Positions 1-64,000 of a stretch of DNA of 64,000 nt are shown piece by piece. This DNA is from Zunongwangia mangrovi (lineage in GTDB: Bacteria > Bacteroidota > Bacteroidia > Flavobacteriales > Flavobacteriaceae), in assembly GCF_900112105.1 (NCBI RefSeq), contig NZ_FOKV01000003.1, positions 248,001-312,000 on the forward strand, in the 5' to 3' direction. Each line of letters opens with the position of its first letter. The first letter of the stretch is position 1. A program made the position numbers and the translations under genes. Under the pieces are notes generated by a model. That model had not been told where the DNA came from. It ran no database searches and saw only the letters and a program-made list of their open reading frames with translations.

Positions 1-1352
1 GCATCCAGGCGCAGATGAATTACAAGTTATCTGATAGCTGGACGTCACAAACAGCAGTTTCTCAAAGTTCAGCAAAAGCAAGAGGATATTATTCATATTT
101 ATATGAGGGAACAGCTAACTTCATCGGTGATAACGCAGCTTACGGGACAGCTTTAGAAAGTGGGGTGGTTTTCGCAAGACAAATGAATCACCAAAACTCT
201 ACAACACTTACCACTGATATTCAACAAAACTTTATTGGAGATTTTGAAATTGGTGACATGAGAAACCGTATTGTTGCTGGTTTAGATTATTACAATCGAG
301 AACTTAGAAATAGCGGAACTGGATATTTAAGAAATGGATTGATCTATATTGGTGATGCTAGTGCAGAAAATGTAAATGCCAGTGTTTTCGGGATTACAGA
401 TCCAGATGCTTATGTAGATCCAAGATACGATACCGGAATATTATCTGAGCCGGGAGTAGATGCACTTTTTGCAAATTCAGATATTACTCCTTCAATTTCA
501 AGACAGGAAATTTATAGTGCTTATGTTTCAGATATCTTTAATCCTATAGAAGCATTATCGATCATGGCTAGTTTACGTGTGGATCGTTTTGAAAGTGAAA
601 GCAACAGCCAAACGGCTTGGTCACCAAAATTCGGCGTGGTGTATCAACCAGTATTAGACAAGGTGTCGATTTTCGCTAATTATCAGGATGGTTTTAGTAA
701 TATAGCACCAATAGAAGTGATAGATGAGAATCAAAATTCTGTAAACTACGAATTCGATCCAGAGCATGCAACGCAGTTAGAAGGAGGGGTAAAACTTAAC
801 CTTCTAAACAACAAAGTAGCGGCTACCTTATCATATTACGATATTCAGGTAAGAAATACCGTGATGACCATCGCTCCTATGGTTTACAGTCAGGGTGGTG
901 AATTATACAGCCGCGGATTCGAAGCCAGTATTACCGCGTCGCCTATAACCGGACTTAATATCAACGCGAATTACAGCTATAACGAAAGTGAACTTACCGA
1001 AGGAACTCCTGGAGATGATTTTCTAGGTCGCCGTCCAGAAAGTGCAGGGCCACAAAACCTTGCAAATCTTTGGGCAACTTATAAATTCTCTGGAAATGCT
1101 TTAGATGGTTTTGGTGCTGGTTTTGGTGGAAACTACGGAAGCGAAAATATGATCTTTAATAGAAATACAGCAGGTACATTTACTCTGGATGATTACACAG
1201 TTTTAAACGCTTCATTATTCTATCAAAGTGAAAAATTTGGAGTTACTCTAAAATTAAACAACCTAAACGACGAAGAATATTATAATGGATGGTCTACAAT
1301 AAACCCACAAATTGGGCGAAACCTGTCGGCTAACTTCACTTATAAATTCTAA
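1..1352 (+). CDS. TonB-dependent receptor, C-terminal part (5' end outside window)
   Basis: This is the C-terminal beta-barrel of a TonB-dependent outer-membrane receptor. The reading frame is open to the left edge (codons for IQAQ precede the first Met at base 15), so the signal peptide, plug domain and TonB box lie upstream of the window. Seen: alternating hydrophobic/polar barrel strands, the phrase 'SPKFGVVYQP', a late 'LKLNNLNDEEYYNGW' stretch typical of siderophore receptors, and a terminal aromatic residue (ends YKF), the usual outer-membrane barrel insertion signal. The PepSY membrane protein about 90 bases downstream is a common partner of ferric-siderophore receptors, so the substrate is probably an iron chelate; this is inference. 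A terminator hairpin follows the stop codon. Confidence 0.85.
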   Translation, partial: IQAQMNYKLSDSWTSQTAVSQSSAKARGYYSYLYEGTANFIGDNAAYGTALESGVVFARQMNHQNSTTLTTDIQQNFIGDFEIGDMRNRIVAGLDYYNRELRNSGTGYLRNGLIYIGDASAENVNASVFGITDPDAYVDPRYDTGILSEPGVDALFANSDITPSISRQEIYSAYVSDIFNPIEALSIMASLRVDRFESESNSQTAWSPKFGVVYQPVLDKVSIFANYQDGFSNIAPIEVIDENQNSVNYEFDPEHATQLEGGVKLNLLNNKVAATLSYYDIQVRNTVMTIAPMVYSQGGELYSRGFEASITASPITGLNINANYSYNESELTEGTPGDDFLGRRPESAGPQNLANLWATYKFSGNALDGFGAGFGGNYGSENMIFNRNTAGTFTLDDYTVLNASLFYQSEKFGVTLKLNNLNDEEYYNGWSTINPQIGRNLSANFTYKF

Positions 1353-1386
1353 AAATATTAAACGTTATTCTAGTTAGTTTGTGTTT

Positions 1387-1423
1387 AAGTCGGATGCTGT
1401 TATGGTGTCCGGCTTTTCTTTTT
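1387..1423 (+). terminator. Rho-independent terminator after the TonB receptor
   Basis: An 8-bp stem (AAGTCGGA at 1387-1394 pairs with TCCGGCTT at 1408-1415, one G-U pair) is followed by a T-rich run to 1423. It lies 35 bases after the receptor stop and 23 bases before the PepSY gene's ATG, so the PepSY gene is served by read-through or by a promoter inside this leader. Confidence 0.6.
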
Positions 1424-1445
1424 ACATTTGTTCAAATTTTTTAAA

Positions 1446-2597
1446 ATGGCAGGTAAAAAAGCTCTAAAATCAATAATACATCAAATCCATTTATGGCTTG
1501 GATTAGCCTCTGGGATTGTTGTTTTTATTGTAGCTATTACCGGCTGTATTTTTACTTTTCATGACGAATTAAAAGATCTTTTTTACGATTATCGATTTGT
1601 AGAGGATCAATATTCGACATTTATAGCGCCTTCTTTTTTACTGAATAAAGCAAATGATCTTCAGCCAGATTTTGAAGCGACAATGGTGGTTTATAACGGA
1701 TCGTCTCGACCCGCTACCGTTACTATTATTGAAGACGGAACCAATTTTTTACTGAATTTTGATCCTTACACCGGTGAACTGATCAAAAAAGTGAATCTGG
1801 AAACCGAATTCTTCACGATTATAGAAGAATTACACATGTATTTATTGCTTCCGCAGGAAATAGGAAAGCAAATTGTAGGGATTTCAAGCATCATTTTTGT
1901 GATCTTACTGTTAAGCGGATTCGTACTGTGGTGGCCTAAAAAAATAAAGTATCTAAAACAACGATTATCAGTAAAATGGAGTGCAAGATGGCGCAGAATC
2001 AATTACGATTGGCATAATGTTACTGGTTTTTATACTTCAGTTGTAGCCTTTATATTGGCGGTTACCGGCTTAGCTTTTGTATACGAGCCGGTGCACGATT
2101 CATTCTATTCTGTAGCAAATTTAGGAAAGCATTACGAATCAGATTTTTTTACTTCAGAAATAAAAAATACTGCTGAAAATGTCCAAAATCAGCAAAATGC
2201 GGTAGATCTGGTATTTCAGCAAACTTTAAATTTACATCCAGTAAGCGGAATGTACTTTGTTTGGAAACAAGATGAAAATTCGCCAATTATTACCGGCGCT
2301 TATCCCAAATCACTTCATTTTGATCATCAATCTAACTATCAATTTCATCCAAAAACAGGAGCGCTTTTACACCAATCTGGCTACGATACTAAAAGTGCAG
2401 GATTAAAGCTTCAGGAAATGACTTATGGTTTGCACAGTGGGCAATATTTTAGACTTCCGGGGAAAATTATTGCTTTTTTATGTAGCCTTTTTGTATCTGC
2501 TTTACCTATAACCGGTTTTTATATCTGGTATGGCCGAAAATTTAAAAAGGCTAAAAGAAAAGCTAAGCAAAAGCCGAAAATCGCTAAAAAAGCATAG
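1446..2597 (+). CDS. PepSY-associated transmembrane helix protein
   Basis: An inner-membrane protein of the PepSY_TM family, often found next to siderophore receptors and thought to help reduce or handle ferric chelates. The ATG at 1446 is chosen over an in-frame TTG at 1428 because the family typically begins with a short basic stretch followed directly by HxxLGLxxG; here residues 8-18 read SIIHQIHLWLG. At least four membrane segments are visible: near the N-terminus (GIVVFIVAITGCIFTF), mid-protein (two, ending WWP and VTGLAFVYEP) and C-terminal (IIAFLCSLFVSALPITGFYIW). A Lys-rich tail follows. PepSY-like folds lie between the membrane segments. Its last 14 bases overlap the 3' end of the convergent gene at 2584. 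Function beyond iron/siderophore linkage is inferred. Confidence 0.85.
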   Translation: MAGKKALKSIIHQIHLWLGLASGIVVFIVAITGCIFTFHDELKDLFYDYRFVEDQYSTFIAPSFLLNKANDLQPDFEATMVVYNGSSRPATVTIIEDGTNFLLNFDPYTGELIKKVNLETEFFTIIEELHMYLLLPQEIGKQIVGISSIIFVILLLSGFVLWWPKKIKYLKQRLSVKWSARWRRINYDWHNVTGFYTSVVAFILAVTGLAFVYEPVHDSFYSVANLGKHYESDFFTSEIKNTAENVQNQQNAVDLVFQQTLNLHPVSGMYFVWKQDENSPIITGAYPKSLHFDHQSNYQFHPKTGALLHQSGYDTKSAGLKLQEMTYGLHSGQYFRLPGKIIAFLCSLFVSALPITGFYIWYGRKFKKAKRKAKQKPKIAKKA

Positions 2598-2940
2598 CAT
2601 CTAGAATACTTCCAAAAAGGGCTAAAATTACGGCAAGCCATAGTGAAGGTAAAAATCCTTCGGTTTTAAAACCACTGCTTAGTTGGTCTGCGATCTCGAT
2701 AATTATGGCATAAGCAACGATTCTTGTTACAAATCCTAAACCTAAAAAGTAGAACATCCCTAAAGTAGCAATATTTAGAACGGCGGTTAATAGCCAGCTT
2801 AAAAAGAAGCTTAAAACACCGATAAGTAAGGAAACCAAAATGGCTGTCTTAAAGCTTTTAAGATGAACTTTATTAAGGAATTTTGCCGCGATCATTAGGA
2901 TTACCGCATCGATTAAGATGTGTATAATTGCAGTTAACAT
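2584..2940 (-). CDS. Small four-helix membrane protein (phage-holin-4-like / YvlD-type)
   Basis: A 118-residue protein made almost wholly of membrane segments: about residues 5-22, 30-55, 58-82 and 98-115. Length, four helices and lack of polar domains resemble the mycobacterial four-TM 'phage holin 4' family (PF04020, YvlD-type), which despite its name is chromosomal and of unknown role. No phage gene is nearby. The gene ends inside the last 14 bases of the convergent PepSY gene, so the two 3' ends overlap. Family assignment is moderately sure; function unknown. Confidence 0.6.
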   Translation of the reverse strand: MLTAIIHILIDAVILMIAAKFLNKVHLKSFKTAILVSLLIGVLSFFLSWLLTAVLNIATLGMFYFLGLGFVTRIVAYAIIIEIADQLSSGFKTEGFLPSLWLAVILALFGSILDAMLF

Positions 2941-3013
2941 GCTTTAATTTTTAGTTGGTTCCTGAAAAGTACAAAAACCACTAATTAAACTTACATTTTT
3001 AGAAAAAGCTTAA

Positions 3014-3643
3014 CTAAAGCTGTTCATTGAGTACGCGTGGTTTAGTTTTAAAGATCACTTCGAATACTGCTTTGTAATTCGCCAGTTTTTCACGTTTCAT
3101 GATCTTAGTTTCTATCTTGAATTCTCGCTCTTTTGCCTGAAAACCGTGATAATCTAAATTTAGATGTTTGGCAATAAACATAGCTCTTGGTAAATGAAAA
3201 GCCTGAGTGATCACAATAGCATCGGTTATTTTAAATACTTTAGAAGCTCTATACATGCTATCATATGTATCGAAACCCGCATGATCTAAAATTAATTTGT
3301 TTTTTGGAATACCATGCTTGGTCAGATAATTTGCGATTGCATCGACTTCGTTATAATTATCGCTGCCATGGTCACCGCTAATCAAAATTTCTTCAACTTT
3401 ATCGTTTTCAAAAAGATCGATAGCGCTATCTACACGATCCTGTAAAATAGGGGAGAGCTGCCCATCGCTGTAAACGCTGGCACCCAAAACAATGGCAGTT
3501 TTAGCCTGGGGAACAGTATTTACTTCAGCATAAATACGGTTAGAAGTATCCTGTTCTATAAAAGCTTCTAATCCTAACGTGATCAATATCCCAATAACGA
3601 TTAGGATAAGCGTGTAAAGGATCGATTTCTTAAGAAGCCGCAT
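3014..3643 (-). CDS. sanA: SanA/YdcF-type DUF218 protein
   Basis: A 209-residue protein with one N-terminal membrane anchor (about residues 8-28) and a periplasmic DUF218 domain. Seen: AIVLGASV, the GxLSPILQDRVDSAIDLF stretch, ILISGDHG, NEVDAIANYL and ITQAFHLPRA, all landmarks of SanA ('vancomycin high-temperature exclusion') and ElyC/YdcF relatives. In E. coli SanA affects the envelope barrier to vancomycin at high temperature; the biochemical activity is not settled. It stands alone between a membrane protein gene and a divergent nitroreductase. The start is the ATG giving MRLLKKS, the usual basic run before the anchor. Confidence 0.8.
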   Translation of the reverse strand: MRLLKKSILYTLILIVIGILITLGLEAFIEQDTSNRIYAEVNTVPQAKTAIVLGASVYSDGQLSPILQDRVDSAIDLFENDKVEEILISGDHGSDNYNEVDAIANYLTKHGIPKNKLILDHAGFDTYDSMYRASKVFKITDAIVITQAFHLPRAMFIAKHLNLDYHGFQAKEREFKIETKIMKREKLANYKAVFEVIFKTKPRVLNEQL

Positions 3644-3743
3644 GCACTCTTTTCTTTTTCATTTTAATTTCGAAGATAACTAATAAAACTCGATGATTTA
3701 GCTATTTCTCTAGATTAACGTTACGATTCCTAGCTGCATTGTT

Positions 3744-3751
3744 TAAATTTG
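3744..3751 (+). promoter_or_regulatory. -7 box of the nitroreductase promoter
   Basis: TAAATTTG matches the Bacteroidetes -7 consensus TAnnTTTG exactly and lies 18 bases before the ATG of the nitroreductase gene. No good TTG -33 element is seen at the usual spacing. Confidence 0.45.
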
Positions 3752-3769
3752 TAAAAAATTGAGAATAAA

Positions 3770-4402
3770 ATGAGTAATATAAAAGCTTTGCAATGGCGTT
3801 ATGCCGTTAAAAAATTTGATGCAGAAAAGATCTTACCAGAGGCGAAAATCGATGTTTTAAAGCAGGCTTTTAATTTAACTGCAACTTCTTACGGCTTACA
3901 ACCTATTAGATTGGTGGTTGTAAAAAACAAGGAATTACAGGAGTCGTTAAAAGAAAAAGCGATGAACCAGGTGCAACTTTCTACAGCATCTCATGTACTG
4001 GTGATTTGTATTGAAGATAAAGTGGATAAAGATTTTATTCTGAATTATTTTGAAAGAGTAAAGCAAATACGGGAAACTCCAGATGAAATATTGGATCCTT
4101 TCAAGAACTTTTTAGTGGATGACTTCGGAAAAAAATCTGCCGAGGATCTTACAATTTGGGCTAAGAATCAAGCGTATTTGGTTTTGGGAACCTTGCTTAC
4201 CGTTTGTGCTACTGAAGAGATCGATGCCTGCCCAATGGAAGGCTTTTTACCTGAGGAGTACGACGAACTTTTAAATCTGAAAGAAAAGAATTTAAAGTCG
4301 GTTTTAGTATTACCGGTAGGTTACCGTGCTAAAGATGATATCTTCTCCAGTTTCAAAAAAGTAAGACGCCCTGAAGAAGATACCATTATAAATATTTACT
4401 AG
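3770..4402 (+). CDS. NAD(P)H-dependent nitroreductase (NfsB-like)
   Basis: A 210-residue FMN-dependent oxidoreductase of the nitroreductase family. Seen: the N-terminal RYAVKKFD (FMN-phosphate binding Arg, Lys), SYGLQPIRLVVV, the helix ending WAKNQAYLVLGTLLTVCATEEIDACPMEGF, which is the hallmark of the NfsB/oxygen-insensitive subgroup, and a C-terminal VGYRAKDD with the conserved Arg. These enzymes reduce quinones, flavins or nitroaromatics with NAD(P)H; the physiological substrate cannot be told. It has its own promoter (-7 box at 3744). Its TAG stop overlaps the stop of the convergent ribB gene: the two stop codons share the four bases 4399-4402. Confidence 0.85.
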   Translation: MSNIKALQWRYAVKKFDAEKILPEAKIDVLKQAFNLTATSYGLQPIRLVVVKNKELQESLKEKAMNQVQLSTASHVLVICIEDKVDKDFILNYFERVKQIRETPDEILDPFKNFLVDDFGKKSAEDLTIWAKNQAYLVLGTLLTVCATEEIDACPMEGFLPEEYDELLNLKEKNLKSVLVLPVGYRAKDDIFSSFKKVRRPEEDTIINIY

Positions 4403-5547
4403 TAGTTTACGTAATCTACGATCTCTAAGCCATATCCAATCATACCAACACGTTTGGTTTGCTTAGAGTTAGAAAGTAATTTTATTTTATGAATGCCAAG
4501 ATCGTGTAAGATCTGTGCACCAATTCCAAAATCTTTATTGTCCATAGAAGGTTGCGGTGCTTTTATTTCACCTTCCTTCTGGCTGTCTTTTAATTCTGCT
4601 AATCGGGTTAATAAACTCAATGGCTTAGTTGCCGGATTAATAAAAACGATCGCGCCTTTACCAGCTTTTTCAATAGCCTTAAACATCGCATCGAGCTTTT
4701 TATCGGCATCGTTGGTAAGCGTGCCTAAAATATCATTGTTTACCAAAGTAGAATTCATTCTAACAAGAACATCTTCTTCTTTGGTCCATGATCCTTTGGT
4801 AAGCGCAATATGGATCTGGTTATTAGTAGTTTGTTTGAAAGCTCTGAGTCGAAAATCGCCAAATCTGGTCTTAATTTCAAAATCTTCTTCTTTTACAATA
4901 AGCGAATCATGTTGCATACGGTATGCTACAAGATCTTCTATTGAAATAATCTTAAGATCAAATTTTTTAGCTACTTCCATAAGTTCAGGAAGTCTTGCCA
5001 TGGTGCCATCTTCATTTAAGATCTCTACCAAAATTCCGGCAGATTGTAAACCTGCAAGCCGAGCAAGATCGATAGAAGCTTCAGTATGGCCAGTTCTTCT
5101 TAGAACGCCACCATTTTTTGCACGTAGTGGAAATATATGTCCTGGACGGCCTAAATCTTCAGATTTAGTTTCTTTTTCGGTTAATGCTTTAATCGTTTTT
5201 GCACGATCGTGGGTAGAAATTCCTGTTGTACAACCATGACCAATAAGATCTACAGAAACGGTAAACTGCGTATTGTGTAAAACGGTATTATCGTCTACCA
5301 TTAAATTTAATCCCAGTTCTTTAGAGCGATCTTCAGTAATAGGAGCGCAAATCAATCCGCGTCCATGAGTAGCCATAAAATTGATCATCTCTGGTGTAAC
5401 TTTCTCTGCAGCAGCAACAAAATCACCTTCATTTTCGCGATCTTCGTCATCTACAACGATAATTACTTTCCCAGCTTTGATGTCCTCAATAGCTTCTTTT
5501 ATTGTATTTAATTCAAAGGATTTATGTCCTTCATTAATTCCTGACAT
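4399..5547 (-). CDS. ribB: 3,4-dihydroxy-2-butanone-4-phosphate synthase with decayed GTP cyclohydrolase II-like domain
   Basis: The riboflavin pathway enzyme that turns ribulose 5-phosphate into 3,4-dihydroxy-2-butanone 4-phosphate. Residues 15-210 form the RibB domain: [10 protein letters not shown] (33-42, metal and substrate binding), [16 protein letters not shown] and [16 protein letters not shown] are all present. The remaining 170 residues follow the GTP cyclohydrolase II fold in outline (GDFRLRAF near the start, [23 protein letters not shown] near the end) but lack the zinc-binding cysteines and the HSECLTGD/RCDCG-type catalytic motifs, so only the RibB activity is expected. A separate ribA should exist elsewhere. 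It is the last gene of the minus-strand run ftsK-lolA-lptF/G-ribB, 35 bases after lptF/G. Confidence 0.9.
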
Positions 5548-5582
5548 TTTGCAACTTTTTTAGGTTAGCAAAGGTATTTAAT

Positions 5583-7028
5583 CTATTTATCTTTAGGCTT
5601 TACCAATCCTATCTTTTTAAAGAACTTCGATATAGGCTCGGTGATCATATCTAAAGAAAATAATCCCTGATCTGTAGTAGCTCGATAAGTGAAGTAAATT
5701 CCTAAAGGTAACATGATAAGCGTGCTTAGCCACGTGGCAATAAACGGACTAATACTGCCGTCTTCTGCACTGTTCTTGGCAAAGATTCCAATAAAATGAT
5801 AAGTTAGAAATATAATGATCGCTATAACCATTGGCAATCCCATACCTCCTTTACGAATTATTGCACCTAAAGGAGCACCAACAAAAAATAGGACGATACA
5901 GGCCACGGCCAGCACGTATTTTTCGTGTAAAGCAATCTCGTATTTATTTAGTCTTCTAACACTTTGCTTAAATTCCTGTTTCTTAATGGATAAATGAGAA
6001 ATTGCAGCATTGGTAGTTCGAATAGCATCATCTATAATTCTTTGCGATTGATCACTATTATAATTGTCGAGAATAGAATTTTCGAAGGCTTCGTATTTTT
6101 TAGAATCTTCCGGGTTGAAATTAATAGTTAGACCTTTTACTCCGGTTCTACTATACATAGACGTTGCAAAAGCTTCTTTGCGCTCGTTAAGTGATACAGA
6201 AAAGCTATCGATACTTTTGGTAAGTTCACCAATTCTAAGCATGCTTTGAGTCGTATAACTCTCGTCCTCCATATCTACCTGGTTCAATTCAGATAGATCG
6301 ATATTGATGGTATACTCTTCAAAATAACTTTTCATAAAAGGTTTCTGGTCTCTTTTAGAATAGTCGCTTGGTGTAATTTCGTTGTAATAATTCCCATCTG
6401 TAAGAATTAAAGATAAAACATTAGAATCTTCACTACTTACCAGCTCTCCTTCTTTCGACTTTATTACAGTGTAATTTCCTCCTCTATTGTTGTTTTCATG
6501 AATGATCACATCACTTAGATACTGGTCGTTATCGCCAGATTTTTCATCAACTTTAATATTGATGTTTCCAACTTCATTAAAAACACCTTCGGTAATAGCC
6601 ATTGCGGGTTTCATTTTAGCAATATTCTTCCGCAGGTTAATGATCTTGAATTCGGCTGCCGGAATAACATTGTTGGCAAAAACAAAAGCGGTAACACTAA
6701 CTAATAATATAAATAATGTTAGACCTCGCATTGCTCGCTGCAGAGAAATACCAGAAGATTTCATGGCAGCGAACTCATAATTTTCAGCAAAATTACCAAA
6801 GACCATGATCGAAGTTAGTAGTATGGTTAGTGGTAAAACCATAGGAACTAACTTAGGTGTGGTGTATAAAAGGAATTTTAAAATGATCGCTACATCCAGG
6901 TCTTTACCGGCCAGTTCACCAATGTATAACCATATGGCCTGGAGTACAAAGATGAACATCAAGATGATAAAAACGGTAAAGAACGTTTGTAAATAACTTA
7001 CCAGTATGTACCTGTCGAGTATTTTCAA
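5583..7028 (-). CDS. LptF/LptG-family lipopolysaccharide export permease
   Basis: Inner-membrane permease of the YjgP/YjgQ family, which together with LptB moves lipopolysaccharide from the inner membrane into the Lpt bridge. Seen: start MKILDRYILVSYLQTFF, the family's N-terminal signature; three N-terminal membrane helices (about residues 12-35, 50-80, 95-125) with ENYEFAAMKSSGIS between helices 2 and 3; a large periplasmic domain (about 130-375); three C-terminal helices (about 380-455). Length 481 is longer than the E. coli proteins (about 360), owing to an enlarged periplasmic domain, which is usual in Bacteroidetes. It starts 10 bases after lolA. Whether it is LptF or LptG is not decided here. 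Confidence 0.88.
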   Translation of the reverse strand: MKILDRYILVSYLQTFFTVFIILMFIFVLQAIWLYIGELAGKDLDVAIILKFLLYTTPKLVPMVLPLTILLTSIMVFGNFAENYEFAAMKSSGISLQRAMRGLTLFILLVSVTAFVFANNVIPAAEFKIINLRKNIAKMKPAMAITEGVFNEVGNINIKVDEKSGDNDQYLSDVIIHENNNRGGNYTVIKSKEGELVSSEDSNVLSLILTDGNYYNEITPSDYSKRDQKPFMKSYFEEYTINIDLSELNQVDMEDESYTTQSMLRIGELTKSIDSFSVSLNERKEAFATSMYSRTGVKGLTINFNPEDSKKYEAFENSILDNYNSDQSQRIIDDAIRTTNAAISHLSIKKQEFKQSVRRLNKYEIALHEKYVLAVACIVLFFVGAPLGAIIRKGGMGLPMVIAIIIFLTYHFIGIFAKNSAEDGSISPFIATWLSTLIMLPLGIYFTYRATTDQGLFSLDMITEPISKFFKKIGLVKPKDK

Positions 7029-7038
7029 AGATGTAAGA

Positions 7039-7680
7039 TTAATCTAAACGATTAATGTAATAGTTGCTATATCTGCTCTCGTCAAAAGTAAATAGATTTT
7101 GAGCAAGAGACTGGTTTGTTTTAAAACTTTTTACCGTGATCGTGATCTTGGTTCCGTTTGGCTGGGTTTGGATTAAATTGTAAATATTTTTGGTCTCTTT
7201 ATCGATTCCCAACAAAATATTTTTCACTTCAGCTTCGCTATCTATAGGTGTTAATTTTACATACTGAATCGTTCTACCATTCACGTTTTGAGTGATGTCC
7301 CAATCAAAAGTATAACCATCCTGATAGAATGTGAACATTTTAGACGGAGTGATATTATTTTCGTCTTCAGCAACATAATTAGAGATATTGATCTCTTCGT
7401 CTTCTGGAATGATCGTGTATACTTTTTTACCATCAAAAAGTTGCGTGGTTCCCATAAAATTTAGTAAATATTTGTCTCCTTTTATGCTGGCGTCGCCACG
7501 AGTTTCCTGATGAATATTTTCTGAAGTATTCTCCAAAGCATATTTAAAATCGATCACCATATTGTCATAACTGCTTACCTTTTTAGAAACTTCGTTTAGA
7601 AGTTGCTCAGCTTTTTGAGAATTCTGAGCCTGTATCCCAAGGCTAAAACATGCAAGTATTAGAAATACTACTTTTTTCAT
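7039..7680 (-). CDS. lolA: LolA-like outer-membrane lipoprotein carrier protein
   Basis: A 213-residue periplasmic chaperone that shuttles lipoproteins from the LolCDE complex to the outer membrane. Seen: signal peptide MKKVVFLILACFSLGIQAQ (cleavage after AQA-Q), then the LolA fold: AEQLLNEVSKKVSSYDNMVIDFKYAL, GDKYLLNFMGTTQLFDGKKVYTIIPEDEEINIS, and strand-rich C-terminal half. The gene begins 15 bases after the ftsK stop and ends 10 bases before lptF/G, so envelope lipoprotein and LPS transport are transcribed together with the chromosome translocase. This order is familiar from other Flavobacteriaceae (known from general experience, not searched). Confidence 0.85.
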   Translation of the reverse strand: MKKVVFLILACFSLGIQAQNSQKAEQLLNEVSKKVSSYDNMVIDFKYALENTSENIHQETRGDASIKGDKYLLNFMGTTQLFDGKKVYTIIPEDEEINISNYVAEDENNITPSKMFTFYQDGYTFDWDITQNVNGRTIQYVKLTPIDSEAEVKNILLGIDKETKNIYNLIQTQPNGTKITITVKSFKTNQSLAQNLFTFDESRYSNYYINRLD

Positions 7681-7695
7681 TTTACTTTAAAATCT

Positions 7696-10113
7696 TTATT
7701 TAGGTTCTTCGTTTAGTAATTGCTCTAAAGCTAAAAGATCTGGCACTAAAACCTGTCTTGCTTTACTTCCTTCAAACTGTCCTACAATTCCGGCAGCTTC
7801 AAGCTGATCTATAATTCTACCGGCCCTGTTATAACCAAGTTTTAGTTTTCGCTGCAGTAAAGAAGCCGATCCCTGTTGGGCGGTTACAATAACTTCAGCA
7901 GCTTCTCTAAATAGCTTATCGCGTTCGCTCACATCTATATCAAGTCCTGTGCCACTTTCCTCGCCTTCGTAGGCTGGCAGCATGTGCGCATCTGGGTAAG
8001 CTTTTTGGGATCCAATAAACTCGGTTATCTTATCTACTTCAGGAGTATCTACAAAAGCACACTGCAAACGTTTCATAGAACTTCCCTGAGTGAAAAGCAT
8101 ATCCCCGCGACCAATTAATTGATCTGCTCCCGGGCCATCTAAAATAGTTCTAGAATCGATCTTAGAGGTTACTCTAAAAGCGATACGAGCCGGGAAGTTA
8201 GCTTTTATAATCCCGGTAATAACGTTTACCGATGGTCTTTGCGTTGCAATAATTAAATGTATTCCTACAGCACGAGCAAGCTGAGCTAAACGTGCTATCG
8301 GAGTTTCTACTTCTTTACCGGCTGTCATAATTAAATCTGCAAACTCATCGACCACGAGTACAATGTATGGTAAAAATTTATGTCCGTTTTCAGGATTTAA
8401 TTTTCGGTTTTTAAACTTAACATTGTATTCTTTAATGTTACGAACCATAGCATCTTTAAGCAGTTCGTAACGATCGTCCATTTCAATGCAAAGAGAATTT
8501 AATGTGTTAATTACTTTGGTGTTATCTGTGATGATTGCATCATCTGTATCTGGTAATTTTGCTAAATAATGACGTTCAATTTTATTGAAAAGCGTCAATT
8601 CTACCTTCTTAGGATCTACCAGTACAAACTTAACTTCAGCTGGATGTTTAGAGTAGAGTAGGGAAGTAAGTATCGCGTTAAGCCCAACAGATTTACCTTG
8701 TCCTGTCGCACCTGCCATAAGCATGTGTGGCATTTTGGCAAGATCGACCACAAAAGTTTCGTTACTAATAGTTTTTCCCAAGGCCATTGGCAGTTCCATT
8801 TCGGCACCTTGAAATTTGGGTGAAGCAATTACAGATCGCATCGATACGATGGTAGAATTTTTATTAGGCACTTCTATACCAATAGTCCCTTTTCCTGGGA
8901 TTGGCGCTATAATTCTAATTCCAAGTGCTGCTAATGAAAGTGCGATATCATCTTCTAAGTTTTTGATCTTAGAAATTCTAATTCCGGCTTCAGGAACAAT
9001 TTCGTATAAGGTAACCGTTGGACCAACCGTAGCTTTAATTTGGGCAATTTCGATCTTGTAGTTCTTAAGCGTATCTACAATTTTGTTCTTATTTTCCTCA
9101 AGTTCTTTTTGATTTATCGTAATGCCACCGCCATAATCCTGCAATAATTCTATGGTTGGGAATTTATAATTTCCTAGCTCTAATGTAGGATCAAATTCGC
9201 CAAAATCACTGACTAATTTTTTGCTGAGTTTATCTTCCTCTACTTCCTCTTCTTCAGGAGCGGTTTCTACTTCCATTGCAAGCTCGTCTGGCTTTTCTTC
9301 TTTTTCTTCGGAAGTTTTTTGAGGGGTATTCTTAATTTCTGAAGCCGCATTAACTTCAGAAAGGTTGTTTTCGAAATCAATTTCTGGAGCCGAATCATCT
9401 ACCTGAAGTGTTTTTTCTTCAGTTTTTACAGATTGTTTTTTCCAGTCTTGTTCTTCATCGGTCTCATTGGCGGTCATTTTTTGACCAGAAGCTTCTTTGG
9501 CAGCTTTAAATTCAGCATTAATATCGTCCTTTTTAGTTTTTACAAACGTACCAACCATTTCTGGCGTAAGCTTTAAGCGTAATGCAGCGTAAGCGATAAA
9601 AAGGAAAAACAGGAGCAGTGCCGTACCAAAAAAGCCTAAATAATCCTGAAGAAAATCATTCATTTCATAACCAATGGTTCCTCCTAATATAGAATGCTCT
9701 GTAAAAAAGCCAAAAACTATGGATGCCCAGATCATAACCAAAATTCCCCAAAACCAGAAAGATGCCAGTTTTTTTGCTGCCATTCCAAAGAATAAATAAA
9801 TACCAGAGATGGTAATAAGAACGGCAATCGAGAATGAAGCGACACCAAATCCCTGATAGATAAAGAAATCGCTAATTAGAGCACCAAATTTGCTTAACCA
9901 GTTTTTTGCTTCGATATTACGATCACTAAATTCCTGTAATGTGCTTTGATCTGCCTGCCAATTGAACAAAAATGAGATAAACGCCACTACAAGTGCCAAT
10001 CCAAAAAGCATAAGAAAACTGCCCAAAACCACCTTTTGATGTCTGTTAAGCGCTAAAGAGAATTTCTTCGTTTTTTTAGTAGTTTTCTTAGTTCTGGTTT
10101 TCTTTTTGGCCAT
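7696..10113 (-). CDS. ftsK: DNA translocase FtsK
   Basis: Septum-anchored DNA translocase for chromosome segregation and dimer resolution. The ATG at 10113 (MAKKKTRTKK) is preferred over the upstream in-frame start at 10182, because a -7 promoter box lies at 10136-10143 inside the longer frame and FtsK proteins of this group begin with a Lys/Thr/Arg-rich run. Seen: four N-terminal membrane helices (about residues 30-180), an acidic Glu-rich linker (about 200-310), the motor with Walker A GATGQGKS near residue 468 and Walker B LVVDEFADL near 588, the ATQRPSVNVITG stretch, and a C-terminal gamma winged helix (QRKLKLGYNRAGRIIDQLE), which reads KOPS sequences. First gene of the operon with lolA, lptF/G and ribB. 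Confidence 0.95.
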   Translation of the reverse strand: MAKKKTRTKKTTKKTKKFSLALNRHQKVVLGSFLMLFGLALVVAFISFLFNWQADQSTLQEFSDRNIEAKNWLSKFGALISDFFIYQGFGVASFSIAVLITISGIYLFFGMAAKKLASFWFWGILVMIWASIVFGFFTEHSILGGTIGYEMNDFLQDYLGFFGTALLLFFLFIAYAALRLKLTPEMVGTFVKTKKDDINAEFKAAKEASGQKMTANETDEEQDWKKQSVKTEEKTLQVDDSAPEIDFENNLSEVNAASEIKNTPQKTSEEKEEKPDELAMEVETAPEEEEVEEDKLSKKLVSDFGEFDPTLELGNYKFPTIELLQDYGGGITINQKELEENKNKIVDTLKNYKIEIAQIKATVGPTVTLYEIVPEAGIRISKIKNLEDDIALSLAALGIRIIAPIPGKGTIGIEVPNKNSTIVSMRSVIASPKFQGAEMELPMALGKTISNETFVVDLAKMPHMLMAGATGQGKSVGLNAILTSLLYSKHPAEVKFVLVDPKKVELTLFNKIERHYLAKLPDTDDAIITDNTKVINTLNSLCIEMDDRYELLKDAMVRNIKEYNVKFKNRKLNPENGHKFLPYIVLVVDEFADLIMTAGKEVETPIARLAQLARAVGIHLIIATQRPSVNVITGIIKANFPARIAFRVTSKIDSRTILDGPGADQLIGRGDMLFTQGSSMKRLQCAFVDTPEVDKITEFIGSQKAYPDAHMLPAYEGEESGTGLDIDVSERDKLFREAAEVIVTAQQGSASLLQRKLKLGYNRAGRIIDQLEAAGIVGQFEGSKARQVLVPDLLALEQLLNEEPK

Positions 10114-10135
10114 GTGTGGTTTTTCGGAATTTTGG

Positions 10136-10143
10136 CAAAAATA
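10136..10143 (-). promoter_or_regulatory. -7 box of the ftsK promoter
   Basis: On the minus strand TATTTTTG matches TAnnTTTG exactly, 22 bases before the ATG at 10113. It supports the shorter FtsK start and marks the head of the ftsK-lolA-lptF/G-ribB operon. No clear -33 TTG is seen. Confidence 0.45.
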
Positions 10144-10226
10144 CAAATTAGCCTCTTCTAAAATAAAGAAAATAAAATTCAATTTTAAAAGAGGCTGATT
10201 TTATACAAAAACGCAGAAAATTAATC

Positions 10227-10323
10227 TTTATTGGCACCACCCAAGGGTATATTTCCCAGAGACTTGCTTCTAAATTAAATTTTGTCCAACGAATGCTTCG
10301 TGGCTTACTTCGTGGTAGTTTAC
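10227..10323 (-). repeat. 3'-end repeat element, copy 1 (head and tail present)
   Basis: Just after the hydrolase stop, reading on the minus strand, comes a head AAACTACC..GTAAGCCA and a tail GGGAAATATACCC..GGTGCCAATAAA. The head matches copy 2 at 11457-11479 and the tail matches copy 3 at 48260-48302 and, more weakly, copy 4 at 13057-13098. The tail contains two small palindromes in tandem (TTGG..CCAA and GGG..CCC). Nothing is coded here. Confidence 0.5.
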
Positions 10324-11312
10324 TTTTTTAGATATTCGAGAAGCGGGGTTATAAACTTATCGAATACCTCGATATGTGGTAGATGCCCTGTATCTGGTAT
10401 TTCAACTAGCTGGGCATTTGGTATTTTATCCTGAGTAGATTTTCCTAACTTGTCATATAATCCCATGGTCGATTTTACCTGTTTTGAGACTAAATTTTTT
10501 CCCAGTGCGGTACGATCTCTGGTACCAATGATCAATAAAGTAGGAACACTAATTTCACTAAATTCGTAAACAACAGGTTGGGTGAAGATCATATCGTAGG
10601 TTAATGCAGAATTCCATGCAATGCGATCGTAATCTTCATTAAGCGTCCATCCGGCTAAAAGTTTTGCCCATTTTGCATAATCTTGATTCCAATCGCCTGC
10701 ATAATAGCTCTCTTTTTGATAATTTTTAATGTCTTCGTAGGTTTTACCGATTTCATTTTTATACCAATCGTTTACGCTTTGATAAGGCACTTTAACTTTC
10801 CAGTCTTCTAAACCAATGGGATTTACCAAAACCAGGTTTTTAGTGACTTCAGGATACATTAAAGTGAAACGTGTGGCAAGCATTCCTCCCATAGAATGGC
10901 CTAAAATCGTAGTTTCTTCAATTCCCAAAGAATCTATTAATCCTTTAGTATTTTCGGCTAATTGCTGAAAAGTATACTGAAAATGTTCTGGTTTGCTAGA
11001 TTTCCCGAAGCCTAATTGATCAGGCACCAAAATATTGAAACCTTCTGTGGTTAGGGCGTCGATCGTGGTTTCCCAATATGCGCCATTAAAGTTTTTTCCG
11101 TGAAGTAATGTTACTGTTTTTCCGTTATCATTTTCTGGCTGTATATACATATAGGCCATTTTATAATCATTTTTTTGTGCATTAAAATGATAAAACGAAA
11201 CCGGATAAGGATATTCATAATTTTCGAGCATCAAGCCAAGCTCTTTTATCTCTTGGGCATTGAGGTTTAGAATTACTGAAAATAGTAAAAATAGCGCAGG
11301 AATTTTTTTCAT
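10320..11312 (-). CDS. Exported alpha/beta hydrolase
   Basis: A 330-residue secreted or periplasmic serine hydrolase of the alpha/beta-hydrolase fold. Seen: signal peptide MKKIPALFLLFSVILNLNAQ; oxyanion region LLHGKNFNGAYW; LVPDQLGFGKSSKP; nucleophile elbow GHSMGG with Ser140; acid in the IIGTRDRTALG stretch; catalytic His in PDTGHLPHIE near the C-terminus. The family includes haloalkane dehalogenases, epoxide hydrolases and esterases; the substrate cannot be told. It lies alone between dgkA and ftsK, two genes that often sit close together in Flavobacteriaceae, and similar 23-bp sequences flank it on both sides, so it may be a late insertion. Confidence 0.85.
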   Translation of the reverse strand: MKKIPALFLLFSVILNLNAQEIKELGLMLENYEYPYPVSFYHFNAQKNDYKMAYMYIQPENDNGKTVTLLHGKNFNGAYWETTIDALTTEGFNILVPDQLGFGKSSKPEHFQYTFQQLAENTKGLIDSLGIEETTILGHSMGGMLATRFTLMYPEVTKNLVLVNPIGLEDWKVKVPYQSVNDWYKNEIGKTYEDIKNYQKESYYAGDWNQDYAKWAKLLAGWTLNEDYDRIAWNSALTYDMIFTQPVVYEFSEISVPTLLIIGTRDRTALGKNLVSKQVKSTMGLYDKLGKSTQDKIPNAQLVEIPDTGHLPHIEVFDKFITPLLEYLKK

Positions 11313-11456
11313 AACATGAATTTTTCCTGAAGTTAAGAAGATCTACAAGTGTAGGTAAGCGGCTGAAGTACTTTAAAACAAATTTAACTCGATGATAGAG
11401 TTTGAATGCTCTGAGGTTGCCTCGAACTATTGAAAAATTTTAAACAAATTCCGCAA

Positions 11457-11479
11457 TGGCTTACCCATAGGTAGTTTAC
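11457..11479 (-). repeat. 3'-end repeat element, copy 2 (head)
   Basis: TGGCTTAC-N5-GGTAGTTTAC on the plus strand, 18 of 23 bases identical to 10301-10323 with the same spacing. It lies 9 bases after the dgkA stop. Minus-strand sequence beyond it (GAGGCAACCTC and GAGCATTC, about 11400-11430) resembles inner parts of copy 1, but the tail is not recognisable. Confidence 0.45.
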
Positions 11480-11488
11480 ATGAAACAC

Positions 11489-11857
11489 CTATAATGCCTG
11501 TAAATAAGGAATATAAATAATACAGCCAATTATAATTGCGATAAACGCCGCTATACAAACAGCGCCGGCAGCAACATCTTTAATATGACCTATTTTTTGA
11601 TGAAAATCTGGATGCACAAAATCTGCAATGGCTTCGATAGCGGTATTCAGCCCTTCAGCACTCATCACCATTCCAACAGCGATGCATTGAAACATCCATT
11701 CGGTTTTAGTAATGCCAAAATAAAACCCGGCAACAGTTACAACGATAGAAATGGCAAATTGTACCTGTATGCTGGGTTCATTTTTTATAAGTAACCATGC
11801 TCCTTTAAGAGCATAGCCACCACCGCGAATACGTTTCCCTAGGAAACTATCTTTCAT
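11489..11857 (-). CDS. dgkA: Diacylglycerol/undecaprenol kinase (DgkA family)
   Basis: A 122-residue integral membrane kinase of the prokaryotic DgkA family, which phosphorylates diacylglycerol or undecaprenol using ATP. Seen: N-terminal basic segment, three membrane helices (about residues 28-48, 52-70, 93-118), the motif EGLNTAIEAIADFVHPDFH, which corresponds to the conserved ExxNTAIE.xxD active-site helix, and AAGAVCIAA with the conserved small-residue run. Gram-positive members act on undecaprenol; Bacteroidetes members are not settled. It starts one base after the tpx stop, so tpx and dgkA form a transcription unit. Confidence 0.88.
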   Translation of the reverse strand: MKDSFLGKRIRGGGYALKGAWLLIKNEPSIQVQFAISIVVTVAGFYFGITKTEWMFQCIAVGMVMSAEGLNTAIEAIADFVHPDFHQKIGHIKDVAAGAVCIAAFIAIIIGCIIYIPYLQAL

Positions 11858-11858
11858 C

Positions 11859-12359
11859 TTACAAAAGCGTTTTTAGCGCAGCAAGATAATTTGGTTCTTC
11901 GGCAATATCCGGAACTTGCTGAGCATGGATTACATTTAAATTTTCATCCAGAACAATTACAACTCGAGAAAGTAAACCTTCTAAAGGCCCGGTGATCATT
12001 TCTACCCCGTAATCTTTCCCAAACTCACGTTCTTTAAAGTCAGACAAGTTAATAACATTTTTTAAACCTTCGTCATTTACAAATCTTTTTTGTGCAAATG
12101 GTAGATCTCTAGAAATACAAAGGACTACGGTATTATCTAATTCGGTTGCTCTTTCATTAAAATTTCTAACAGAAGTTGCACACACACCGGTATCGATACT
12201 TGGGAAAATGTTCAGGATAACTCTTTTCCCTTTAAAATCTTCTAATTTGGCTTTAGATAGGTTGGTTTTAATAAGATCAAAATGTGGTGCTTTTTCACCA
12301 ATCGCAGGCAGATCTCCATAAGTAATCACTCTTTCGCCTTTAAACGATATTTCAGACAT
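11859..12359 (-). CDS. tpx: Thiol peroxidase (Tpx) lacking the usual resolving cysteine
   Basis: A 166-residue atypical peroxiredoxin that reduces lipid and other hydroperoxides in the cytoplasm or periplasm. Seen: FPSIDTGVCATSVRNFN with the peroxidatic Cys60, LCISRDLPFAQKRF, and FGKDYGVEMITGPLEGLLSRVVIVLDE, all Tpx landmarks. In E. coli Tpx the resolving Cys95 follows RF; here that position is Val94, while Cys81 (E. coli Cys82) remains. The protein may therefore work as a one-Cys enzyme or resolve through Cys81 or a partner such as the nearby thioredoxin. It is followed at once by dgkA and preceded by a terminator that separates it from the thioredoxin pair. Confidence 0.92.
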   Translation of the reverse strand: MSEISFKGERVITYGDLPAIGEKAPHFDLIKTNLSKAKLEDFKGKRVILNIFPSIDTGVCATSVRNFNERATELDNTVVLCISRDLPFAQKRFVNDEGLKNVINLSDFKEREFGKDYGVEMITGPLEGLLSRVVIVLDENLNVIHAQQVPDIAEEPNYLAALKTLL

Positions 12360-12440
12360 AGCAAAATAATTGGTTAAGGATTAGTCTAGATAAATTTAGA
12401 CTATTTGGAATGGAGTGATACTAAAATTATCATAAAACAA

Positions 12441-12476
12441 AAATCGGGTTAACTGAATTAACAATTAACCCGATTT
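12441..12476 (-). terminator. Terminator after the 83-residue gene
   Basis: A perfect 12-bp inverted repeat (AAATCGGGTTAA at 12441-12452, TTAACCCGATTT at 12465-12476). On the minus strand it is followed by a T-rich run. It lies about 20 bases after the stop of the 83-residue gene and separates it from tpx. Confidence 0.8.
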
Positions 12477-12497
12477 TGGTCTTTTTATCACTAAGTT

Positions 12498-12749
12498 TTA
12501 TTGATCTATAGATCCTAAAACTTTCTTTACAAATGCGTTTGCAGCGTCTGTATCTTTCATTCCTTCTTCACTTACCATTTTGTGAACTTCTATAGCACCA
12601 CAAATATTAGTAATTAATTCACCAATTACGTCCATTTCCTCTTCAGAAACGGATCTATGCTCAGTGAAATTTTCAAGCACTTCTACAGTTGCTTCAAGTT
12701 TTTCAACTTCGTTATTACGTTGTAAGTGTTTAATTACTGGTAACTTCAT
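12498..12749 (-). CDS. Small acidic protein of unknown function, partner of thioredoxin
   Basis: An 83-residue soluble protein without signal peptide or membrane segment. It begins MKLPVIKHLQRNNEVEKLEATVEVLENFTEHRSVSEEE and looks wholly helical, with one cysteine (in ITNICGAIEVHKMV). I recognise it only as a type of short protein encoded next to the thioredoxin and peroxiredoxin genes of Flavobacteriaceae (DUF6952-like, from memory). Its first 20 bases overlap the end of the thioredoxin gene in another frame, which suggests translational coupling and a joint role. A strong terminator follows. No function is assigned. Confidence 0.75.
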   Translation of the reverse strand: MKLPVIKHLQRNNEVEKLEATVEVLENFTEHRSVSEEEMDVIGELITNICGAIEVHKMVSEEGMKDTDAANAFVKKVLGSIDQ

Positions 12750-13041
12750 GTACTAAGTCTTTTAGAACTTCAAACTTGTTAGTTTGAACTTGGTTTACGA
12801 AATCTCCATTTTTAAAAGTGGCGAATGTTGGTAGGTTATTTACGTTCGCAAGCTTTCTACTTTCTGGATACTTTTCAGCATCAACAAGAATAAACTCTGC
12901 ATTTTCGTTTTCACCTGCTAACTTTTTGAATTTAGGCTTCATAAGTCGGCAATTACCACACCATCCAGCCATGTACTGTACAACTACAGTTTCGTTGTTA
13001 GCAACGATTTCACTTAAATTATCTTGGTCTAATGTCTTCAT
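12730..13041 (-). CDS. Thioredoxin-family protein with WCGNC active site
   Basis: A 103-residue cytoplasmic thioredoxin-like protein. The ATG at 13041 (MKTLDQDNL) is preferred to the in-frame start at 13077, which would add 12 residues without family support and would run into a repeat element. Seen: MAGWCGNCRLMKPKF with redox cysteines Cys28 and Cys31 (Asn replaces the usual Pro of WCGPC), AEFILVDAEKYPESRKLANVNNLPTFATFKNG with the conserved cis-Pro. The change to WCGNC is expected to shift redox potential. It overlaps the 83-residue gene by 20 bases and lies between ahpC and tpx, so it may recycle one of these peroxidases; that is inference. Confidence 0.85.
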   Translation of the reverse strand: MKTLDQDNLSEIVANNETVVVQYMAGWCGNCRLMKPKFKKLAGENENAEFILVDAEKYPESRKLANVNNLPTFATFKNGDFVNQVQTNKFEVLKDLVHEVTSN

Positions 13042-13056
13042 TATAGCAATTTTTTT

Positions 13057-13098
13057 CCCATCTAAGGGTATTAACACCCCGAGATAAATCCCGGGGAT
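13057..13098 (-). repeat. 3'-end repeat element, copy 4 (degenerate tail) and hairpin
   Basis: Minus-strand text CTCGGGGTGTTAATACCC..AGATGGG resembles the tail of copies 1 and 3 (GGGGTATTATACC..TTGGCGG). A CCCCG/CGGGG stem (13076-13080 with 13093-13097) could act as a weak terminator for ahpC. It lies between the ahpC stop and the thioredoxin start. Confidence 0.35.
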
Positions 13099-13151
13099 GA
13101 AAATTTTTCTTAATCTTTAAACTATCTCAGTTGGCCGAGAATAAAAGCTTT

Positions 13152-13790
13152 TTAGTTTAAGCTTAAGTAATCTGCAACTCCTTTTCTGTCAGCTTTCATT
13201 GCATCTTTACCTTCTTCCCAGTTTGCTGGACAAACTTCACCGTTTTTCTGAACGTGAGTATAAGCATCGATTAATCTGATGAATTCCTGTACGTTACGAC
13301 CAAGTGGCATGTGGTTTACACCTTCATGAAATACAGTACCTTCTTCGTCGATTAGGTAAGTAGCTCTATAAGTTACGTTATCACCTTCTAAAGTTACATC
13401 ACCAGTTTCTTCATCATAAGATTCTCCTGTAATATCAAGGATTCCAAGACGAGAACTTAAATTGCGGTTAGAATCTGCTAAGATTGGGTAAGTAACACCT
13501 TCGATTCCACCATCATCTTTTGGAGTGTTTAACCATGCAAAGTGAACCTCTGGAGTATCACAAGAAGCACCAATAACCATTACATTTCTTTTTTCAAACT
13601 CTTCTAAAGCAGCCTGAAAAGCGTGTAATTCAGTTGGGCAAACAAATGTGAAATCTTTTGGGTACCAGAATAATAATACTTTCTTGTTATTTTTCTGAGC
13701 TTCTTCTAATACATTTACTTTAAATGTATCTCCTAAGTCGTTCATTGCGTTTACACTTAGGTTTGGAAATTTTTTACCTACAATAGACAT
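13152..13790 (-). CDS. ahpC: Typical 2-Cys peroxiredoxin (AhpC/Prx1 type)
   Basis: A 212-residue peroxiredoxin that reduces hydrogen peroxide and organic peroxides. The ATG at 13790 (MSIVGKKFPNL) is chosen over the in-frame start at 13874, since a -7 promoter box lies at 13835-13842, inside the longer frame. Seen: peroxidatic Cys51 in FTFVCPTELHAF, resolving Cys187 in GEVCPANWEEG, and the GGIEGVTYPILAD and NHMPLGRNVQEFIRL stretches of Prx1/AhpC enzymes. With the thioredoxin and tpx downstream on the same strand it forms a peroxide-defence neighbourhood. A weak hairpin in the 110-base gap before the thioredoxin gene leaves open whether they are co-transcribed. Confidence 0.93.
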   Translation of the reverse strand: MSIVGKKFPNLSVNAMNDLGDTFKVNVLEEAQKNNKKVLLFWYPKDFTFVCPTELHAFQAALEEFEKRNVMVIGASCDTPEVHFAWLNTPKDDGGIEGVTYPILADSNRNLSSRLGILDITGESYDEETGDVTLEGDNVTYRATYLIDEEGTVFHEGVNHMPLGRNVQEFIRLIDAYTHVQKNGEVCPANWEEGKDAMKADRKGVADYLSLN

Positions 13791-13834
13791 ATGTTGTTGT
13801 TTTTGGGTTTTACTTTTTTTTCTTAATTCTGCTG

Positions 13835-13842
13835 CAAATATA
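13835..13842 (-). promoter_or_regulatory. -7 box of the ahpC promoter
   Basis: Minus-strand TATATTTG matches TAnnTTTG exactly and lies 44 bases before the ATG at 13790. It argues for the shorter AhpC start. No -33 TTG is found at standard distance. Confidence 0.5.
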
Positions 13843-13955
13843 GGCGAAGAGAGCGGCGTCTCCATAAAAATCAAATTCTTAATTTTTATACTGTGATAGA
13901 ATTTGATTATTGTAAAAGAATATTCTTATAGGGTAATTCTATTTTATCCGAAAAG

Positions 13956-15443
13956 CTATGCTGTACGGGTGTTTGTAGAATTACCAAGCTCTTTAATTTT
14001 TATTCTGAAAGCAGCGAATAATAAGGTCATAAACGGACTCAGATAATTGAAGAAACTATACCCAATATATGAAAGAACAGGTACACCAAGAACACCACTG
14101 TGATAAGCACCACAAGTATTCCAAGGGATTAATACAGAAGTTACTGTTCCTGAATCCTCTAAAGTTCTACTAAGGTTTTCTGGAGCCAGACCTTTATCTT
14201 TATAAGCTTTTGCGAACATTTTTCCTGGAACAACAATAGCCAGATACTGGTCTGAAGCGGTTACATTTAGTGCAAGGCAACTTACAACGGTACTTGCAAA
14301 AAGACCAAAAACACTATCAAAAAGATTTAATAAGGCCTTACTAATTCTAGCTAAAGCACCAATGGCGTCCATAATTCCGCCAAAAACCATCGCACAGATA
14401 ATTAACCAAATGGTTCCTAACATTCCTGCCATTCCGCTTGAGGCAAAAAGATCGTTAAGTGCAGCAGATTCAGTTTCAATTGCAGTATCTACGGTTATAG
14501 CATCCATAATTCCGCGGTAAGCACTTACAAATGTCAGTTCGTCACTACCGCTAATTTCAAGAACAATTTCTGGTTGAAAAATAAGAGCAGCAACAGCACC
14601 AAGTAAAGTACCTATAAGTAAAGCAATAAGTGGAGAGGTTTTTCTAACAATTAAAAAGATTACCAATACAGGAACCACAAATAGCCATGGAGTGATATTA
14701 AACGAAGCTTCAATAGCATTTAAAATTGAAGAAGTATCTGTAGAACCGCTGGTATCTAAATTAAGTCCTATAATAACAAATATTACTAAAGTCACAACGA
14801 TGGTTGGGACAGTTGTAATTGCCATATATCTAATATGAGTAAATAAATCTGTTCCTGCCATTGCCGGTGCAAGGTTGGTGGTGTCACTTAGCGGAGACAT
14901 TTTATCACCAAAATAAGCACCAGATAAGATTGCCCCGGCCGTCATCCCAAGTGGAATACCCAACGCATCTGCAATTCCAACAAGTGCAATACCAACGGTA
15001 GCAGAGGTTGTCCAGCTACTGCCTGTCGCTACAGAGATCACAGAACATATTACAACCGTAGCTGCCAGAAAGATTGTGGGATTTAAAATTTGTAAGCCAT
15101 AATAAATCATAGTTGGTATAATCCCACTAATTAACCAGGTACCTGCTAAAGCGCCTACCATTAAAAGAATTAAAATTGCCCCAGCTGTACTTTGAATGTT
15201 TTTGGCAACTTCATCGATCATGGTATCAAACTTTACTTTATTAAAGTAGCCAACAATTGCTGCAACAGCGCCACCTAATAGTAAAATAAACTGATTAGAA
15301 CCAGATAATGCATCATCTCCATATACCACCAAAACATTAAAACCAAGCATTATAATTAAAGCAAACACTGGTAATAGCGCAGCCCAAATACTTAATTCTT
15401 TTTTTTTAACATTTTCTTCGGGATGGGTAGTATGGTTTTCCAT
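13956..15443 (-). CDS. nhaC: Na+/H+ antiporter of the NhaC family
   Basis: A 495-residue inner-membrane antiporter that exchanges cytoplasmic Na+ for H+, fitting a marine cell. About twelve membrane helices are visible. Family landmarks: GALAGTWLISGIIPTMIYYGL, SVATGSSWTTSATVGIALVGIA, GAILSGAYFGDKMSPLSDTTNLAPAMAG (the most conserved NhaC stretch, with Asp residues for ion binding) and DSGTVTSVLIPWNTCGAYHSGVLGV near the C-terminus. A short hydrophilic N-terminus precedes the first helix. It is a single gene; the upstream 329-base gap also carries the lpdA promoter in the other direction. Confidence 0.93.
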   Translation of the reverse strand: MENHTTHPEENVKKKELSIWAALLPVFALIIMLGFNVLVVYGDDALSGSNQFILLLGGAVAAIVGYFNKVKFDTMIDEVAKNIQSTAGAILILLMVGALAGTWLISGIIPTMIYYGLQILNPTIFLAATVVICSVISVATGSSWTTSATVGIALVGIADALGIPLGMTAGAILSGAYFGDKMSPLSDTTNLAPAMAGTDLFTHIRYMAITTVPTIVVTLVIFVIIGLNLDTSGSTDTSSILNAIEASFNITPWLFVVPVLVIFLIVRKTSPLIALLIGTLLGAVAALIFQPEIVLEISGSDELTFVSAYRGIMDAITVDTAIETESAALNDLFASSGMAGMLGTIWLIICAMVFGGIMDAIGALARISKALLNLFDSVFGLFASTVVSCLALNVTASDQYLAIVVPGKMFAKAYKDKGLAPENLSRTLEDSGTVTSVLIPWNTCGAYHSGVLGVPVLSYIGYSFFNYLSPFMTLLFAAFRIKIKELGNSTNTRTA

Positions 15444-15772
15444 TCAGTTTAAGAGAGTTTAGTTTCTAAAAGCTAAAATTCGATAAATCTAAAGATGTTT
15501 TTTAGGAAATATAAAAGTTTAGCATAGATTAAATTTTCGTTTGTAATGTTACGATTTTAGATAAAAGTATGCAAGGTTTAGGTACAACGCAGCTGTTTTA
15601 AATCGAATAAAAGCAGGTGAAACTTCAATATAGAAGAAGAATTATTAACAATATCGTTTGAAATTTAAGTTTTCTTAAAAGTTTAGAAAGCTAATTAGCT
15701 AGCATTGGTGGTTTAGAGAATAGTCGTACTTTTGTAAGTATTGTTTAAAATTCAACATAAAAACTTATTGTT
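15444..15772. other. Divergent promoter region between nhaC and lpdA
   Basis: A 329-base stretch without a gene. It holds a good promoter for lpdA at 15705-15734. For nhaC on the other strand no convincing TAnnTTTG box is seen. The rest is AT-rich; I see no riboswitch, tRNA or repeat. Confidence 0.6.
15705..15734 (+). promoter_or_regulatory. lpdA promoter (-33 TTG and -7 TAnnTTTG)
   Basis: TTG at 15705-15707 and TACTTTTG at 15727-15734, 19 bases apart, fit the Bacteroidetes promoter pattern. The lpdA ATG lies 38 bases further on. Confidence 0.6.
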
Positions 15773-17179
15773 ATGAGTACATATGATGTTGCAGTTATAG
15801 GTTCTGGCCCGGGTGGATACGTGGCAGCCATACGCTGCGCACAGCTGGGAATGAAAACTGCAATCATAGAAAAATATTCTACTCTTGGTGGAACTTGTCT
15901 TAATGTTGGTTGTATCCCAAGTAAAGCACTTTTAGATTCTTCACACCATTATCATGATGCAGTAAAACATTTTGAGGATCACGGAATTGAAATTTCAGGA
16001 GAAATAAAAATGAATCTTGAAAAAATGATGGATCGTAAAGCATCTGTGGTTAGCCAGACTTGTGATGGTGTAAAATTTTTGATGGATAAAAATAAGATTG
16101 ATGTTTTTGAAGGAATTGGTTCTTTTAAAGACAAAACTCATATCAATATTAAAAAGAATGATGGTGAGACTGAAACTATCGAAGCTAAGAAAACCATAAT
16201 AGCTACAGGTAGTAAACCATCTAATCTTCCATTTATCGAGTTAGATAAAGAGAGAGTAATTACATCTACTGAAGCTTTAAAATTAAAAGAAGTTCCAAAA
16301 CATCTAATTATTATTGGAGGTGGAGTAATTGGTTTAGAGTTAGGTCAGGTTTATAGCCGTTTAGGCGCAGATGTTTCTGTAGTTGAATTTATGGATCGTA
16401 TTATCCCAACTATGGATAGTGCGCTTTCTAAAGAACTTACTAAAGTTCTTAAAAAACAGGGCGTAAAATTCTACACCAGCACAAAAGTGAAATCTGTTGA
16501 AAGAAACGGAGACGAAATTATCGTTAAAGCAGATGACAAAAAGGATAAGGAAGTAGAATTAAAAGGAGATTATTGTTTAGTTTCTGTAGGTCGTCGCCCT
16601 TATACAGACGGACTTAATGCAGATGCTGCTGGAGTAACCATAGATGATCGTGGCCGAATTAGCGTAAATGAACATCTACAAACCAATGTAGAAAATATTT
16701 ATGCAATTGGAGATGTTGTAAAAGGAGCGATGTTAGCGCATAAGGCTGAAGAAGAAGGAACTTTTGTTGCTGAAACCATTGCCGGACAAAAACCACATAT
16801 TAATTACAATTTAATTCCTGGTGTTGTTTATACATGGCCAGAGGTTGCATCTGTAGGTAAAACGGAAGAGCAATTAAAAGAAGAAGGCGTAAAATATAAA
16901 GAAGGTAAATTCCCAATGCGTGCTTTAGGTCGCTCTAGAGCTAGTGGAGATATCGACGGAATGGTGAAAATTCTTGCAGACGAAAAGACCGATGAGGTAC
17001 TTGGAGTTCACATGATTGGTGCTCGTACTGCAGATCTTATTGCTGAAGCTGTTACCGCGATGGAGTTCCGTGCTTCTGCTGAAGATATTTCTAGAATGAG
17101 CCATGCACATCCAACTTTTGCTGAAGCTGTAAAAGAAGCTGCATTGGCTGCTACAGATAATCGAGCGTTGCACGTGTAG
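15773..17179 (+). CDS. lpdA: Dihydrolipoyl dehydrogenase (E3)
   Basis: A 468-residue flavoprotein disulfide reductase that reoxidises dihydrolipoamide in pyruvate, 2-oxoglutarate and branched-chain dehydrogenase complexes and the glycine cleavage system. Seen: FAD-binding VIGSGPGGYVAA (8-19), the redox disulfide GGTCLNVGCIPSK with Cys42 and Cys47, the NAD-binding IIGGGVIGLELG, the second FAD motif YAIGDVV, and the C-terminal dyad His446-Glu451 in HAHPTFAEAVKEA. Length is standard. It has its own promoter and terminator, so it is monocistronic and would serve several complexes encoded elsewhere. Confidence 0.96.
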   Translation: MSTYDVAVIGSGPGGYVAAIRCAQLGMKTAIIEKYSTLGGTCLNVGCIPSKALLDSSHHYHDAVKHFEDHGIEISGEIKMNLEKMMDRKASVVSQTCDGVKFLMDKNKIDVFEGIGSFKDKTHINIKKNDGETETIEAKKTIIATGSKPSNLPFIELDKERVITSTEALKLKEVPKHLIIIGGGVIGLELGQVYSRLGADVSVVEFMDRIIPTMDSALSKELTKVLKKQGVKFYTSTKVKSVERNGDEIIVKADDKKDKEVELKGDYCLVSVGRRPYTDGLNADAAGVTIDDRGRISVNEHLQTNVENIYAIGDVVKGAMLAHKAEEEGTFVAETIAGQKPHINYNLIPGVVYTWPEVASVGKTEEQLKEEGVKYKEGKFPMRALGRSRASGDIDGMVKILADEKTDEVLGVHMIGARTADLIAEAVTAMEFRASAEDISRMSHAHPTFAEAVKEAALAATDNRALHV

Positions 17180-17203
17180 ATAATTATCAGTTTAAAATTT
17201 TGG

Positions 17204-17236
17204 AAGCCCTGTTCAATTATTTGACAGGGCTTTTTT
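17204..17236 (+). terminator. lpdA terminator
   Basis: AAGCCCTG (17204-17211) pairs with CAGGGCTT (17225-17232), extended inside by TCAA/TTGA with one bulged T, then a run of six T. It follows the lpdA stop by 24 bases. Confidence 0.85.
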
Positions 17237-17380
17237 GATCATTGGAGTTAAAATTTTTCTTAAATAATAAAAGGCTAATTCGTTTTAACGACTTTATTAT
17301 GAAGCTTATCGGTTTTATTTTTTCATGAAAATACTTTGCAATACTATTGCAGTGTATTTAAAATTAACCCTACACCTTAC

Positions 17381-17968
17381 ATGAAAAAATTTTCCCCTAC
17401 GAAGATTCTTCTTGCCGTATTATTTGTTTTTTTTAATGTTACTTTAGGTTTTTCGCAAGTTGGTATTGGTACGTCCAGCCCTGATAATAGTTCTATACTA
17501 GATGTTAAAAGTTCTACTGGTGGAGTACTTGTGCCAAGAATGACAACGGCAGAGCGTAACCGAATTTCTTCTCCTGCTACAGGATTATTAATTTACGATA
17601 CTACGAGACAATGTCTAAGCCAGCAGGTAGGAACGCCCGCTTCGCCAGATTGGGTTTGTATTTCTGGGAATGTAGTTCGTTTCTTTTATTTACCTAGTTT
17701 GAACATAGATACTTCAGAAACAGGAAATGGAGAAGTGAATTTGTACGAGGAGTACAAAAAGCAGTTTTCTCAACCATTGGTGTCTTCTACACCAGGTTCA
17801 ACTATTCCTTATTTCGAATCTGCAACAGATCTAGATTATCATGTTACGGCCTATGATTCATCAGTTTTAGACAATCTTTCTTTGAACCAAAACGGAGTTC
17901 TTTCGTATGAAGTAATTGGTAGTGCCACTGCCTGTTCTTTCATAAATGTTGTATTGGTTGTAAAATAA
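17381..17968 (+). CDS. Secreted protein with 'VGIGT..LDV..GVLVPRM' surface motif
   Basis: A 195-residue exported protein. The ATG at 17381 (MKKFSPTK) is taken over the in-frame start at 17336, since it gives a proper signal peptide ending at GFSQ. After cleavage comes VGIGTSSPDNSSILDV, then GGVLVPRMTTAERNRI and PATGLLIYDTT: this is the repeat-like motif found at the start of many flavobacterial surface and adhesin-like proteins, related to phage tail-fibre chaperone segments. The C-terminal half (FFYLPSLNIDTSETGNGEVNLYEEY... to VVLVVK) is strand-rich and resembles a conserved Flavobacteriia protein of unknown role. It sits 15 bases before another secreted protein gene, so the two are likely co-transcribed. 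Confidence 0.7.
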   Translation: MKKFSPTKILLAVLFVFFNVTLGFSQVGIGTSSPDNSSILDVKSSTGGVLVPRMTTAERNRISSPATGLLIYDTTRQCLSQQVGTPASPDWVCISGNVVRFFYLPSLNIDTSETGNGEVNLYEEYKKQFSQPLVSSTPGSTIPYFESATDLDYHVTAYDSSVLDNLSLNQNGVLSYEVIGSATACSFINVVLVVK

Positions 17969-17983
17969 TTTCAGCAAACAATT

Positions 17984-19279
17984 ATGAAAAAACTATTCAG
18001 TCTTTTCCTGATCTTATTTTCGGTTTATTCATCCATTGCGCAATGTGATTGTGATCAAACCATTTCATCCAGTATATGGAATGGTGGTTATACATTTCAA
18101 TCTAATAAAACGTATTGTATTCAGGGAAATATTACGATAAGATATAATGTGACTTTCCAAAATAATACAAGTATTTGTATTCCTCAAGGAGCTACGCTGA
18201 AAATTGATAATACGATGAATGGTGGTGCTAGTAATAAGGTTGATATAAGCGTATACGGTAACCTTATTGTACCTAATACTTTTCCAGTAAGTTTTGATAT
18301 TCATGTTTATAATGGTGGTAATATTACAGGTCTTAGAGGGATTAAACAGGATATTCAGATGAATGGAGATAATTTTAATCTTATAATCGACGAGGGGGGT
18401 AGTTATAAATTTGGGAATTTGAATTTAAATAATAATGGTAGAGAAAATACGATAGAGAATCATGGGACGATGACAATTGATGGGGAAATTAATACTCGTA
18501 ATGCAAAATCAGCATTAAGATTAGATAACTATGGAACTATTGATATGACAGGAAATATTTATTTCAGTAATTCATCTGGAACTAATACTTTTTATAATCA
18601 TGGAAATTTAAGTTGCCTGGGAGTGTATTCAACAGACCCAACATTGCATATGCAAAATGCAGGAACTATGTCGATGTCTCAGAATTATGATAATACTGAA
18701 AACAGCGTATTTTCAAATTGTGGAACATTCAGAATGAATGGTAGTTGGGGATTTAATTTAAGAGGTTTAATTATAAATACAGGGAATATGATAATTCCTA
18801 ATAGTTCTATAGCATTCTCTTCTACAGGTAGAATTCAAAACTATAGTGTAATGAGTTTAAAACAGATAGCTATGGATCCCAATTCAATAATTTATAATGA
18901 AGGTGAAATAACATTCGCAGAAGCTCCTAATACTAATATAAGATTTGCTGGGCCTGGTGCAAATGAGCAGCCAGAACATTCTGATTCTAGTAATTATGGT
19001 AGATTTAAATGGCCAGGCACACAGTCTAATCAATCTGGTTGGGCTAGAGGCAATTTAAACTTTGTTACTACTACTCCAAGTACGGTTAATGATAACAATG
19101 CTTACGGGATGTTTGGAAGATGGAATAGCGTAGAATTTGATAGTTCAGTAAAATTTGGAAACTGTAATACTTGTACAGTTATTACAGAATATGATCAATG
19201 CGCTAACGCAGATGGTACTTGGCCGGTTATTGGGCCAAAATGTATCCCGGTAAACAGGCATGTAAGAACATATTTATAA
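17984..19279 (+). CDS. Secreted Asn/Gly-rich protein, probable beta-helix
   Basis: A 431-residue exported protein that I do not recognise. Seen: signal peptide MKKLFSLFLILFSVYSSIAQ, then CDCDQTISSSIW; a long repetitive middle (about residues 60-330) of short strands broken by N, NG, N-x-G and G-T turns (for example NHGTMTIDG, NYGTIDMTG, NHGNLSCLG, NAGTMSMSQ, NCGTFRMNG, NTGNMIIPN), spaced roughly every 20-25 residues. This is what a right-handed beta-helix looks like. The C-terminus carries a Cys-rich patch (GNCNTCTVI..QCANADGTWPVIGPKC). No type IX C-terminal sorting domain is seen, so its anchoring is open. It is 15 bases downstream of the VGIGT protein gene and followed by a strong terminator. 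Confidence 0.65.
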   Translation: MKKLFSLFLILFSVYSSIAQCDCDQTISSSIWNGGYTFQSNKTYCIQGNITIRYNVTFQNNTSICIPQGATLKIDNTMNGGASNKVDISVYGNLIVPNTFPVSFDIHVYNGGNITGLRGIKQDIQMNGDNFNLIIDEGGSYKFGNLNLNNNGRENTIENHGTMTIDGEINTRNAKSALRLDNYGTIDMTGNIYFSNSSGTNTFYNHGNLSCLGVYSTDPTLHMQNAGTMSMSQNYDNTENSVFSNCGTFRMNGSWGFNLRGLIINTGNMIIPNSSIAFSSTGRIQNYSVMSLKQIAMDPNSIIYNEGEITFAEAPNTNIRFAGPGANEQPEHSDSSNYGRFKWPGTQSNQSGWARGNLNFVTTTPSTVNDNNAYGMFGRWNSVEFDSSVKFGNCNTCTVITEYDQCANADGTWPVIGPKCIPVNRHVRTYL

Positions 19280-19296
19280 TTACTTGATATAAATTA

Positions 19297-19323
19297 AAAG
19301 GCAGCCAACTGGCTGCCTTTTTT
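19297..19323 (+). terminator. Terminator after the beta-helix protein gene
   Basis: A perfect 10-bp stem (AAAGGCAGCC at 19297-19306, GGCTGCCTTT at 19311-19320) with a 4-base loop and a T run. It ends the two-gene secreted-protein unit. Confidence 0.9.
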
Positions 19324-19470
19324 CATTCTAAACTGACTCAGAAATTATAAGGTTTTGGCTTTTTAATTGGTTTAGGAAGTAAATTAAAAGCCTGATTAAT
19401 CTGAGTAAAATTCAATAGGGAAATATTGATTGTTTTAGAATGAGATTTTGCATGTTTTTACAGTCTTTTT

Positions 19471-20181
19471 TTAATGATATTCAGCCAACTTTTCTAAAAC
19501 CTGTTCTTTAAAACTTCGGCTTATTGGTATCGATTTTTGTAGTATCACCACCTGCTCATTAGTATAAGATTCGATTTTTGGGATCGAAACTATAAAAGAT
19601 CGATGCGTTCTTAAAAATTTTGAACTAGGTAACTTCTCTTCAATCGCTGTAATAGTTTCTCTGGTGATTTTCGTATCAGTTAAGAGGTGGATTTTTAAAT
19701 AATCAGCATAGCTTTCGATATAAAGCAATTCTTCAAAATCGATTTTCACCATTTGGCGATCTATTTTTACAAAAATAAATTCGGCTTCTTTTTCATCGAT
19801 TTTCGTGATTTCTTTTTCTGAATGATTTTTCCGATAATTATTTATGGCATCTAGCAAACGTTCGAAAGAAATAGGTTTTAGTAAATAATCTGCTGCGTGC
19901 AAATTAAAACCATCTACCGCATATTCTCGATAAGCAGTGGTAAAAATAACCTGTAGGTCTTTATTGATCGATCTGGCAAAGGAAATCCCGGAAATTCCCG
20001 GCATATTAATATCTAAAAAAATCAAATGGATGTTCTCTTTGCTAATTACATTAAAAGCTTCAGTAGCGTTACTGCAACGTGCTAGAATATTGATGTCTTC
20101 AATTTTAGAAAGATGACTTTCCATAATATCCAACGCAACAGGTTCGTCGTCTACAAGAATACAATTAATGGGTGCCGCCAT
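19471..20181 (-). CDS. LytTR-family response regulator
   Basis: A 236-residue two-component regulator. Residues 5-120 form a receiver domain: acidic pair Asp11-Asp12, phospho-acceptor Asp57 in IFLDINMPG, Thr/Ala in FTTAY and Lys in ADYLLKPIS. Residues 135-235 form a LytTR DNA-binding domain (KIDFEELLYIESYADYLKIHL, LRTHRSFIVSIPKIE, IPISRSFKEQVLEKL). Such regulators are usually paired with LytS-type kinases; the likely partner is the kinase encoded divergently about 660 bases away. The target genes are unknown; the small membrane protein between them is a candidate. Confidence 0.92.
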   Translation of the reverse strand: MAAPINCILVDDEPVALDIMESHLSKIEDINILARCSNATEAFNVISKENIHLIFLDINMPGISGISFARSINKDLQVIFTTAYREYAVDGFNLHAADYLLKPISFERLLDAINNYRKNHSEKEITKIDEKEAEFIFVKIDRQMVKIDFEELLYIESYADYLKIHLLTDTKITRETITAIEEKLPSSKFLRTHRSFIVSIPKIESYTNEQVVILQKSIPISRSFKEQVLEKLAEYH

Positions 20182-20227
20182 TTATTCAGAATTAATGCTT
20201 TTTAAAATTAACCAATTTCAGAATACA

Positions 20228-20626
20228 TCACTTTTTTATGGCTGTTAAAATAATGATTCCCAGCCTGCCAACCAGAAAAGTTACAGTGCCAAAAATAATA
20301 GTAAGTAAAGTTACTTTTAATCCACCAGCCAGCATTTCAGTAGAAACATTTCCCCAGGATTCTATTGCATCGAACATTTGTATTAAACCAAGAAACTGAA
20401 AAAGAAGTCCGCTTACCAATGCAAATAAGCCGATATGATGAATTAAACTGAGCGTTTTTTTGAAAAGATGATCCTGCGATAATTTTGTGGCAGCAAAGGC
20501 GATAAGTCCTATAGTAATTAAGAAGCAAATAAGTATAGTCCACATTGCAAAAGGCCCGCCCTCGTTTATTCTATCGGCTAATTGGCCAAAAAATCCACGA
20601 CTTTGATACAGTAATACTAGGTACAT
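20228..20626 (-). CDS. Small MotA/TolQ/ExbB-like membrane protein
   Basis: A 132-residue membrane protein with three helices (about residues 25-47, 62-85 and 102-130). The last helices (GGLKVTLLTIIFGTVTFLVGRLGIIIL) recall the pore-lining helices of the MotA/TolQ/ExbB proton-channel family, with the conserved 'GL..TLxTTxxG' pattern present only in part (GLKVTLLTIIFG). It is shorter than true ExbB proteins and lacks the large cytoplasmic loop. It lies 46 bases upstream of the LytTR regulator gene, same strand, probably in one transcript. Possibly a sensor or effector of that two-component system; role unknown. Confidence 0.6.
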   Translation of the reverse strand: MYLVLLYQSRGFFGQLADRINEGGPFAMWTILICFLITIGLIAFAATKLSQDHLFKKTLSLIHHIGLFALVSGLLFQFLGLIQMFDAIESWGNVSTEMLAGGLKVTLLTIIFGTVTFLVGRLGIIILTAIKK

Positions 20627-20838
20627 AATTATTTTTTTAAAGATTGATGAAGCAAACTTAACAGCCTTTTAGCTTCAAAAAATCACTTTGCGATAGATTA
20701 CAGGTTTTAGCTTCTTTTCTACATTAAAGATATATTTTTAAGTACAATTATCGCTAAACTTGTAGAAAAGCCAAGCTTTTTTGTAGTTGGTCGCAAAAGT
20801 TGATCTTGTTAGAACATTCTGACCATATTTGTAAATTA

Positions 20839-21900
20839 ATGTTACTAAAATTGACCATAAAGATATTTAAGAAACTACTGCTACACAGCTTATTTTGGGT
20901 AGCAGTGCTTTTCTTTTATATGTTCTTTTTTGCGATAGACGATTCAGATTTGTGGTTATCGGCGCGATTTTCAATTGCATTGATGCCGGTTACAATTGGC
21001 ACGACTTATATTTTTTCTTACACCTTAATCCCAAAATATCTATCTAAACGAAAGTATTTTTTATTCGGACTTTATTCATTTTATGCTTTAGTGATTTCAG
21101 CCTCATTAATCATTTTTTCGGCTTTTTATGGCTATTTGCTGGTGTTTGGATTGCAATGGGAGGGAAGTTATCCGGTCTCTAAAGGGCTAACCTTTATATA
21201 TTTTGCGGTTTACCTGGTAATCGTCTTAGGTTGTGGCTTAAGTCTTACCAAATCTTATTTTAAAACTTTAAATAAAAACGAGGAGCTAAAAAATACCCTG
21301 CTAGAAAGCGAATTACAGCTCAAAATTCAGGAGTTACAGTATTTAAAGATGCAAATTCATCCTCATTTTCTGTTCAATACCTTAAATACCATTTATGGTT
21401 TGGCGCTTACCAAAAAGGATTCAGCGCCAGATATGATCTTAAAATTAGCCGATTTGCTAGATTATATTTTATACGAAACCAAGAAGAATAAGGTGCCATT
21501 AAAGCGCGAAATTCAGCATTTAAAAGATTATATCGAGTTAGAAAAATTACGGTTTGGGGATCGATTAATTGCTGAAATAAATATTGCTGAATTTTCATCG
21601 AATATCGAAATCCCGCCAATGCTATTTCTGCCATTTCTGGAAAATTCATTCAAACATGGCAAATCTTCTGAAGGAATCCTGAAAATAAAAATGAAGCTCG
21701 AAATTATCGAAAATCAGCTTGTATTTTTTCTGAAAAATTCGGTGCCCAAGCAAAAGGAAATTTTAGATCAAAATTCAGGAATTGGTCTTGAAAATATTCA
21801 AAGAAGGCTCCAATATATTTATGGGAAAGCTTATGATTTAGAGCTTTCTACAAGCAAAAATGAATATTCTATCTTACTTAAAATTCCGCTTAAATTTTAG
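20839..21900 (+). CDS. LytS-like sensor histidine kinase (His_kinase/PF06580 type)
   Basis: A 353-residue membrane histidine kinase. The ATG at 20839 (MLLKLTIKIFKK) is taken rather than an in-frame TTG at 20800. Seen: four N-terminal membrane helices (about residues 12-35, 42-60, 70-98, 110-138), a coiled segment, then the PF06580 core MQIHPHFLFNTLNTIYGLAL with probable phospho-acceptor His176, LADLLDYILYETKKNKVPLKREIQHLKDYIELEKLRFG, and an HATPase domain with PPMLFLPFLENSFKHG (N box) and GIGLENIQRRL (G box). No extracytoplasmic sensor domain is present, so the signal is probably sensed in the membrane. Divergent from the LytTR regulator, its likely partner. Confidence 0.9.
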   Translation: MLLKLTIKIFKKLLLHSLFWVAVLFFYMFFFAIDDSDLWLSARFSIALMPVTIGTTYIFSYTLIPKYLSKRKYFLFGLYSFYALVISASLIIFSAFYGYLLVFGLQWEGSYPVSKGLTFIYFAVYLVIVLGCGLSLTKSYFKTLNKNEELKNTLLESELQLKIQELQYLKMQIHPHFLFNTLNTIYGLALTKKDSAPDMILKLADLLDYILYETKKNKVPLKREIQHLKDYIELEKLRFGDRLIAEINIAEFSSNIEIPPMLFLPFLENSFKHGKSSEGILKIKMKLEIIENQLVFFLKNSVPKQKEILDQNSGIGLENIQRRLQYIYGKAYDLELSTSKNEYSILLKIPLKF

Positions 21901-21944
21901 CATTTTGACCTTTAGAATTTTCAATTTTGTATTGAAGGAATCAC

Positions 21945-21952
21945 TATCTTTA
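21945..21952 (+). promoter_or_regulatory. Possible -7 box for the 35-residue gene
   Basis: TATCTTTA matches TAnnTTTG at seven of eight positions, 26 bases before the ATG at 21979. Spacing to upstream TTG triplets (15 or 10 bases) is short, so this is a weak call. Confidence 0.3.
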
Positions 21953-21978
21953 ATAGGTTAATCCTAATATTAAAGATT

Positions 21979-22086
21979 ATGGCAAAAGCAAAGTCACCAG
22001 CTAAAAATTCGGTTAAAAAAGAAGCGGTTTTAAGCTTAAAAGAGAAGCGAGCTGCAAAGGCGGCTAAGAAATTGAACACAAGCTAA
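21979..22086 (+). CDS. 35-residue Lys/Ala-rich basic protein
   Basis: A short frame not long enough for ordinary gene calling. It reads MAKAKSPAKNSVKKEAV then LSLKEKRAAKAAKKLNTS: 13 of 35 residues are Lys or Arg and 10 are Ala, with no aromatic residues, like a small nucleic-acid-binding or ribosome-associated tail. It has a possible -7 box 26 bases upstream and a strong terminator 22 bases downstream, i.e. its own transcription unit between the kinase and the RNA helicase. Similar short Lys-rich proteins are familiar from Flavobacteriaceae (memory only). Function unknown. Confidence 0.55.
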   Translation: MAKAKSPAKNSVKKEAVLSLKEKRAAKAAKKLNTS

Positions 22087-22107
22087 AGTTTTAAACTTAG
22101 ATTGAAT

Positions 22108-22136
22108 AAAAAAAGGAGCAAAGTAGCTCCTTTTTT
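22108..22136. terminator. Bidirectional terminator between the 35-residue gene and the helicase
   Basis: GGAGC (22115-22119) pairs with GCTCC (22126-22130), flanked by A and T runs that extend the stem on both sides. It serves the plus-strand small gene and the minus-strand helicase, whose stop is at 22140. Confidence 0.8.
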
Positions 22137-22139
22137 CCT

Positions 22140-23507
22140 TTATTTTTTACGCCTACGATTGGCATTTTTATCGCCTCGCGTTTTTGGCTTTTTATACTTT
22201 TTAGCAATTTCTCTACGATAAGAACCGCCAAGATTTACTTTTTTATTTTTTTCTTTTTTCTCGTGGAAAGCAGGGCCGGCTTCATCTAGTGGTTTACTAG
22301 GATTGTTAATCTCAATTTCTCTGGGGCGTTCTTCAGGAATTAATTCATTAGAGATCTTAACTTCTTCAGGAATTTCCATTTTTGGAACTTCCATTTTCAT
22401 CAATTCCTCGATGGCTTTTAGATAATCCAGTTCTTTTTCAGTAGTAAAAAGAATAGAATGTCCTTTTTTCTCAGCACGTCCTGTTCGCCCAATTCTATGC
22501 ATATAATTTTCAGGATAATTTGGCGTATCAAAGTTTATAACGTGCGAAACAGCATTAAGATCTAAACCACGCGCCATCACATCTGTAGCGATCATAATTC
22601 GGGTTAAACCTTCATCAAAATCTTCAACGTTTTTTAATCTGTAATTCTGACTTTTACCGGTATGAACCAAACTAATTTCCCCTGGAAATTTTTTACCTAA
22701 ACTTTCAAATAATCGATCGGCAATACGTTTATCTGAAATAAAAATAAGCATCTTTTTAAAGGTTTCTTTATCACTGAAAAGATGCTTTAAAAGATTCGCT
22801 TTTGTATTGAAATTAGGCAAAATATAGCCTTGTTGCTCGATATTATCTAACGGAGTACCGCTAACCGCGATAGAAATTTTCTCTGGAGCTTTAAAATTCT
22901 CGTCGATCATCTGCTCCACAATTTCAGTCATTGTTGCAGAGAACATAATACTTTGCCTGTTTGGTGGCAGCAATTCGATAATATTATGCACCTGAAATTT
23001 AAAACCAAGATCCAGCATCACATCAACTTCATCGATCACAAATTTCTGAATCGATTTTAGCTGAACGGCCCGTCTTAAAACAAGATCGTACAATCGTCTT
23101 GGTGTTGCAACAACGACATCTAAACCACGTTGTAATTCCTGTTGCTGTGTATTTATATTTACACCACCATAAATCCCGGCTACTCTTAAATTAATGTATT
23201 TCGCCAGTTTATCGATTTCCTCGGTAACCTGAACAACCAGTTCACGAGTAGGAACCATGATTAAAATACGCGGATTCTTTTGCTTAGAAAATTTAAGCAT
23301 TCTAAGTAAGGGTAATAAATAAGCAAAGGTTTTACCGGTACCGGTTTGGGCGATTCCTACAACATCTTTTCCAGACATGATTGGCGAAAATGCCTGTTCC
23401 TGGATAGGTGTTGGCTTTTGGAAGCCCATATCTTCCAGCGCATTGCGTAAAGGTGTATTTAAATTAAGATCTTGAAAACTCACAACGGGAGGTTTAATTT
23501 TTTGCAA
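22140..23507 (-). CDS. DEAD-box ATP-dependent RNA helicase (RhlE-like)
   Basis: A 455-residue RNA helicase that remodels RNA or ribosome precursors. Motifs in order: Q motif FQDLNLNTPLRNALEDMGFQKPTPIQEQAF, motif I AQTGTGKT, Ia PTRELVVQ, Ib TPRRL, motif II IDEVD (Val in place of Ala in DEAD), III SAT, IV IFISDKR, V ATDVMARGLDL, VI HRIGRTGRA. The tail from about residue 385 is highly basic, ending NANRRRKK, typical of cold- or ribosome-associated members. Monocistronic, with a terminator on its 3' side. Confidence 0.93.
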   Translation of the reverse strand: MQKIKPPVVSFQDLNLNTPLRNALEDMGFQKPTPIQEQAFSPIMSGKDVVGIAQTGTGKTFAYLLPLLRMLKFSKQKNPRILIMVPTRELVVQVTEEIDKLAKYINLRVAGIYGGVNINTQQQELQRGLDVVVATPRRLYDLVLRRAVQLKSIQKFVIDEVDVMLDLGFKFQVHNIIELLPPNRQSIMFSATMTEIVEQMIDENFKAPEKISIAVSGTPLDNIEQQGYILPNFNTKANLLKHLFSDKETFKKMLIFISDKRIADRLFESLGKKFPGEISLVHTGKSQNYRLKNVEDFDEGLTRIMIATDVMARGLDLNAVSHVINFDTPNYPENYMHRIGRTGRAEKKGHSILFTTEKELDYLKAIEELMKMEVPKMEIPEEVKISNELIPEERPREIEINNPSKPLDEAGPAFHEKKEKNKKVNLGGSYRREIAKKYKKPKTRGDKNANRRRKK

Positions 23508-23590
23508 AGGTAGGCTATGATTCTCAAAGAACTACTTTTAAATCTATAATTTGTTTGAGAATCGATGTTTTTGGGCTGCTTTTTTTAAAA

Positions 23591-24463
23591 TTATACTATC
23601 GTAATGCTGTATGTTGCGCTGTATTCTTTCCCAGTTTCTAGCTCAATAATTCCTTCTTTGGTTTTAAAGTTTTGATCTGTACTTTCTACATCAGCAATTC
23701 CCAGCCAGGGTTCAATACAAACATAAGGCGCACCAGGTTTTGCCCAAACTCCCAGATTTTTAAAATCATCGTAAGAAACGCTTAATATCGATCCATGATT
23801 TTTACTTTTTAAGCTTACATTTTTTGAAGTTATATTTTTAAAAATTAAAGCGTCATTATTAAAAAGATCTTTGGTAAGCTGGATTCTATCTGAATTTTCA
23901 ATGATCGTTTTGGTATTATCACTTACTAAGCCGCTTTCTCCTAAAAGGTAAGTTTCTAGAGTGAGATCTTGATCGAATTCCAGATAATAATCTTCATAAG
24001 TTTCGCCTTCAAAAAGTGGCGCATTAAATGCAGGATGCCCGCCGATTTGAAAATAAATAGGTTTTGTATCCATATTTTTTACCAGATGATTTACTTCGAC
24101 AGACTTATCTTTTAAGGTAAAACTAAGTTCGAATTCAAATTCAAAAGGATAGATCTTACGTAATTCTTCGTTACTTTTTATGCTGAAGGTAATCGAAGTT
24201 TCGGTTTGGTTTTTTACTTCAAGATTTTCATTGTGGCGTATAAACCCATGTCTTGGCATATCGTAAAATTCACCTTCATATTTTATCTGATTGCCTTTTA
24301 AAGCGCCAATTACTGGAAATAAGTTTGGTGCGTGGCTTCCCCAAATTTCGGGATCTGCCTGCCACATATATTCTTTGTTGTTTTTCAGGTTTTTGATACT
24401 ACATAATTCGGCTCCGTTATGCTGAATTCCTATTTCTAAATGGTCGTTTTTTAAAATATACAT
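23591..24463 (-). CDS. Aldose 1-epimerase-family protein (LacX-like)
   Basis: A 290-residue protein of the galactose-mutarotase fold, subgroup LacX/YihR-like rather than GalM. Seen: GAELCSIKNLKNNKEYMWQADPEIWGSHAPNLFPVIG at the N-terminus (the LacX signature, roughly residues 18-54), PRHGFIRHNE with a catalytic-type His, IGGHPAFNAP with the second His, and YVCIEPWLGIADVES near the C-terminus with the conserved Glu. It probably interconverts sugar anomers in the cytoplasm; the sugar is unknown. It stands alone, away from the galactose locus, where a true galM is present. Confidence 0.85.
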   Translation of the reverse strand: MYILKNDHLEIGIQHNGAELCSIKNLKNNKEYMWQADPEIWGSHAPNLFPVIGALKGNQIKYEGEFYDMPRHGFIRHNENLEVKNQTETSITFSIKSNEELRKIYPFEFEFELSFTLKDKSVEVNHLVKNMDTKPIYFQIGGHPAFNAPLFEGETYEDYYLEFDQDLTLETYLLGESGLVSDNTKTIIENSDRIQLTKDLFNNDALIFKNITSKNVSLKSKNHGSILSVSYDDFKNLGVWAKPGAPYVCIEPWLGIADVESTDQNFKTKEGIIELETGKEYSATYSITIV

Positions 24464-24583
24464 CGTGATTTATTTTCGTCAAATTTTATTCAGTATAAAG
24501 ATAACATCTCTTCAATTTCTAGTGGCAATTTTGAAACATAAAGATTTCTTATGTTTTCGATAGAATGTTTCTTTGAGAAACAA

Positions 24584-24614
24584 TTGCTCTAAACCTCGGA
24601 AAATCTTAAGTTTG
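24584..24614 (+). promoter_or_regulatory. Promoter of the FMN reductase-pabB unit
   Basis: TTG at 24584-24586 and TAAGTTTG at 24607-24614, 20 bases apart, match the Bacteroidetes promoter pattern well. The ATG is 15 bases downstream. Confidence 0.65.
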
Positions 24615-24628
24615 CATAAAAATTTATA

Positions 24629-25165
24629 ATGAAAAATATATTAGGATTTGCAGGATCTAACAGTAGTTCATCAATAAATGTCCAATTGCTGAACGACCTG
24701 ATGAATCGTTTACCTTCAGATTATAACAGGAAAGATATTAATGTTTTAGATTACGATCTTCCGTTTTATGGCGAGGATGTAGAAAAAGAGCAGGGAATTC
24801 CTGAAAACGCTGAAAAATTTGCTAAAGAAATCGAACAATATGATGCCTTAATTATCACGATTAATGAGCATAATGGGAGTTTATCTGCATATTTTAAAAA
24901 CCTGATCGATTGGACTTCACGTTATAAACACCAGTTTTTAGCCGGTAAAAAAATATTTTTGGCAGCGGCTTCTCCTGGACAGGGTGGTGCAGCAGCTTCT
25001 TTAAAATACGCAAAAACAGCGTTCACCATTTTTGGAGGTGAAGTAGTTGAAACGCTAAGTTTCCCTAGTTTTTACGATAATTTTGAAAACGGAATTGTAG
25101 TAAATCCTGAATTAGAAAAAGAAATTGATTCAAAATTAAATACTTTTGCACAACAAACTTCTTAA
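24629..25165 (+). CDS. NADPH-dependent FMN reductase-family protein
   Basis: A 178-residue flavodoxin-fold enzyme of the NADPH-dependent FMN reductase family. Seen: GFAGSNSSSSINVQLL (phosphate loop), VLDYDLPFYGEDVEKEQGIPENAEKF, TINEHNGSLSAYFKNLIDW (conserved flavin-contact region) and AASPGQGGAAASLKYA. It likely passes electrons from NADPH to flavin or quinones in the cytoplasm. Two bases separate its stop codon from the GTG start of pabB, so they are co-transcribed and perhaps translationally coupled; a functional link with folate synthesis is not evident. Confidence 0.85.
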   Translation: MKNILGFAGSNSSSSINVQLLNDLMNRLPSDYNRKDINVLDYDLPFYGEDVEKEQGIPENAEKFAKEIEQYDALIITINEHNGSLSAYFKNLIDWTSRYKHQFLAGKKIFLAAASPGQGGAAASLKYAKTAFTIFGGEVVETLSFPSFYDNFENGIVVNPELEKEIDSKLNTFAQQTS

Positions 25166-25167
25166 GT

Positions 25168-26472
25168 GTGCGGAGTAACAAGATTTTTGAACTTTCTAAT
25201 GTAAATTTATTTAAGCAAAAATTGCTAAGCTGGGCTTCTGGTTTTAGAGAAGTTGTTTGGCTGGTTAGTAACGAGTATCCAGATAAATACCGGCAATACG
25301 ATGCAATTTTAGCAGTAGAAGCTTTTACGGCTATCAAAACCGATGCTGTAGAAGCTTTTGATAAATTAAAGGAATATCAGGAAACTACGGCCGATTGGAT
25401 TTTTGGGTATCTATCCTACGATCTTAAAAATGATACCGAAAATCTAAAGAGTAAAAATTACGACGGACTCGATTTTCCTGAACTTTATTTCTTCCAGCCT
25501 CAAAAATTGTTTTTGCTGAAAGGTAATCAGCTTGAAGTGCAATATTTACGGGTAGTAGATGATGAAATCGATCTGGATTTTGCAGCGATCAATGATATTG
25601 TAATTCCTGAAAAAACAGCTCAAAAACCTCAAAAATCGACTCTAATACAATCCCGACTTTCTAAAGAAGAATATCTTCAGAAAATCGAAAATATGTTGAA
25701 GCATATTCATCGTGGGGATATTTACGAAGCTAATTTTTGTCAGGAATTTTATGCTGAAAATATTGATTTAGAGCCCTTGCATGTCTTTAATGCGCTTAAT
25801 ACAATTTCTAATCCGCCTTTCGCGAGTTTTGTAAAGCTGGAAAACTATCACGCGATGTGCGCGTCACCAGAACGTTACATTCAGAAGATAGGAAATAGGG
25901 TAGTTTCTCAACCTATAAAGGGAACTGCGGGGAGACATGCCGATCCAAAAATTGATGCTGAAAATGCCCAAAATCTTACCGAAGATCTAAAGGAGCGTTC
26001 TGAAAATATAATGATTGCCGATCTGGTGAGAAACGATCTTTCTCGCACTGCAAAAAAAGGAAGCGTAAAAGTTGAAGAACTATGCGAGGTGTATTCTTTT
26101 AAGCAGGTACATCAGTTAATTTCGACCATTTCCGCAGAGCTTCAGGACGATATTGCCGCCGTTGATGTGTTAGAAAGTACGTTCCCTATGGGAAGTATGA
26201 CGGGTGCTCCAAAAATTTCAGCAATGAAAATTATCGAAGATTTGGAAGAAACCAAACGTGGCTTGTATAGTGGTGCGATTGGCTATTTTACACCGGCAGC
26301 AGATTTCGATTTTAACGTGGTAATTCGCAGTATTCTTTATAATTCAGAAAATAAATACGCATCATTCTCGGTTGGAGGAGCAATCACCGCACAATCCAAA
26401 CCAGAAAAGGAATACGAAGAGTGCATGGTGAAAGCAAGGGCGATGCGAAAGGTTTTGGAAAAGAATATTTAG
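25168..26472 (+). CDS. pabB: Aminodeoxychorismate synthase component I (chorismate-binding enzyme)
   Basis: A 434-residue enzyme that aminates chorismate to 4-amino-4-deoxychorismate for folate synthesis. It starts with GTG, 2 bases after the preceding stop; the next in-frame Met is far inside. The N-terminal 155 residues are a divergent lid. The chorismate-binding domain shows KIENMLKHIHRGDIYEANFCQEF, the YQ/CASPERYI stretch, QPIKGTAGRHADP, ERSENIMIADLVRNDLSRTAKKGSVKVEELCEVYSF and TFPMGSMTGAPKISAMKIIEDLE. PIKGTAGR has Ala where PabB usually has a catalytic Lys-containing PIKGT; the Lys is present. Anthranilate synthase (TrpE) is the alternative, but no trp gene is near. Confidence 0.85.
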   Translation: MRSNKIFELSNVNLFKQKLLSWASGFREVVWLVSNEYPDKYRQYDAILAVEAFTAIKTDAVEAFDKLKEYQETTADWIFGYLSYDLKNDTENLKSKNYDGLDFPELYFFQPQKLFLLKGNQLEVQYLRVVDDEIDLDFAAINDIVIPEKTAQKPQKSTLIQSRLSKEEYLQKIENMLKHIHRGDIYEANFCQEFYAENIDLEPLHVFNALNTISNPPFASFVKLENYHAMCASPERYIQKIGNRVVSQPIKGTAGRHADPKIDAENAQNLTEDLKERSENIMIADLVRNDLSRTAKKGSVKVEELCEVYSFKQVHQLISTISAELQDDIAAVDVLESTFPMGSMTGAPKISAMKIIEDLEETKRGLYSGAIGYFTPAADFDFNVVIRSILYNSENKYASFSVGGAITAQSKPEKEYEECMVKARAMRKVLEKNI

Positions 26473-26478
26473 CAAGTT

Positions 26479-26778
26479 TTAAGCTGCACTGTTTTCAAGA
26501 GGTTTGATATTATTAAATTCTTGATCTTTCAGATTTTTTTGTTCTTCTAAATCAAAGTCGTCCTGTAGTCCTAACCAGAATTTAGCAGAAGTCCCGAAGA
26601 ATTTCGAAAAACGTAATGCAGTATCTGCTGTAATTCTTCTTTTACGATTAATAATCTCGCTAATTCTTGTTTGTGGAATAAAGGTTTCTTTAGAAAGTCT
26701 ATAAGCAGTGATTTCTAAAGGATCTAGAAACTCTTCCTTTAGTATTTCGCCTGGATGTATGTTAGCTAATTTGTTCAT
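26479..26778 (-). CDS. higA: HigA-type antitoxin (XRE helix-turn-helix)
   Basis: A 99-residue antitoxin that binds and silences the HigB toxin and represses the operon. The ATG at 26778 (MNKLANIHPGE) is taken over the in-frame start at 26802, since HigA/VapI antitoxins begin just before HPGE. Seen: HPGEILKEEFLDPLEITAYRLSKET, the helix-turn-helix FIPQTRISEIINRKRRITADTALRFSKFFG, and SAKFWLGLQDDFDLEEQK, all family signature. It follows the toxin gene by 10 bases. The stop lies 6 bases after the convergent pabB stop, so the pair is squeezed between pabB and tilS. Confidence 0.92.
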   Translation of the reverse strand: MNKLANIHPGEILKEEFLDPLEITAYRLSKETFIPQTRISEIINRKRRITADTALRFSKFFGTSAKFWLGLQDDFDLEEQKNLKDQEFNNIKPLENSAA

Positions 26779-26788
26779 TTTTTCGATT

Positions 26789-27070
26789 TTAGTGATAATC
26801 AATAATTTTTACTTCAAAAGCATTGTCATTATTCCATTTAAAAATCACTCTCCATTGCTTGTTAATTCTAATACTATAAAATCCTTCTAAATTTCCGCTT
26901 AGTTTTTCCAAATGATTCGCAGGTGGAATTCTTAAATCATTTATAGTTTGAGCATTATTAATCATTCTTAATTTTCTTCGCGTAACATTTTGAATTTTTG
27001 GAGGGAGTTTTTTGGAAGGTATTCCAATCCAAATTTTCTCTGCTTCTTTATCTGTAAACGATTTAATCAA
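26789..27070 (-). CDS. higB: HigB-type toxin (RelE/ParE superfamily mRNA interferase)
   Basis: A 93-residue toxin of the HigB/RelE family, expected to cleave mRNA in the ribosome. The start is a TTG at 27070: the protein then begins MIKSFTDKEAEKIW, the normal family start, and an in-frame stop lies seven codons before the TTG. Seen: RKLRMINNAQTINDLRIPPANHLEKLSGNLEGFYSIRINKQWRVIFKWNN, with the conserved Arg and His positions and the C-terminal VKIIDYH. A -7 box and a perfect ACGTTA-C-TAACGT palindrome lie just upstream. Toxin precedes antitoxin, as usual for higBA. Confidence 0.92.
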   Translation of the reverse strand: MIKSFTDKEAEKIWIGIPSKKLPPKIQNVTRRKLRMINNAQTINDLRIPPANHLEKLSGNLEGFYSIRINKQWRVIFKWNNDNAFEVKIIDYH

Positions 27071-27084
27071 AAATATTCTGCATT

Positions 27085-27097
27085 ACGTTACTAACGT
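27085..27097. promoter_or_regulatory. Palindrome upstream of higB, probable HigA operator
   Basis: ACGTTA-C-TAACGT, a perfect 13-bp palindrome, lies directly downstream of the higB -7 box and 15 bases before the TTG start. This is where an autorepressor such as HigA would bind to block transcription. The binding itself is inferred. Confidence 0.55.
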
Positions 27098-27105
27098 CAA
27101 AGATA
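27098..27105 (-). promoter_or_regulatory. -7 box of the higBA promoter
   Basis: Minus-strand TATCTTTG matches TAnnTTTG exactly, 28 bases before the higB start codon and adjacent to the palindrome. No -33 TTG at standard distance. Confidence 0.5.
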
Positions 27106-27253
27106 AGTATTTTTTTTGAATTTTAAATTAAGAATTTAGGTGTAAGCTTAAGAATATTAAATAGGAAAAACTTTTTTTAATGCCTAATGAGGGATTAAGC
27201 CATTCTTAGGCTTAAAAACAGCAAACTTTAAAATTTCAGCTTATCGAATTTTG

Positions 27254-27261
27254 TATCTTTG
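27254..27261 (+). promoter_or_regulatory. -7 box of the tilS-dsbD promoter
   Basis: TATCTTTG matches TAnnTTTG exactly and lies 6 bases before the tilS ATG at 27268, implying a very short or no leader. It also argues against a longer TilS starting at the TTG of 27259. Confidence 0.45.
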
Positions 27262-27267
27262 ATTTTT

Positions 27268-28581
27268 ATGGAAAAAGCCTTTAAAAATCATATAAAATCG
27301 AACTTCCCTAATTTGGCGAATGCCAAGTTGATCCTTGCAGTAAGTGGTGGTGTAGATAGTATGGTTTTGATGCATCTTTGTAAAAAGGCAAAATTAGATG
27401 TTGCTGTTGCCCATTGCAATTTTAATCTAAGAAATAATGAAAGTGATGGTGACGAGGAATTTGTGGTAAGGGCAGCACAAAATCTTGGGATAAAAGTCCA
27501 TATTCAGCATTTTGATACCACTTCTTTTGCTGAAGATCATAAGCTTTCTATACAAATGGCAGCCCGAGAACTACGTTATCGATGGTTTGAGGAATTGCGG
27601 ATCGCTGAAGCTGCCGATTATGTTTTGGTAGCGCACCATGCCAATGATTCTTTAGAAACTTTTCTTATCAATTTTGTGAGAAGTACTGGGCCAGAAGGTC
27701 TAGCGGGAATCAAAGCTGAAAATGATAAAATTTTACGTCCATTATTAAAATTTAGTCGGGAAGAAATTGAAAATTTCGCCCGTGAAAATCAAATTTTGTG
27801 GCGAGAAGATAGCAGCAATGCCTCTACAAAATACCTTCGGAATAAAATAAGGCATCAGGTAATTTCGCTTTTTGAAGAAATGAATCCAAATTTTTTAGAT
27901 GGCTTTAAAAACACTCAGGAATACCTGCGCCAGCAACTCGATCTTGTTGAAGATTATACCGAGTTGATTTATAAAAAAGCAGTCAAAAAAGTCGATTTTG
28001 GATATTCTTTCGATGTGCTTTTTTTACAGCGTTTACCACATACCAAGGCAGTTTTATATCAACTTTTAAAAACATTTGGTTTTACCGAGTGGAACGATGT
28101 TTACAATTTGCTGGATGCCCAATCGGGTAAAATGGTTTTTTCGAATACACATCGATTGGTAAAAGATCGCGATGAGCTTATTTTAACTAGGATCGATCAA
28201 TCTCATTTAAATGAGACCTACGAAATTGCAGAAAATGAGGAAAATTTTATGCTACCCAATGCAGCTTTTAGTTTCCATAAGGTTGCAGCCATTCAGGAAA
28301 CCAATCGACATATAATTTATGTAAATGTCAATAAACTGGAATATCCTTTAAAACTACGCCGTTGGCAGGAAGGTGATAGCTTTCATCCATTCGGTATGAA
28401 AGGTCGAAAGAAAGTAAGCGACTTTTTTAAGGACAATAAATTATCTTTGCCGCAAAAAGAAAATACCTGGCTACTAACCTCTGGCGATAAGATCGTCTGG
28501 ATCGTTAACTGGCGTGCAGATAATCGATTTGCGATAACATCCGAAAATCAACCTATATTAAAAATCACATTTCATCAATGA
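27268..28581 (+). CDS. tilS: tRNA(Ile)-lysidine synthase
   Basis: A 437-residue ATP-pyrophosphatase that attaches lysine to C34 of tRNA-Ile(CAU), changing its codon reading from AUG to AUA; essential in nearly all bacteria. Seen: PP-loop SGGVDS (26-31), AHCNFNLRNNESDGDEEFV, QMAARELRYRWFEEL, VAHHANDSLETFLINFVRSTG, the RPLLKFSREEI stretch and NKIRHQVI, then the C-terminal domain with LRRWQEGDSFHPFGMKGRKKVSDFF, standard for TilS. The ATG at 27268 is preferred to the TTG at 27259. Its stop overlaps the dsbD start in ATGA, so the two genes are coupled. Confidence 0.95.
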   Translation: MEKAFKNHIKSNFPNLANAKLILAVSGGVDSMVLMHLCKKAKLDVAVAHCNFNLRNNESDGDEEFVVRAAQNLGIKVHIQHFDTTSFAEDHKLSIQMAARELRYRWFEELRIAEAADYVLVAHHANDSLETFLINFVRSTGPEGLAGIKAENDKILRPLLKFSREEIENFARENQILWREDSSNASTKYLRNKIRHQVISLFEEMNPNFLDGFKNTQEYLRQQLDLVEDYTELIYKKAVKKVDFGYSFDVLFLQRLPHTKAVLYQLLKTFGFTEWNDVYNLLDAQSGKMVFSNTHRLVKDRDELILTRIDQSHLNETYEIAENEENFMLPNAAFSFHKVAAIQETNRHIIYVNVNKLEYPLKLRRWQEGDSFHPFGMKGRKKVSDFFKDNKLSLPQKENTWLLTSGDKIVWIVNWRADNRFAITSENQPILKITFHQ

Positions 28582-30599
28582 AAAAATTTATAGCATTAAG
28601 CTTATTATTTCTTTCTTTTTTACCCCTAAAAGCCCAGGTTTTCGATCCAACAATGGCTGGCGGAGGAGGTCAGTTTGAAAATCCGGTAACCTGGGAAGCA
28701 TCTTTCGAAAAGGAAAGTGACAGTATTTATATTATTAAAATTAAAGCCGAATTAGAAGGAAAATGGCATTTGTACTCGCAAAAAGAAGTAGAAATGGATA
28801 TTGCTCCAATCCCAACACAATTCACTTTTAATGCTGAAGAAGGAGGCTACGAGCTCATTGGAGAAACTTTAGAGCCAGAAGTTGAGCCGGTTTACGATGA
28901 GGTTTTTGAAGCTGATATTACTTATTTTGAAGAGGAAGCTGAATTTACTCAGAAAATAAAAGTTACAAATCCTGAAGATACACATGTTATTGCTGAAGTA
29001 TATTATTCTGTTTGTGATGATAAGCAATGTTTACCGCCGGAAACCGAACGTTTTACTATTTCTCTGGGAAGTAACGAAGTTACACAGGGATTTACAGATT
29101 TAACTGTAGAAGAAGAGGATCAAAGCTTAGCACAGCAATTAGATATTGAAGTTCAGGGATGGGAAGGTTACGAAACAGAGGAAGAAGAATCTTCATTTTT
29201 AAGCATTTTCTTTTTAGGATTTATAGGTGGTTTGATCGCATTGCTAACGCCATGTGTTTTCCCAATGATTCCGCTTACGGTATCTTTCTTTACCAAAGGA
29301 GCGCAAACGCGATCTAAAGGCGTTACTAATGCCATATTGTATGGTTTCTTTATCTTTTTAATTTACCTGCTTTTAAGTTTACCATTCCATTTACTGGATA
29401 GTGTAAACCCAGAGTTGCTGAATAATATTTCAACTAATGTTACGCTAAACGTGATATTTTTTGTGATATTCATCGTTTTTGCCTTCTCTTTTTTCGGGTA
29501 TTACGAAATCACTTTACCAAGTTCCTGGGGAAATAAACTTGATGATAAAGCCAGCAGTATTGGTGGTATTATCGGTATTTTCTTTATGGCAATTACTTTA
29601 GCAATTGTCTCATTCTCTTGTACAGGACCAATTTTAGGATCCCTGCTAGGAGGTTCTCTAAGTAGTGATGGCGGCGCAACTTTGCTTTCTATAGGGATGG
29701 GTGGTTTTGGTTTAGCCTTAGCTTTACCATTTGCTTTATTTGCGTTATTCCCAAACTGGTTAAATTCATTGCCAAAAAGTGGTGGATGGTTAAATTCAGT
29801 GAAAGTTGTATTGGGTTTTATAGAACTGGCTTTAGCCTTTAAATTTTTATCGAATGCAGATCTTGTAGATCACTGGGGACTTTTAAAAAGAGAGGTTTTC
29901 TTAGGAATTTGGATCGTTTTGGGTATTGGATTAACCTTATATCTTTTCGGTTTAATTCGTTTTCCGCATGATGGCCCAAAACAAAAGATCAGCAAAGCAA
30001 GATTTGGTCTTGGGATTATAAGTCTGCTATTTGTTCTTTATTTAATTCCGGGGCTTACCAATACTTCGTATTCAAATTTAAAATTACTAAGTGGTTTTCC
30101 ACCACCAAGTTTTTATAGCTTGTACGATAAAGATACCAGCGGCCCAATGGGATTAGAAAGTTATCATGATTTTGAAGAAGGTGTGGCTGCAGCAAAAGAA
30201 CAGGGAAAACCTATAATTATTGATTTTACAGGTTGGGCTTGTGTAAACTGTCGTAAAATGGAAGAACAAGTATGGACAGATCCTGAAGTTTACGACCTTC
30301 TTAAAAACGATTATATTTTGGTATCACTTTATGTAGATGATAAAGAAGAATTGCCAGAAGATAAACAGTTTAATTATGAGCGCCCAGACGGTAGCATTAA
30401 GAAAATTAAGACGATTGGAGATAAATGGGCGACCTTCCAAACCTTAAATTTCAAAAATAATTCACAGCCGTTTTATGTGCTTTTAGATAGTGATTTTAAT
30501 CTGCTAAATGAGCCAACTGGTTATACGCCAAAAGCTTCAGAATATATTAACTGGCTGCAAAGCGGACTTCAGAAAAAAGGGGAGCTCGCTAAAAATTAA
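28578..30599 (+). CDS. dsbD: DsbD-like thiol:disulfide interchange protein
   Basis: A 673-residue inner-membrane protein that carries electrons from cytoplasmic thioredoxin to periplasmic disulfides. Domain order: signal peptide (MKKFIALSLLFLSFLPLKAQ), N-terminal DsbD-alpha-like domain with redox pair in SVCDDKQCLPPE, a CcdA-like membrane domain of eight helices (about residues 205-490) with cysteines in LLTPCVFPMIPLT and FSCTGPILGS, and a C-terminal periplasmic thioredoxin domain with WACVNC (Cys555, Cys558). All three redox pairs are therefore present. It overlaps tilS by four bases. A typical role is keeping periplasmic thiol proteins, including cytochrome c maturation factors, reduced. 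Confidence 0.93.
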   Translation: MKKFIALSLLFLSFLPLKAQVFDPTMAGGGGQFENPVTWEASFEKESDSIYIIKIKAELEGKWHLYSQKEVEMDIAPIPTQFTFNAEEGGYELIGETLEPEVEPVYDEVFEADITYFEEEAEFTQKIKVTNPEDTHVIAEVYYSVCDDKQCLPPETERFTISLGSNEVTQGFTDLTVEEEDQSLAQQLDIEVQGWEGYETEEEESSFLSIFFLGFIGGLIALLTPCVFPMIPLTVSFFTKGAQTRSKGVTNAILYGFFIFLIYLLLSLPFHLLDSVNPELLNNISTNVTLNVIFFVIFIVFAFSFFGYYEITLPSSWGNKLDDKASSIGGIIGIFFMAITLAIVSFSCTGPILGSLLGGSLSSDGGATLLSIGMGGFGLALALPFALFALFPNWLNSLPKSGGWLNSVKVVLGFIELALAFKFLSNADLVDHWGLLKREVFLGIWIVLGIGLTLYLFGLIRFPHDGPKQKISKARFGLGIISLLFVLYLIPGLTNTSYSNLKLLSGFPPPSFYSLYDKDTSGPMGLESYHDFEEGVAAAKEQGKPIIIDFTGWACVNCRKMEEQVWTDPEVYDLLKNDYILVSLYVDDKEELPEDKQFNYERPDGSIKKIKTIGDKWATFQTLNFKNNSQPFYVLLDSDFNLLNEPTGYTPKASEYINWLQSGLQKKGELAKN

Positions 30600-30662
30600 A
30601 AATCCTTTACGATTCGCGGTGTAATTTCTATCTTTAGGGATTAAAAACACAATTCCTGAATA

Positions 30663-32516
30663 ATGAAATTACACCAAAGGTCATTACTTTATACATTTTT
30701 ACTATTTGTAGTATTTCAGGTTGCTGCTCAATCTGGCAGTGATTATAATGTAAAAGATCATTACACTAAAACTGAAGTTGATATCCCAATGCGGGATGGT
30801 ACTAAGCTTCACACCACAATTTACTCTCCAAAAGATACTTCTAAAAAGTATCCTATAATAATGCAAAGAACGCCTTACAGCTCCAGACCTTATGGAGAAG
30901 GGCAAATGCGTTCTTTGATTGGTCCTAACCAATATCTTATGCAACAAGGTAACATTATTGTTTACCAGGATGTGCGTGGGCGTTGGATGAGTGAAGGGAA
31001 GTACGATAATATGCGTGCTTACATCCCGAATAAAAAAGGCGAGCAGTTTGACGAAGCCAGCGATACTTACGATACTATAGATTGGCTGGTAAAAAACGTA
31101 GATAACAATAATGGAAATGTTGGGATGTGGGGAATTTCATATCCTGGTTTCTATTCTGTTTATTCCTTAGTAGATTCTCATAAAGCCTTAAAAGCGGTTT
31201 CTCCGCAGGCGGGAATTTCAGATTTCTTTTTCGATGATTTTCACCACAATGGTGCTTATCTGTTAAGTTACTGGAGAGCAACAGCTCTTTTTGGATATCA
31301 AAAAGATGCTCCTACAACAGAGAGTTGGTACGAATTACCAGGTCTTGGTACTCAGGATCAATATCAGTTCTTTTTAGATCATACACCACTTAGTTCTTTA
31401 GATGAATATTATAAAGAAGACAATGAGTTTTGGCAACAACTAAAAGATCATCCTAATTATGACGAATTCTGGGAATCTAGAGGAATTATTCAGCATTTAG
31501 ATGATGTAAAGCCTGCGGTAATGATCGTTGGTGGATTATTTGATGCCGAAGATCTTTACGGTCCTTTTAATGAATACAAAAAGATCGAAGAAACTAGCAA
31601 CACTTATAATATTTTGGTTTACGGGCCATGGAGTCATGGAGACTGGGCTAGAGAAGGCGGAAGACAATCTGTTGGAAATGTATATTTTGAAGACAGTCTT
31701 TCTACAAGATATCAGCAGGATTACGAGACAAAATTCTTCAACCATTTCTTAAAGCAAAACGGTAAAGGTTCTTTAGATCTTGCTGAAGCACATATTTATG
31801 ATACCGGGAAAAGAGAATGGACAGATTACGAGCAATGGCCTCCAAAAAATACAGTTGCTAAAACATTCTATTTAGGGGACGATCAAGAGCTTACTACAGC
31901 CGCTACAGACACAAAACAAGAGTTTGTAAGTGATCCAGAAAAGCCAGTTTCGTATAATAACGAAATTAAAACTGTTTTTACGCCACGTGAATACATGACG
32001 GGTGACCAGCGTTTTGCTGCAAGACGTCCAGATGTTTTGGTGTATGAAACTGAAGTTCTAGACGAAGATCTTAGTGTGGTAGGTGAAATTGAAGCCATGC
32101 TTAAAGTTGCAACAACAGGAACAGCGGCAGATTGGGTAGTAAAAGTGATCGATGTGTATCCACCAGATGCCGAGAATTACCCTGAAACGATGGATCATTT
32201 AAAAATGAGTAATTATCACATGATGGTGCGTAGTGAAGTGATGAGAGGTCGTTTTAGAAATGATTTTTCTAAACCAGAACCGTTTGAGCCTAACACTAAA
32301 ACCGATGTAAATCTTACATTGCAAGGGGTAAATCATACATTTAAGAAAGGGCACAAGATGCAAATCCAGATTCAGAGTACCTGGTTTCCTTTAATCGACC
32401 TTAATCCACAAAATTATGTGGACAATATATTTAAAGCTGAAAAAGAAGATTTTCAGAAACAAACCCATACCGTATTTGGTGATTCAGCCATAAAATTTTC
32501 GGTATTGAAAAAATAA
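30663..32516 (+). CDS. Exported CocE/NonD-family hydrolase (X-Pro dipeptidyl-peptidase S15 type)
   Basis: A 617-residue secreted serine hydrolase of the CocE/PepX family. Seen: signal peptide ending VAAQ; VDIPMRDGTKLHTTIYSPKD, the family N-terminus; YQDVRGRWMSEGKY; nucleophile Ser159 in WGISYPGFY; Asp in IVGGLFDAEDLYGPFN; His in YGPWSHGDWAR; and a C-terminal jelly-roll domain (about 380-610). Members act as acyl-ester, glutaryl-acylase or peptidase enzymes; S15 peptidases cleave X-Pro dipeptides. Given the adjoining DUF885 lipoprotein gene 6 bases downstream, peptide scavenging is plausible but not shown. Confidence 0.88.
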   Translation: MKLHQRSLLYTFLLFVVFQVAAQSGSDYNVKDHYTKTEVDIPMRDGTKLHTTIYSPKDTSKKYPIIMQRTPYSSRPYGEGQMRSLIGPNQYLMQQGNIIVYQDVRGRWMSEGKYDNMRAYIPNKKGEQFDEASDTYDTIDWLVKNVDNNNGNVGMWGISYPGFYSVYSLVDSHKALKAVSPQAGISDFFFDDFHHNGAYLLSYWRATALFGYQKDAPTTESWYELPGLGTQDQYQFFLDHTPLSSLDEYYKEDNEFWQQLKDHPNYDEFWESRGIIQHLDDVKPAVMIVGGLFDAEDLYGPFNEYKKIEETSNTYNILVYGPWSHGDWAREGGRQSVGNVYFEDSLSTRYQQDYETKFFNHFLKQNGKGSLDLAEAHIYDTGKREWTDYEQWPPKNTVAKTFYLGDDQELTTAATDTKQEFVSDPEKPVSYNNEIKTVFTPREYMTGDQRFAARRPDVLVYETEVLDEDLSVVGEIEAMLKVATTGTAADWVVKVIDVYPPDAENYPETMDHLKMSNYHMMVRSEVMRGRFRNDFSKPEPFEPNTKTDVNLTLQGVNHTFKKGHKMQIQIQSTWFPLIDLNPQNYVDNIFKAEKEDFQKQTHTVFGDSAIKFSVLKK

Positions 32517-32522
32517 TTTGTC

Positions 32523-34343
32523 ATGCTGAAGAATCTTAGAAATTTAGGCGTTTTTCTTACAATTTTAGCTTTTGCTTCCTGTAAAAATCAACAGGGAGAG
32601 AGCTATTCTGAAGCTGAAATTACTAAAGCTTCAGAAGAACTGAACCAATATTTTGAAGAGCAATTCGAGGTAGAAGTTCAGGAATCACCTATGATGCAAA
32701 CCCAACTTGGTAGAAAAACCAATTATGGGAAATGGGACGATTTTTCTCATTTACGTTATGCAGATGAGTTGAAAGAAGCAAGAAAGCGAAAAGAATATCT
32801 TGAAAATATAGATCCAAATTCGCTAAATAGAGAAACAAATCTAAGTTATCAGTTATACAAAAGACAGATCGATAAGGAAATTGAAGATTACGATTTTCGG
32901 TTTTACGATTATCCGGTAAACCAGATGTTTGGGTATCATTCCAGTTTACCGGCTTTTTTGATCAATAACCACAGAATCGATTCTGTTGCAGATGCTAAAG
33001 CTTACATTTCAAGGTTAAAAGGTTTTACAAAAGCATTTGAAGATGTTATAGGAGGAATTAAAATTAGAGAGCAAAACGGGATTGTTCCGCCTAGATTTGT
33101 TTTTGAAAAGGTAATTGATGATAGTAGAAATATCATTAAGGGAAAACCTTTTGAAAAATCTGAAAATGCCAGTACACTTTTGGCCGATTTCAAGGAGAAA
33201 ATCGAAAAACTTGAAATTACTGAAGATCAAAAAGTGAAATTGATAAGCGAAGCTGAAAAAGCATTGGTAGAACATGTTCAGCCAGCTTATCTTTCGTTGA
33301 TAGAGATTTTAGAAAGTCAGCAAAAACGTGCAAATAGTGATGATGGTGCCTGGAAATTTCCGAAGGGAGATAAATTTTATGCGCTAGCATTAAAACGCAC
33401 AACGACAACTGATATGACTGCGGAAGAAATCCATGAATACGGACTTAGTGAAGTTACCCGAATTCATGGCGAAATGGAAAAGATCATGAAAGAGGTCGAA
33501 TTTGAAGGTTCGCTGCAGGATTTTTTCGATTTTATGCGAAATGACGAGCAATTTTATTACGAGAATACTCCCAAAGCCAAAGAGCAATATTTAGCTGATG
33601 CCAAGGGAATAATCGATGAAATGCGAGGCAGTCTAGATGGATTATTTTTAACCAAACCAAAAGCAAAAATCAAAGTAAAAGCGGTAGAGGCTTTTCGCGA
33701 AAGAAGTGCAGGTAAGGCATTTTATCAGCAACCAGCGCCAGACGGTTCCCGTCCAGGTATTTTTTATGTAAATCTTTATGATATGAAGGCGATGCCAACC
33801 TATCAATTAGAGGCTTTAGCTTATCACGAAGGAATTCCCGGGCACCATATGCAAATTGCAATTGCGCAGGAACTAAAAGATATTCCGCAGTTTAGAAAAT
33901 TTGACGGTTACGGCGCTTATGTAGAAGGATGGGGATTATATAGCGAATATTTACCAAAAGAAATTGGTTTTTATAAAGATTCCTATGCCGATTTTGGACG
34001 TTTAGCGATGGAATTATGGAGGGCTTGTCGGTTAGTTGTAGATACCGGGATTCATCATAAAAAATGGAGTAGAGAAGAGGGTATCGAATTTTACAAAAAG
34101 AACACTCCAAATGCCGAGAGTGACTGTGTAAAAATGGTAGAACGACATATAGTGATGCCAGGACAGGCTACGGCATATAAAATAGGAATGAAAAAGATTT
34201 TGGATCTACGGGAAAAAGCCAAAAGTGCTTTAGGTGAAGATTTTGATATCAAAGAATTTCATGATGCAGTTTTGCTGGATGGCGCACTACCTTTAGATGT
34301 TTTAGAATCCAAAATCGATAATTGGATCGAAGAAAATAAATAA
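32523..34343 (+). CDS. DUF885 lipoprotein, probable zinc metallopeptidase
   Basis: A 606-residue lipoprotein of the DUF885 family. Seen: signal with lipobox FASC (lipid-attached Cys20), a long helical body, and the zinc-binding motif HEGIPGHHM at 435-443 (HExxxxHH type) followed downstream by EGWGLYSEY with the third ligand Glu, as in M2/M3-like carboxypeptidases. LWRACRLVVDTGIHHKKWSREE and MPGQATAYKIG are further family landmarks. The reaction is unknown, with peptidase activity expected from fold. It starts 6 bases after the CocE-type hydrolase stop, so the two exported hydrolases form an operon. A strong terminator follows. Confidence 0.87.
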   Translation: MLKNLRNLGVFLTILAFASCKNQQGESYSEAEITKASEELNQYFEEQFEVEVQESPMMQTQLGRKTNYGKWDDFSHLRYADELKEARKRKEYLENIDPNSLNRETNLSYQLYKRQIDKEIEDYDFRFYDYPVNQMFGYHSSLPAFLINNHRIDSVADAKAYISRLKGFTKAFEDVIGGIKIREQNGIVPPRFVFEKVIDDSRNIIKGKPFEKSENASTLLADFKEKIEKLEITEDQKVKLISEAEKALVEHVQPAYLSLIEILESQQKRANSDDGAWKFPKGDKFYALALKRTTTTDMTAEEIHEYGLSEVTRIHGEMEKIMKEVEFEGSLQDFFDFMRNDEQFYYENTPKAKEQYLADAKGIIDEMRGSLDGLFLTKPKAKIKVKAVEAFRERSAGKAFYQQPAPDGSRPGIFYVNLYDMKAMPTYQLEALAYHEGIPGHHMQIAIAQELKDIPQFRKFDGYGAYVEGWGLYSEYLPKEIGFYKDSYADFGRLAMELWRACRLVVDTGIHHKKWSREEGIEFYKKNTPNAESDCVKMVERHIVMPGQATAYKIGMKKILDLREKAKSALGEDFDIKEFHDAVLLDGALPLDVLESKIDNWIEENK

Positions 34344-34347
34344 GCTT

Positions 34348-34385
34348 AAAAAATCGTCCTGTGATCTAAACAGGACGATTTTTTT
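34348..34385 (+). terminator. Terminator between the DUF885 gene and galM
   Basis: AAATCGTCCTGT (34351-34362) pairs with ACAGGACGATTT (34370-34381), then a T run. The galM ATG is only 12 bases after it, too little for a separate promoter, so galM transcription must begin upstream of or read through this hairpin. Confidence 0.85.
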
Positions 34386-34397
34386 ATCATAAATAAT

Positions 34398-35390
34398 ATG
34401 GGATTGGAAAATAATACAGAATTAAAAACCGTAAAACTGGTAAATAGAGCCAGTACAGAGGTTATTATCGTAAATTTTGGTGCTGCAATTGGTAGTATAA
34501 AGTTATACGATAAAAACCAGAAAATGGTAAACGTAATGGTCTCTCCAAAGATTGAAGATTTACCATCACCGTTAAACAAAACGCATAACCAGTGTTTTGG
34601 AGCTTCAATAGGAAGGTATGCCGGTAGAATTGCTGAAGGTAAATTTCAGTTAGAAGACAAAGAATATAGTCTTCATCAGGAAAACGGAGTTCATTTACAT
34701 GGGGGAGAGAATGGATTTCAGTATAAATACTGGGAGATCGTAGAAGAAAAGCACGAGGAAAATCCTTCTGTTAAGTTGAAATATTTTAGTAAACATAACG
34801 AAGAAGGATACCCTGGTAATCTGGAAGTCTTTGTGACTTATACTTTGAACGAAGACAATGATCTTATTATCGAATACGAAGCAAAGACCGATAAAAAAAC
34901 GGTTGTGAATTTAACAAATCACGCCTATTTTAATCTGAATGGTGAGGGAAGTGTAAGCGATCATTTTTTAAAGATCAATGCTGATAAGATCCTCGAGATC
35001 GATGAAAAGCAATTACCAACCGGAAATCTTAACAATCTACGTGGTCACGCAAAAGATTTTGGGAACAATCGCCTAATAGGGAATAGAAATCTGGACGATA
35101 CTTTTGTATTGAACAGTGATGGGGACGAACTGGGAGCACAACTTTTTGCACCGCTAACCGGTATAAAATTAGATATGTCTACCAATCAACCTGCGGTAGT
35201 AGTTTATGCACCAGAGTCTTTACCAGACGATCTGGATTATCAAACCAGAATATCTGAATTTCCTTCGATTTGTTTTGAAGGACAAAACTTCCCCGATGCG
35301 CCCAACTTCAGGAATTTCCCGAATAGCGTTTTAGAGCCAGGAGAAGATTATTATAACAGAATTAGTTTTAAATTCAGTGTGAAAAAATAG
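34398..35390 (+). CDS. galM: Aldose 1-epimerase (galactose mutarotase)
   Basis: A 330-residue enzyme interconverting alpha and beta anomers of galactose and glucose, the first step of the Leloir pathway. Seen: NFGAAIGSIKLYDK, GASIGRYAGRIAEGKFQLEDKEYSL, catalytic His in VHLHGGENGFQYKYW, TNHAYFNLNGEG with the second His, and LPDDLDYQTRISEFPSICFEGQNFPDAPNFRNFPNSVLEPGEDY with the catalytic Glu in the FEGQ region. No signal peptide, so cytoplasmic. It heads a plus-strand pair with the sugar symporter but is parted from it by 181 bases holding an operator-like palindrome. Its own start lies 12 bases after a terminator. Confidence 0.93.
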   Translation: MGLENNTELKTVKLVNRASTEVIIVNFGAAIGSIKLYDKNQKMVNVMVSPKIEDLPSPLNKTHNQCFGASIGRYAGRIAEGKFQLEDKEYSLHQENGVHLHGGENGFQYKYWEIVEEKHEENPSVKLKYFSKHNEEGYPGNLEVFVTYTLNEDNDLIIEYEAKTDKKTVVNLTNHAYFNLNGEGSVSDHFLKINADKILEIDEKQLPTGNLNNLRGHAKDFGNNRLIGNRNLDDTFVLNSDGDELGAQLFAPLTGIKLDMSTNQPAVVVYAPESLPDDLDYQTRISEFPSICFEGQNFPDAPNFRNFPNSVLEPGEDYYNRISFKFSVKK

Positions 35391-35401
35391 TACTTTTGAC
35401 T

Positions 35402-35424
35402 ATAAGCGTAAATTTTACGTTTAT
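35402..35424. promoter_or_regulatory. Galactose-regulon operator, site A (before the symporter)
   Basis: A near-perfect inverted repeat: left arm ATAAGCGTAAA, central T, right arm TTTACGTTTAT (10 of 11 positions pair). Read in reverse it shares its first 17 bases with site B at 39600. It lies 15 bases before a -7-like box and covers the expected -33 region of the symporter gene. Confidence 0.75.
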
Positions 35425-35439
35425 AAATTAAAAAAGTAA

Positions 35440-35447
35440 TATCTTTA
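35440..35447 (+). promoter_or_regulatory. Probable -7 box of the symporter gene
   Basis: TATCTTTA, seven of eight matches to TAnnTTTG, 15 bases after operator site A. It would give a leader of about 115 bases before the ATG at 35572. Confidence 0.35.
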
Positions 35448-35571
35448 GCGAAATATTGTGAAAATTTTATTTCATTTGGGACACGGTGCATTTTTCTAAA
35501 GCTAGAAAGCTACATCGATTTATTTTCAACTTTTGAGATTTTCTTAAAAATACATTCTAAACTTATTTTAT

Positions 35572-37254
35572 ATGGAATTTGAATTATTAGACGTGATAGT
35601 ATTCGTCGCCTACGCGTTGCTTATAATCGGGGTTGGATTATGGGTTTCTCGAGGAAAAGGGGATACTTCAGAAGATTACTTCCTGGCCAGTAAATCTTTG
35701 CCGTGGTGGGCAATTGGGGCCTCTTTAATTGCAGCAAATATTTCAGCAGAGCAATTTATCGGGATGTCTGGTTCTGGTTTTGCATTAGGATTAGCAATTG
35801 CATCTTACGAATGGATGGCTGCGATCACTTTAATTGTTGTGGGTAAATTTTTCTTACCCATTTTTATTGAAAAGAAACTTTATACCATTCCAGAATTTAT
35901 TGAAGTTCGTTATAGTAAGAACTTAAAAACGATCTTAGCGGTTTTCTGGATCTGTTTATTCATTTTTGTTAACCTTACTTCTGTTCTTTATTTAGGAGCT
36001 ACTGCGCTAGATACCATTATTGGTGGTGGTGATGGTGCTATCTTTATGGAATGTATCATCGGTCTTGCCTTGTTCGCAGCGGCATATTCTCTTTATGGTG
36101 GTTTATCTGCGGTTGCTTGGACAGATGTTGTGCAGGTAGTACTTTTAGTTATTGGGGGTTTAATTACAACTTATATCGCTTTAGAACACGTTTCTAGTGA
36201 TGGAAACATCTTTACAGGAATGTCTGAAGTTTTTGAGCAGGTACCAGAAAAATTCTCGATGATCCTAGATCAGGGGGAAATTATTACTCCAAATGGTAAA
36301 GATGCTTGGTGGGATTTACCAGGAATCGCCGTTTTAGTTGGTGGTCTTTGGGTTGCTAACCTTTATTACTGGGGCTTTAACCAGTATATTATTCAAAGAA
36401 CACTTGCTGCTAAGAGTTTAAAAGAATCTCAGCGTGGTATTGTGCTTGCAGGATTTTTAAAGATATTAATTCCGCTTATTACAGTAATTCCGGGAATAAT
36501 CGCTTTCGTGATGAATACCGATGCTAGCGGACTAATTAGCGAAGGTGTAACCAGTGCTTCATTCTTTGGTGAAAACGGAAGAATTATAAATGATAACGCA
36601 GCACCATGGTTAATTAAAGAATTTGTACCAGCAGGTCTTAAAGGACTTGTTTTAGCCGCTCTTGCAGCAGCTATCGTATCTTCTTTAGCTTCGATGCTGA
36701 ACTCTACGGCTACCATCTTTACAATGGATATTTATAAGCCTTTCTTCCAGGAGAAGGCAGGTACTTCAGAAAAAGGATTAGTAAATGTTGGTAGAGTAAC
36801 TGCAACTATCGCTTTGATCATTGCAATTATTTTAGCACCACAACTAAAGAGTTTGGGGCAGGTTTTCCAGTATATTCAGGAGTATACAGGTGTTGTTAGC
36901 CCAGGGATCTTAGCGGTATTTATGTTAGGTTTATTTTGGAGAAAAACAACAAATAATGCTGCAATTTGGGGAGTATTAGTATCTATTCCAATTGCTTTAT
37001 ATTTCAAGATAGGGCCAAACGGCTGGATCGATTCTCCGTTCTTTATTACCTGGCCATTTATGCACCAGATGATGGCAACATGGATTTTAACGATGATCAT
37101 TATGGTTATCATTACCTATCTTGAAACCGGTGGTAAAATTCAGGAGAAATCTATTAAACTTAGTAAAGATCTTTTCAAAACAGGACCAATTTTTAATATT
37201 GGTAGTTTTGCTATCATTTTAATTGTTGCGATGCTTTACGCCATGTTCTGGTAG
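35572..37254 (+). CDS. Sodium/sugar symporter of the SGLT (SSS) family, galactose/glucose type
   Basis: A 560-residue inner-membrane Na+-coupled symporter of the solute:sodium symporter family. About fourteen helices are visible. Family and SGLT landmarks: DYFLASKSLPWWAIGASLIAANISAEQFIGMSGSGFALGLAIASYEWMAA, YTIPEFIEVRYSKNLK, YSLYGGLSAVAWTDVVQ, LYYWGFNQYIIQRTLAAKS, LAAAIVSSLASMLNSTATIFTMDIYKPF (Na+ site residues Ser/Thr) and VVSPGILAVFMLGLFW. It sits between galM and galT-galK and has a shared operator upstream, so galactose is the probable substrate. A bidirectional terminator follows. Confidence 0.92.
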   Translation: MEFELLDVIVFVAYALLIIGVGLWVSRGKGDTSEDYFLASKSLPWWAIGASLIAANISAEQFIGMSGSGFALGLAIASYEWMAAITLIVVGKFFLPIFIEKKLYTIPEFIEVRYSKNLKTILAVFWICLFIFVNLTSVLYLGATALDTIIGGGDGAIFMECIIGLALFAAAYSLYGGLSAVAWTDVVQVVLLVIGGLITTYIALEHVSSDGNIFTGMSEVFEQVPEKFSMILDQGEIITPNGKDAWWDLPGIAVLVGGLWVANLYYWGFNQYIIQRTLAAKSLKESQRGIVLAGFLKILIPLITVIPGIIAFVMNTDASGLISEGVTSASFFGENGRIINDNAAPWLIKEFVPAGLKGLVLAALAAAIVSSLASMLNSTATIFTMDIYKPFFQEKAGTSEKGLVNVGRVTATIALIIAIILAPQLKSLGQVFQYIQEYTGVVSPGILAVFMLGLFWRKTTNNAAIWGVLVSIPIALYFKIGPNGWIDSPFFITWPFMHQMMATWILTMIIMVIITYLETGGKIQEKSIKLSKDLFKTGPIFNIGSFAIILIVAMLYAMFW

Positions 37255-37280
37255 AAATCAAAGAAAATACATATAAAACA

Positions 37281-37314
37281 AAAATCCCGAAGCATTACAC
37301 TTCGGGATTTTTTA
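37281..37314. terminator. Bidirectional terminator between symporter and galT
   Basis: AAATCCCGAAG (37282-37292) pairs perfectly with CTTCGGGATTT (37300-37310), flanked by A and T runs. It serves both convergent genes. Confidence 0.88.
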
Positions 37315-37335
37315 TTGGTTGGTTAGGTGGAAAAA

Positions 37336-38376
37336 TTATTGCTTTAGATAATGAATATCGCTTAAGTTTTGTAAAGTTTTTGCAGCTTGCTCTGCAGTAA
37401 TATCACGTTGTGGGCCGGCAAACATTTCGTATCCTACCATAAATTTTTTTACGGTAGCCGAACGTAAAAGCGGTGGATAAAAACTCATGTGCCAATGCCA
37501 TTCAGGATAATCGGATCCATCGGTTGGAATTTGGTGAATTCCGCTTGAATATGGGAACGAGGTTTCAAACAGGTTATCGTATTTTATGGTCAGTTTTTTA
37601 AGAATTTCAGCAAAAGCTTTTTCTTCTTCCTGGTTTAACTGTCCAATATGCTGTTGATGTTTTTTTGGAGCGATCATAATCTCATAAGGCCAAACTGCCC
37701 AGTAAGGAACTAACGCCACAAAATGCTTATTTTCAACAATAATGCGCTCTTTAGCTTCTAATTCCTGTTTTATATAATCCCCAAGTAAACTGCTTTGATT
37801 CTTATCCCAATATGCTTTAAAATGCTTCGATTTTTTTTCAATCTCTGTTGGAATAGACATTTGTGACCAAATTTGTCCATGTGGATGCGGATTACTACAG
37901 CCCATAATGGCGCCTTTATTTTCAAAGATCTGAACGTAATTAATGTTGTCCTGGCTACCTAATTCGGCGTATTCTTTTTTCCAGGTTTTCACAACTTTGG
38001 TAATATCTTCTTCTTCCATAAGAGGAAGCGTAAGCGAGTGATCTGGAGAAAAGCAAACCACTTTACAAATACCAACTTCGGTTTCGGCTTTCATTAATCC
38101 GTTTTCCTGAGTTGCCATAGGGCTATCAATTAAAAGCGCAGAGAAGTCGTTTATAAAAGTATAAGGTTCTTTATAATCTGGGTTTTTATCACCGGTACTT
38201 CTTGTATTTCCCGGGCATAAATAACAGCTGGGATCGTAAGTTTCTTTTTTAGGCGTGGTATCTTTCTCGGTTTTTCCCTGCCATGGTCGCTTTGTACGAT
38301 GCGGAGAACAAAGAATCCATTCACCGGTTAGAATATTATATCTTCTATGAGGGATCGAATTAATATCGTGACTCAT
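37336..38376 (-). CDS. galT: Galactose-1-phosphate uridylyltransferase
   Basis: A 346-residue enzyme exchanging UMP between UDP-glucose and galactose 1-phosphate. Seen: NIPHRRYNILTGEWILCSPHRTKRPWQG at the N-terminus, zinc-site CYLCPGN, and CSNPHPHGQIW with His164-Pro-His166, the nucleophile position also His166 in E. coli GalT; PEWHWHMSFYPPLLRS near the C-terminus is the conserved histidine cluster. It follows galK by 23 bases on the same strand. Together they convert galactose to glucose 1-phosphate; the epimerase galE is not in the window. Confidence 0.95.
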   Translation of the reverse strand: MSHDINSIPHRRYNILTGEWILCSPHRTKRPWQGKTEKDTTPKKETYDPSCYLCPGNTRSTGDKNPDYKEPYTFINDFSALLIDSPMATQENGLMKAETEVGICKVVCFSPDHSLTLPLMEEEDITKVVKTWKKEYAELGSQDNINYVQIFENKGAIMGCSNPHPHGQIWSQMSIPTEIEKKSKHFKAYWDKNQSSLLGDYIKQELEAKERIIVENKHFVALVPYWAVWPYEIMIAPKKHQQHIGQLNQEEEKAFAEILKKLTIKYDNLFETSFPYSSGIHQIPTDGSDYPEWHWHMSFYPPLLRSATVKKFMVGYEMFAGPQRDITAEQAAKTLQNLSDIHYLKQ

Positions 38377-38399
38377 TTTTATCGTTTTCTAATTAGTAA

Positions 38400-39563
38400 T
38401 TATAATTTTTCTACGATTGTTCCTTCACTTGGTGAAACAGCAATAGTATCTAATTTTATATTGAATTTTTTGAAGTAAGCTTCAGCAGCTTCAGCAACAT
38501 ATTCGTCGATCTTATCAGCTTCAATTAAATTAATGGTACAGCCGCCAAAACCACCACCCATCATTCGGGAACCATAGATGTAATCTTTATCTCTGGAAAA
38601 TTCAACTAAAAAGTCGAGTTCCGGGCAACTAACTTCATAATTATGCTGAAGTCCGTCGTGAGATCCATACATTAATTCTCCAAATTCGTTAAGTTTTCCT
38701 GCTTTTATCGCAGTTGTGGCATTGATTACACGCTCGTTTTCCTCGATCACATAACGTGCTCTTTGGTACTGTTTTCCTTCTAACTGCGCTTTAAATTCTT
38801 CAAGCATTTCAAGGTTTACGTCACGAAGACTTTTTACTTCAGGATATTTTTTCTGAATCACTTCAACAGCAGCTTCACATTCCTGTCTACGCGTATTATA
38901 TTCGCTATCGGCAAGATTGTGAGAAACATTGGTATTCAGCAACAACAATTTACAGGATTTAAAATCTGCCGGAATATATTCAGCATGTAAACTTTCACAA
39001 TCCAAAAGAATAATATGATCCTGTTTACTCATTACTGAAGCATATTGATCCATAATTCCGCATTTATTACCTACAAAATTATGTTCGGCTTTTTGCGATA
39101 GCTGAGTAATTTCAACTTTGCTTAAACCAAGATCGAAAAGAGCATTTAGTCCAGAAGCAAAACCACATTCTAAGGCCGCAGAAGAACTAATTCCTGCACC
39201 GGTAGAAAGGTCGCTTTTAATGATACAATCAAATCCTTTCAAAGATTTTCCTAAAACCTTGATTTCGTTAGTTACTCCTAAAACATAGTTTTCCCAGGAT
39301 TTTTCGCTTATCGATAAATTGTTATGATCGAATTCTAAATAGGCGTTATAGGTAACGCTATAAATACGACAGGTACTATCTGTCTCATTTTCTTTAAATT
39401 CAAAGTATATTTTTTTATCGATTGCGGTAGGCATCACAAAACCATTGTTATAATCTGTATGCTCGCCAATTAGGTTTATTCTTCCGGGAGAAGCCACTTT
39501 AATGCTAGGCTTAAAATTAGTGAAAGTTTCCGGTAATTTTTGCGCGTTGGTTAAAGTACTCAA
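38400..39563 (-). CDS. galK: Galactokinase
   Basis: A 387-residue GHMP kinase phosphorylating galactose at C1. The start is a TTG at 39563: no ATG or GTG lies between the nearest upstream region and the conserved ASPGRINLIGEHTDYNNGFVMP (about residues 24-45), so a later start would cut the active site. Other motifs: GAGISSSAALECG (phosphate loop), CGIMDQYASVMS with the catalytic Asp, and MMGGGFGGCTINL. First gene of galK-galT. A -7 box (39592-39599) and operator site B (39600-39622) lie directly upstream. Divergent from the Nudix-type regulator. Confidence 0.95.
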   Translation of the reverse strand: MSTLTNAQKLPETFTNFKPSIKVASPGRINLIGEHTDYNNGFVMPTAIDKKIYFEFKENETDSTCRIYSVTYNAYLEFDHNNLSISEKSWENYVLGVTNEIKVLGKSLKGFDCIIKSDLSTGAGISSSAALECGFASGLNALFDLGLSKVEITQLSQKAEHNFVGNKCGIMDQYASVMSKQDHIILLDCESLHAEYIPADFKSCKLLLLNTNVSHNLADSEYNTRRQECEAAVEVIQKKYPEVKSLRDVNLEMLEEFKAQLEGKQYQRARYVIEENERVINATTAIKAGKLNEFGELMYGSHDGLQHNYEVSCPELDFLVEFSRDKDYIYGSRMMGGGFGGCTINLIEADKIDEYVAEAAEAYFKKFNIKLDTIAVSPSEGTIVEKL

Positions 39564-39591
39564 AGTGCTTATTTTTAGTAAATTTATAGAT

Positions 39592-39599
39592 CAAATATA
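39592..39599 (-). promoter_or_regulatory. -7 box of the galKT promoter
   Basis: Minus-strand TATATTTG matches TAnnTTTG exactly, 28 bases before the TTG start of galK. It abuts operator site B, which occupies the -33 to -7 spacer, as expected for repression by steric block. Confidence 0.55.
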
Positions 39600-39622
39600 A
39601 TAAACGTAAAATTTACATTCAT
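39600..39622. promoter_or_regulatory. Galactose-regulon operator, site B (between galK and the Nudix-type regulator)
   Basis: Inverted repeat with left arm ATAAACGTAAA and right arm TTTACATTCAT around a central A (9 of 11 positions pair). Its first 17 bases are identical to the reverse of site A. It touches the galK -7 box and is 65 bases before the regulator's ATG, so it could serve both directions. Confidence 0.75.
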
Positions 39623-39687
39623 CTTTTTAATTGATTATTTTTTAACTATTTCCCTATATTTAACAGCCAACTGTATAAAATACACTT

Positions 39688-40392
39688 ATGACGCCAGCTT
39701 TAAAAGATCTATACGTTCAAAAAGATAAAATGTATGTAGCAACCGACTGTATTATTTTTGGTTTTGATGCAGGGAAGTTAAAGCTACTTGCTTTTAAACG
39801 TAGGGTAGAACCATTTTTGGGAACCTGGTCTTTGATAGGAAGTTTTGTGCGAATGGAAGAAGACGTAAGCGTTGCTGCCAAACGTGTACTTACTGAAATT
39901 ACAGGTTTAGACAATGTTTTTATGGAGCAACTTAAAGCTTATGGGCTGGCAGATCGAGATCCTGGCTATCGCTGTGTTTCAATCGCACAGTTTGCTTTGA
40001 TAAGAATCGACGATTACGATAAAGAGCTTACAGAAAAGCACGGTGCACATTGGTTTGATTTAGAAGAATTGCCAGAGTTGGTATTAGATCACAGCCAAAT
40101 GGTAGAAGATGCAATGGCACGATTAAAGCGTAAAGCGAGATATCAACCTATAGGTTTTGAGCTTTTACCAGAAAAATTTACGATCCCGCAATTACAATCT
40201 TTATACGAAGCTATTTACCAAAAGAAACTGGACGATCGAAATTTCAGAAAAAAATTGATGACGCTTGGCTTATTGATCAAACTGAACGAAAAAGATAAAA
40301 GCTCTTCGAGAAGAGGCGCTTTTCTATATAAATTCGATTATGATAATTATCAAAAGCTGGTGAAATCTGGATATAACTTCGAGATTGCTTAA
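39688..40392 (+). CDS. Nudix-domain / winged-helix transcription regulator (NrtR-like)
   Basis: A 234-residue regulator of the NrtR-like group: an N-terminal Nudix domain (about residues 15-140) and a C-terminal winged helix (about 155-230, with FTIPQLQSLYEAIYQKKLDDRNFRKKLMTLGLL). Such proteins control sugar catabolism in other Bacteroidetes, e.g. AraR of Bacteroides. The Nudix box (GSFVRMEEDVSVAAKRVLTEITGL, here split as about 51-74) departs from GX5EX7REUXEEXGU: first Gly is Ser, RE is RV and EE is EI, so hydrolysis is unlikely and the domain probably binds a sugar or sugar phosphate. Divergent from galK; the nearby palindromes are its likely operators. Confidence 0.88.
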   Translation: MTPALKDLYVQKDKMYVATDCIIFGFDAGKLKLLAFKRRVEPFLGTWSLIGSFVRMEEDVSVAAKRVLTEITGLDNVFMEQLKAYGLADRDPGYRCVSIAQFALIRIDDYDKELTEKHGAHWFDLEELPELVLDHSQMVEDAMARLKRKARYQPIGFELLPEKFTIPQLQSLYEAIYQKKLDDRNFRKKLMTLGLLIKLNEKDKSSSRRGAFLYKFDYDNYQKLVKSGYNFEIA

Positions 40393-40453
40393 ATTGAATC
40401 AATTTTATTTGATATATTATTAAAATTATAGGATTTAAAGTCAGTTTTTAATT

Positions 40454-40476
40454 TATAATGTATATTTTACGCTTAT
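40454..40476. promoter_or_regulatory. Galactose-regulon operator, site C (before the TIM-barrel isomerase)
   Basis: The right half TTTACGCTTAT is identical to the outer half of site A read in reverse; the left half (TATAATGTATA) keeps the GTA core only. Overall 17 of 23 positions agree with site A. It ends 18 bases before the ATG of the isomerase gene. Confidence 0.55.
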
Positions 40477-40494
40477 TAATAATTTCTGAAAAGG

Positions 40495-41382
40495 ATGAGT
40501 AAAACAAATCGAAGATCTGCGATTAAGACAATGGCAATGGGAGCTGGAGTTTTAGGTTTAAGCCCAATAATTGCATTGGAGGCTGAAGCAAAACCAACCA
40601 ACCTAAATATGAAACGTTTAAAAAACAATATTAAACACTCTGCCTGTCGCTGGTGCTATCAAAGCATTCCTTTGGAAGAATTTGCAAAAAATGCTGCAGA
40701 AATTGGACTAAAAGGAATCGATCTTTTAAAGCCTGAAGAATGGGAAACTGTTGAAAAATATGGTCTTGAATGTTCTATGGCTACAGATACTTTTGCAAAT
40801 ATTGAAAATGGATTTAACGAAGTTAAAAACCATAAGCATTTGCAGGAATCTTACATGCCTTTAATCGAAAAAGCTTCTAAACACGGAATAAAGAATGTGA
40901 TCGTTTTTTCTGGTAATCGCCGCGGGATGGACGATGAAACCGGATTTAAAAACTGCGTAACAGGTTTAAAGCCATTGTTGGAATATGCACAAGAACGTAA
41001 TGTAAATCTTGTGATGGAGCTTTTAAACAGTAAAGTAGATCACCATGATTATATGTGCGATCATACCGAATGGGGTGTAGAGCTTGCTAAACGTACAGAA
41101 ATGCCAAACTTTAAATTACTTTACGACGTATATCATATGCAAATTATGGAAGGTGATGTAATTGCTACGATCAGAAAACATCATAAATATATAAACCACT
41201 ATCATACTGGTGGTGTTCCCGGTAGAAATGAAATTAATGATTCGCAGGAATTATTTTATCCGGCAATCATTAAAGCAGTTATAGAAACCGGTTTTGATGG
41301 TTATTTAGCGCAAGAGTTTATCCCAACTTACGATGATCAATTGGCAGCCTTAAAAGAAGGTATTAAAATTTGTGACGTCTAG
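40495..41382 (+). CDS. Tat-exported hydroxypyruvate isomerase-like TIM-barrel protein
   Basis: A 295-residue protein of the xylose isomerase-like TIM-barrel superfamily, closest in style to hydroxypyruvate isomerases (Hyi/OtnI). It starts MSKTNRRSAIKTMAMGAGVLGLSP: a twin-arginine followed by a hydrophobic stretch, so Tat export to the periplasm is likely. Seen: HSACRWCYQSIPLEEFAKNAAEIGLKGIDLL, MELLNSKVDHHDYMCDH (metal ligand Glu), LLYDVYHMQIMEGDV (Asp and His), HYHTGGVPGRNEI and YLAQEFIPTYD (Glu). Metal-site residues thus look complete. It follows the Nudix-type regulator gene and has operator site C in front, tying it to galactose metabolism; its substrate is unknown. A good AAGGA ribosome site precedes the ATG. 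Confidence 0.8.
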   Translation: MSKTNRRSAIKTMAMGAGVLGLSPIIALEAEAKPTNLNMKRLKNNIKHSACRWCYQSIPLEEFAKNAAEIGLKGIDLLKPEEWETVEKYGLECSMATDTFANIENGFNEVKNHKHLQESYMPLIEKASKHGIKNVIVFSGNRRGMDDETGFKNCVTGLKPLLEYAQERNVNLVMELLNSKVDHHDYMCDHTEWGVELAKRTEMPNFKLLYDVYHMQIMEGDVIATIRKHHKYINHYHTGGVPGRNEINDSQELFYPAIIKAVIETGFDGYLAQEFIPTYDDQLAALKEGIKICDV

Positions 41383-41405
41383 TTCTTAAAATAGGATCAA
41401 AAAAT

Positions 41406-41435
41406 AAAGAATCTCGCTATAAGGCGAGATTCTTT
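41406..41435. terminator. Bidirectional terminator between isomerase and desaturase genes
   Basis: AAAGAATCTCGC (41406-41417) pairs perfectly with GCGAGATTCTTT (41424-41435); A and T runs flank it. Serves both convergent genes. Confidence 0.88.
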
Positions 41436-41439
41436 ATTT

Positions 41440-42312
41440 TTAAGCATCTTTTTTACCTGGGTTTTTTTCTAGTGAGCTTGGTGGCGCTACAAAAATCCAT
41501 AAAGCCTTTTTTATACTTCCTGCGCGGCGCATATTTTTAAAAATATCTACCCAAACATGAAAAACATGCTTCACAGGATTAAAATGTTTTGGCTGGTCTA
41601 TAATTCCGTAGATCGATTTTTCAGTTTCTGGCTCAAAAGTACCAAACATACGATCCCAGATTATAAAAGTTGAACCATAATTTTTATCCAGATAATTTTC
41701 ATTTCTTCCGTGGTGAACGCGGTGATGCGATGGCGTCACAAAGAAGAAACTAAACCATTTTGGCATTCTGTCGATTAATTCAGTATGAATCCAGAACTGA
41801 TATAAAACAGCAATTTGGTGGCAAATGAAAAATACAACAGGGTGGAAGCCTAAAAAACTAATCGGGATAAAAAAGATTACTTTTATCTGCTGTGTCCACG
41901 ACAATCTAAATGAGGTTGAAAGATTATATTTTTCTGAATTATGATGCGTAACATGCGTAGCCCAAAGAAAATTTACTTCATGCCCGTATCGATGTGCCCA
42001 ATATCTACAAAAATCTAGAACAACAAAACACAAGATCGAGGTAAACCAGTTCACAGGAATACTCCACGAAACCGAATTGTAAACCCATAACACCAATCCA
42101 AACATGATCGATTTGGTGACTAAACCTTGTAATATATAAACCAATCCTATGGTAAGGGAGGTCAAGAAGTCTTTCTTTTCGTAAAGATCTCTTTTTGTTT
42201 TCCAGCTGAAATAAAACTCTAAAAGTGCCAGCCCGATCATAATAGGAGCGGCATATAGAATTAAATCGGGAGCGCTGGAAATTACTTTATCTAATGTGAT
42301 TTCCTTTTTCAT
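41440..42312 (-). CDS. Sterol desaturase / fatty-acid hydroxylase-family membrane protein
   Basis: A 290-residue di-iron membrane oxygenase. The ATG at 42312 (MKKEITLDKV) is taken instead of an in-frame start 18 codons upstream. Four to five helices are visible, and the histidine boxes are intact: HRYGH, HVTHHNSEKYN and HHRVHHG, near residues 115-230, which bind the two irons. KNYGSTFIIWDRMFGTFEPE is another family landmark. Substrates in bacteria range from fatty acids and ornithine lipids to carotenoids; here no lipid gene is adjacent, so the substrate is open. Probably monocistronic. Confidence 0.87.
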   Translation of the reverse strand: MKKEITLDKVISSAPDLILYAAPIMIGLALLEFYFSWKTKRDLYEKKDFLTSLTIGLVYILQGLVTKSIMFGLVLWVYNSVSWSIPVNWFTSILCFVVLDFCRYWAHRYGHEVNFLWATHVTHHNSEKYNLSTSFRLSWTQQIKVIFFIPISFLGFHPVVFFICHQIAVLYQFWIHTELIDRMPKWFSFFFVTPSHHRVHHGRNENYLDKNYGSTFIIWDRMFGTFEPETEKSIYGIIDQPKHFNPVKHVFHVWVDIFKNMRRAGSIKKALWIFVAPPSSLEKNPGKKDA

Positions 42313-42509
42313 TGGGTGGCGAATTTCTTTAATTTTAATTATAAAGTAATTAAACTCCCCATCCAAATCTTACTCTAGAAGATTTAAATTTTAACAGAAA
42401 ACGATTTTGTGAAAATCTTACTCAATGCGAAAAACTAAAAAACACGGTTATTTCTAAAAATTTGGGAAATTGATGCCTGATGCTTCAACCTATGTTTTTA
42501 TAGCAATCA

Positions 42510-43610
42510 TTATTTCAATAGCCTAAAATACCACGAAATTGCTATAGACAGATTTACCGAATACCCGCTAAGATCCTCGTAAAAATCGTTGCGAGAGACG
42601 AACAATCTCGACCTTATAGAAGTTTCAGTAATATTCCTTCTGCTTAAAAATACGTTTGGGATAGTGTTTAGTTTTTTGCGAATCTTATAGTCTACATTTA
42701 AACCCAATAAGAAATTATAATCGGTAATAATAAGATCACTATCTTCCCCATCGTAGTCATTTTCAGAAAACTCGGTTATGGCAAGACCTGCAAAAGGTGC
42801 GATCTTAAATTTTGGATTATCAACAATCGCGTACCCATAAGAAAAATCTAATAAAGCAAGGGTGTAATCCAGCTCTTCTTCCCAGTAAGTTCTACCTGAG
42901 TAGGCTTGATCTACATTCCCGCCAGATAAGATCATATTAATATAAAAGATTGAGTTTTTAAAGGAAAAATCGAAACCAAAATTAAAGCCAATCGAATTGT
43001 CAAAATGTTCTTTTATAGACTCATTTCTAAAACTATAGGCGGCACCTACGTGCAATCCCATTCCAAAATTTGCTTTTTCATATTTCGGGATGCTGCTATT
43101 TTCGTAGATCGTTAAACGGTCTTCGATATTTGCGGCCCACTCCTTAACGATTTCGGGATCTCTTCCGTTGCGACTTTGATTTTGAAAAATTTCAACTTCA
43201 TTATTCAAGGCTTCATATTGATTCTGAAAAACGGTTTCAGCTGAAAAATAGGAGCCAAGGTGATCCAGATCATATTGTAATTTTCTTCGGTATAATTCTG
43301 CAATATTAAAAATTACCTGGTTATACTGAAGGTTTTGAGCCGTCTTAAAATCAGGTTTTACCCAGGAAAGTTGTGTGTCTGAATAGCAAAAACTTTGCAA
43401 TCTAAAGATCACGGTATCGTTTACTTTTTCTTTACTCGGAGTGTAGCCAATGACATATTTTAATTCTGAAATTGAATTTTCAAAGGAAATTTCACGCTCT
43501 TTGAAGTCGTCCCAGGTTAAATTCCCTTCGCTCCAGTCTTTTCTGGATTCCTGACTGTATATTCCTGCAAATACGAAGCAAAAGAGTATACCAAAAAGTT
43601 TGTTTTTCAT
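42510..43610 (-). CDS. Exported protein: decayed DUF922-like domain fused to an outer-membrane beta-barrel-like domain
   Basis: A 366-residue exported protein that I cannot name. After a signal peptide (MKNKLFGILFCFVFAGIYSQ) comes KDWSEGNLTWDDFKER and, around residues 75-115, SWVKPDFKTAQNLQYNQVIFNIAELYRRKL. This lines up with DUF922-type putative zinc peptidases, whose motif is of the kind LLxHEQxHFDIAExYxRKL; here HEQxHFD reads YNQVIFN, so the metal-binding residues are gone. From about residue 185 the protein turns into amphipathic strands (GMGLHVGAAYSF, IGFNFGFDFSF, KIAPFAGLAITEF, NFLLGLNVDYKI, SVNLSIAISWYF) like an outer-membrane barrel. Function unknown. Confidence 0.6.
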   Translation of the reverse strand: MKNKLFGILFCFVFAGIYSQESRKDWSEGNLTWDDFKEREISFENSISELKYVIGYTPSKEKVNDTVIFRLQSFCYSDTQLSWVKPDFKTAQNLQYNQVIFNIAELYRRKLQYDLDHLGSYFSAETVFQNQYEALNNEVEIFQNQSRNGRDPEIVKEWAANIEDRLTIYENSSIPKYEKANFGMGLHVGAAYSFRNESIKEHFDNSIGFNFGFDFSFKNSIFYINMILSGGNVDQAYSGRTYWEEELDYTLALLDFSYGYAIVDNPKFKIAPFAGLAITEFSENDYDGEDSDLIITDYNFLLGLNVDYKIRKKLNTIPNVFLSRRNITETSIRSRLFVSRNDFYEDLSGYSVNLSIAISWYFRLLK

Positions 43611-43787
43611 TAAAGTAGTAGGTTCATAAGAGCCTAGAAGTAATTTTTATTGATTAAAATTTGAATTAAAATGATAAAAGTAATATTTAAAAAATACGGT
43701 TAAAAATAGATGATTTGATTGATAATTTTCGATAAAAAATTAATCTAAAACATCAAATTTGAGGTTGTTCGATTTGATATAAAATAA

Positions 43788-43811
43788 AAAGGCTGCCAAT
43801 TGGCAGCCTTT
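43788..43811 (-). terminator. nrdJ terminator
   Basis: AAAGGCTGCC (43788-43797) pairs with GGCAGCCTTT (43802-43811). On the minus strand a T-rich run follows. It lies 34 bases past the nrdJ stop codon. Confidence 0.85.
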
Positions 43812-43845
43812 CACTTAACACTTAAAATCTGTTATTGTTGAGTGA

Positions 43846-46398
43846 TTATCCACATTTAGAAGATCCACAATCTTTACAGGTTAAACATCCTTCTTGGTAA
43901 ATAAGATTAGATGAGTTACAGTTGGTACATTTTTCTTTTTTAGCAACGGTACCATCTGCGATAAAACGTTTTAAAGCTCTTGCAACTCCGTTTTTCCAGG
44001 TATTAATTGATTCTGAATCTAACTGAAGACTATTTACTAAGTTTACCACATTATCTATTGGCATCCCATGTCTAAGTGTACTTGAGATCAATTTCGCATA
44101 GTTCCAGAATTCAGGATTAAATTTGTGCGATAAGCCTTCAATAGTGGTTTTATAGCCTCTTTTATTTTTATACTGAAAATCGTAACGAGAAGTTCCGTCT
44201 TCATTTCGGTTTTTAATAATTAAACCTTCGTTTACCCATCGTGGGATAAGGATCCCGTCTTCATCATCAGAAAATCCGGTAAAGATCTCGTAAGGTCTGC
44301 CGTCGATTAATCCAATAAATGCGATCCATTTATCTTTATTGTTTTGGAAACGTACAACATCTGCTTCTAAAACCTCTGGACGCTTGGTTGGGAAAACTCC
44401 AGATTCTTCTTTTTCTTCTTCTTTTTTCTCGTCGTTAGAGATTAAAACTCCAGAGCGTGACCCATCACGATAAACCGTAACACCTTTACAACCGGCCTGC
44501 CACGCTTCAAGGTATAATTTGCCTACAAGATCTTCGCTAACATCATTAGGTAAATTAATGGTCACACTAATTGAGTGATCTACCCATTTTTGTACTGCTC
44601 CCTGCATTCTTACTTTACTTAACCAGTCTACATCGTTACTGGTAGCCTGGTAGTAAGGAGAAGCTTTTACCAATTCGTCTAACTCGGTATTCGAGTAATT
44701 CTTATCAATATCGTGACCCTTTACCTTCATCCATTCTTTAAAACGATGATGGAAAACCACATATTCTTCCCAGCTATCGCCAACTTCGTCTACAAAGTCT
44801 ACACGAACATCTTTATCGTTAGGGTTTACTTTTCTTCTACGTTTATAAACCGGTAAGAAAACAGGCTCTATACCAGAAGTTGTTTGCGTCATCAAACTTG
44901 TTGTCCCGGTAGGAGCAATGGTTAAAAGAGCGATGTTTCTACGGCCATATTCTAGCATATCGTAGTATAATTTTTCATCGGCATCTTTCAATCTAAGAAT
45001 AAACGGATTCTCTTTTTCTCGATCTGAATCAAAAATAGAAAATGGGCCTCTTTCTTTTGCAGTATCTACAGATGCACGATAAGCCGCAAGTGCTATATTC
45101 TTATGAATTTCAGTAGAAAATGCTACACCTTCTTCGCTTCCGTATCTAATTCCAAGTCCTGCAAGCATATCACCTTCAGCAGTGATTCCAATACCAGTTC
45201 TTCTTCCTTCCTGTGCTTTCTTTTTGATGTTTAGCCAAAGGTTTTTCTCAACTCCTTTTACCTCATCAGTTTCTGGATCTGCGTCGATCTTTTCGATAAT
45301 TGCATCGATCTTTTCTAATTCAAGATCTATGATATCGTCCATGATGCGTTGTGCAGCACTAATATGTTTTTTGAAAAGCTTATAGTTAAATTTCGCTTTA
45401 TCTGTAAAAGGATCTTCTACATAAGAAAATAAGTTGATGGCTAATAATCGACAAGAATCGTAAGGACAAAGCGGTATTTCACCACATGGGTTGGTAGATA
45501 CCGTTTTGTAACCAAGATCTGCATAACAATCCGGTACAGATTCGTTGATCACTGTATCCCAAAAAAGAATACCAGGTTCTGCCGATTTCCAGGCATTGTG
45601 AACGATTTTCTTCCAAAGCTTTTCTGCTTCTATTTCTTTGCTGAATTTAGGTTCACTACTAAAAACAGGATATTTTTGTGTATAAGCTGTTTTATTCTTT
45701 ACAGCTCTCATAAAATCATCATCAATTCTTACCGAAACATTTGCCCCGGTAACTTTACCTTGCTCCATTTTAGCATCAATAAAGTCTTCTGAATCTGGAT
45801 GATTAATAGATACTGAAAGCATTAATGCACCACGACGACCATCTTGTGCAACTTCTCTGGTAGAGTTCGAATAACGCTCCATAAAAGGAACAATTCCAGT
45901 TGAGGTTAAAGCCGAGTTTTTTACTGCAGAGCCTTTAGGTCTTATGTGTGATAGATCGTGACCAACACCTCCACGACGTTTCATTAATTGTACCTGCTCC
46001 TGGTCGATCTTCATAATCCCACCATAAGAATCTGAACTACCATCGTTACCAATTACAAAACAGTTAGATAGCGAAGCGATCTGGTAAGGATTTCCTATTC
46101 CTGCCATTGGGCTTCCCTGCGGTACGATGTATTTAAAATCTTTGATAAGATCGAAAACTTCATCCTCGGTCATTGGATTAGGATATCGCTGTTCTACACG
46201 AGCAATTTCTTTCGCAATTCTACGATGCATATCATTAGGGGTTTGCTCGTAGATGTTACCATCTGAATCTTTTAAGGCATACTTATTTACCCAAACACGG
46301 GCAGCAAGGTCATCACCTTTAAAGTACTCTAAAGAAGCCTTAAAAGCTTCATCCTGAGTATAAATTTTAGGAGCTTTAGGAGTTGTTTGTACAGGCAT
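43846..46398 (-). CDS. nrdJ: Adenosylcobalamin-dependent (class II) ribonucleotide reductase
   Basis: An 850-residue enzyme making deoxyribonucleotides with coenzyme B12, independent of oxygen. Seen: SLSNCFVIGNDGSSDSYGGI with the first redox Cys, MKRRGGVGHDLSHIRPKGSAV, TGIVPFMERYSN, TVSTNPCGEIPLCPYDSCRLLAINL with the thiyl-radical Cys in NPCGE, IAPTGTTSLMTQTTSGIEPVF, and the C-terminal CTNCNSS.. to CKDCGSSKCG, a cysteine-rich tail that binds metal and reloads the active site. Length is standard for the long NrdJ type. Monocistronic, with a 380-base upstream region and a terminator. No B12 riboswitch is evident. Confidence 0.95.
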   Translation of the reverse strand: MPVQTTPKAPKIYTQDEAFKASLEYFKGDDLAARVWVNKYALKDSDGNIYEQTPNDMHRRIAKEIARVEQRYPNPMTEDEVFDLIKDFKYIVPQGSPMAGIGNPYQIASLSNCFVIGNDGSSDSYGGIMKIDQEQVQLMKRRGGVGHDLSHIRPKGSAVKNSALTSTGIVPFMERYSNSTREVAQDGRRGALMLSVSINHPDSEDFIDAKMEQGKVTGANVSVRIDDDFMRAVKNKTAYTQKYPVFSSEPKFSKEIEAEKLWKKIVHNAWKSAEPGILFWDTVINESVPDCYADLGYKTVSTNPCGEIPLCPYDSCRLLAINLFSYVEDPFTDKAKFNYKLFKKHISAAQRIMDDIIDLELEKIDAIIEKIDADPETDEVKGVEKNLWLNIKKKAQEGRRTGIGITAEGDMLAGLGIRYGSEEGVAFSTEIHKNIALAAYRASVDTAKERGPFSIFDSDREKENPFILRLKDADEKLYYDMLEYGRRNIALLTIAPTGTTSLMTQTTSGIEPVFLPVYKRRRKVNPNDKDVRVDFVDEVGDSWEEYVVFHHRFKEWMKVKGHDIDKNYSNTELDELVKASPYYQATSNDVDWLSKVRMQGAVQKWVDHSISVTINLPNDVSEDLVGKLYLEAWQAGCKGVTVYRDGSRSGVLISNDEKKEEEKEESGVFPTKRPEVLEADVVRFQNNKDKWIAFIGLIDGRPYEIFTGFSDDEDGILIPRWVNEGLIIKNRNEDGTSRYDFQYKNKRGYKTTIEGLSHKFNPEFWNYAKLISSTLRHGMPIDNVVNLVNSLQLDSESINTWKNGVARALKRFIADGTVAKKEKCTNCNSSNLIYQEGCLTCKDCGSSKCG

Positions 46399-46780
46399 AA
46401 ATCACGTCGATTAAAATTAGAAAAGTAAACTTTGGTAGGGTAAATGTAAATAAATTATTAAGACGTGAAATGTTATGTTTTTTGAAAGTTATCAATAAAA
46501 AGCTGTTAATAACTTAGTTTTCAGTTTTTTAATATTTTATCAACAGTTTAAAGTTGACAAAAAAGCAAAACTTTAAATAAATATAATTTGGAAAAGTTTT
46601 AGAGGCTGACTTCTAACGGATAAGGAAAAATTTAAAAATGGAAGCCGATTTTATACAATCTGAATAGAAATTTAAAAATAGAATTTACTTTCTAAAAAAC
46701 AGGTTTTTATATCATAAAAAAATCAAAAAACGGGATAAAAATTAATTTATCCCGTTTTTTATAAACCTGATAAAATAATG
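46399..46780. other. Intergenic region upstream of nrdJ
   Basis: A 382-base stretch without a gene. It carries the amylase terminator (46725-46760), an inverted repeat AAGTTAT/ATAACTT (46486-46515) and three DnaA-box-like 9-mers. No cobalamin riboswitch or typical NrdR box is visible. Confidence 0.5.
46725..46760 (-). terminator. Terminator of the susCDE-amylase unit
   Basis: AAAAAACGGGATAAA (46725-46739) pairs with TTTATCCCGTTTTTT (46746-46760), a perfect 15-bp stem. It lies 21 bases past the amylase stop and is probably active on both strands, but only the minus strand has a gene ending here. Confidence 0.88.
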
Positions 46781-48223
46781 CTATTCTGTGATCGACCAGA
46801 TCGCATAAGAATTTGAAGGAGCTTCGATAGTTACTTCTCCATTTTCGTTTACTTGTGGGCGATAATTTGAATTTTCTGAATAATCCATTAAGATCGAAGA
46901 ATCCCAACTTGTAGTAATTGTTCTTCTTTTTCCGTTAGGAGATAGATTAATATAAAGAATTAATCCAGGATTTTCTGAATCTCCACCTCTTTGCATGATA
47001 TATTCATCTTCATCTGCATAAATTACGTTTACAGATCCCGTAGCCAAGCTATTATGGATACTAATTAGTTTATTTATTTGATCCTGAAATTCTGGATTTT
47101 CATAATCAAGATAAAAAACCGTTGGATATCCAGGATGAGTCATAATAAAAGCATATGCTTTTAATTTGTTTTCAGATTCGATATAATTATCGATGTTTCC
47201 ATCCTTTTCTGTATCGTGATTAGCTGTAAAAGTCACAGCTTTATCAGGATGTGTTTGCCAAACCTGGTCTCTTGTTAGGTAGGTTAGATCTTCATTTCTG
47301 TCGAATGCCTGCTCCATTCTGTAGAAGGCTGCAAAATCAAAAGCTCCACTTCCGGTAGCTTCAATATGAGATCTTATTAGATCTGGATCACCGTCCCAAA
47401 GCTCACTTACCGAAAAGCCACCAACTGCATCCAGCCATTCTTTGATCACAAAAGGTTCGAAACCTAGTACATAATCAAAACGCCATCCATCAAATCCTAT
47501 AACATTTTTATAGTATTTCGCGACAGAGTTTTCGTCTTTCCATAACCAGTTTTGTACGCGTTCTCTATGGTGATCTAAGTTAGTTTCAGCATAAAATAAA
47601 CTTCCCGGATCGTAGTTGCTTACACTATTTGGATAAAAATCTTCGTAATTTCTATTGAACATTCCAGAAGCATTTCCGTGAGTTTCGTCGAATAAGCTAT
47701 ACGTATCTTTTTCGCGATATGGATTGTATTCTAAGCCACCACCAGAATTATGATTTAAGATAATATCTGCAATAACCTCGATATCATTATCGTGTGCAAC
47801 GCTTATCATATTTTCTAACTCATCACGAGTTCCAAATCTAGTAGGAGTTGTTCCATGCTGATTAAAATTTCCAAAATCAAAATAATCAGAAAGGTCGTAA
47901 CCCATAGAATATCCACCAGATTGCCCTTTGGTAGCTGGTGGGATCCAGATACGGTTTACCCCGGCATCTGCCCAGGTTTCCATTTTATCTGAAATCGTGT
48001 TCCACCATTCGAATCTTGGCTTTACATCCCAATAAAAAGCCTGCATCATTACTCGGCTTCCATTATCATACTCCTCAAGGTTTAATGCCGAAACAGGTTC
48101 TGGTTGCTCTACACCATTATCATCATCTGGATCCACTGGCGCATCATCATCTGAAGAACATCCAATAATCGAAGCAACACTTAGCAGACATATAAAAGGA
48201 TACTTAAATATATGTTTTTTCAT
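46781..48223 (-). CDS. Surface alpha-amylase lipoprotein, GH13
   Basis: A 480-residue lipoprotein amylase that would cut starch or maltodextrin on the cell surface. Seen: lipobox SIIGC followed by SSDDDAPVDPDDD, an acidic run like the lipoprotein export signal of Bacteroidetes, then a single catalytic TIM barrel: DIILNHNS (region I), GWRFDYV with nucleophile Asp250, VSELWD with acid/base Glu274, TANHDTEK with Asp337, and a small C-terminal beta domain. It takes the place of SusG but lacks an obvious CBM58 insert. It is the last gene of susC-susD-susE-amylase; a hairpin with T run lies 14 bases before its ATG, so expression may depend on read-through. Confidence 0.92.
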   Translation of the reverse strand: MKKHIFKYPFICLLSVASIIGCSSDDDAPVDPDDDNGVEQPEPVSALNLEEYDNGSRVMMQAFYWDVKPRFEWWNTISDKMETWADAGVNRIWIPPATKGQSGGYSMGYDLSDYFDFGNFNQHGTTPTRFGTRDELENMISVAHDNDIEVIADIILNHNSGGGLEYNPYREKDTYSLFDETHGNASGMFNRNYEDFYPNSVSNYDPGSLFYAETNLDHHRERVQNWLWKDENSVAKYYKNVIGFDGWRFDYVLGFEPFVIKEWLDAVGGFSVSELWDGDPDLIRSHIEATGSGAFDFAAFYRMEQAFDRNEDLTYLTRDQVWQTHPDKAVTFTANHDTEKDGNIDNYIESENKLKAYAFIMTHPGYPTVFYLDYENPEFQDQINKLISIHNSLATGSVNVIYADEDEYIMQRGGDSENPGLILYINLSPNGKRRTITTSWDSSILMDYSENSNYRPQVNENGEVTIEAPSNSYAIWSITE

Positions 48224-48237
48224 AAATAAAAATTTAG

Positions 48238-48262
48238 AAAAGGCTGCGTTAAGCAGCCTTTT
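48238..48262 (-). terminator. Hairpin between susE and the amylase gene (attenuator or terminator)
   Basis: AAAAGGCTGC (48238-48247) pairs with GCAGCCTTTT (48253-48262). On the minus strand it stands between the susE stop and the amylase ATG, which follows 14 bases later, leaving no room for a separate promoter. A partial terminator that lowers amylase output is likely. Confidence 0.75.
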
Positions 48263-48302
48263 ATTGGCACCGCCAAACGGTATAATACCCCTAGGCAGTT
48301 TT
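48260..48302 (-). repeat. 3'-end repeat element, copy 3
   Basis: Directly after the susE stop the minus strand reads AAACTGCCTAGGGGTA, then a GGTAT-A-ATACC palindrome and TTGGC-GGT-GCCAA palindrome, ending CAATAAA. The last part equals the tail of copy 1 (about 24 of 31 bases); the first part resembles the head of copy 2. Confidence 0.5.
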
Positions 48303-48303
48303 C

Positions 48304-49443
48304 TTAGTTTTTAGAAATAGAGTAAGTGTATTGTCTTGGATTGCTTAGGTCTAAAGTGATGGTATAATTTCCATCTTCTGGAATTCCGATATTAGCACCA
48401 CCAAATTCCATTGTTCCATCAGCATCATTATCACCAATATTAAGATCCCATGCATCATTAGCTCTAAACTTGATACCGTTGTCTGGTGCTTCCTGCTCGG
48501 TTAAATCTAAAGTTACACTCCATATTTTAGTTTCAGGATCGTAAGTCATATCTGTATCACTATCCCATCCTGTTGGAGTAGCATTTCCAATAACACCCCA
48601 GTTGGTTTCAGTAAGACTGTAAGTAAGTGCAGCAGTATCTACATTTATAAGGAAGTAACCTCCTGTACCTTCAGGGGTACCCGCATTTACTTCACCTTCC
48701 TGAACAATAGTCCCTGTAAAATCACCATTTTCTGTACCTGCATCTCCATAATCACCATCAAAGCTTTCGTTGCTTGGTAAGAATTTATATTCTGGAGCGT
48801 CTACGTTCATGTAAACAAATCCTTCATAATCTGTATTTCCTTCAGCAGAAGCTGCAAGTGGAGTAGCGTCAGCCGGAGTCCAGTCTGATCCATAACCACT
48901 AGCTCCTAAGAAGTTTCCAACCACATATAGCATTGGAAGATCTAATGTTTCCTCTTCCTCTTCAGGAAGTGTTACGTTGATACTCATAATAGATGATAAT
49001 TGCTCTACAACATTTCCAGCATCAGCACCAACATAAGCACGAAGTCTAAGGTAAATTGTACCAGTATTAGGCTCTGCCGTTGTTGGATCATTATCTAATC
49101 CAGCCTCTCTAGCTAATGCTAGTAAGTTTCCAACTGTTACCGCTAAATTTGTTTGAGTAACATTTCCCAACAGAGAATAAGTTTCGAAACTTTCTGATAC
49201 AGATGCCTGTAATTCGTAGTTTACTGGAGTTTGCACATCGAAATCTGCTTCGTTCCAAACAAATCTTTCTGCCAAGTTATCTGAATTTGAGGCTTTAAGC
49301 ATATACGTTTCTAAAGTAGCATTGGTAAATGCTATTCCGTCTGGATCTGGCTTTGCTGTAAAAGTAAAGTCATCGTCTTCTGTACAAGCTGTGAAGCTTA
49401 ATATTGCGATAAACGCGATGAATAATAGAGTTAACTTTTTCAT
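48304..49443 (-). CDS. susE: SusE-like outer-membrane starch/maltodextrin-binding lipoprotein
   Basis: A 379-residue lipoprotein. Seen: lipobox SFTAC followed by TEDDDF (export-type acidic run); an N-terminal SusE domain (about residues 25-155, with ...VWNEADFDVQTPVNYELQAS), then two Ig-like carbohydrate-binding domains (about 165-275 and 280-379) with LPMLYVVGNFLGASGYGSDWTPAD and WGVIGNATPTGWDSDTDMTYDPETKIW, typical of the SusE/SusF starch-binding modules. It would hold maltodextrin at the cell surface near SusC/D. Placed 16 bases downstream of susD. Confidence 0.88.
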   Translation of the reverse strand: MKKLTLLFIAFIAILSFTACTEDDDFTFTAKPDPDGIAFTNATLETYMLKASNSDNLAERFVWNEADFDVQTPVNYELQASVSESFETYSLLGNVTQTNLAVTVGNLLALAREAGLDNDPTTAEPNTGTIYLRLRAYVGADAGNVVEQLSSIMSINVTLPEEEEETLDLPMLYVVGNFLGASGYGSDWTPADATPLAASAEGNTDYEGFVYMNVDAPEYKFLPSNESFDGDYGDAGTENGDFTGTIVQEGEVNAGTPEGTGGYFLINVDTAALTYSLTETNWGVIGNATPTGWDSDTDMTYDPETKIWSVTLDLTEQEAPDNGIKFRANDAWDLNIGDNDADGTMEFGGANIGIPEDGNYTITLDLSNPRQYTYSISKN

Positions 49444-49459
49444 TGTGTCTTTATGTTTA

Positions 49460-51082
49460 TTAATAGCCTGTATTTTGAGTTAAATTAGGATTGATTAAAA
49501 TGATGTTACTTGGTAGTGGGAACAAAGCTCTAAAATCACCAACCGAGGTTCCAGATTGCGAACCACCTTTAAATGGCCATAGATAATTACCTGAAGTAAA
49601 ATCGTTGTATCTAATAAGATCTGTTCTTCGTTGTCCTTCCCAGTACAATTCTCTTGCTCTTTCGTCTAAGATGAAATCTGTAGTAAGATCTGCTGAAGAA
49701 ATATTACCATCAGAATTTCCAAAAGCTCTTTCTCTTAGCTCGTTGATGTATCCAACAGCATTTTGCACACTACCTCCAGAACCTCCTCGAGTTACCGCTT
49801 CGGCATACGTAAGATAGATTTCTGCCATTCTAATGATAGGTAAATCTGTATCTACGAAGTCTCCACCGGTATCACTACCAGCATTTCCTTCAGAATCGAT
49901 ATTCTTAAACTTAGTTACCGCATATCCATCTGTAAAAGTATTGGCGATCGTGTTGATCTCAAGACTTTGACCTTCTGTAAAAAACATAGCTCTTTGGTCT
50001 GCCCATTCGGTTGGGTTACCATCAGCATCTGAAGCTGTTACCGCATAGTCGAATTTGTTTACCAAAGCCTTTGTTGTTCTTAAGCCAGACCATCCACCAT
50101 TCACTCCATAGGCAGAAGCATCCATTTCACCACCAATGGCAGCATGCACAAGAAATGTAGTCCCTCCATAAGTTCTGGAACTGTTACCATCGAAGTTCAA
50201 TGCGAAGATAAATTCGTCTTGAGCACCATTACTATCATTGTCTGCTAAGAAAAGTTCGTCATAAGCAGACCCATTTCCGTTAGCATCTACAGTGTTGATC
50301 TGGTAAGATGAATTGATCACCTGGTTTGCATAGGTAATCGCATCTGTATAACGATCCTGGCCGATCCAGGTTTCAGCGTTAAGATAAAGTTTTGAAAGAA
50401 GAGCCCAGGCTGCAACACGATCTACGCGACCATATTCGCTAGCACCGCTTTCATTTAAATTATTCTGAATTTCAGTTAATTCAGCTTCGATATAATTGAA
50501 GATTTCTTCTCTTGAATTTTGAGCTGGTAATTCAGTTGAAATCTGAGTTACCAAAGGAACATTTCCATAAAGATCGATCAGGTTGTAATACGCAAATGCT
50601 CTTAAGAACCGTGCTTCAGCAATAAAAGAAGCTACTGAAGGATCATCCAAAGAGGATGCATTTGAAATAAAAGAGTTACAAAAAGATACCTCCTGCGCAA
50701 GACGATAATACATTGCTGTGGTAAAATCATTTCCTGCACCCCAGCTCATAGCATGTAAATTAGGAAGTCCCGGGTCACCCCAACCTACAACAGCATTATC
50801 TGTAGTAAGCTCATTTAAACTAAATAACATTCTGGAATATTGTGAAGTTCCTTCATCTATTCCAGAAATATCAGGTTGTCCTGCTGGTCCCTGTTGTCCT
50901 GTTAAGGCTAAACTGGCATAAAGTTTAGCTAAAGCACCTCTTGCCTCGTCTGCATTAGCAAATACATCATTCTCTGTAAAACTATCTGGATCGATAGGTG
51001 TTTGATCCAGGTCATCATGGCAAGACACTATAATAAGTGTAGGTATGATGAGCGCTAATTTCTTTATATAATTCATTTTCAT
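49460..51082 (-). CDS. susD: SusD-like outer-membrane maltodextrin-binding lipoprotein
   Basis: A 540-residue RagB/SusD-family lipoprotein that caps the SusC channel and binds the glycan. Seen: signal with lipobox IIVSC and HDDLDQTPID, ADEARGALAKLYASLALTGQQG, the TPR-like helical region with EARFLRAFAYYNLIDLYGNVPLVTQ, and the C-terminal INELRERAFG, ILDERARELYWEGQRRTDLIRYNDF and PLPSNIILINPNLTQNTGY, all landmarks. The start at 51082 (MKMNYIKK) follows the susC stop by 10 bases; an ATG two codons later is equally possible. Substrate is inferred from the neighbouring amylases, GH97 and GH65. Confidence 0.95.
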   Translation of the reverse strand: MKMNYIKKLALIIPTLIIVSCHDDLDQTPIDPDSFTENDVFANADEARGALAKLYASLALTGQQGPAGQPDISGIDEGTSQYSRMLFSLNELTTDNAVVGWGDPGLPNLHAMSWGAGNDFTTAMYYRLAQEVSFCNSFISNASSLDDPSVASFIAEARFLRAFAYYNLIDLYGNVPLVTQISTELPAQNSREEIFNYIEAELTEIQNNLNESGASEYGRVDRVAAWALLSKLYLNAETWIGQDRYTDAITYANQVINSSYQINTVDANGNGSAYDELFLADNDSNGAQDEFIFALNFDGNSSRTYGGTTFLVHAAIGGEMDASAYGVNGGWSGLRTTKALVNKFDYAVTASDADGNPTEWADQRAMFFTEGQSLEINTIANTFTDGYAVTKFKNIDSEGNAGSDTGGDFVDTDLPIIRMAEIYLTYAEAVTRGGSGGSVQNAVGYINELRERAFGNSDGNISSADLTTDFILDERARELYWEGQRRTDLIRYNDFTSGNYLWPFKGGSQSGTSVGDFRALFPLPSNIILINPNLTQNTGY

Positions 51083-51092
51083 ACTTCTTTTT

Positions 51093-54020
51093 TTAGAAAT
51101 TAAGATTTACACCAACGGTAAAAGTTCTTGGTCTTGGATAGAAGTTATTGTCGATACCTCCATTAATTTCTGGATCAAGACCATCATAGTCTGTCACGAT
51201 AAGCACGTTTTGCGCTGTACCATAAAGACGTAGTGTAGATTCTTCAAAGATTTGATCGAAAGTATATCCTAGTGTGATATTGTCTAATTTGAAGAAAGAC
51301 GCATCTTGTACATAGTAATCACTTTGTAGATTAGTTTCAGTTAAACTTTGGAAACCAGTATTAAAGTAATCTCTATGTAGATTTGTTAGAATACTATTCT
51401 CTGTGGCTCTTATCTCATAAGATTTTGCAGAAGCCATATTGTTATATGCATAGTTTCCTAAACTAGCTCTAGATACAACCGCTAGATCCCAATTCTTAAA
51501 ACTAACATTGGTATTTAATCCCATAGTGATATCTGCAAAAGGATCCTTGTATAAATATTTATCTTCATCGTTGATCTGGTTGTCACCATTACGATCTACA
51601 TAAGCACCTTCGATTGGTCTTCCCGCTTCATCATAAACCTGTTTGTAAACCCAGTAGCTAAAAGGAGAATATCCTTCTTTGTGTAATTGGATATTATTAC
51701 CAGTACCTCCATTGATTCCACCAGTCTCTACCTGGTCTGGTAAATTGGTAATCTCATTATCGTTATAAGCGATATTGTAGCCAATACTCCATTTAAAATC
51801 ATCGGTTTGTACAGGAACTACATTTAATTCGAATTCAACACCTCTGTTTTCCATGTCTCCAATGTTCTTATCGATACCATTAGAGAAGTTAGTAAATGGA
51901 TCTACAGTTACGTAGCTAATCATATCTTCTGTTCTCTTAAGATATGCGTTAATAGATCCAGAGATTCTGCTATTAAAGAATGAATAATCTAAACCGGCAT
52001 TTAAAGTTTTTCCAACTTCCCATCTAAGGTCTTCGTTATAAGCTTCTGGACGGTAAGTTTGGTAATATGATTGTCCAAATTGATAATATGCATTAGACCT
52101 TGAACCTGTATATTTCGTTAAGAAAAGATAATCTCCAAGACCATTTACGTTTGCGATCTCACCATAACCTACACGAAGTTTTAATTGATCTACAGTATTA
52201 GAATTAAAGAATTCTTCGTTATTAATATTCCAGGCTACAGCAAAAGAAGGAAAGTATCCCCAACGATCATCTGGATTTAATTTAGATGAAGCATCAGCTC
52301 TTAAAGTTGCAGTTACTAAGTAACGATCTGCATAGTTATAATTTGCTCTACCAAAATATGATAGTAATGTGCTTCTCCATTTATCGATAAATTCAGCATC
52401 GTTTCCTTCTTCTGCAGCTTCACTATCAAAACTGTAGTTATCGTTTTCGAAACTCTGATAAGAATATCCCAAAACAGCGTTCAAACTGTGGTCATCAAAA
52501 TCATTATCGTAAGTTAAATAAGCATCGAACAGTTTATTAGTAGAGTTATTCGTATAATTTGAGTACGAGCCATTCCAATCTAACTGAGAAGATGGCATAT
52601 TTTCTGAAACTATCGTTCTACCATGACTATTTGTTCTATCTAGTCCAACGTTAACAGTCGCTGTGACATCTGGGAAAAAGTGTAGTTTATAGTCAACTTT
52701 TGCATTTCCTATAAAACGACGAACTTCAGCAGAATCATCTTTTTCGTTAATCAGTGCAATTGGGTTAACAGGAGCCAGGTTGTTTAAAGCATATCTATCT
52801 GCTTCCTCACTATATACTAACCATGAATTATAGTTACTAAATGGTGAGTTTGGATCATAAATAGGCTGTGTAGGATCGTAATCTACAGATGTTCCAATCG
52901 CATCACGGTTTGCGAACGTATTTTCAGTATACATTCCACGTCCGTTAAGCTCAAATTTTAAATGACCATCCATAAAACTTGGCCTTAAGCTTACAGATCC
53001 TGTTGTTCTGGAAAAGTTATCACCAGATAAAATTCCATCCTGATCTGTATACCCAACTGAAGCACGAGTTGGCATAAATCCACCAATGTTTCCGGTAGTA
53101 CTTAAATTGTGATCAAATCCTATTGCTTCAGAATAGATTTCTTCCTGCCAATTCATGTTAGCATCACCTAGTCTTGCGATAGCTGCTTCGTTCCCAACCT
53201 CGTTTACCAGTGCTCTAAACTCATCAGCATTCATTACATCTACATAATTTGTAGGTCTTGACACTGTTGTGTTACCAGAGTAGTTGAATTTAAATTCCTG
53301 TCCTTTACCTTTTTTAGTAGTAATTAAAACTACACCATTGGCAGCACGAGAACCATAGATCGCTGTAGAAGAAGCATCTTTTAGAACGGTCATGCTCTCG
53401 ATATCATTTGGATTAATGAAATCTAACGGGTTTCTGGATCCACCAACATTGCTATTGTCTAATGGAATTCCATCTACTACGTAAAGAGGAGAACTATTTA
53501 AAGAAATAGATCCAATACCCCGAATATTAATACTTTGTCCCTCACCAGGGGCTCCACCACCTGAAGTTACGGTAACACCGGCGATCTTACCAGTGATTAA
53601 CTGTCCTGCAGTGTTTACCTGTCCCTGGTTAAAATCTTCAGTAGAAACCTGGTTTACGGCACCTGTCGCATCTTTTTTACGAACGGTACCATATCCAACC
53701 ACAACTACTTCATCTAAAGTAGCCTGGTCTTCGTCTAACTGTACATCTATTGTTTGCTGTCCTGTGAATTCGACCTCTTTAGTAGAGAATCCTAAAAATG
53801 AAAAAGCGAGGGTATCACCCACTACAAGGTTTTCGATAGTGTATAAACCATCAAAGTCTGTAATGGTTCCATTGCTGGTTCCTTTTACAATCACGTTTGC
53901 TCCAGGCACCGGCATTCCGGTTGCGGTTTCAGAAACCGTTCCGGAAACGGAATTTTGGGCAAAAAAGCTCATCGGCAGCATAAGCAGCAAAAACAATGTG
54001 CTTTTAATTAATGTTCTCAT
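51093..54020 (-). CDS. susC: SusC-like TonB-dependent maltodextrin transporter
   Basis: A 975-residue outer-membrane transporter that imports maltooligosaccharides using TonB energy. Seen: signal peptide ending FFAQ, N-terminal carboxypeptidase regulatory-like domain (residues 24-100: VSGTVSETATGMPVPGANVIVKGTSNGTITDFDG), SusC signature DEVVVVGYGTVRKKDATGAV, plug domain with GQLITGKIAGVTVTSGGGAPGEGQSINIRG, LYVVDGIPLDN and NPNDIESMTVLKDASSTAIYGSRAANGVVLITTKKG, then a 22-stranded barrel ending NFYPRPRTFTVGVNLNF with a terminal Phe. First gene of the susC-susD-susE-amylase run. A LacI-type operator palindrome lies 110 bases upstream. Confidence 0.96.
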   Translation of the reverse strand: MRTLIKSTLFLLLMLPMSFFAQNSVSGTVSETATGMPVPGANVIVKGTSNGTITDFDGLYTIENLVVGDTLAFSFLGFSTKEVEFTGQQTIDVQLDEDQATLDEVVVVGYGTVRKKDATGAVNQVSTEDFNQGQVNTAGQLITGKIAGVTVTSGGGAPGEGQSINIRGIGSISLNSSPLYVVDGIPLDNSNVGGSRNPLDFINPNDIESMTVLKDASSTAIYGSRAANGVVLITTKKGKGQEFKFNYSGNTTVSRPTNYVDVMNADEFRALVNEVGNEAAIARLGDANMNWQEEIYSEAIGFDHNLSTTGNIGGFMPTRASVGYTDQDGILSGDNFSRTTGSVSLRPSFMDGHLKFELNGRGMYTENTFANRDAIGTSVDYDPTQPIYDPNSPFSNYNSWLVYSEEADRYALNNLAPVNPIALINEKDDSAEVRRFIGNAKVDYKLHFFPDVTATVNVGLDRTNSHGRTIVSENMPSSQLDWNGSYSNYTNNSTNKLFDAYLTYDNDFDDHSLNAVLGYSYQSFENDNYSFDSEAAEEGNDAEFIDKWRSTLLSYFGRANYNYADRYLVTATLRADASSKLNPDDRWGYFPSFAVAWNINNEEFFNSNTVDQLKLRVGYGEIANVNGLGDYLFLTKYTGSRSNAYYQFGQSYYQTYRPEAYNEDLRWEVGKTLNAGLDYSFFNSRISGSINAYLKRTEDMISYVTVDPFTNFSNGIDKNIGDMENRGVEFELNVVPVQTDDFKWSIGYNIAYNDNEITNLPDQVETGGINGGTGNNIQLHKEGYSPFSYWVYKQVYDEAGRPIEGAYVDRNGDNQINDEDKYLYKDPFADITMGLNTNVSFKNWDLAVVSRASLGNYAYNNMASAKSYEIRATENSILTNLHRDYFNTGFQSLTETNLQSDYYVQDASFFKLDNITLGYTFDQIFEESTLRLYGTAQNVLIVTDYDGLDPEINGGIDNNFYPRPRTFTVGVNLNF

Positions 54021-54052
54021 AAATTTCCCTATTGAATTTTACTTAGATTATA

Positions 54053-54073
54053 AACTTGATATTTTTACTTCCT
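54053..54073. promoter_or_regulatory. Shared element AACTT..ATATTTTTACTTCCT, copy in front of susC
   Basis: AACTT-G-ATATTTTTACTTCCT; the same sequence without the single G is found at 55345-55364 in front of the MFS transporter. Here it lies 33-53 bases before the susC ATG, in reverse orientation to susC. Confidence 0.35.
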
Positions 54074-54130
54074 GAGGTTAAAATTATATAATTTTTAAGT
54101 TCTTTTTTTGAGGATATCTCAATAAACCCT

Positions 54131-54148
54131 CACTACAACGTTGTAGTG
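54131..54148. promoter_or_regulatory. LacI-family operator in the susC-lacI gap
   Basis: CACTACAACGTTGTAGTG, a perfect 18-bp palindrome with the central CG typical of LacI-family operators. It lies 110 bases before susC and 111 bases before lacI, so the adjacent regulator could control both directions. Confidence 0.8.
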
Positions 54149-54213
54149 TTGAAAACTTTTCTTTTTTAAGCGGTTAAATTGCTTAAATCGCAAATAGAAA
54201 CATGATTTTAATG

Positions 54214-54221
54214 TATTTTTG
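54214..54221 (+). promoter_or_regulatory. -7 box of the lacI-type gene
   Basis: TATTTTTG matches TAnnTTTG exactly, 38 bases before the ATG at 54260 and about 65 bases after the operator palindrome. No -33 TTG at standard spacing. Confidence 0.4.
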
Positions 54222-54259
54222 AGGCTACAGAGAGCTCGAAAAAATGTAGACTGAATTTT

Positions 54260-55279
54260 ATGAGGCCAAAACTTACTTTAAAGCAAATAGCGAAAGAATT
54301 AGATGTATCGATTTCGACGGTTTCAAAATCGTTGAGAGATAGTCCAGAGATTGGTGAAGATACTAGACAAAAAGTGCAGGCTTTTGCCAAATTATACAAT
54401 TATAAGCCTAATAATATTGCGCTAAGCCTTAAAAACAGAAAGACAAAAACTATAGGAGTCGTAATTCCAGAAATTGTACATCATTTTTTTACGACCGTTA
54501 TTAGTGGGATAGAACATGTAGCCAATGAAAAGGGCTATAGTGTGATTGTATGTCTTTCAGATAACAGTTTCGATAAAGAAGTGCTGAATATGGAGATGCT
54601 TGCCAATGGTAGTATCGACGGATTCATACTTTCAGTTGCTAAAGAAACCATGCAAAAAGGTGATTATCATCATTTGATCGAAGTGGTTAATCAGGGAATG
54701 CCTTTGGTGCTTTTTGATCGCTCTGTAGAAGAAGTTCCTTCAGATAAAGTGATCATTGACGATGTAAAAGGCGCTAAAAAAGCGGTTCAATGCTTAATCG
54801 ATAAAGGTGCACGTAATATTGGAATTATTTCTACCGTAGATTATATTAGTGTAGGGAAATTAAGAACCCAGGGCTATACTGAAGCGCTTGTAGAAAATGG
54901 TTTTGAGGTAAATGAAAAAAATATCCTGAAAATCGAGAATATGGATCAGGTAGAGCAGGAAATTTCAGCTTTTGCTGAGTCTGGAGATTTTGATGCCCTC
55001 TTTGCGGTTAACGAACATTTTGCTGCGGCTGCCGTTAGAGCAGTTCGAGATAAAGGACAAAAAGTTCCTGATGATGTTCAGGTTATAGGCTTTACCGATG
55101 GAGAATTATCCAAACGTTTTATTCCTAGTCTAACAACTATTAGTCAGCACGGAAGCCGAATGGGCGAGGAGGCTGCACGCTTGCTTATAGAGAAATTAGA
55201 AAAGTCTCCAAATGAGGAAGAAAGCTACAAAACGATCATTGTGGAAACTGGTTTAATTGAGCGAGAATCTACAAAATAA
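54260..55279 (+). CDS. LacI-family transcription regulator of the maltose locus
   Basis: A 339-residue regulator. Residues 5-55 are the LacI helix-turn-helix and hinge (LTLKQIAKELDVSISTVSKSLRDSPEIGEDTRQKVQAFAKLYNYKPNNIALSLKNRKT, split over the two motifs), followed by a periplasmic-binding-protein-like sensor domain with IGVVIPEIVHHFFTTVISGIE, LVLFDRSV, VIIDDVKGAKKAVQCLIDKGARNIGII, DALFAVNEHFAAAAVRA and VQVIGFTDGELSKRFIPSLTTISQHGSRMGEEAA. It would bind maltose or a derivative and act at the 18-bp palindrome upstream. This is unlike Bacteroides, where SusR controls the system. Divergent from susC; upstream of malT-type transporter. Confidence 0.92.
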   Translation: MRPKLTLKQIAKELDVSISTVSKSLRDSPEIGEDTRQKVQAFAKLYNYKPNNIALSLKNRKTKTIGVVIPEIVHHFFTTVISGIEHVANEKGYSVIVCLSDNSFDKEVLNMEMLANGSIDGFILSVAKETMQKGDYHHLIEVVNQGMPLVLFDRSVEEVPSDKVIIDDVKGAKKAVQCLIDKGARNIGIISTVDYISVGKLRTQGYTEALVENGFEVNEKNILKIENMDQVEQEISAFAESGDFDALFAVNEHFAAAAVRAVRDKGQKVPDDVQVIGFTDGELSKRFIPSLTTISQHGSRMGEEAARLLIEKLEKSPNEEESYKTIIVETGLIERESTK

Positions 55280-55344
55280 TAATTTTAATGGCGTAATTTT
55301 TAAATTATTAGCTATCTTTATCGCCAAATTAGTTAATTTATCAG

Positions 55345-55364
55345 AACTTATATTTTTACTTCCT
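55345..55364. promoter_or_regulatory. Shared element AACTT-ATATTTTTACTTCCT, copy in front of the MFS transporter
   Basis: Equals 54053-54073 apart from one missing G. It lies about 58 bases before the transporter ATG and in the same orientation as that gene. A second, non-LacI regulatory site or a promoter part is possible; the sequence is AT-rich, so chance is not excluded. Confidence 0.35.
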
Positions 55365-55421
55365 ACCTAAATTAAGTTTTGATAAGTCTTAGTGCTTATC
55401 GTAACCATTTAAAATTACGAT

Positions 55422-56789
55422 ATGCAGAAACGCAAATTAAGTTTCTGGGAGATCTGGAATATGACATTCGGATTTCTCGGGATTCAAATGGGATTCGCAT
55501 TACAAAATGCAAATGCCAGCCGTATCCTTCAGGTTTTTGGTGCAGAGGTCGAGCATCTTTCATGGTTTTGGATCGTCGCTCCTGTTACAGGTTTGATCGT
55601 CCAACCTATTATTGGTTATTATAGTGATCGTACCTGGACCAAATTGGGTAGACGCCGTCCCTTTTTTCTAACAGGTGGAATTTTAGCTGCCATTGGTTTG
55701 GTGTTAATGCCAAATGCCGACTTGTTTACTGCAATTATGCCGTCTTTATGGGTTGGTGCGGGGATGTTAATGATCATGGATGCTTCTTTTAATGTAGCCA
55801 TGGAGCCATTTAGAGCTTTAGTAGCCGATAATCTTCCAAGCGATCAGCGAACATTAGGTTTTAGTATTCAAACGGTATTAATTGGGATAGGAGCGGTGGT
55901 TGGCTCTTGGTTACCTTATGTTTTAGCTAATTGGTTTGGATTTTCGAATAGAGCTGCGGAAGGTGAAATACCTTTAAATCTTCTACTATCTTTTATCATT
56001 GGAGCTGTAGTTTTAATAGTAAGTATCTTAATTACAGTATTTACCACTAAAGAATATAGTCCTGAGGAATTAGAGCATTTTCATGCACAGGAAGATAAAC
56101 CTGGTGATGTTGTTCCAGACGAAGAGAAATCTAAGATCACTGATATTTTTACAGATTTTCTAAAAATGCCGCATACCATGCGCCAGTTAAGCTGGGTGCA
56201 GTTTTTCTCCTGGTTTGGATTGTTCGGAATGTGGGTATTTGCTACTCCGGCCATAGCACATCATATCTATGGATTGCCACTTTCAGATTCTAGTAGTGAA
56301 ACCTACCAGGATGCTGGGGATTGGGTTGGGATCTTATTTGGAGTTTATAATGCCGTTTCTGCTGTCTTCGCGTTTTTCTTACCGGTAATCGCTAAAAAAG
56401 TAGGCCGTAAAAAAACGCACATCATTTCATTACTTATTGGTGGAGCAGGTTTGCTTTCAATTTATGTAATGCCAGATGAAAACTGGGTGATCTTAAGTAT
56501 GGTTGGTATTGGTGTTGCCTGGGCAAGTATCCTGGCGATGCCGTATGCTATTTTAGCCGGAGCGATACCACCTCGAAAAATGGGTGTTTATATGGGGATT
56601 TTCAACTTTTTTATTGTTGTGCCTCAAATAATCAATGCGTTAATAGGCGGGCCAATGGTAAAATACCTTTATGGCGGTGATCCTATTTATGCACTAATGA
56701 TGAGTGGTGTGGCTTTTATTATTGCGGCGATACTTACACTAAGAATAGACGACGTAGACGAAGAAGTCTCATCTAAAGCTACTAACTAA
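55422..56789 (+). CDS. MFS maltose-type transporter (SLC45/GPH-like)
   Basis: A 455-residue inner-membrane permease with twelve helices, of the group of maltose/sucrose-type MFS transporters found in maltose loci of Flavobacteriaceae (often named MalT or SusT-like). Seen: WEIWNMTFGFLGIQMGFALQNANASRILQVFGA, PVTGLIVQPIIGYYSDRTWTKLGRRRPFFLTG (the MFS motif A, GRRRPF), DASFNVAMEPFRALVADNLP, FSIQTVLIGIGAVVGSWLPYV and GVAWASILAMPYAILAGAIPPRKMGVYMGIFNFFIVVPQI. It would carry maltose into the cytoplasm with H+. Starts 142 bases after lacI; pgmB follows by 24 bases. Confidence 0.9.
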   Translation: MQKRKLSFWEIWNMTFGFLGIQMGFALQNANASRILQVFGAEVEHLSWFWIVAPVTGLIVQPIIGYYSDRTWTKLGRRRPFFLTGGILAAIGLVLMPNADLFTAIMPSLWVGAGMLMIMDASFNVAMEPFRALVADNLPSDQRTLGFSIQTVLIGIGAVVGSWLPYVLANWFGFSNRAAEGEIPLNLLLSFIIGAVVLIVSILITVFTTKEYSPEELEHFHAQEDKPGDVVPDEEKSKITDIFTDFLKMPHTMRQLSWVQFFSWFGLFGMWVFATPAIAHHIYGLPLSDSSSETYQDAGDWVGILFGVYNAVSAVFAFFLPVIAKKVGRKKTHIISLLIGGAGLLSIYVMPDENWVILSMVGIGVAWASILAMPYAILAGAIPPRKMGVYMGIFNFFIVVPQIINALIGGPMVKYLYGGDPIYALMMSGVAFIIAAILTLRIDDVDEEVSSKATN

Positions 56790-56813
56790 GAATTCAAGAA
56801 ACACACTACTAAA

Positions 56814-57470
56814 ATGAGTCAAAAAGCTATCATATTCGATCTTGATGGTGTAATCGTAGATACTGCAAAGTTCCATTTTTTAGCCTGGAAGAAACTGGCT
56901 AATGATCTGGGTTTCGATTTTACCAAAGAACAGAATGAAGAACTAAAAGGAGTGAGCCGGGTAGATTCGCTTAAAAAAATACTGAACTGGGGAAACAAAG
57001 AACTTTCAGAAGAGGAGTTTAATCGCCAAATGCAGCTTAAGAACGAGAATTACCTGTCTTATGTAAATGAGATGGATAAAGGAGAGGTGCTTCCGGGAGT
57101 ACAAAAAGTACTGGATTATCTAGAAGAAAATAATATTCCGTATGCACTGGGATCTGCCAGTAAAAATGCACGTCATATTTTAGAGAAAATCGATTTAAAA
57201 GATGGTTTTTCTGCGATTGTAGATGGTACAGATGTTAGCAAGGCAAAACCAGATCCCGAAGTTTTCTTGATTGCTGCTGAAAAACTAAATGTGGCTCCGC
57301 AAAAATGTATCGTTTTTGAAGATTCGGTTGCCGGAGTACAGGCAGCGAACAAAGGTGAAATGACAAGCATTGGAATTGGTGAAGAAAAAACACTTCAAGA
57401 AGCCGATTATATCTTCAATGATTTTACAGAGATCTCGATCGAATTTTTAAAAAATCTACTCCAAAAATAA
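56814..57470 (+). CDS. pgmB: Beta-phosphoglucomutase
   Basis: A 218-residue haloacid-dehalogenase-fold mutase turning beta-glucose 1-phosphate into glucose 6-phosphate. Seen: FDLDGVIVDTAKFHFLAWKKLANDLGFDF with nucleophile Asp9 and acid/base Asp11, the cap region with ELKGVSRVDSLKKIL, SASKNARHIL, DVSKAKPDPEVFLIAAEKL with Lys and IVFEDSVAGVQAA with the metal-binding Glu-Asp. The GH65 phosphorylase gene 12 bases downstream makes beta-glucose 1-phosphate, the substrate. This pairing is strong support for both assignments. Confidence 0.95.
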   Translation: MSQKAIIFDLDGVIVDTAKFHFLAWKKLANDLGFDFTKEQNEELKGVSRVDSLKKILNWGNKELSEEEFNRQMQLKNENYLSYVNEMDKGEVLPGVQKVLDYLEENNIPYALGSASKNARHILEKIDLKDGFSAIVDGTDVSKAKPDPEVFLIAAEKLNVAPQKCIVFEDSVAGVQAANKGEMTSIGIGEEKTLQEADYIFNDFTEISIEFLKNLLQK

Positions 57471-57482
57471 ATAATATCAGCA

Positions 57483-59783
57483 ATGAATCAGGATTATATT
57501 AAACCAGATGCATGGTCCATTATAGAAGAGGGTTTTGACGCCGCGCGCGTAGAATCTTCAGAAAGTTTATTCAGTATGGGTAACGGCGCTATGGGGCAAC
57601 GTGCCAATTTTGAAGAGCAATATTCTGGCGATACTTTTCAGGGGAATTATATCGCCGGTGTTTTTTACCCCGATAAAACAAAAGTGGGTTGGTGGAAAAA
57701 CGGCTACCCCGAATATTTCGCTAAAGTTTTAAATGCGCCCAATTGGATAGGAATAAATGTTTCTATAAACGAAGAAGCTTTAGATCTTAATACTTGTAAA
57801 GAGGTTAAAGATTTTGTGCGTGAACTAAATATGAAAGAAGGCTATCACCAAAGAAGTTTTGTTGCGGTGATGCCAAACGGTCTTGAAGTAAAAGTTACAG
57901 CAACCCGTTTTCTTTCTATTGTCGATGATGAGTTAGGTGCTATAAACTACGAAGTTGAGGTGCTTAATGCAGATGCTGTGGTGAAATTTACTCCGTATCT
58001 GGATGGAGGGATCACCAATCGCGACGCTAACTGGGAAGAGCGTTTTTGGGAAACTTTAGCCGTTAAAGCTGAAAATGAGCAGGCTTTTGTGGTTTCTAAA
58101 ACCTTAAAAACCGAATATCATGTAGGCACTTATATGCAATCTGAAATCACTTTGAATGGTGAAAAACTTCAGGTTGAAGGTGAAGTAGAAAAAGCCGAAG
58201 ATCAGATAAGTATTTCGTATTCAGTTAAAGTAAATAAAGGAGAAAAAATTGCGCTTCAAAAATATGCAGGTTATGTAACCGATATGAATCACAGCCAGGA
58301 TTCGTTGATTGAAGCCGCAAAAAATGTACTTCAAAAAGCTACAAAATCTGGTTTTGCAGCATTGCTTCAGGAGCAAAAAGAAGCCTGGGCGAAGATCTGG
58401 GAAATGGCAGATATCACGATCGATGGTGATGTAAAAGCACAACAGGGAATTCGTTTCAATATTTTTCAGCTAAATCAAACTTATTTAGGGAAAGACGAGC
58501 GATTAAATATTGGTCCAAAAGGATTTACAGGTGAGAAATATGGCGGTAGTACCTATTGGGATACCGAGGCGTATTGTATTCCGTTTTATATGGCGACCAA
58601 AGATCAGCAGGTAGCTAGAAATCTATTGACCTATCGTTACAACCATTTAGAAAAAGCGAAAGAAAATGCACAAAAATTAGGATTCACTAATGGAGCAGCG
58701 CTTTATCCAATGGTAACCATGAATGGCGAAGAAAGTCACAACGAGTGGGAGATCACTTTTGAAGAAATTCACCGTAATGGTGCGATGATTTTCGCGATCT
58801 ACAATTACGTTCGTTTTACCGGAGATTACAGTTATGTGCCAGAAATGGGCTTAGAAGTAATGATCGCGATTGCTAGATTCTGGCAACAGCGAGCAAACTT
58901 CAGTAAAAACAAGAATAAATATGTGATCCTTGGTGTAACCGGGCCAAACGAATACGAAAACAACGTAAATAACAACTGGTACACTAACTATTTGGCAAAA
59001 TGGTGTATCGAATATTGTATCGAAAATATCGAGAAAATTAAAGCAGAATTTGCTGAAGATCATTCTCGAATTATGGCTAAAACCAGTTTAGATGCTGAAG
59101 AAATTGCTAAATGGAAAGACGTAGCTGAAAATATGTATTTCCCATATTCTGAAGAATTTGGTGTTTATCTCCAACAGGATGGTTTCTTAGATAAAGAGAT
59201 CGAGCCGGTGAGTACGCTTACAAAAAAGCAGCGCCCAATTAACCAAAATTGGAGTTGGGATCGCATTCTAAGAAGTTGTTACATCAAACAGGCCGATGTG
59301 CTTCAGGGATTCTATTTCTTTGAAGATCATTTTTCCGAAGAAAATTTAGAAAAACACTTCGATTTCTACGAGCCAATTACTGTTCACGAATCTTCGTTGT
59401 CGCCTTGCGTACACAGCATTCAGGCAGCGAAATTAGGTAGAATGGAGCAGGCTTATACTTTTTACTTAAGAACTTCTCGATTAGATCTAGACGATTATAA
59501 TCACGAGGTAAAAGAAGGTTGTCACATTACCAGTATGGCGGGAACCTGGATGAGCATTGTAGAAGGTTTTGGCGGAATGCGTGTGGTAGACGAAAAATTG
59601 TCTTTTACTCCACAATTGCCGGAGCAATGGAACAGTTTCAGTTTTAAAGTGAATTTTAGAAACCAGATCCTAAAGATCAATATTGGTAAAAATGAGACTA
59701 CATTTTCTGTAGATGGAAACGAGCCAATGACCGTGTTATTGAACGGAGAAGCGATTGAGGTGCAAAACACTATAAATAGCTAA
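57483..59783 (+). CDS. GH65 maltose phosphorylase
   Basis: A 766-residue cytoplasmic phosphorylase that splits maltose with phosphate into glucose and beta-glucose 1-phosphate, saving one ATP per disaccharide. Seen: an N-terminal super-sandwich (about residues 1-270: ESLFSMGNGAMGQRANFEEQYSGDTFQGNYIAGVFYPDKTKVGWWKNGYPEYF, in parts), then the (alpha/alpha)6 barrel with KGFTGEKYGGSTYWDTEAYCIPFYM, EESHNEWEITFEEIHRNGAM with the catalytic Glu at 427/428, VTGPNEYENNVNNNWYTN and HESSLSPCVHSIQAAKLG, ending in a small beta domain. Kojibiose or trehalose phosphorylase are alternatives within GH65; the locus favours maltose. Confidence 0.9.
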   Translation: MNQDYIKPDAWSIIEEGFDAARVESSESLFSMGNGAMGQRANFEEQYSGDTFQGNYIAGVFYPDKTKVGWWKNGYPEYFAKVLNAPNWIGINVSINEEALDLNTCKEVKDFVRELNMKEGYHQRSFVAVMPNGLEVKVTATRFLSIVDDELGAINYEVEVLNADAVVKFTPYLDGGITNRDANWEERFWETLAVKAENEQAFVVSKTLKTEYHVGTYMQSEITLNGEKLQVEGEVEKAEDQISISYSVKVNKGEKIALQKYAGYVTDMNHSQDSLIEAAKNVLQKATKSGFAALLQEQKEAWAKIWEMADITIDGDVKAQQGIRFNIFQLNQTYLGKDERLNIGPKGFTGEKYGGSTYWDTEAYCIPFYMATKDQQVARNLLTYRYNHLEKAKENAQKLGFTNGAALYPMVTMNGEESHNEWEITFEEIHRNGAMIFAIYNYVRFTGDYSYVPEMGLEVMIAIARFWQQRANFSKNKNKYVILGVTGPNEYENNVNNNWYTNYLAKWCIEYCIENIEKIKAEFAEDHSRIMAKTSLDAEEIAKWKDVAENMYFPYSEEFGVYLQQDGFLDKEIEPVSTLTKKQRPINQNWSWDRILRSCYIKQADVLQGFYFFEDHFSEENLEKHFDFYEPITVHESSLSPCVHSIQAAKLGRMEQAYTFYLRTSRLDLDDYNHEVKEGCHITSMAGTWMSIVEGFGGMRVVDEKLSFTPQLPEQWNSFSFKVNFRNQILKINIGKNETTFSVDGNEPMTVLLNGEAIEVQNTINS

Positions 59784-59806
59784 ACAGGCCTTTAAAGGCA
59801 TTTTAA

Positions 59807-61930
<2,124 letters not shown>

Positions 61931-61932
61931 CT

Positions 61933-61963
61933 AGAAGTTAGATTTTAGAAGTGAGAAGTTAGA
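61933..61963. repeat. Short direct repeat AGAAGTTAGA
   Basis: AGAAGTTAGA occurs at 61933-61942 and 61954-61963, with a similar TTAGAAGTGA between. It stands next to the dispersed repeat that follows, as small tandem repeats often do near such elements. Confidence 0.45.
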
Positions 61964-61974
61964 AATATCTAGTA

Positions 61975-62067
61975 GTCATCCCGGACTTGATCCGGGATCT
62001 CATTTAGAATAATCTGGATGAGATTCTGAATCAAGCCCGCCTGCCGGACGGAAAGGTTCAGAATGAC
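61975..62067. repeat. Dispersed palindromic repeat between susB and susA (MITE/REP-like)
   Basis: A 93-base element with outer inverted ends GTCAT..ATGAC and several internal hairpins: CCCGGA-CTTGA-TCCGGG (61980-61996, perfect), ATCTCAT with ATGAGAT, and TTCTGAA with TTCAGAA. Sequences of the type 'GTCAT-CCCGGACTTGATCCGG' are known as dispersed intergenic repeats in many bacterial genomes. Nothing is coded here. It lies in the susB-susA gap of 272 bases. Confidence 0.7.
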
Positions 62068-62202
62068 AGTAATACTTGCTGTCACTTCAATTGACTTTAT
62101 TGAAGCGAAAGCGTAAATAAAATAGTATTGAGAAATCTTATTTAACCCAAAACTAAAGGCTGATAGCTATTCGCTGAAAGCTAAGCGCAAAAAATTTGAA
62201 AA

Positions 62203-64000
62203 ATGAAAACTAAATTATATAATCTTGTGTTACTCCTGTTATGTTTTACAGGAGTAGCGCAAGCCCAGATCGATAAAATGGAACCACCTTTTTGGTGGAG
62301 TGATATGAATCTGGAAGAACTTCAGATCATGTTCTACGGAGAGAATATCGGAACTTACAAAGTTTCTTCAGAAGATGAGGTAATTATCAATAATATTAGA
62401 AAAACTGAGAATCCAAATTATGTGTTTGTGACCATCAATTCTGGAGATCTTGCTGCAGGAGATTACCAATTTACCTTCAGTAAAAAAGGTAAAAGAAATA
62501 TTACCAAAACTTTCGAACTAAAGCAAAGAGAAGAAGGTTCAGCATTAAGAGAAGGATTTGATGCCAGTGATGCGATCTATTTAATTATGCCAGATCGTTT
62601 TGCTAACGGAAATCCAGATAATGATTCTTCAGCAGAAATGCAAGAAAAAGCCGATCGTTCTAAACAAGGTGGCCGTCATGGTGGAGACTTGCAAGGTGTG
62701 ATCGATAATCTGGATTATTTAGACGATCTTGGAATTACCGCACTTTGGAGTACGCCTTTACTGGCCGATGATGATGCCGGATATTCATATCATACTTATG
62801 CGCAAAGCGATGTTTATAAGATCGATCCTCGCTACGGAACCAACGAAGATTACAAGCGTTTAGCTGATGAACTTCATAAAAAAGATATGAAGTTAATTAT
62901 GGATTATGTGACGAATCACTGGGGAAGCGAGCATTGGATGATCAAAGATCTGCCAACTTACGATTGGGTTCACCAATTCCCGGGTTACGCTAATTCTAAT
63001 TATAGAATGACTACGCAGTATGATCCTCATACATCTCAGCGTGATTTTAAATATTGTGTGGATGGTTGGTTTACCGGGACGATGCCAGATTTAAACCAGA
63101 GTAATCCTTTGGTGCTAAATTATCTGATTCAGAATGCGATTTGGTGGATCGAATATTCTGGTTTGGACGGTTTTAGAGTAGATACGTATTCTTACAATGA
63201 TAAAGATGGAATCGCAAAATGGACAAAAGCGATCATGGACGAATATCCATATTTCAATATCGTTGGGGAAGTTTGGATGCACGACCAGGCGCAGATAAGT
63301 TACTGGCAGAAAGATAGTCCGATTGGTGCGATTCAGGATTACAATTCTAATTTACCATCGGTAATGGATTTCACTTTGCATGATGCGATGACGTCGATGT
63401 TCAATGAGCCAGATGTCAGCTGGGATCGCGGAATGATAAAAGCTTACGAGAATTTTGTGAACGACTTTTTGTATGCCGATACCGATAATCTAATGGTTTT
63501 TATGGGAAATCATGATACTGGTAGATTCAATGAGATTTATGATGGCGACTTCCAGAAATACAAAATGGCAATGACGATGATCGCTAGCGTTCGTGGTACT
63601 CCACAATTGTATTACGGTGACGAAATAGGTATGCGTGGTGATAAAGGGAAAGGTGATGGTGCGATTAGACAAGATTTTCCCGGTGGTTGGAAAGGCGATG
63701 AACAGTCTGCTTTTACTGCGGAAGGAAGAACGGAGACCCAGTCGCAATATTTCGAATTAACCTCAAAATTGTTGAATTTCAGAAAAGAAAATGAAGTGCT
63801 GCAATTTGGGAAAATGCTTCAGTTTTTACCTGAAAATAATGTGTATGTATATTTTAGATACAATGATAAAAACCATGTAATGGTGGTGATCAATAACAAT
63901 GCTGAAGACCAGACATTGGATCTGAAAAAGTATGCTGAAGGAGTCCAAAGTTCGACATCTGGGAAGGAAATTATTTCCGGAGAAACTATTCAGTTAGATG
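62203..64000 (+). CDS. susA: GH13 neopullulanase/cyclomaltodextrinase-like enzyme, SusA type (3' end outside window)
   Basis: The first 599 residues of a periplasmic GH13 enzyme; the frame is open to the right edge. Seen: signal peptide MKTKLYNLVLLLLCFTGVAQ, an N-terminal Ig-like cyclomaltodextrinase-N domain (about 22-120: MEPPFWWSDMNLEELQIMFYGENI), then the catalytic barrel: YLIMPDRFANGNPDND, GGRHGGDLQGVIDNLDYL, MDYVTNHWG (region I), GFRVDTYSY with nucleophile Asp327, VGEVWMHD with acid/base Glu356, MGNHDTGR with Asp438. The C-terminal beta domain begins near residue 550. SusA cuts maltooligosaccharides or pullulan in the periplasm. Last known gene of the plus-strand maltose operon; the 272-base gap in front holds a repeat element. 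Confidence 0.93.
   Translation, partial: MKTKLYNLVLLLLCFTGVAQAQIDKMEPPFWWSDMNLEELQIMFYGENIGTYKVSSEDEVIINNIRKTENPNYVFVTINSGDLAAGDYQFTFSKKGKRNITKTFELKQREEGSALREGFDASDAIYLIMPDRFANGNPDNDSSAEMQEKADRSKQGGRHGGDLQGVIDNLDYLDDLGITALWSTPLLADDDAGYSYHTYAQSDVYKIDPRYGTNEDYKRLADELHKKDMKLIMDYVTNHWGSEHWMIKDLPTYDWVHQFPGYANSNYRMTTQYDPHTSQRDFKYCVDGWFTGTMPDLNQSNPLVLNYLIQNAIWWIEYSGLDGFRVDTYSYNDKDGIAKWTKAIMDEYPYFNIVGEVWMHDQAQISYWQKDSPIGAIQDYNSNLPSVMDFTLHDAMTSMFNEPDVSWDRGMIKAYENFVNDFLYADTDNLMVFMGNHDTGRFNEIYDGDFQKYKMAMTMIASVRGTPQLYYGDEIGMRGDKGKGDGAIRQDFPGGWKGDEQSAFTAEGRTETQSQYFELTSKLLNFRKENEVLQFGKMLQFLPENNVYVYFRYNDKNHVMVVINNNAEDQTLDLKKYAEGVQSSTSGKEIISGETIQLD

Follow-up and report, generated by a model that had tools for sequence, protein, structure and literature searches.

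Which protein controls the galactose genes of Zunongwangia mangrovi, and through which DNA site, is the question raised by a locus in the window, which is the whole 64,000-nucleotide stretch of DNA that was analysed. A regulator that combines a Nudix-enzyme-like domain with a DNA-binding domain seems to govern galactose genes in marine flavobacteria via a single palindrome; in two genera this regulator is altered, and the palindrome shows a matching alteration. The features of the locus are as follows.

34398..35390, + strand: galM, aldose 1-epimerase
35402..35424: predicted operator A, before the symporter gene (ATAAGCGTAAATTTTACGTTTAT); 21-bp palindrome at 35403-35423, 0 mismatches
35572..37254, + strand: vSGLT-type sodium/sugar symporter (E 2e-189)
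37336..38376, - strand: galT, galactose-1-phosphate uridylyltransferase
38400..39563, - strand: galK, galactokinase, TTG start
39592..39599, - strand: galK -7 box, TATATTTG, the complement of 39592-39599
39600..39622: predicted operator B, in the galK-regulator intergenic region (ATAAACGTAAAATTTACATTCAT); palindrome at 39601-39621, 1 mismatch
39668..39688: operator-like site D, with its end on the start codon (ATG) of the regulator gene (CAACTGTATAAAATACACTTA); 2 mismatches
39688..40392, + strand: regulator, 234 aa, Nudix-like domain and winged helix, NrtR/AraR family, gal-type clade (Pfam, BtAraR match, tree)
40454..40476: predicted operator C, before the isomerase-like gene (TATAATGTATATTTTACGCTTAT); palindrome at 40455-40475, 2 mismatches
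40495..41382, + strand: isomerase-like gene, AP_endonuc_2 fold, no assigned galactose role

The regulator had been placed in the NrtR/AraR family by an earlier note on this DNA, and rightly so: it matched the Pfam profiles NrtR_WHD (3.7e-27), AraR_C (1e-12) and NUDIX (2e-7), and PF00293, PF21906 and PF19368 all scored above their cut-offs, indicating an N-terminal Nudix-like domain and a C-terminal NrtR winged helix. The Nudix signature, read by eye from the translation, is degenerate (RE to RV, EE to EI). The best solved relative is BtAraR (BT0354) of Bacteroides thetaiotaomicron (PDB 5bs6/5dd4/5ddg/5deq; E 1.7e-75 for 5bs6), which has the same architecture, is identical at 116 of 219 aligned residues and is close enough to serve as the reference for residue numbering and mapping. 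Shewanella NrtR (PDB 3gz5/3gz6; E 2.5e-22) also shares the architecture but is an ADP-ribose-responsive regulator of NAD genes, whereas the gal-type regulator adjoins gal genes; Arg98 in the nucleotide site of NrtR aligns with Gly89 of BtAraR and with a Gly in the regulator of the window. A role in ADP-ribose or NAD sensing was rejected on pocket and gene context. XylR (BT0791, B. thetaiotaomicron) is a predicted sugar regulator of the NrtR family, for xylose genes, with a published identity to AraR of 33% (PMC3878776). No galactose member of the NrtR family was found in the literature searched, a search that had RegPrecise, preprints and most subscription journals outside its reach.

Phylogenetic analysis placed the gal-type regulators in a clade of their own (support 100/98). 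While BtAraR is linked to ara genes, the neighbours of the regulator are galK, galT, galM and the symporter gene, in place of arabinose catabolic genes. Three residues that contact sugar hydroxyls in BtAraR, Arg34, Arg86 and His131, are common to both proteins and, together with Phe49, are identical in 45/45 gal-type and 12/12 AraR-type rows. Pocket residues 36, 48 and 129, in contrast, are changed in the gal-type proteins: position 129 is F in the AraR-type and mostly L in the gal-type, and at position 48 every AraR-type row has G, against S, A or N in each of the 45 gal-type rows (Ser in this regulator, by alignment with Gly48 of BtAraR). Residue 48 thus separated the two types in every aligned row and is usable for annotation.

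The effector had been proposed to be a galactose intermediate. Because the residues holding the L-arabinose hydroxyls in BtAraR are all kept, an intermediate seems less likely, and free galactose seems the likelier effector. The same unchanged residues would also suit a regulator whose effector is still L-arabinose, or that responds equally to the two sugars, and that links galactose genes with arabinose, as on arabinogalactan; in Maribacter, proteins for arabinose were detected on galactose as well (PMC11036162). This explanation has a small chance of being correct, since the genome encodes an additional paralogue of the AraR type, next to SusCD and an arabinofuranosidase-like gene, positions 48 and 129 differ between the two types, and the gal-type clade goes with galK.

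The three related 23-bp motifs described in the earlier note were all present, and they proved to be copies of one palindrome, TAARYGTA-N5-TACRYTTA (cross-species consensus), rather than chance likenesses. The claimed identity of A and B over 17 bases was recovered on the reverse complement of A, and C, the weakest of the three, matched the right half of A except for one differing base. Site D adds a fourth copy, which is weaker. The proposed core GTAAA-N-TTTAC, however, was not borne out: it showed no genome-wide enrichment and its inner A/T bases differ across species, the conserved core being GTA-N5-TAC. The bare 13-bp core at ≤1 mismatch occurred at 24 places in the genome versus 33 for a control. 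At ≤2 mismatches the full palindrome had 50 sites in the genome versus 26 for a control pattern, and four of the 50 fell inside the 5-kb gal locus, where about 0.06 would be expected by area. The extended palindrome WWARCGTAAAWTTTACGYTWW is rare: at ≤2 mismatches it occurred five times in 4.13 Mb, three of the occurrences being A, B and C. Own-genome matches at C22:10918, C9:158981, C8:23460 and window position 18246 were set aside, being located inside reading frames. No operator was found in the 300 bp before galM of the window.

Conservation of the motif before the gal genes of relatives, the point on which the proposal had been staked, was found, including in genomes with a distant regulator. 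The palindrome precedes galK or the gal operon in regulator-carrying relatives, whether or not the regulator gene is a neighbour, and lies ≤400 bp from galK in 25 of 33 regulator-carrying genomes. Ten genomes have an operator before galK and the regulator elsewhere, and in four more the operator stands at the head of the run that leads up to galK. Regulators distant from galK were therefore dropped as counter-examples, because the same genomes hold an operator site in trans. Among divergent galK-regulator regions, 17/19 carried an operator with ≤2 mismatches, versus 0.07 expected from shuffles. A palindrome with ≤2 mismatches was found ≤400 bp from galK in none of 60 genomes without the regulator, of which just 14 have free upstream DNA, the other 46 control galK genes having <110 bp free upstream and operon starts having been traced for regulator-carrying genomes only. 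AraR-like relatives in these control genomes were AraR-type in 19/19 cases. A point against is G164, which has only an AraR-type regulator and nonetheless has a 2-mismatch site before galK. The possibility that the sites reflect a chance likeness of AT-rich promoters, to which the absence of genome-wide enrichment of the 13-bp core lends something, is extremely remote in view of the shuffles, the controls and the covariation described below.

Site B had been said to abut the galK -7 box, and B is indeed one base away from TATATTTG on the galK strand; we take this sequence to be the -7 box from its agreement with the consensus TAnnTTTG. Of 22 divergent promoters, 17 have the operator 1 bp from the -7 box of galK. 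Since it is located directly upstream of the box, a bound protein would block RNA polymerase, a geometry that points to repression. At the symporter the operator is farther from a box, TATCTTTA, which is kept in four Zunongwangia genomes; among 12 other loci, an operator with 0-1 mismatch precedes the symporter gene in six (L014, L018, L082, L083, L084 and L086) and was not found before it in the remaining six (L085, L087, L090 and L111-L113). Positions alone leave the sign of regulation unsettled, and the wider symporter spacing would also suit an activator that requires galactose. Activation is nevertheless unlikely, given the fixed distance at galK and the report (PMC4666351) that BtAraR loses affinity for DNA in the presence of its sugar.

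BtAraR and, by prediction, the gal-type regulator both have operators in front of a sugar operon, and the solved BtAraR operator, GTGT-N7-ACAC, differs from TAARYGTA-N5-TACRYTTA while sharing its centre and its GT...AC frame at -5/-4. In BtAraR, Arg180 intercalates, stacked between operator bases -6 and -5, an unusual insertion between stacked bases. The full BtAraR DNA-contact set (Lys179, Arg180, Asn181, Lys184, Lys204 and Arg205) is not conserved in the gal-type regulators: Lys179 is absent in 45/45 rows, with D, S, P, T, A or G in its place, and Arg180 is Gly in 3/45 rows and in 9/55 of a larger set, having been lost in two genera. In gal-type regulators that keep Arg180, base -6 is C or T, which makes a YpG step; with Gly180 it is A, which makes an ApG step. 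Base -6 was A in both half-sites for 8/9 Gly180 regulators and for 0/46 Arg180 regulators, or 0/40 without six operators (G257, G225, G212, G026, G003 and G152) that came from scans already requiring C or T at -6. Fisher's test on these counts ignores relatedness, and the set includes near-identical rows (five Zunongwangia; G774 with L026; G716 with L016); G722 is outside the count, having no good site near its regulator and a galK outside the data. Ahead of counting, rows L021, L022, L027 and L017 had been removed as duplicates of L092, L094, L098 and L089, respectively.

That residue 180 and base -6 vary together connects the regulator with its proposed site, and is the strongest link between the two. 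It also argues against a different transcription factor using the palindrome with the Nudix-type gene as a bystander, as might be imagined from the Kordia locus (L023), which also has LacI-type and GntR-type regulator genes. With the centre and GT/AC spacing shared with the BtAraR operator, and with operators at galK even where the Nudix-type regulator is elsewhere in the genome, such a factor is very improbable. It is an even bet that arginine intercalation was lost, probably twice, each time with a change from a pyrimidine-purine to a purine-purine step at -6/-5, at galK and a few unlinked sites; 15 exact variant sites were found in Gly180 genomes, four of them without an evident sugar link. 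If so, the easily opened YpG step would be the partner needed by the intercalating arginine, and the gal branch would be a natural series for a regulator moving between intercalating and non-intercalating DNA reading. The covariation offers natural pairs with which to test what arginine intercalation contributes to DNA recognition.

As in the NrtR family, a palindromic candidate operator lies near the putatively regulated genes. We consider it quite likely that the regulator is a dimeric, galactose-specific repressor acting on a galactose regulon, and that free D-galactose is probably what releases it. The protein encoded at 39688-40392 would belong to the sugar branch of the NrtR family and be specific for galactose, and its dimer would bind TAARYGTA-N5-TACRYTTA with one winged helix per half-site, repressing galK by blocking RNA polymerase from its position upstream of the -7 box. 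D-galactose would be imported by the symporter, which is closely homologous to the Na+/sugar symporter vSGLT of Vibrio, with identity at 321 of 531 aligned residues. The sugar would then occupy the Nudix-like pocket, at the position taken by L-arabinose in BtAraR. In response the winged helices would turn and the DNA would be freed, switching on uptake, through the symporter, as well as galK and galT of the Leloir pathway. If this is true, Nudix-fold regulators read galactose too, and a regulator and an operator can be assigned to the Leloir genes in many marine flavobacteria.

The case for the isomerase-like gene as a regulon target depends on site C, the weakest of the three. This site is kept in L014 and L018, with similar sites in L085 and L086; no counterpart was present in L082, L087 and L113, and it was lost in a congener (G100). 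Site D is kept at 2 mismatches in L014, L018 and L082, and may serve in self-control of the regulator gene.

The galactose locus in the window holds the following genes:

34398-35390, + strand, galM
35572-37254, + strand, sodium symporter
37336-38376, - strand, galT
38400-39563, - strand, galK, with a TTG start
39688-40392, + strand, the regulator
40495-41382, + strand, isomerase-like gene

The closest solved relative of the symporter is vSGLT (E 2e-189; 321 identical residues of 531 aligned), and six of the seven positions of the vSGLT sugar site are kept, with Ser91 replaced by Ala. Position 294 is Ala in the vSGLT chain used for alignment and Lys, the wild-type residue, in the window.

The regulator, which is 99% identical to that of Zunongwangia atlantica, matches the NUDIX, NrtR_WHD and AraR_C models as well as AraR (BT0354) of Bacteroides thetaiotaomicron (BtAraR; 116 of 219 residues identical). 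A 59-row tree placed the gal-linked regulators together in one clade of 45 rows (100/98), separate from the AraR-type rows. In BtAraR, Arg34, Arg86 and His131 contact sugar hydroxyls, Tyr5, Phe36, Phe49 and Val92 surround C4 and C5 of the sugar, and Phe129 points toward C2 (PMC4666351). Arg34, Arg86, His131 and Phe49 are invariant in the 45 gal-type rows. These rows have V or I at position 36 and S, A or N at position 48, and 40 of them have L at position 129; all 12 AraR-type rows have G at 48 and F at 129. D-galactose is L-arabinose with an additional C6 group, so the smaller residues near C5 could provide room for D-galactose in the gal-type pocket. Among 299 Flavobacteriaceae genomes, 73 had a regulator match at E 1e-65 or better, and the gal-type pocket was found in at least 35 of these 73 among the matches fetched, own genome counted. 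In a phylum-wide sample (395 genomes, 39 with a match), none of 28 aligned relatives, 27 of them from outside the family, had a gal-type residue at position 48; six of the 28 had I or L at position 36, and this position alone therefore cannot separate the two types.

The three related sites that the earlier note had described, located before the symporter (site A, 35402-35424), between galK and the regulator (site B, 39600-39622) and before the isomerase-like gene (site C, 40454-40476), were present as described. The 13-bp core was unremarkable when taken alone: it occurred at 24 places in the 4.13-Mb genome at up to one mismatch, compared with 33 for a control. An extended palindrome occurred at five places at up to two mismatches, three of which are sites A, B and C. 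Cross-genus comparison revised the consensus to TAARYGTA-N5-TACRYTTA, which had 50 genome sites at up to two mismatches, four of them inside the galactose locus, compared with 26 for the control pattern. A fourth, weak copy (39668-39688), which ends on the ATG of the regulator and is shared by three relatives, possibly serves self-control of the regulator. Several bases of site A differ among congeners (the window compared with L014, L018 and L082); GTA-N5-TAC is constant despite these changes, which suggests selection on the palindrome.

The operator is conserved next to the regulator in relatives. A site at up to two mismatches was found in 17 of 19 divergent galK-regulator intergenic regions, compared with 0.07 expected from dinucleotide shuffles; in the other two (L091 and L096) the best site had three mismatches, because of the covariation between residue 180 and base -6 described below. 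The operator is also phased with the promoter, as the -7 box TAnnTTTG begins 1 bp past it in 17 of 22 loci. In L094 the exact box begins at position 12, a shift of roughly one helical turn, and none was found in L092, L019, L020 and L023. A box or box-like sequence lies 11-12 bp from the operator in L094, L019, L020 and L023, exact only in L094.

The operator also precedes galK in genomes that encode the regulator elsewhere: G266, G257, G269, G144, G225, G212, G102, G026, G061 and G003 have a site with 0-1 mismatch there. With a fixed 400-bp window upstream of galK, a site (up to two mismatches) was found in 25 of 33 regulator-bearing genomes. The eight misses were L091 and L096; four genomes (G207, G115, G071, G153) with a 0-1 mismatch site about 1 kb upstream of galK; and L111 and L113, with a site (two and zero mismatches, respectively) upstream of the regulator, which is the first gene or another member of the operon. 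The gene order in G207 is vSGLT-like symporter, site, a frame that by eye resembles a mutarotase, and galK. The control consisted of 60 genomes, chosen in order from the galK list, for which the Flavobacteriaceae search gave no gal-type regulator. None had a site upstream of galK at up to two mismatches and one had a site at three. The comparison is uneven in that only 14 of the 60, all lacking a site, offered at least 110 bp of free upstream sequence, and operon starts were sought for the positives only. Eighteen of the 60 hold 19 weaker regulator matches, all 19 AraR-type at residues 36 and 48. Among three further genomes with only an AraR-type regulator, G164 alone had a site before galK, at two mismatches.

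Arg180 of BtAraR intercalates between bases -6 and -5 of the operator (PMC4666351), and residue 180 covaries with base -6 among 55 gal-type regulators (the window's counted), each paired with its own operator. Apart from six cases, the pattern used for the pairing left -7 and -6 unspecified. Base -6 was C or T in 90 of 92 Arg180 half-sites (A in one, G in one) and A in 17 of 18 Gly180 half-sites (G in one). A at -6 in both halves occurred with eight of nine Gly180 and none of 46 Arg180 regulators (Fisher 7e-9, relatedness ignored). Gly180 is found in two genera; a single change is allowed by only 4% of bootstrap trees, and the well-supported branches do not force two changes. In all nine Gly180 genomes (G245 and eight others) galK adjoins the regulator. 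Exact TAAAAGT-N7-ACTTTTA occurs 15 times in these genomes, compared with zero for the reversed control. The regulator-galK promoter accounts for eight of these occurrences, one each in all but one of the nine genomes. Other variant sites lie 31 bp upstream of an aldose 1-epimerase gene (G681), 137 bp upstream of a GH2 gene (G684) and upstream of a sulfatase gene (G684, L285), with a sulfatase-like frame, by eye, on the opposite side; for the remaining four (L271, L274, L279, L281) no connection to sugars is apparent.

Elsewhere, a 0-1 mismatch site was found upstream of the symporter in six of 12 other loci, a site at up to two mismatches upstream of the isomerase-like gene in four of seven, and none upstream of galM in eight loci. 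In the own genome, a perfect palindrome (C17:183032) lies about 55 bp upstream of a GH2 hydrolase gene (L206 3096-4946), a candidate beta-galactosidase of the regulon, and a one-mismatch site (C27:18901) lies 344 bp upstream of SusC/D genes; both are candidate targets only. The galactose locus of Kordia (L023) also has LacI-type and GntR-type regulator genes (5354-6361 and 8694-9719) and a second palindrome at 9899, upstream of a TonB-dependent receptor gene.

What the sequences show directly is the operator, with its conservation, its promoter phasing and its covariation with residue 180. We infer that the regulator most likely binds it as a dimer and represses the genes for galactose uptake and the Leloir pathway, which D-galactose would turn on by releasing it. 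It would work like BtAraR but differs from AraR in context, operator and DNA-contact residues. The B. thetaiotaomicron NrtR-type sugar regulators listed in a passage of one report are AraR and XylR, a galactose one being absent from that list (PMC3878776), and no galactose member of the NrtR/AraR family was found in the literature searched, RegPrecise being outside the search. In Maribacter, arabinogalactan is reported to induce galactokinase (PMC11036162).

The AraR-type paralogue of the own genome (contig C12) adjoins SusC/SusD-like and arabinofuranosidase-like genes, as named from sequence. An AraR-type-looking site, TAAGTGTTTTTATTACACTTA (TAAGTGT-N7-ACACTTA), lies on the same contig (C12:83832) upstream of an FGGY sugar kinase gene, so two sister regulators may work alongside each other on nearly identical operators.
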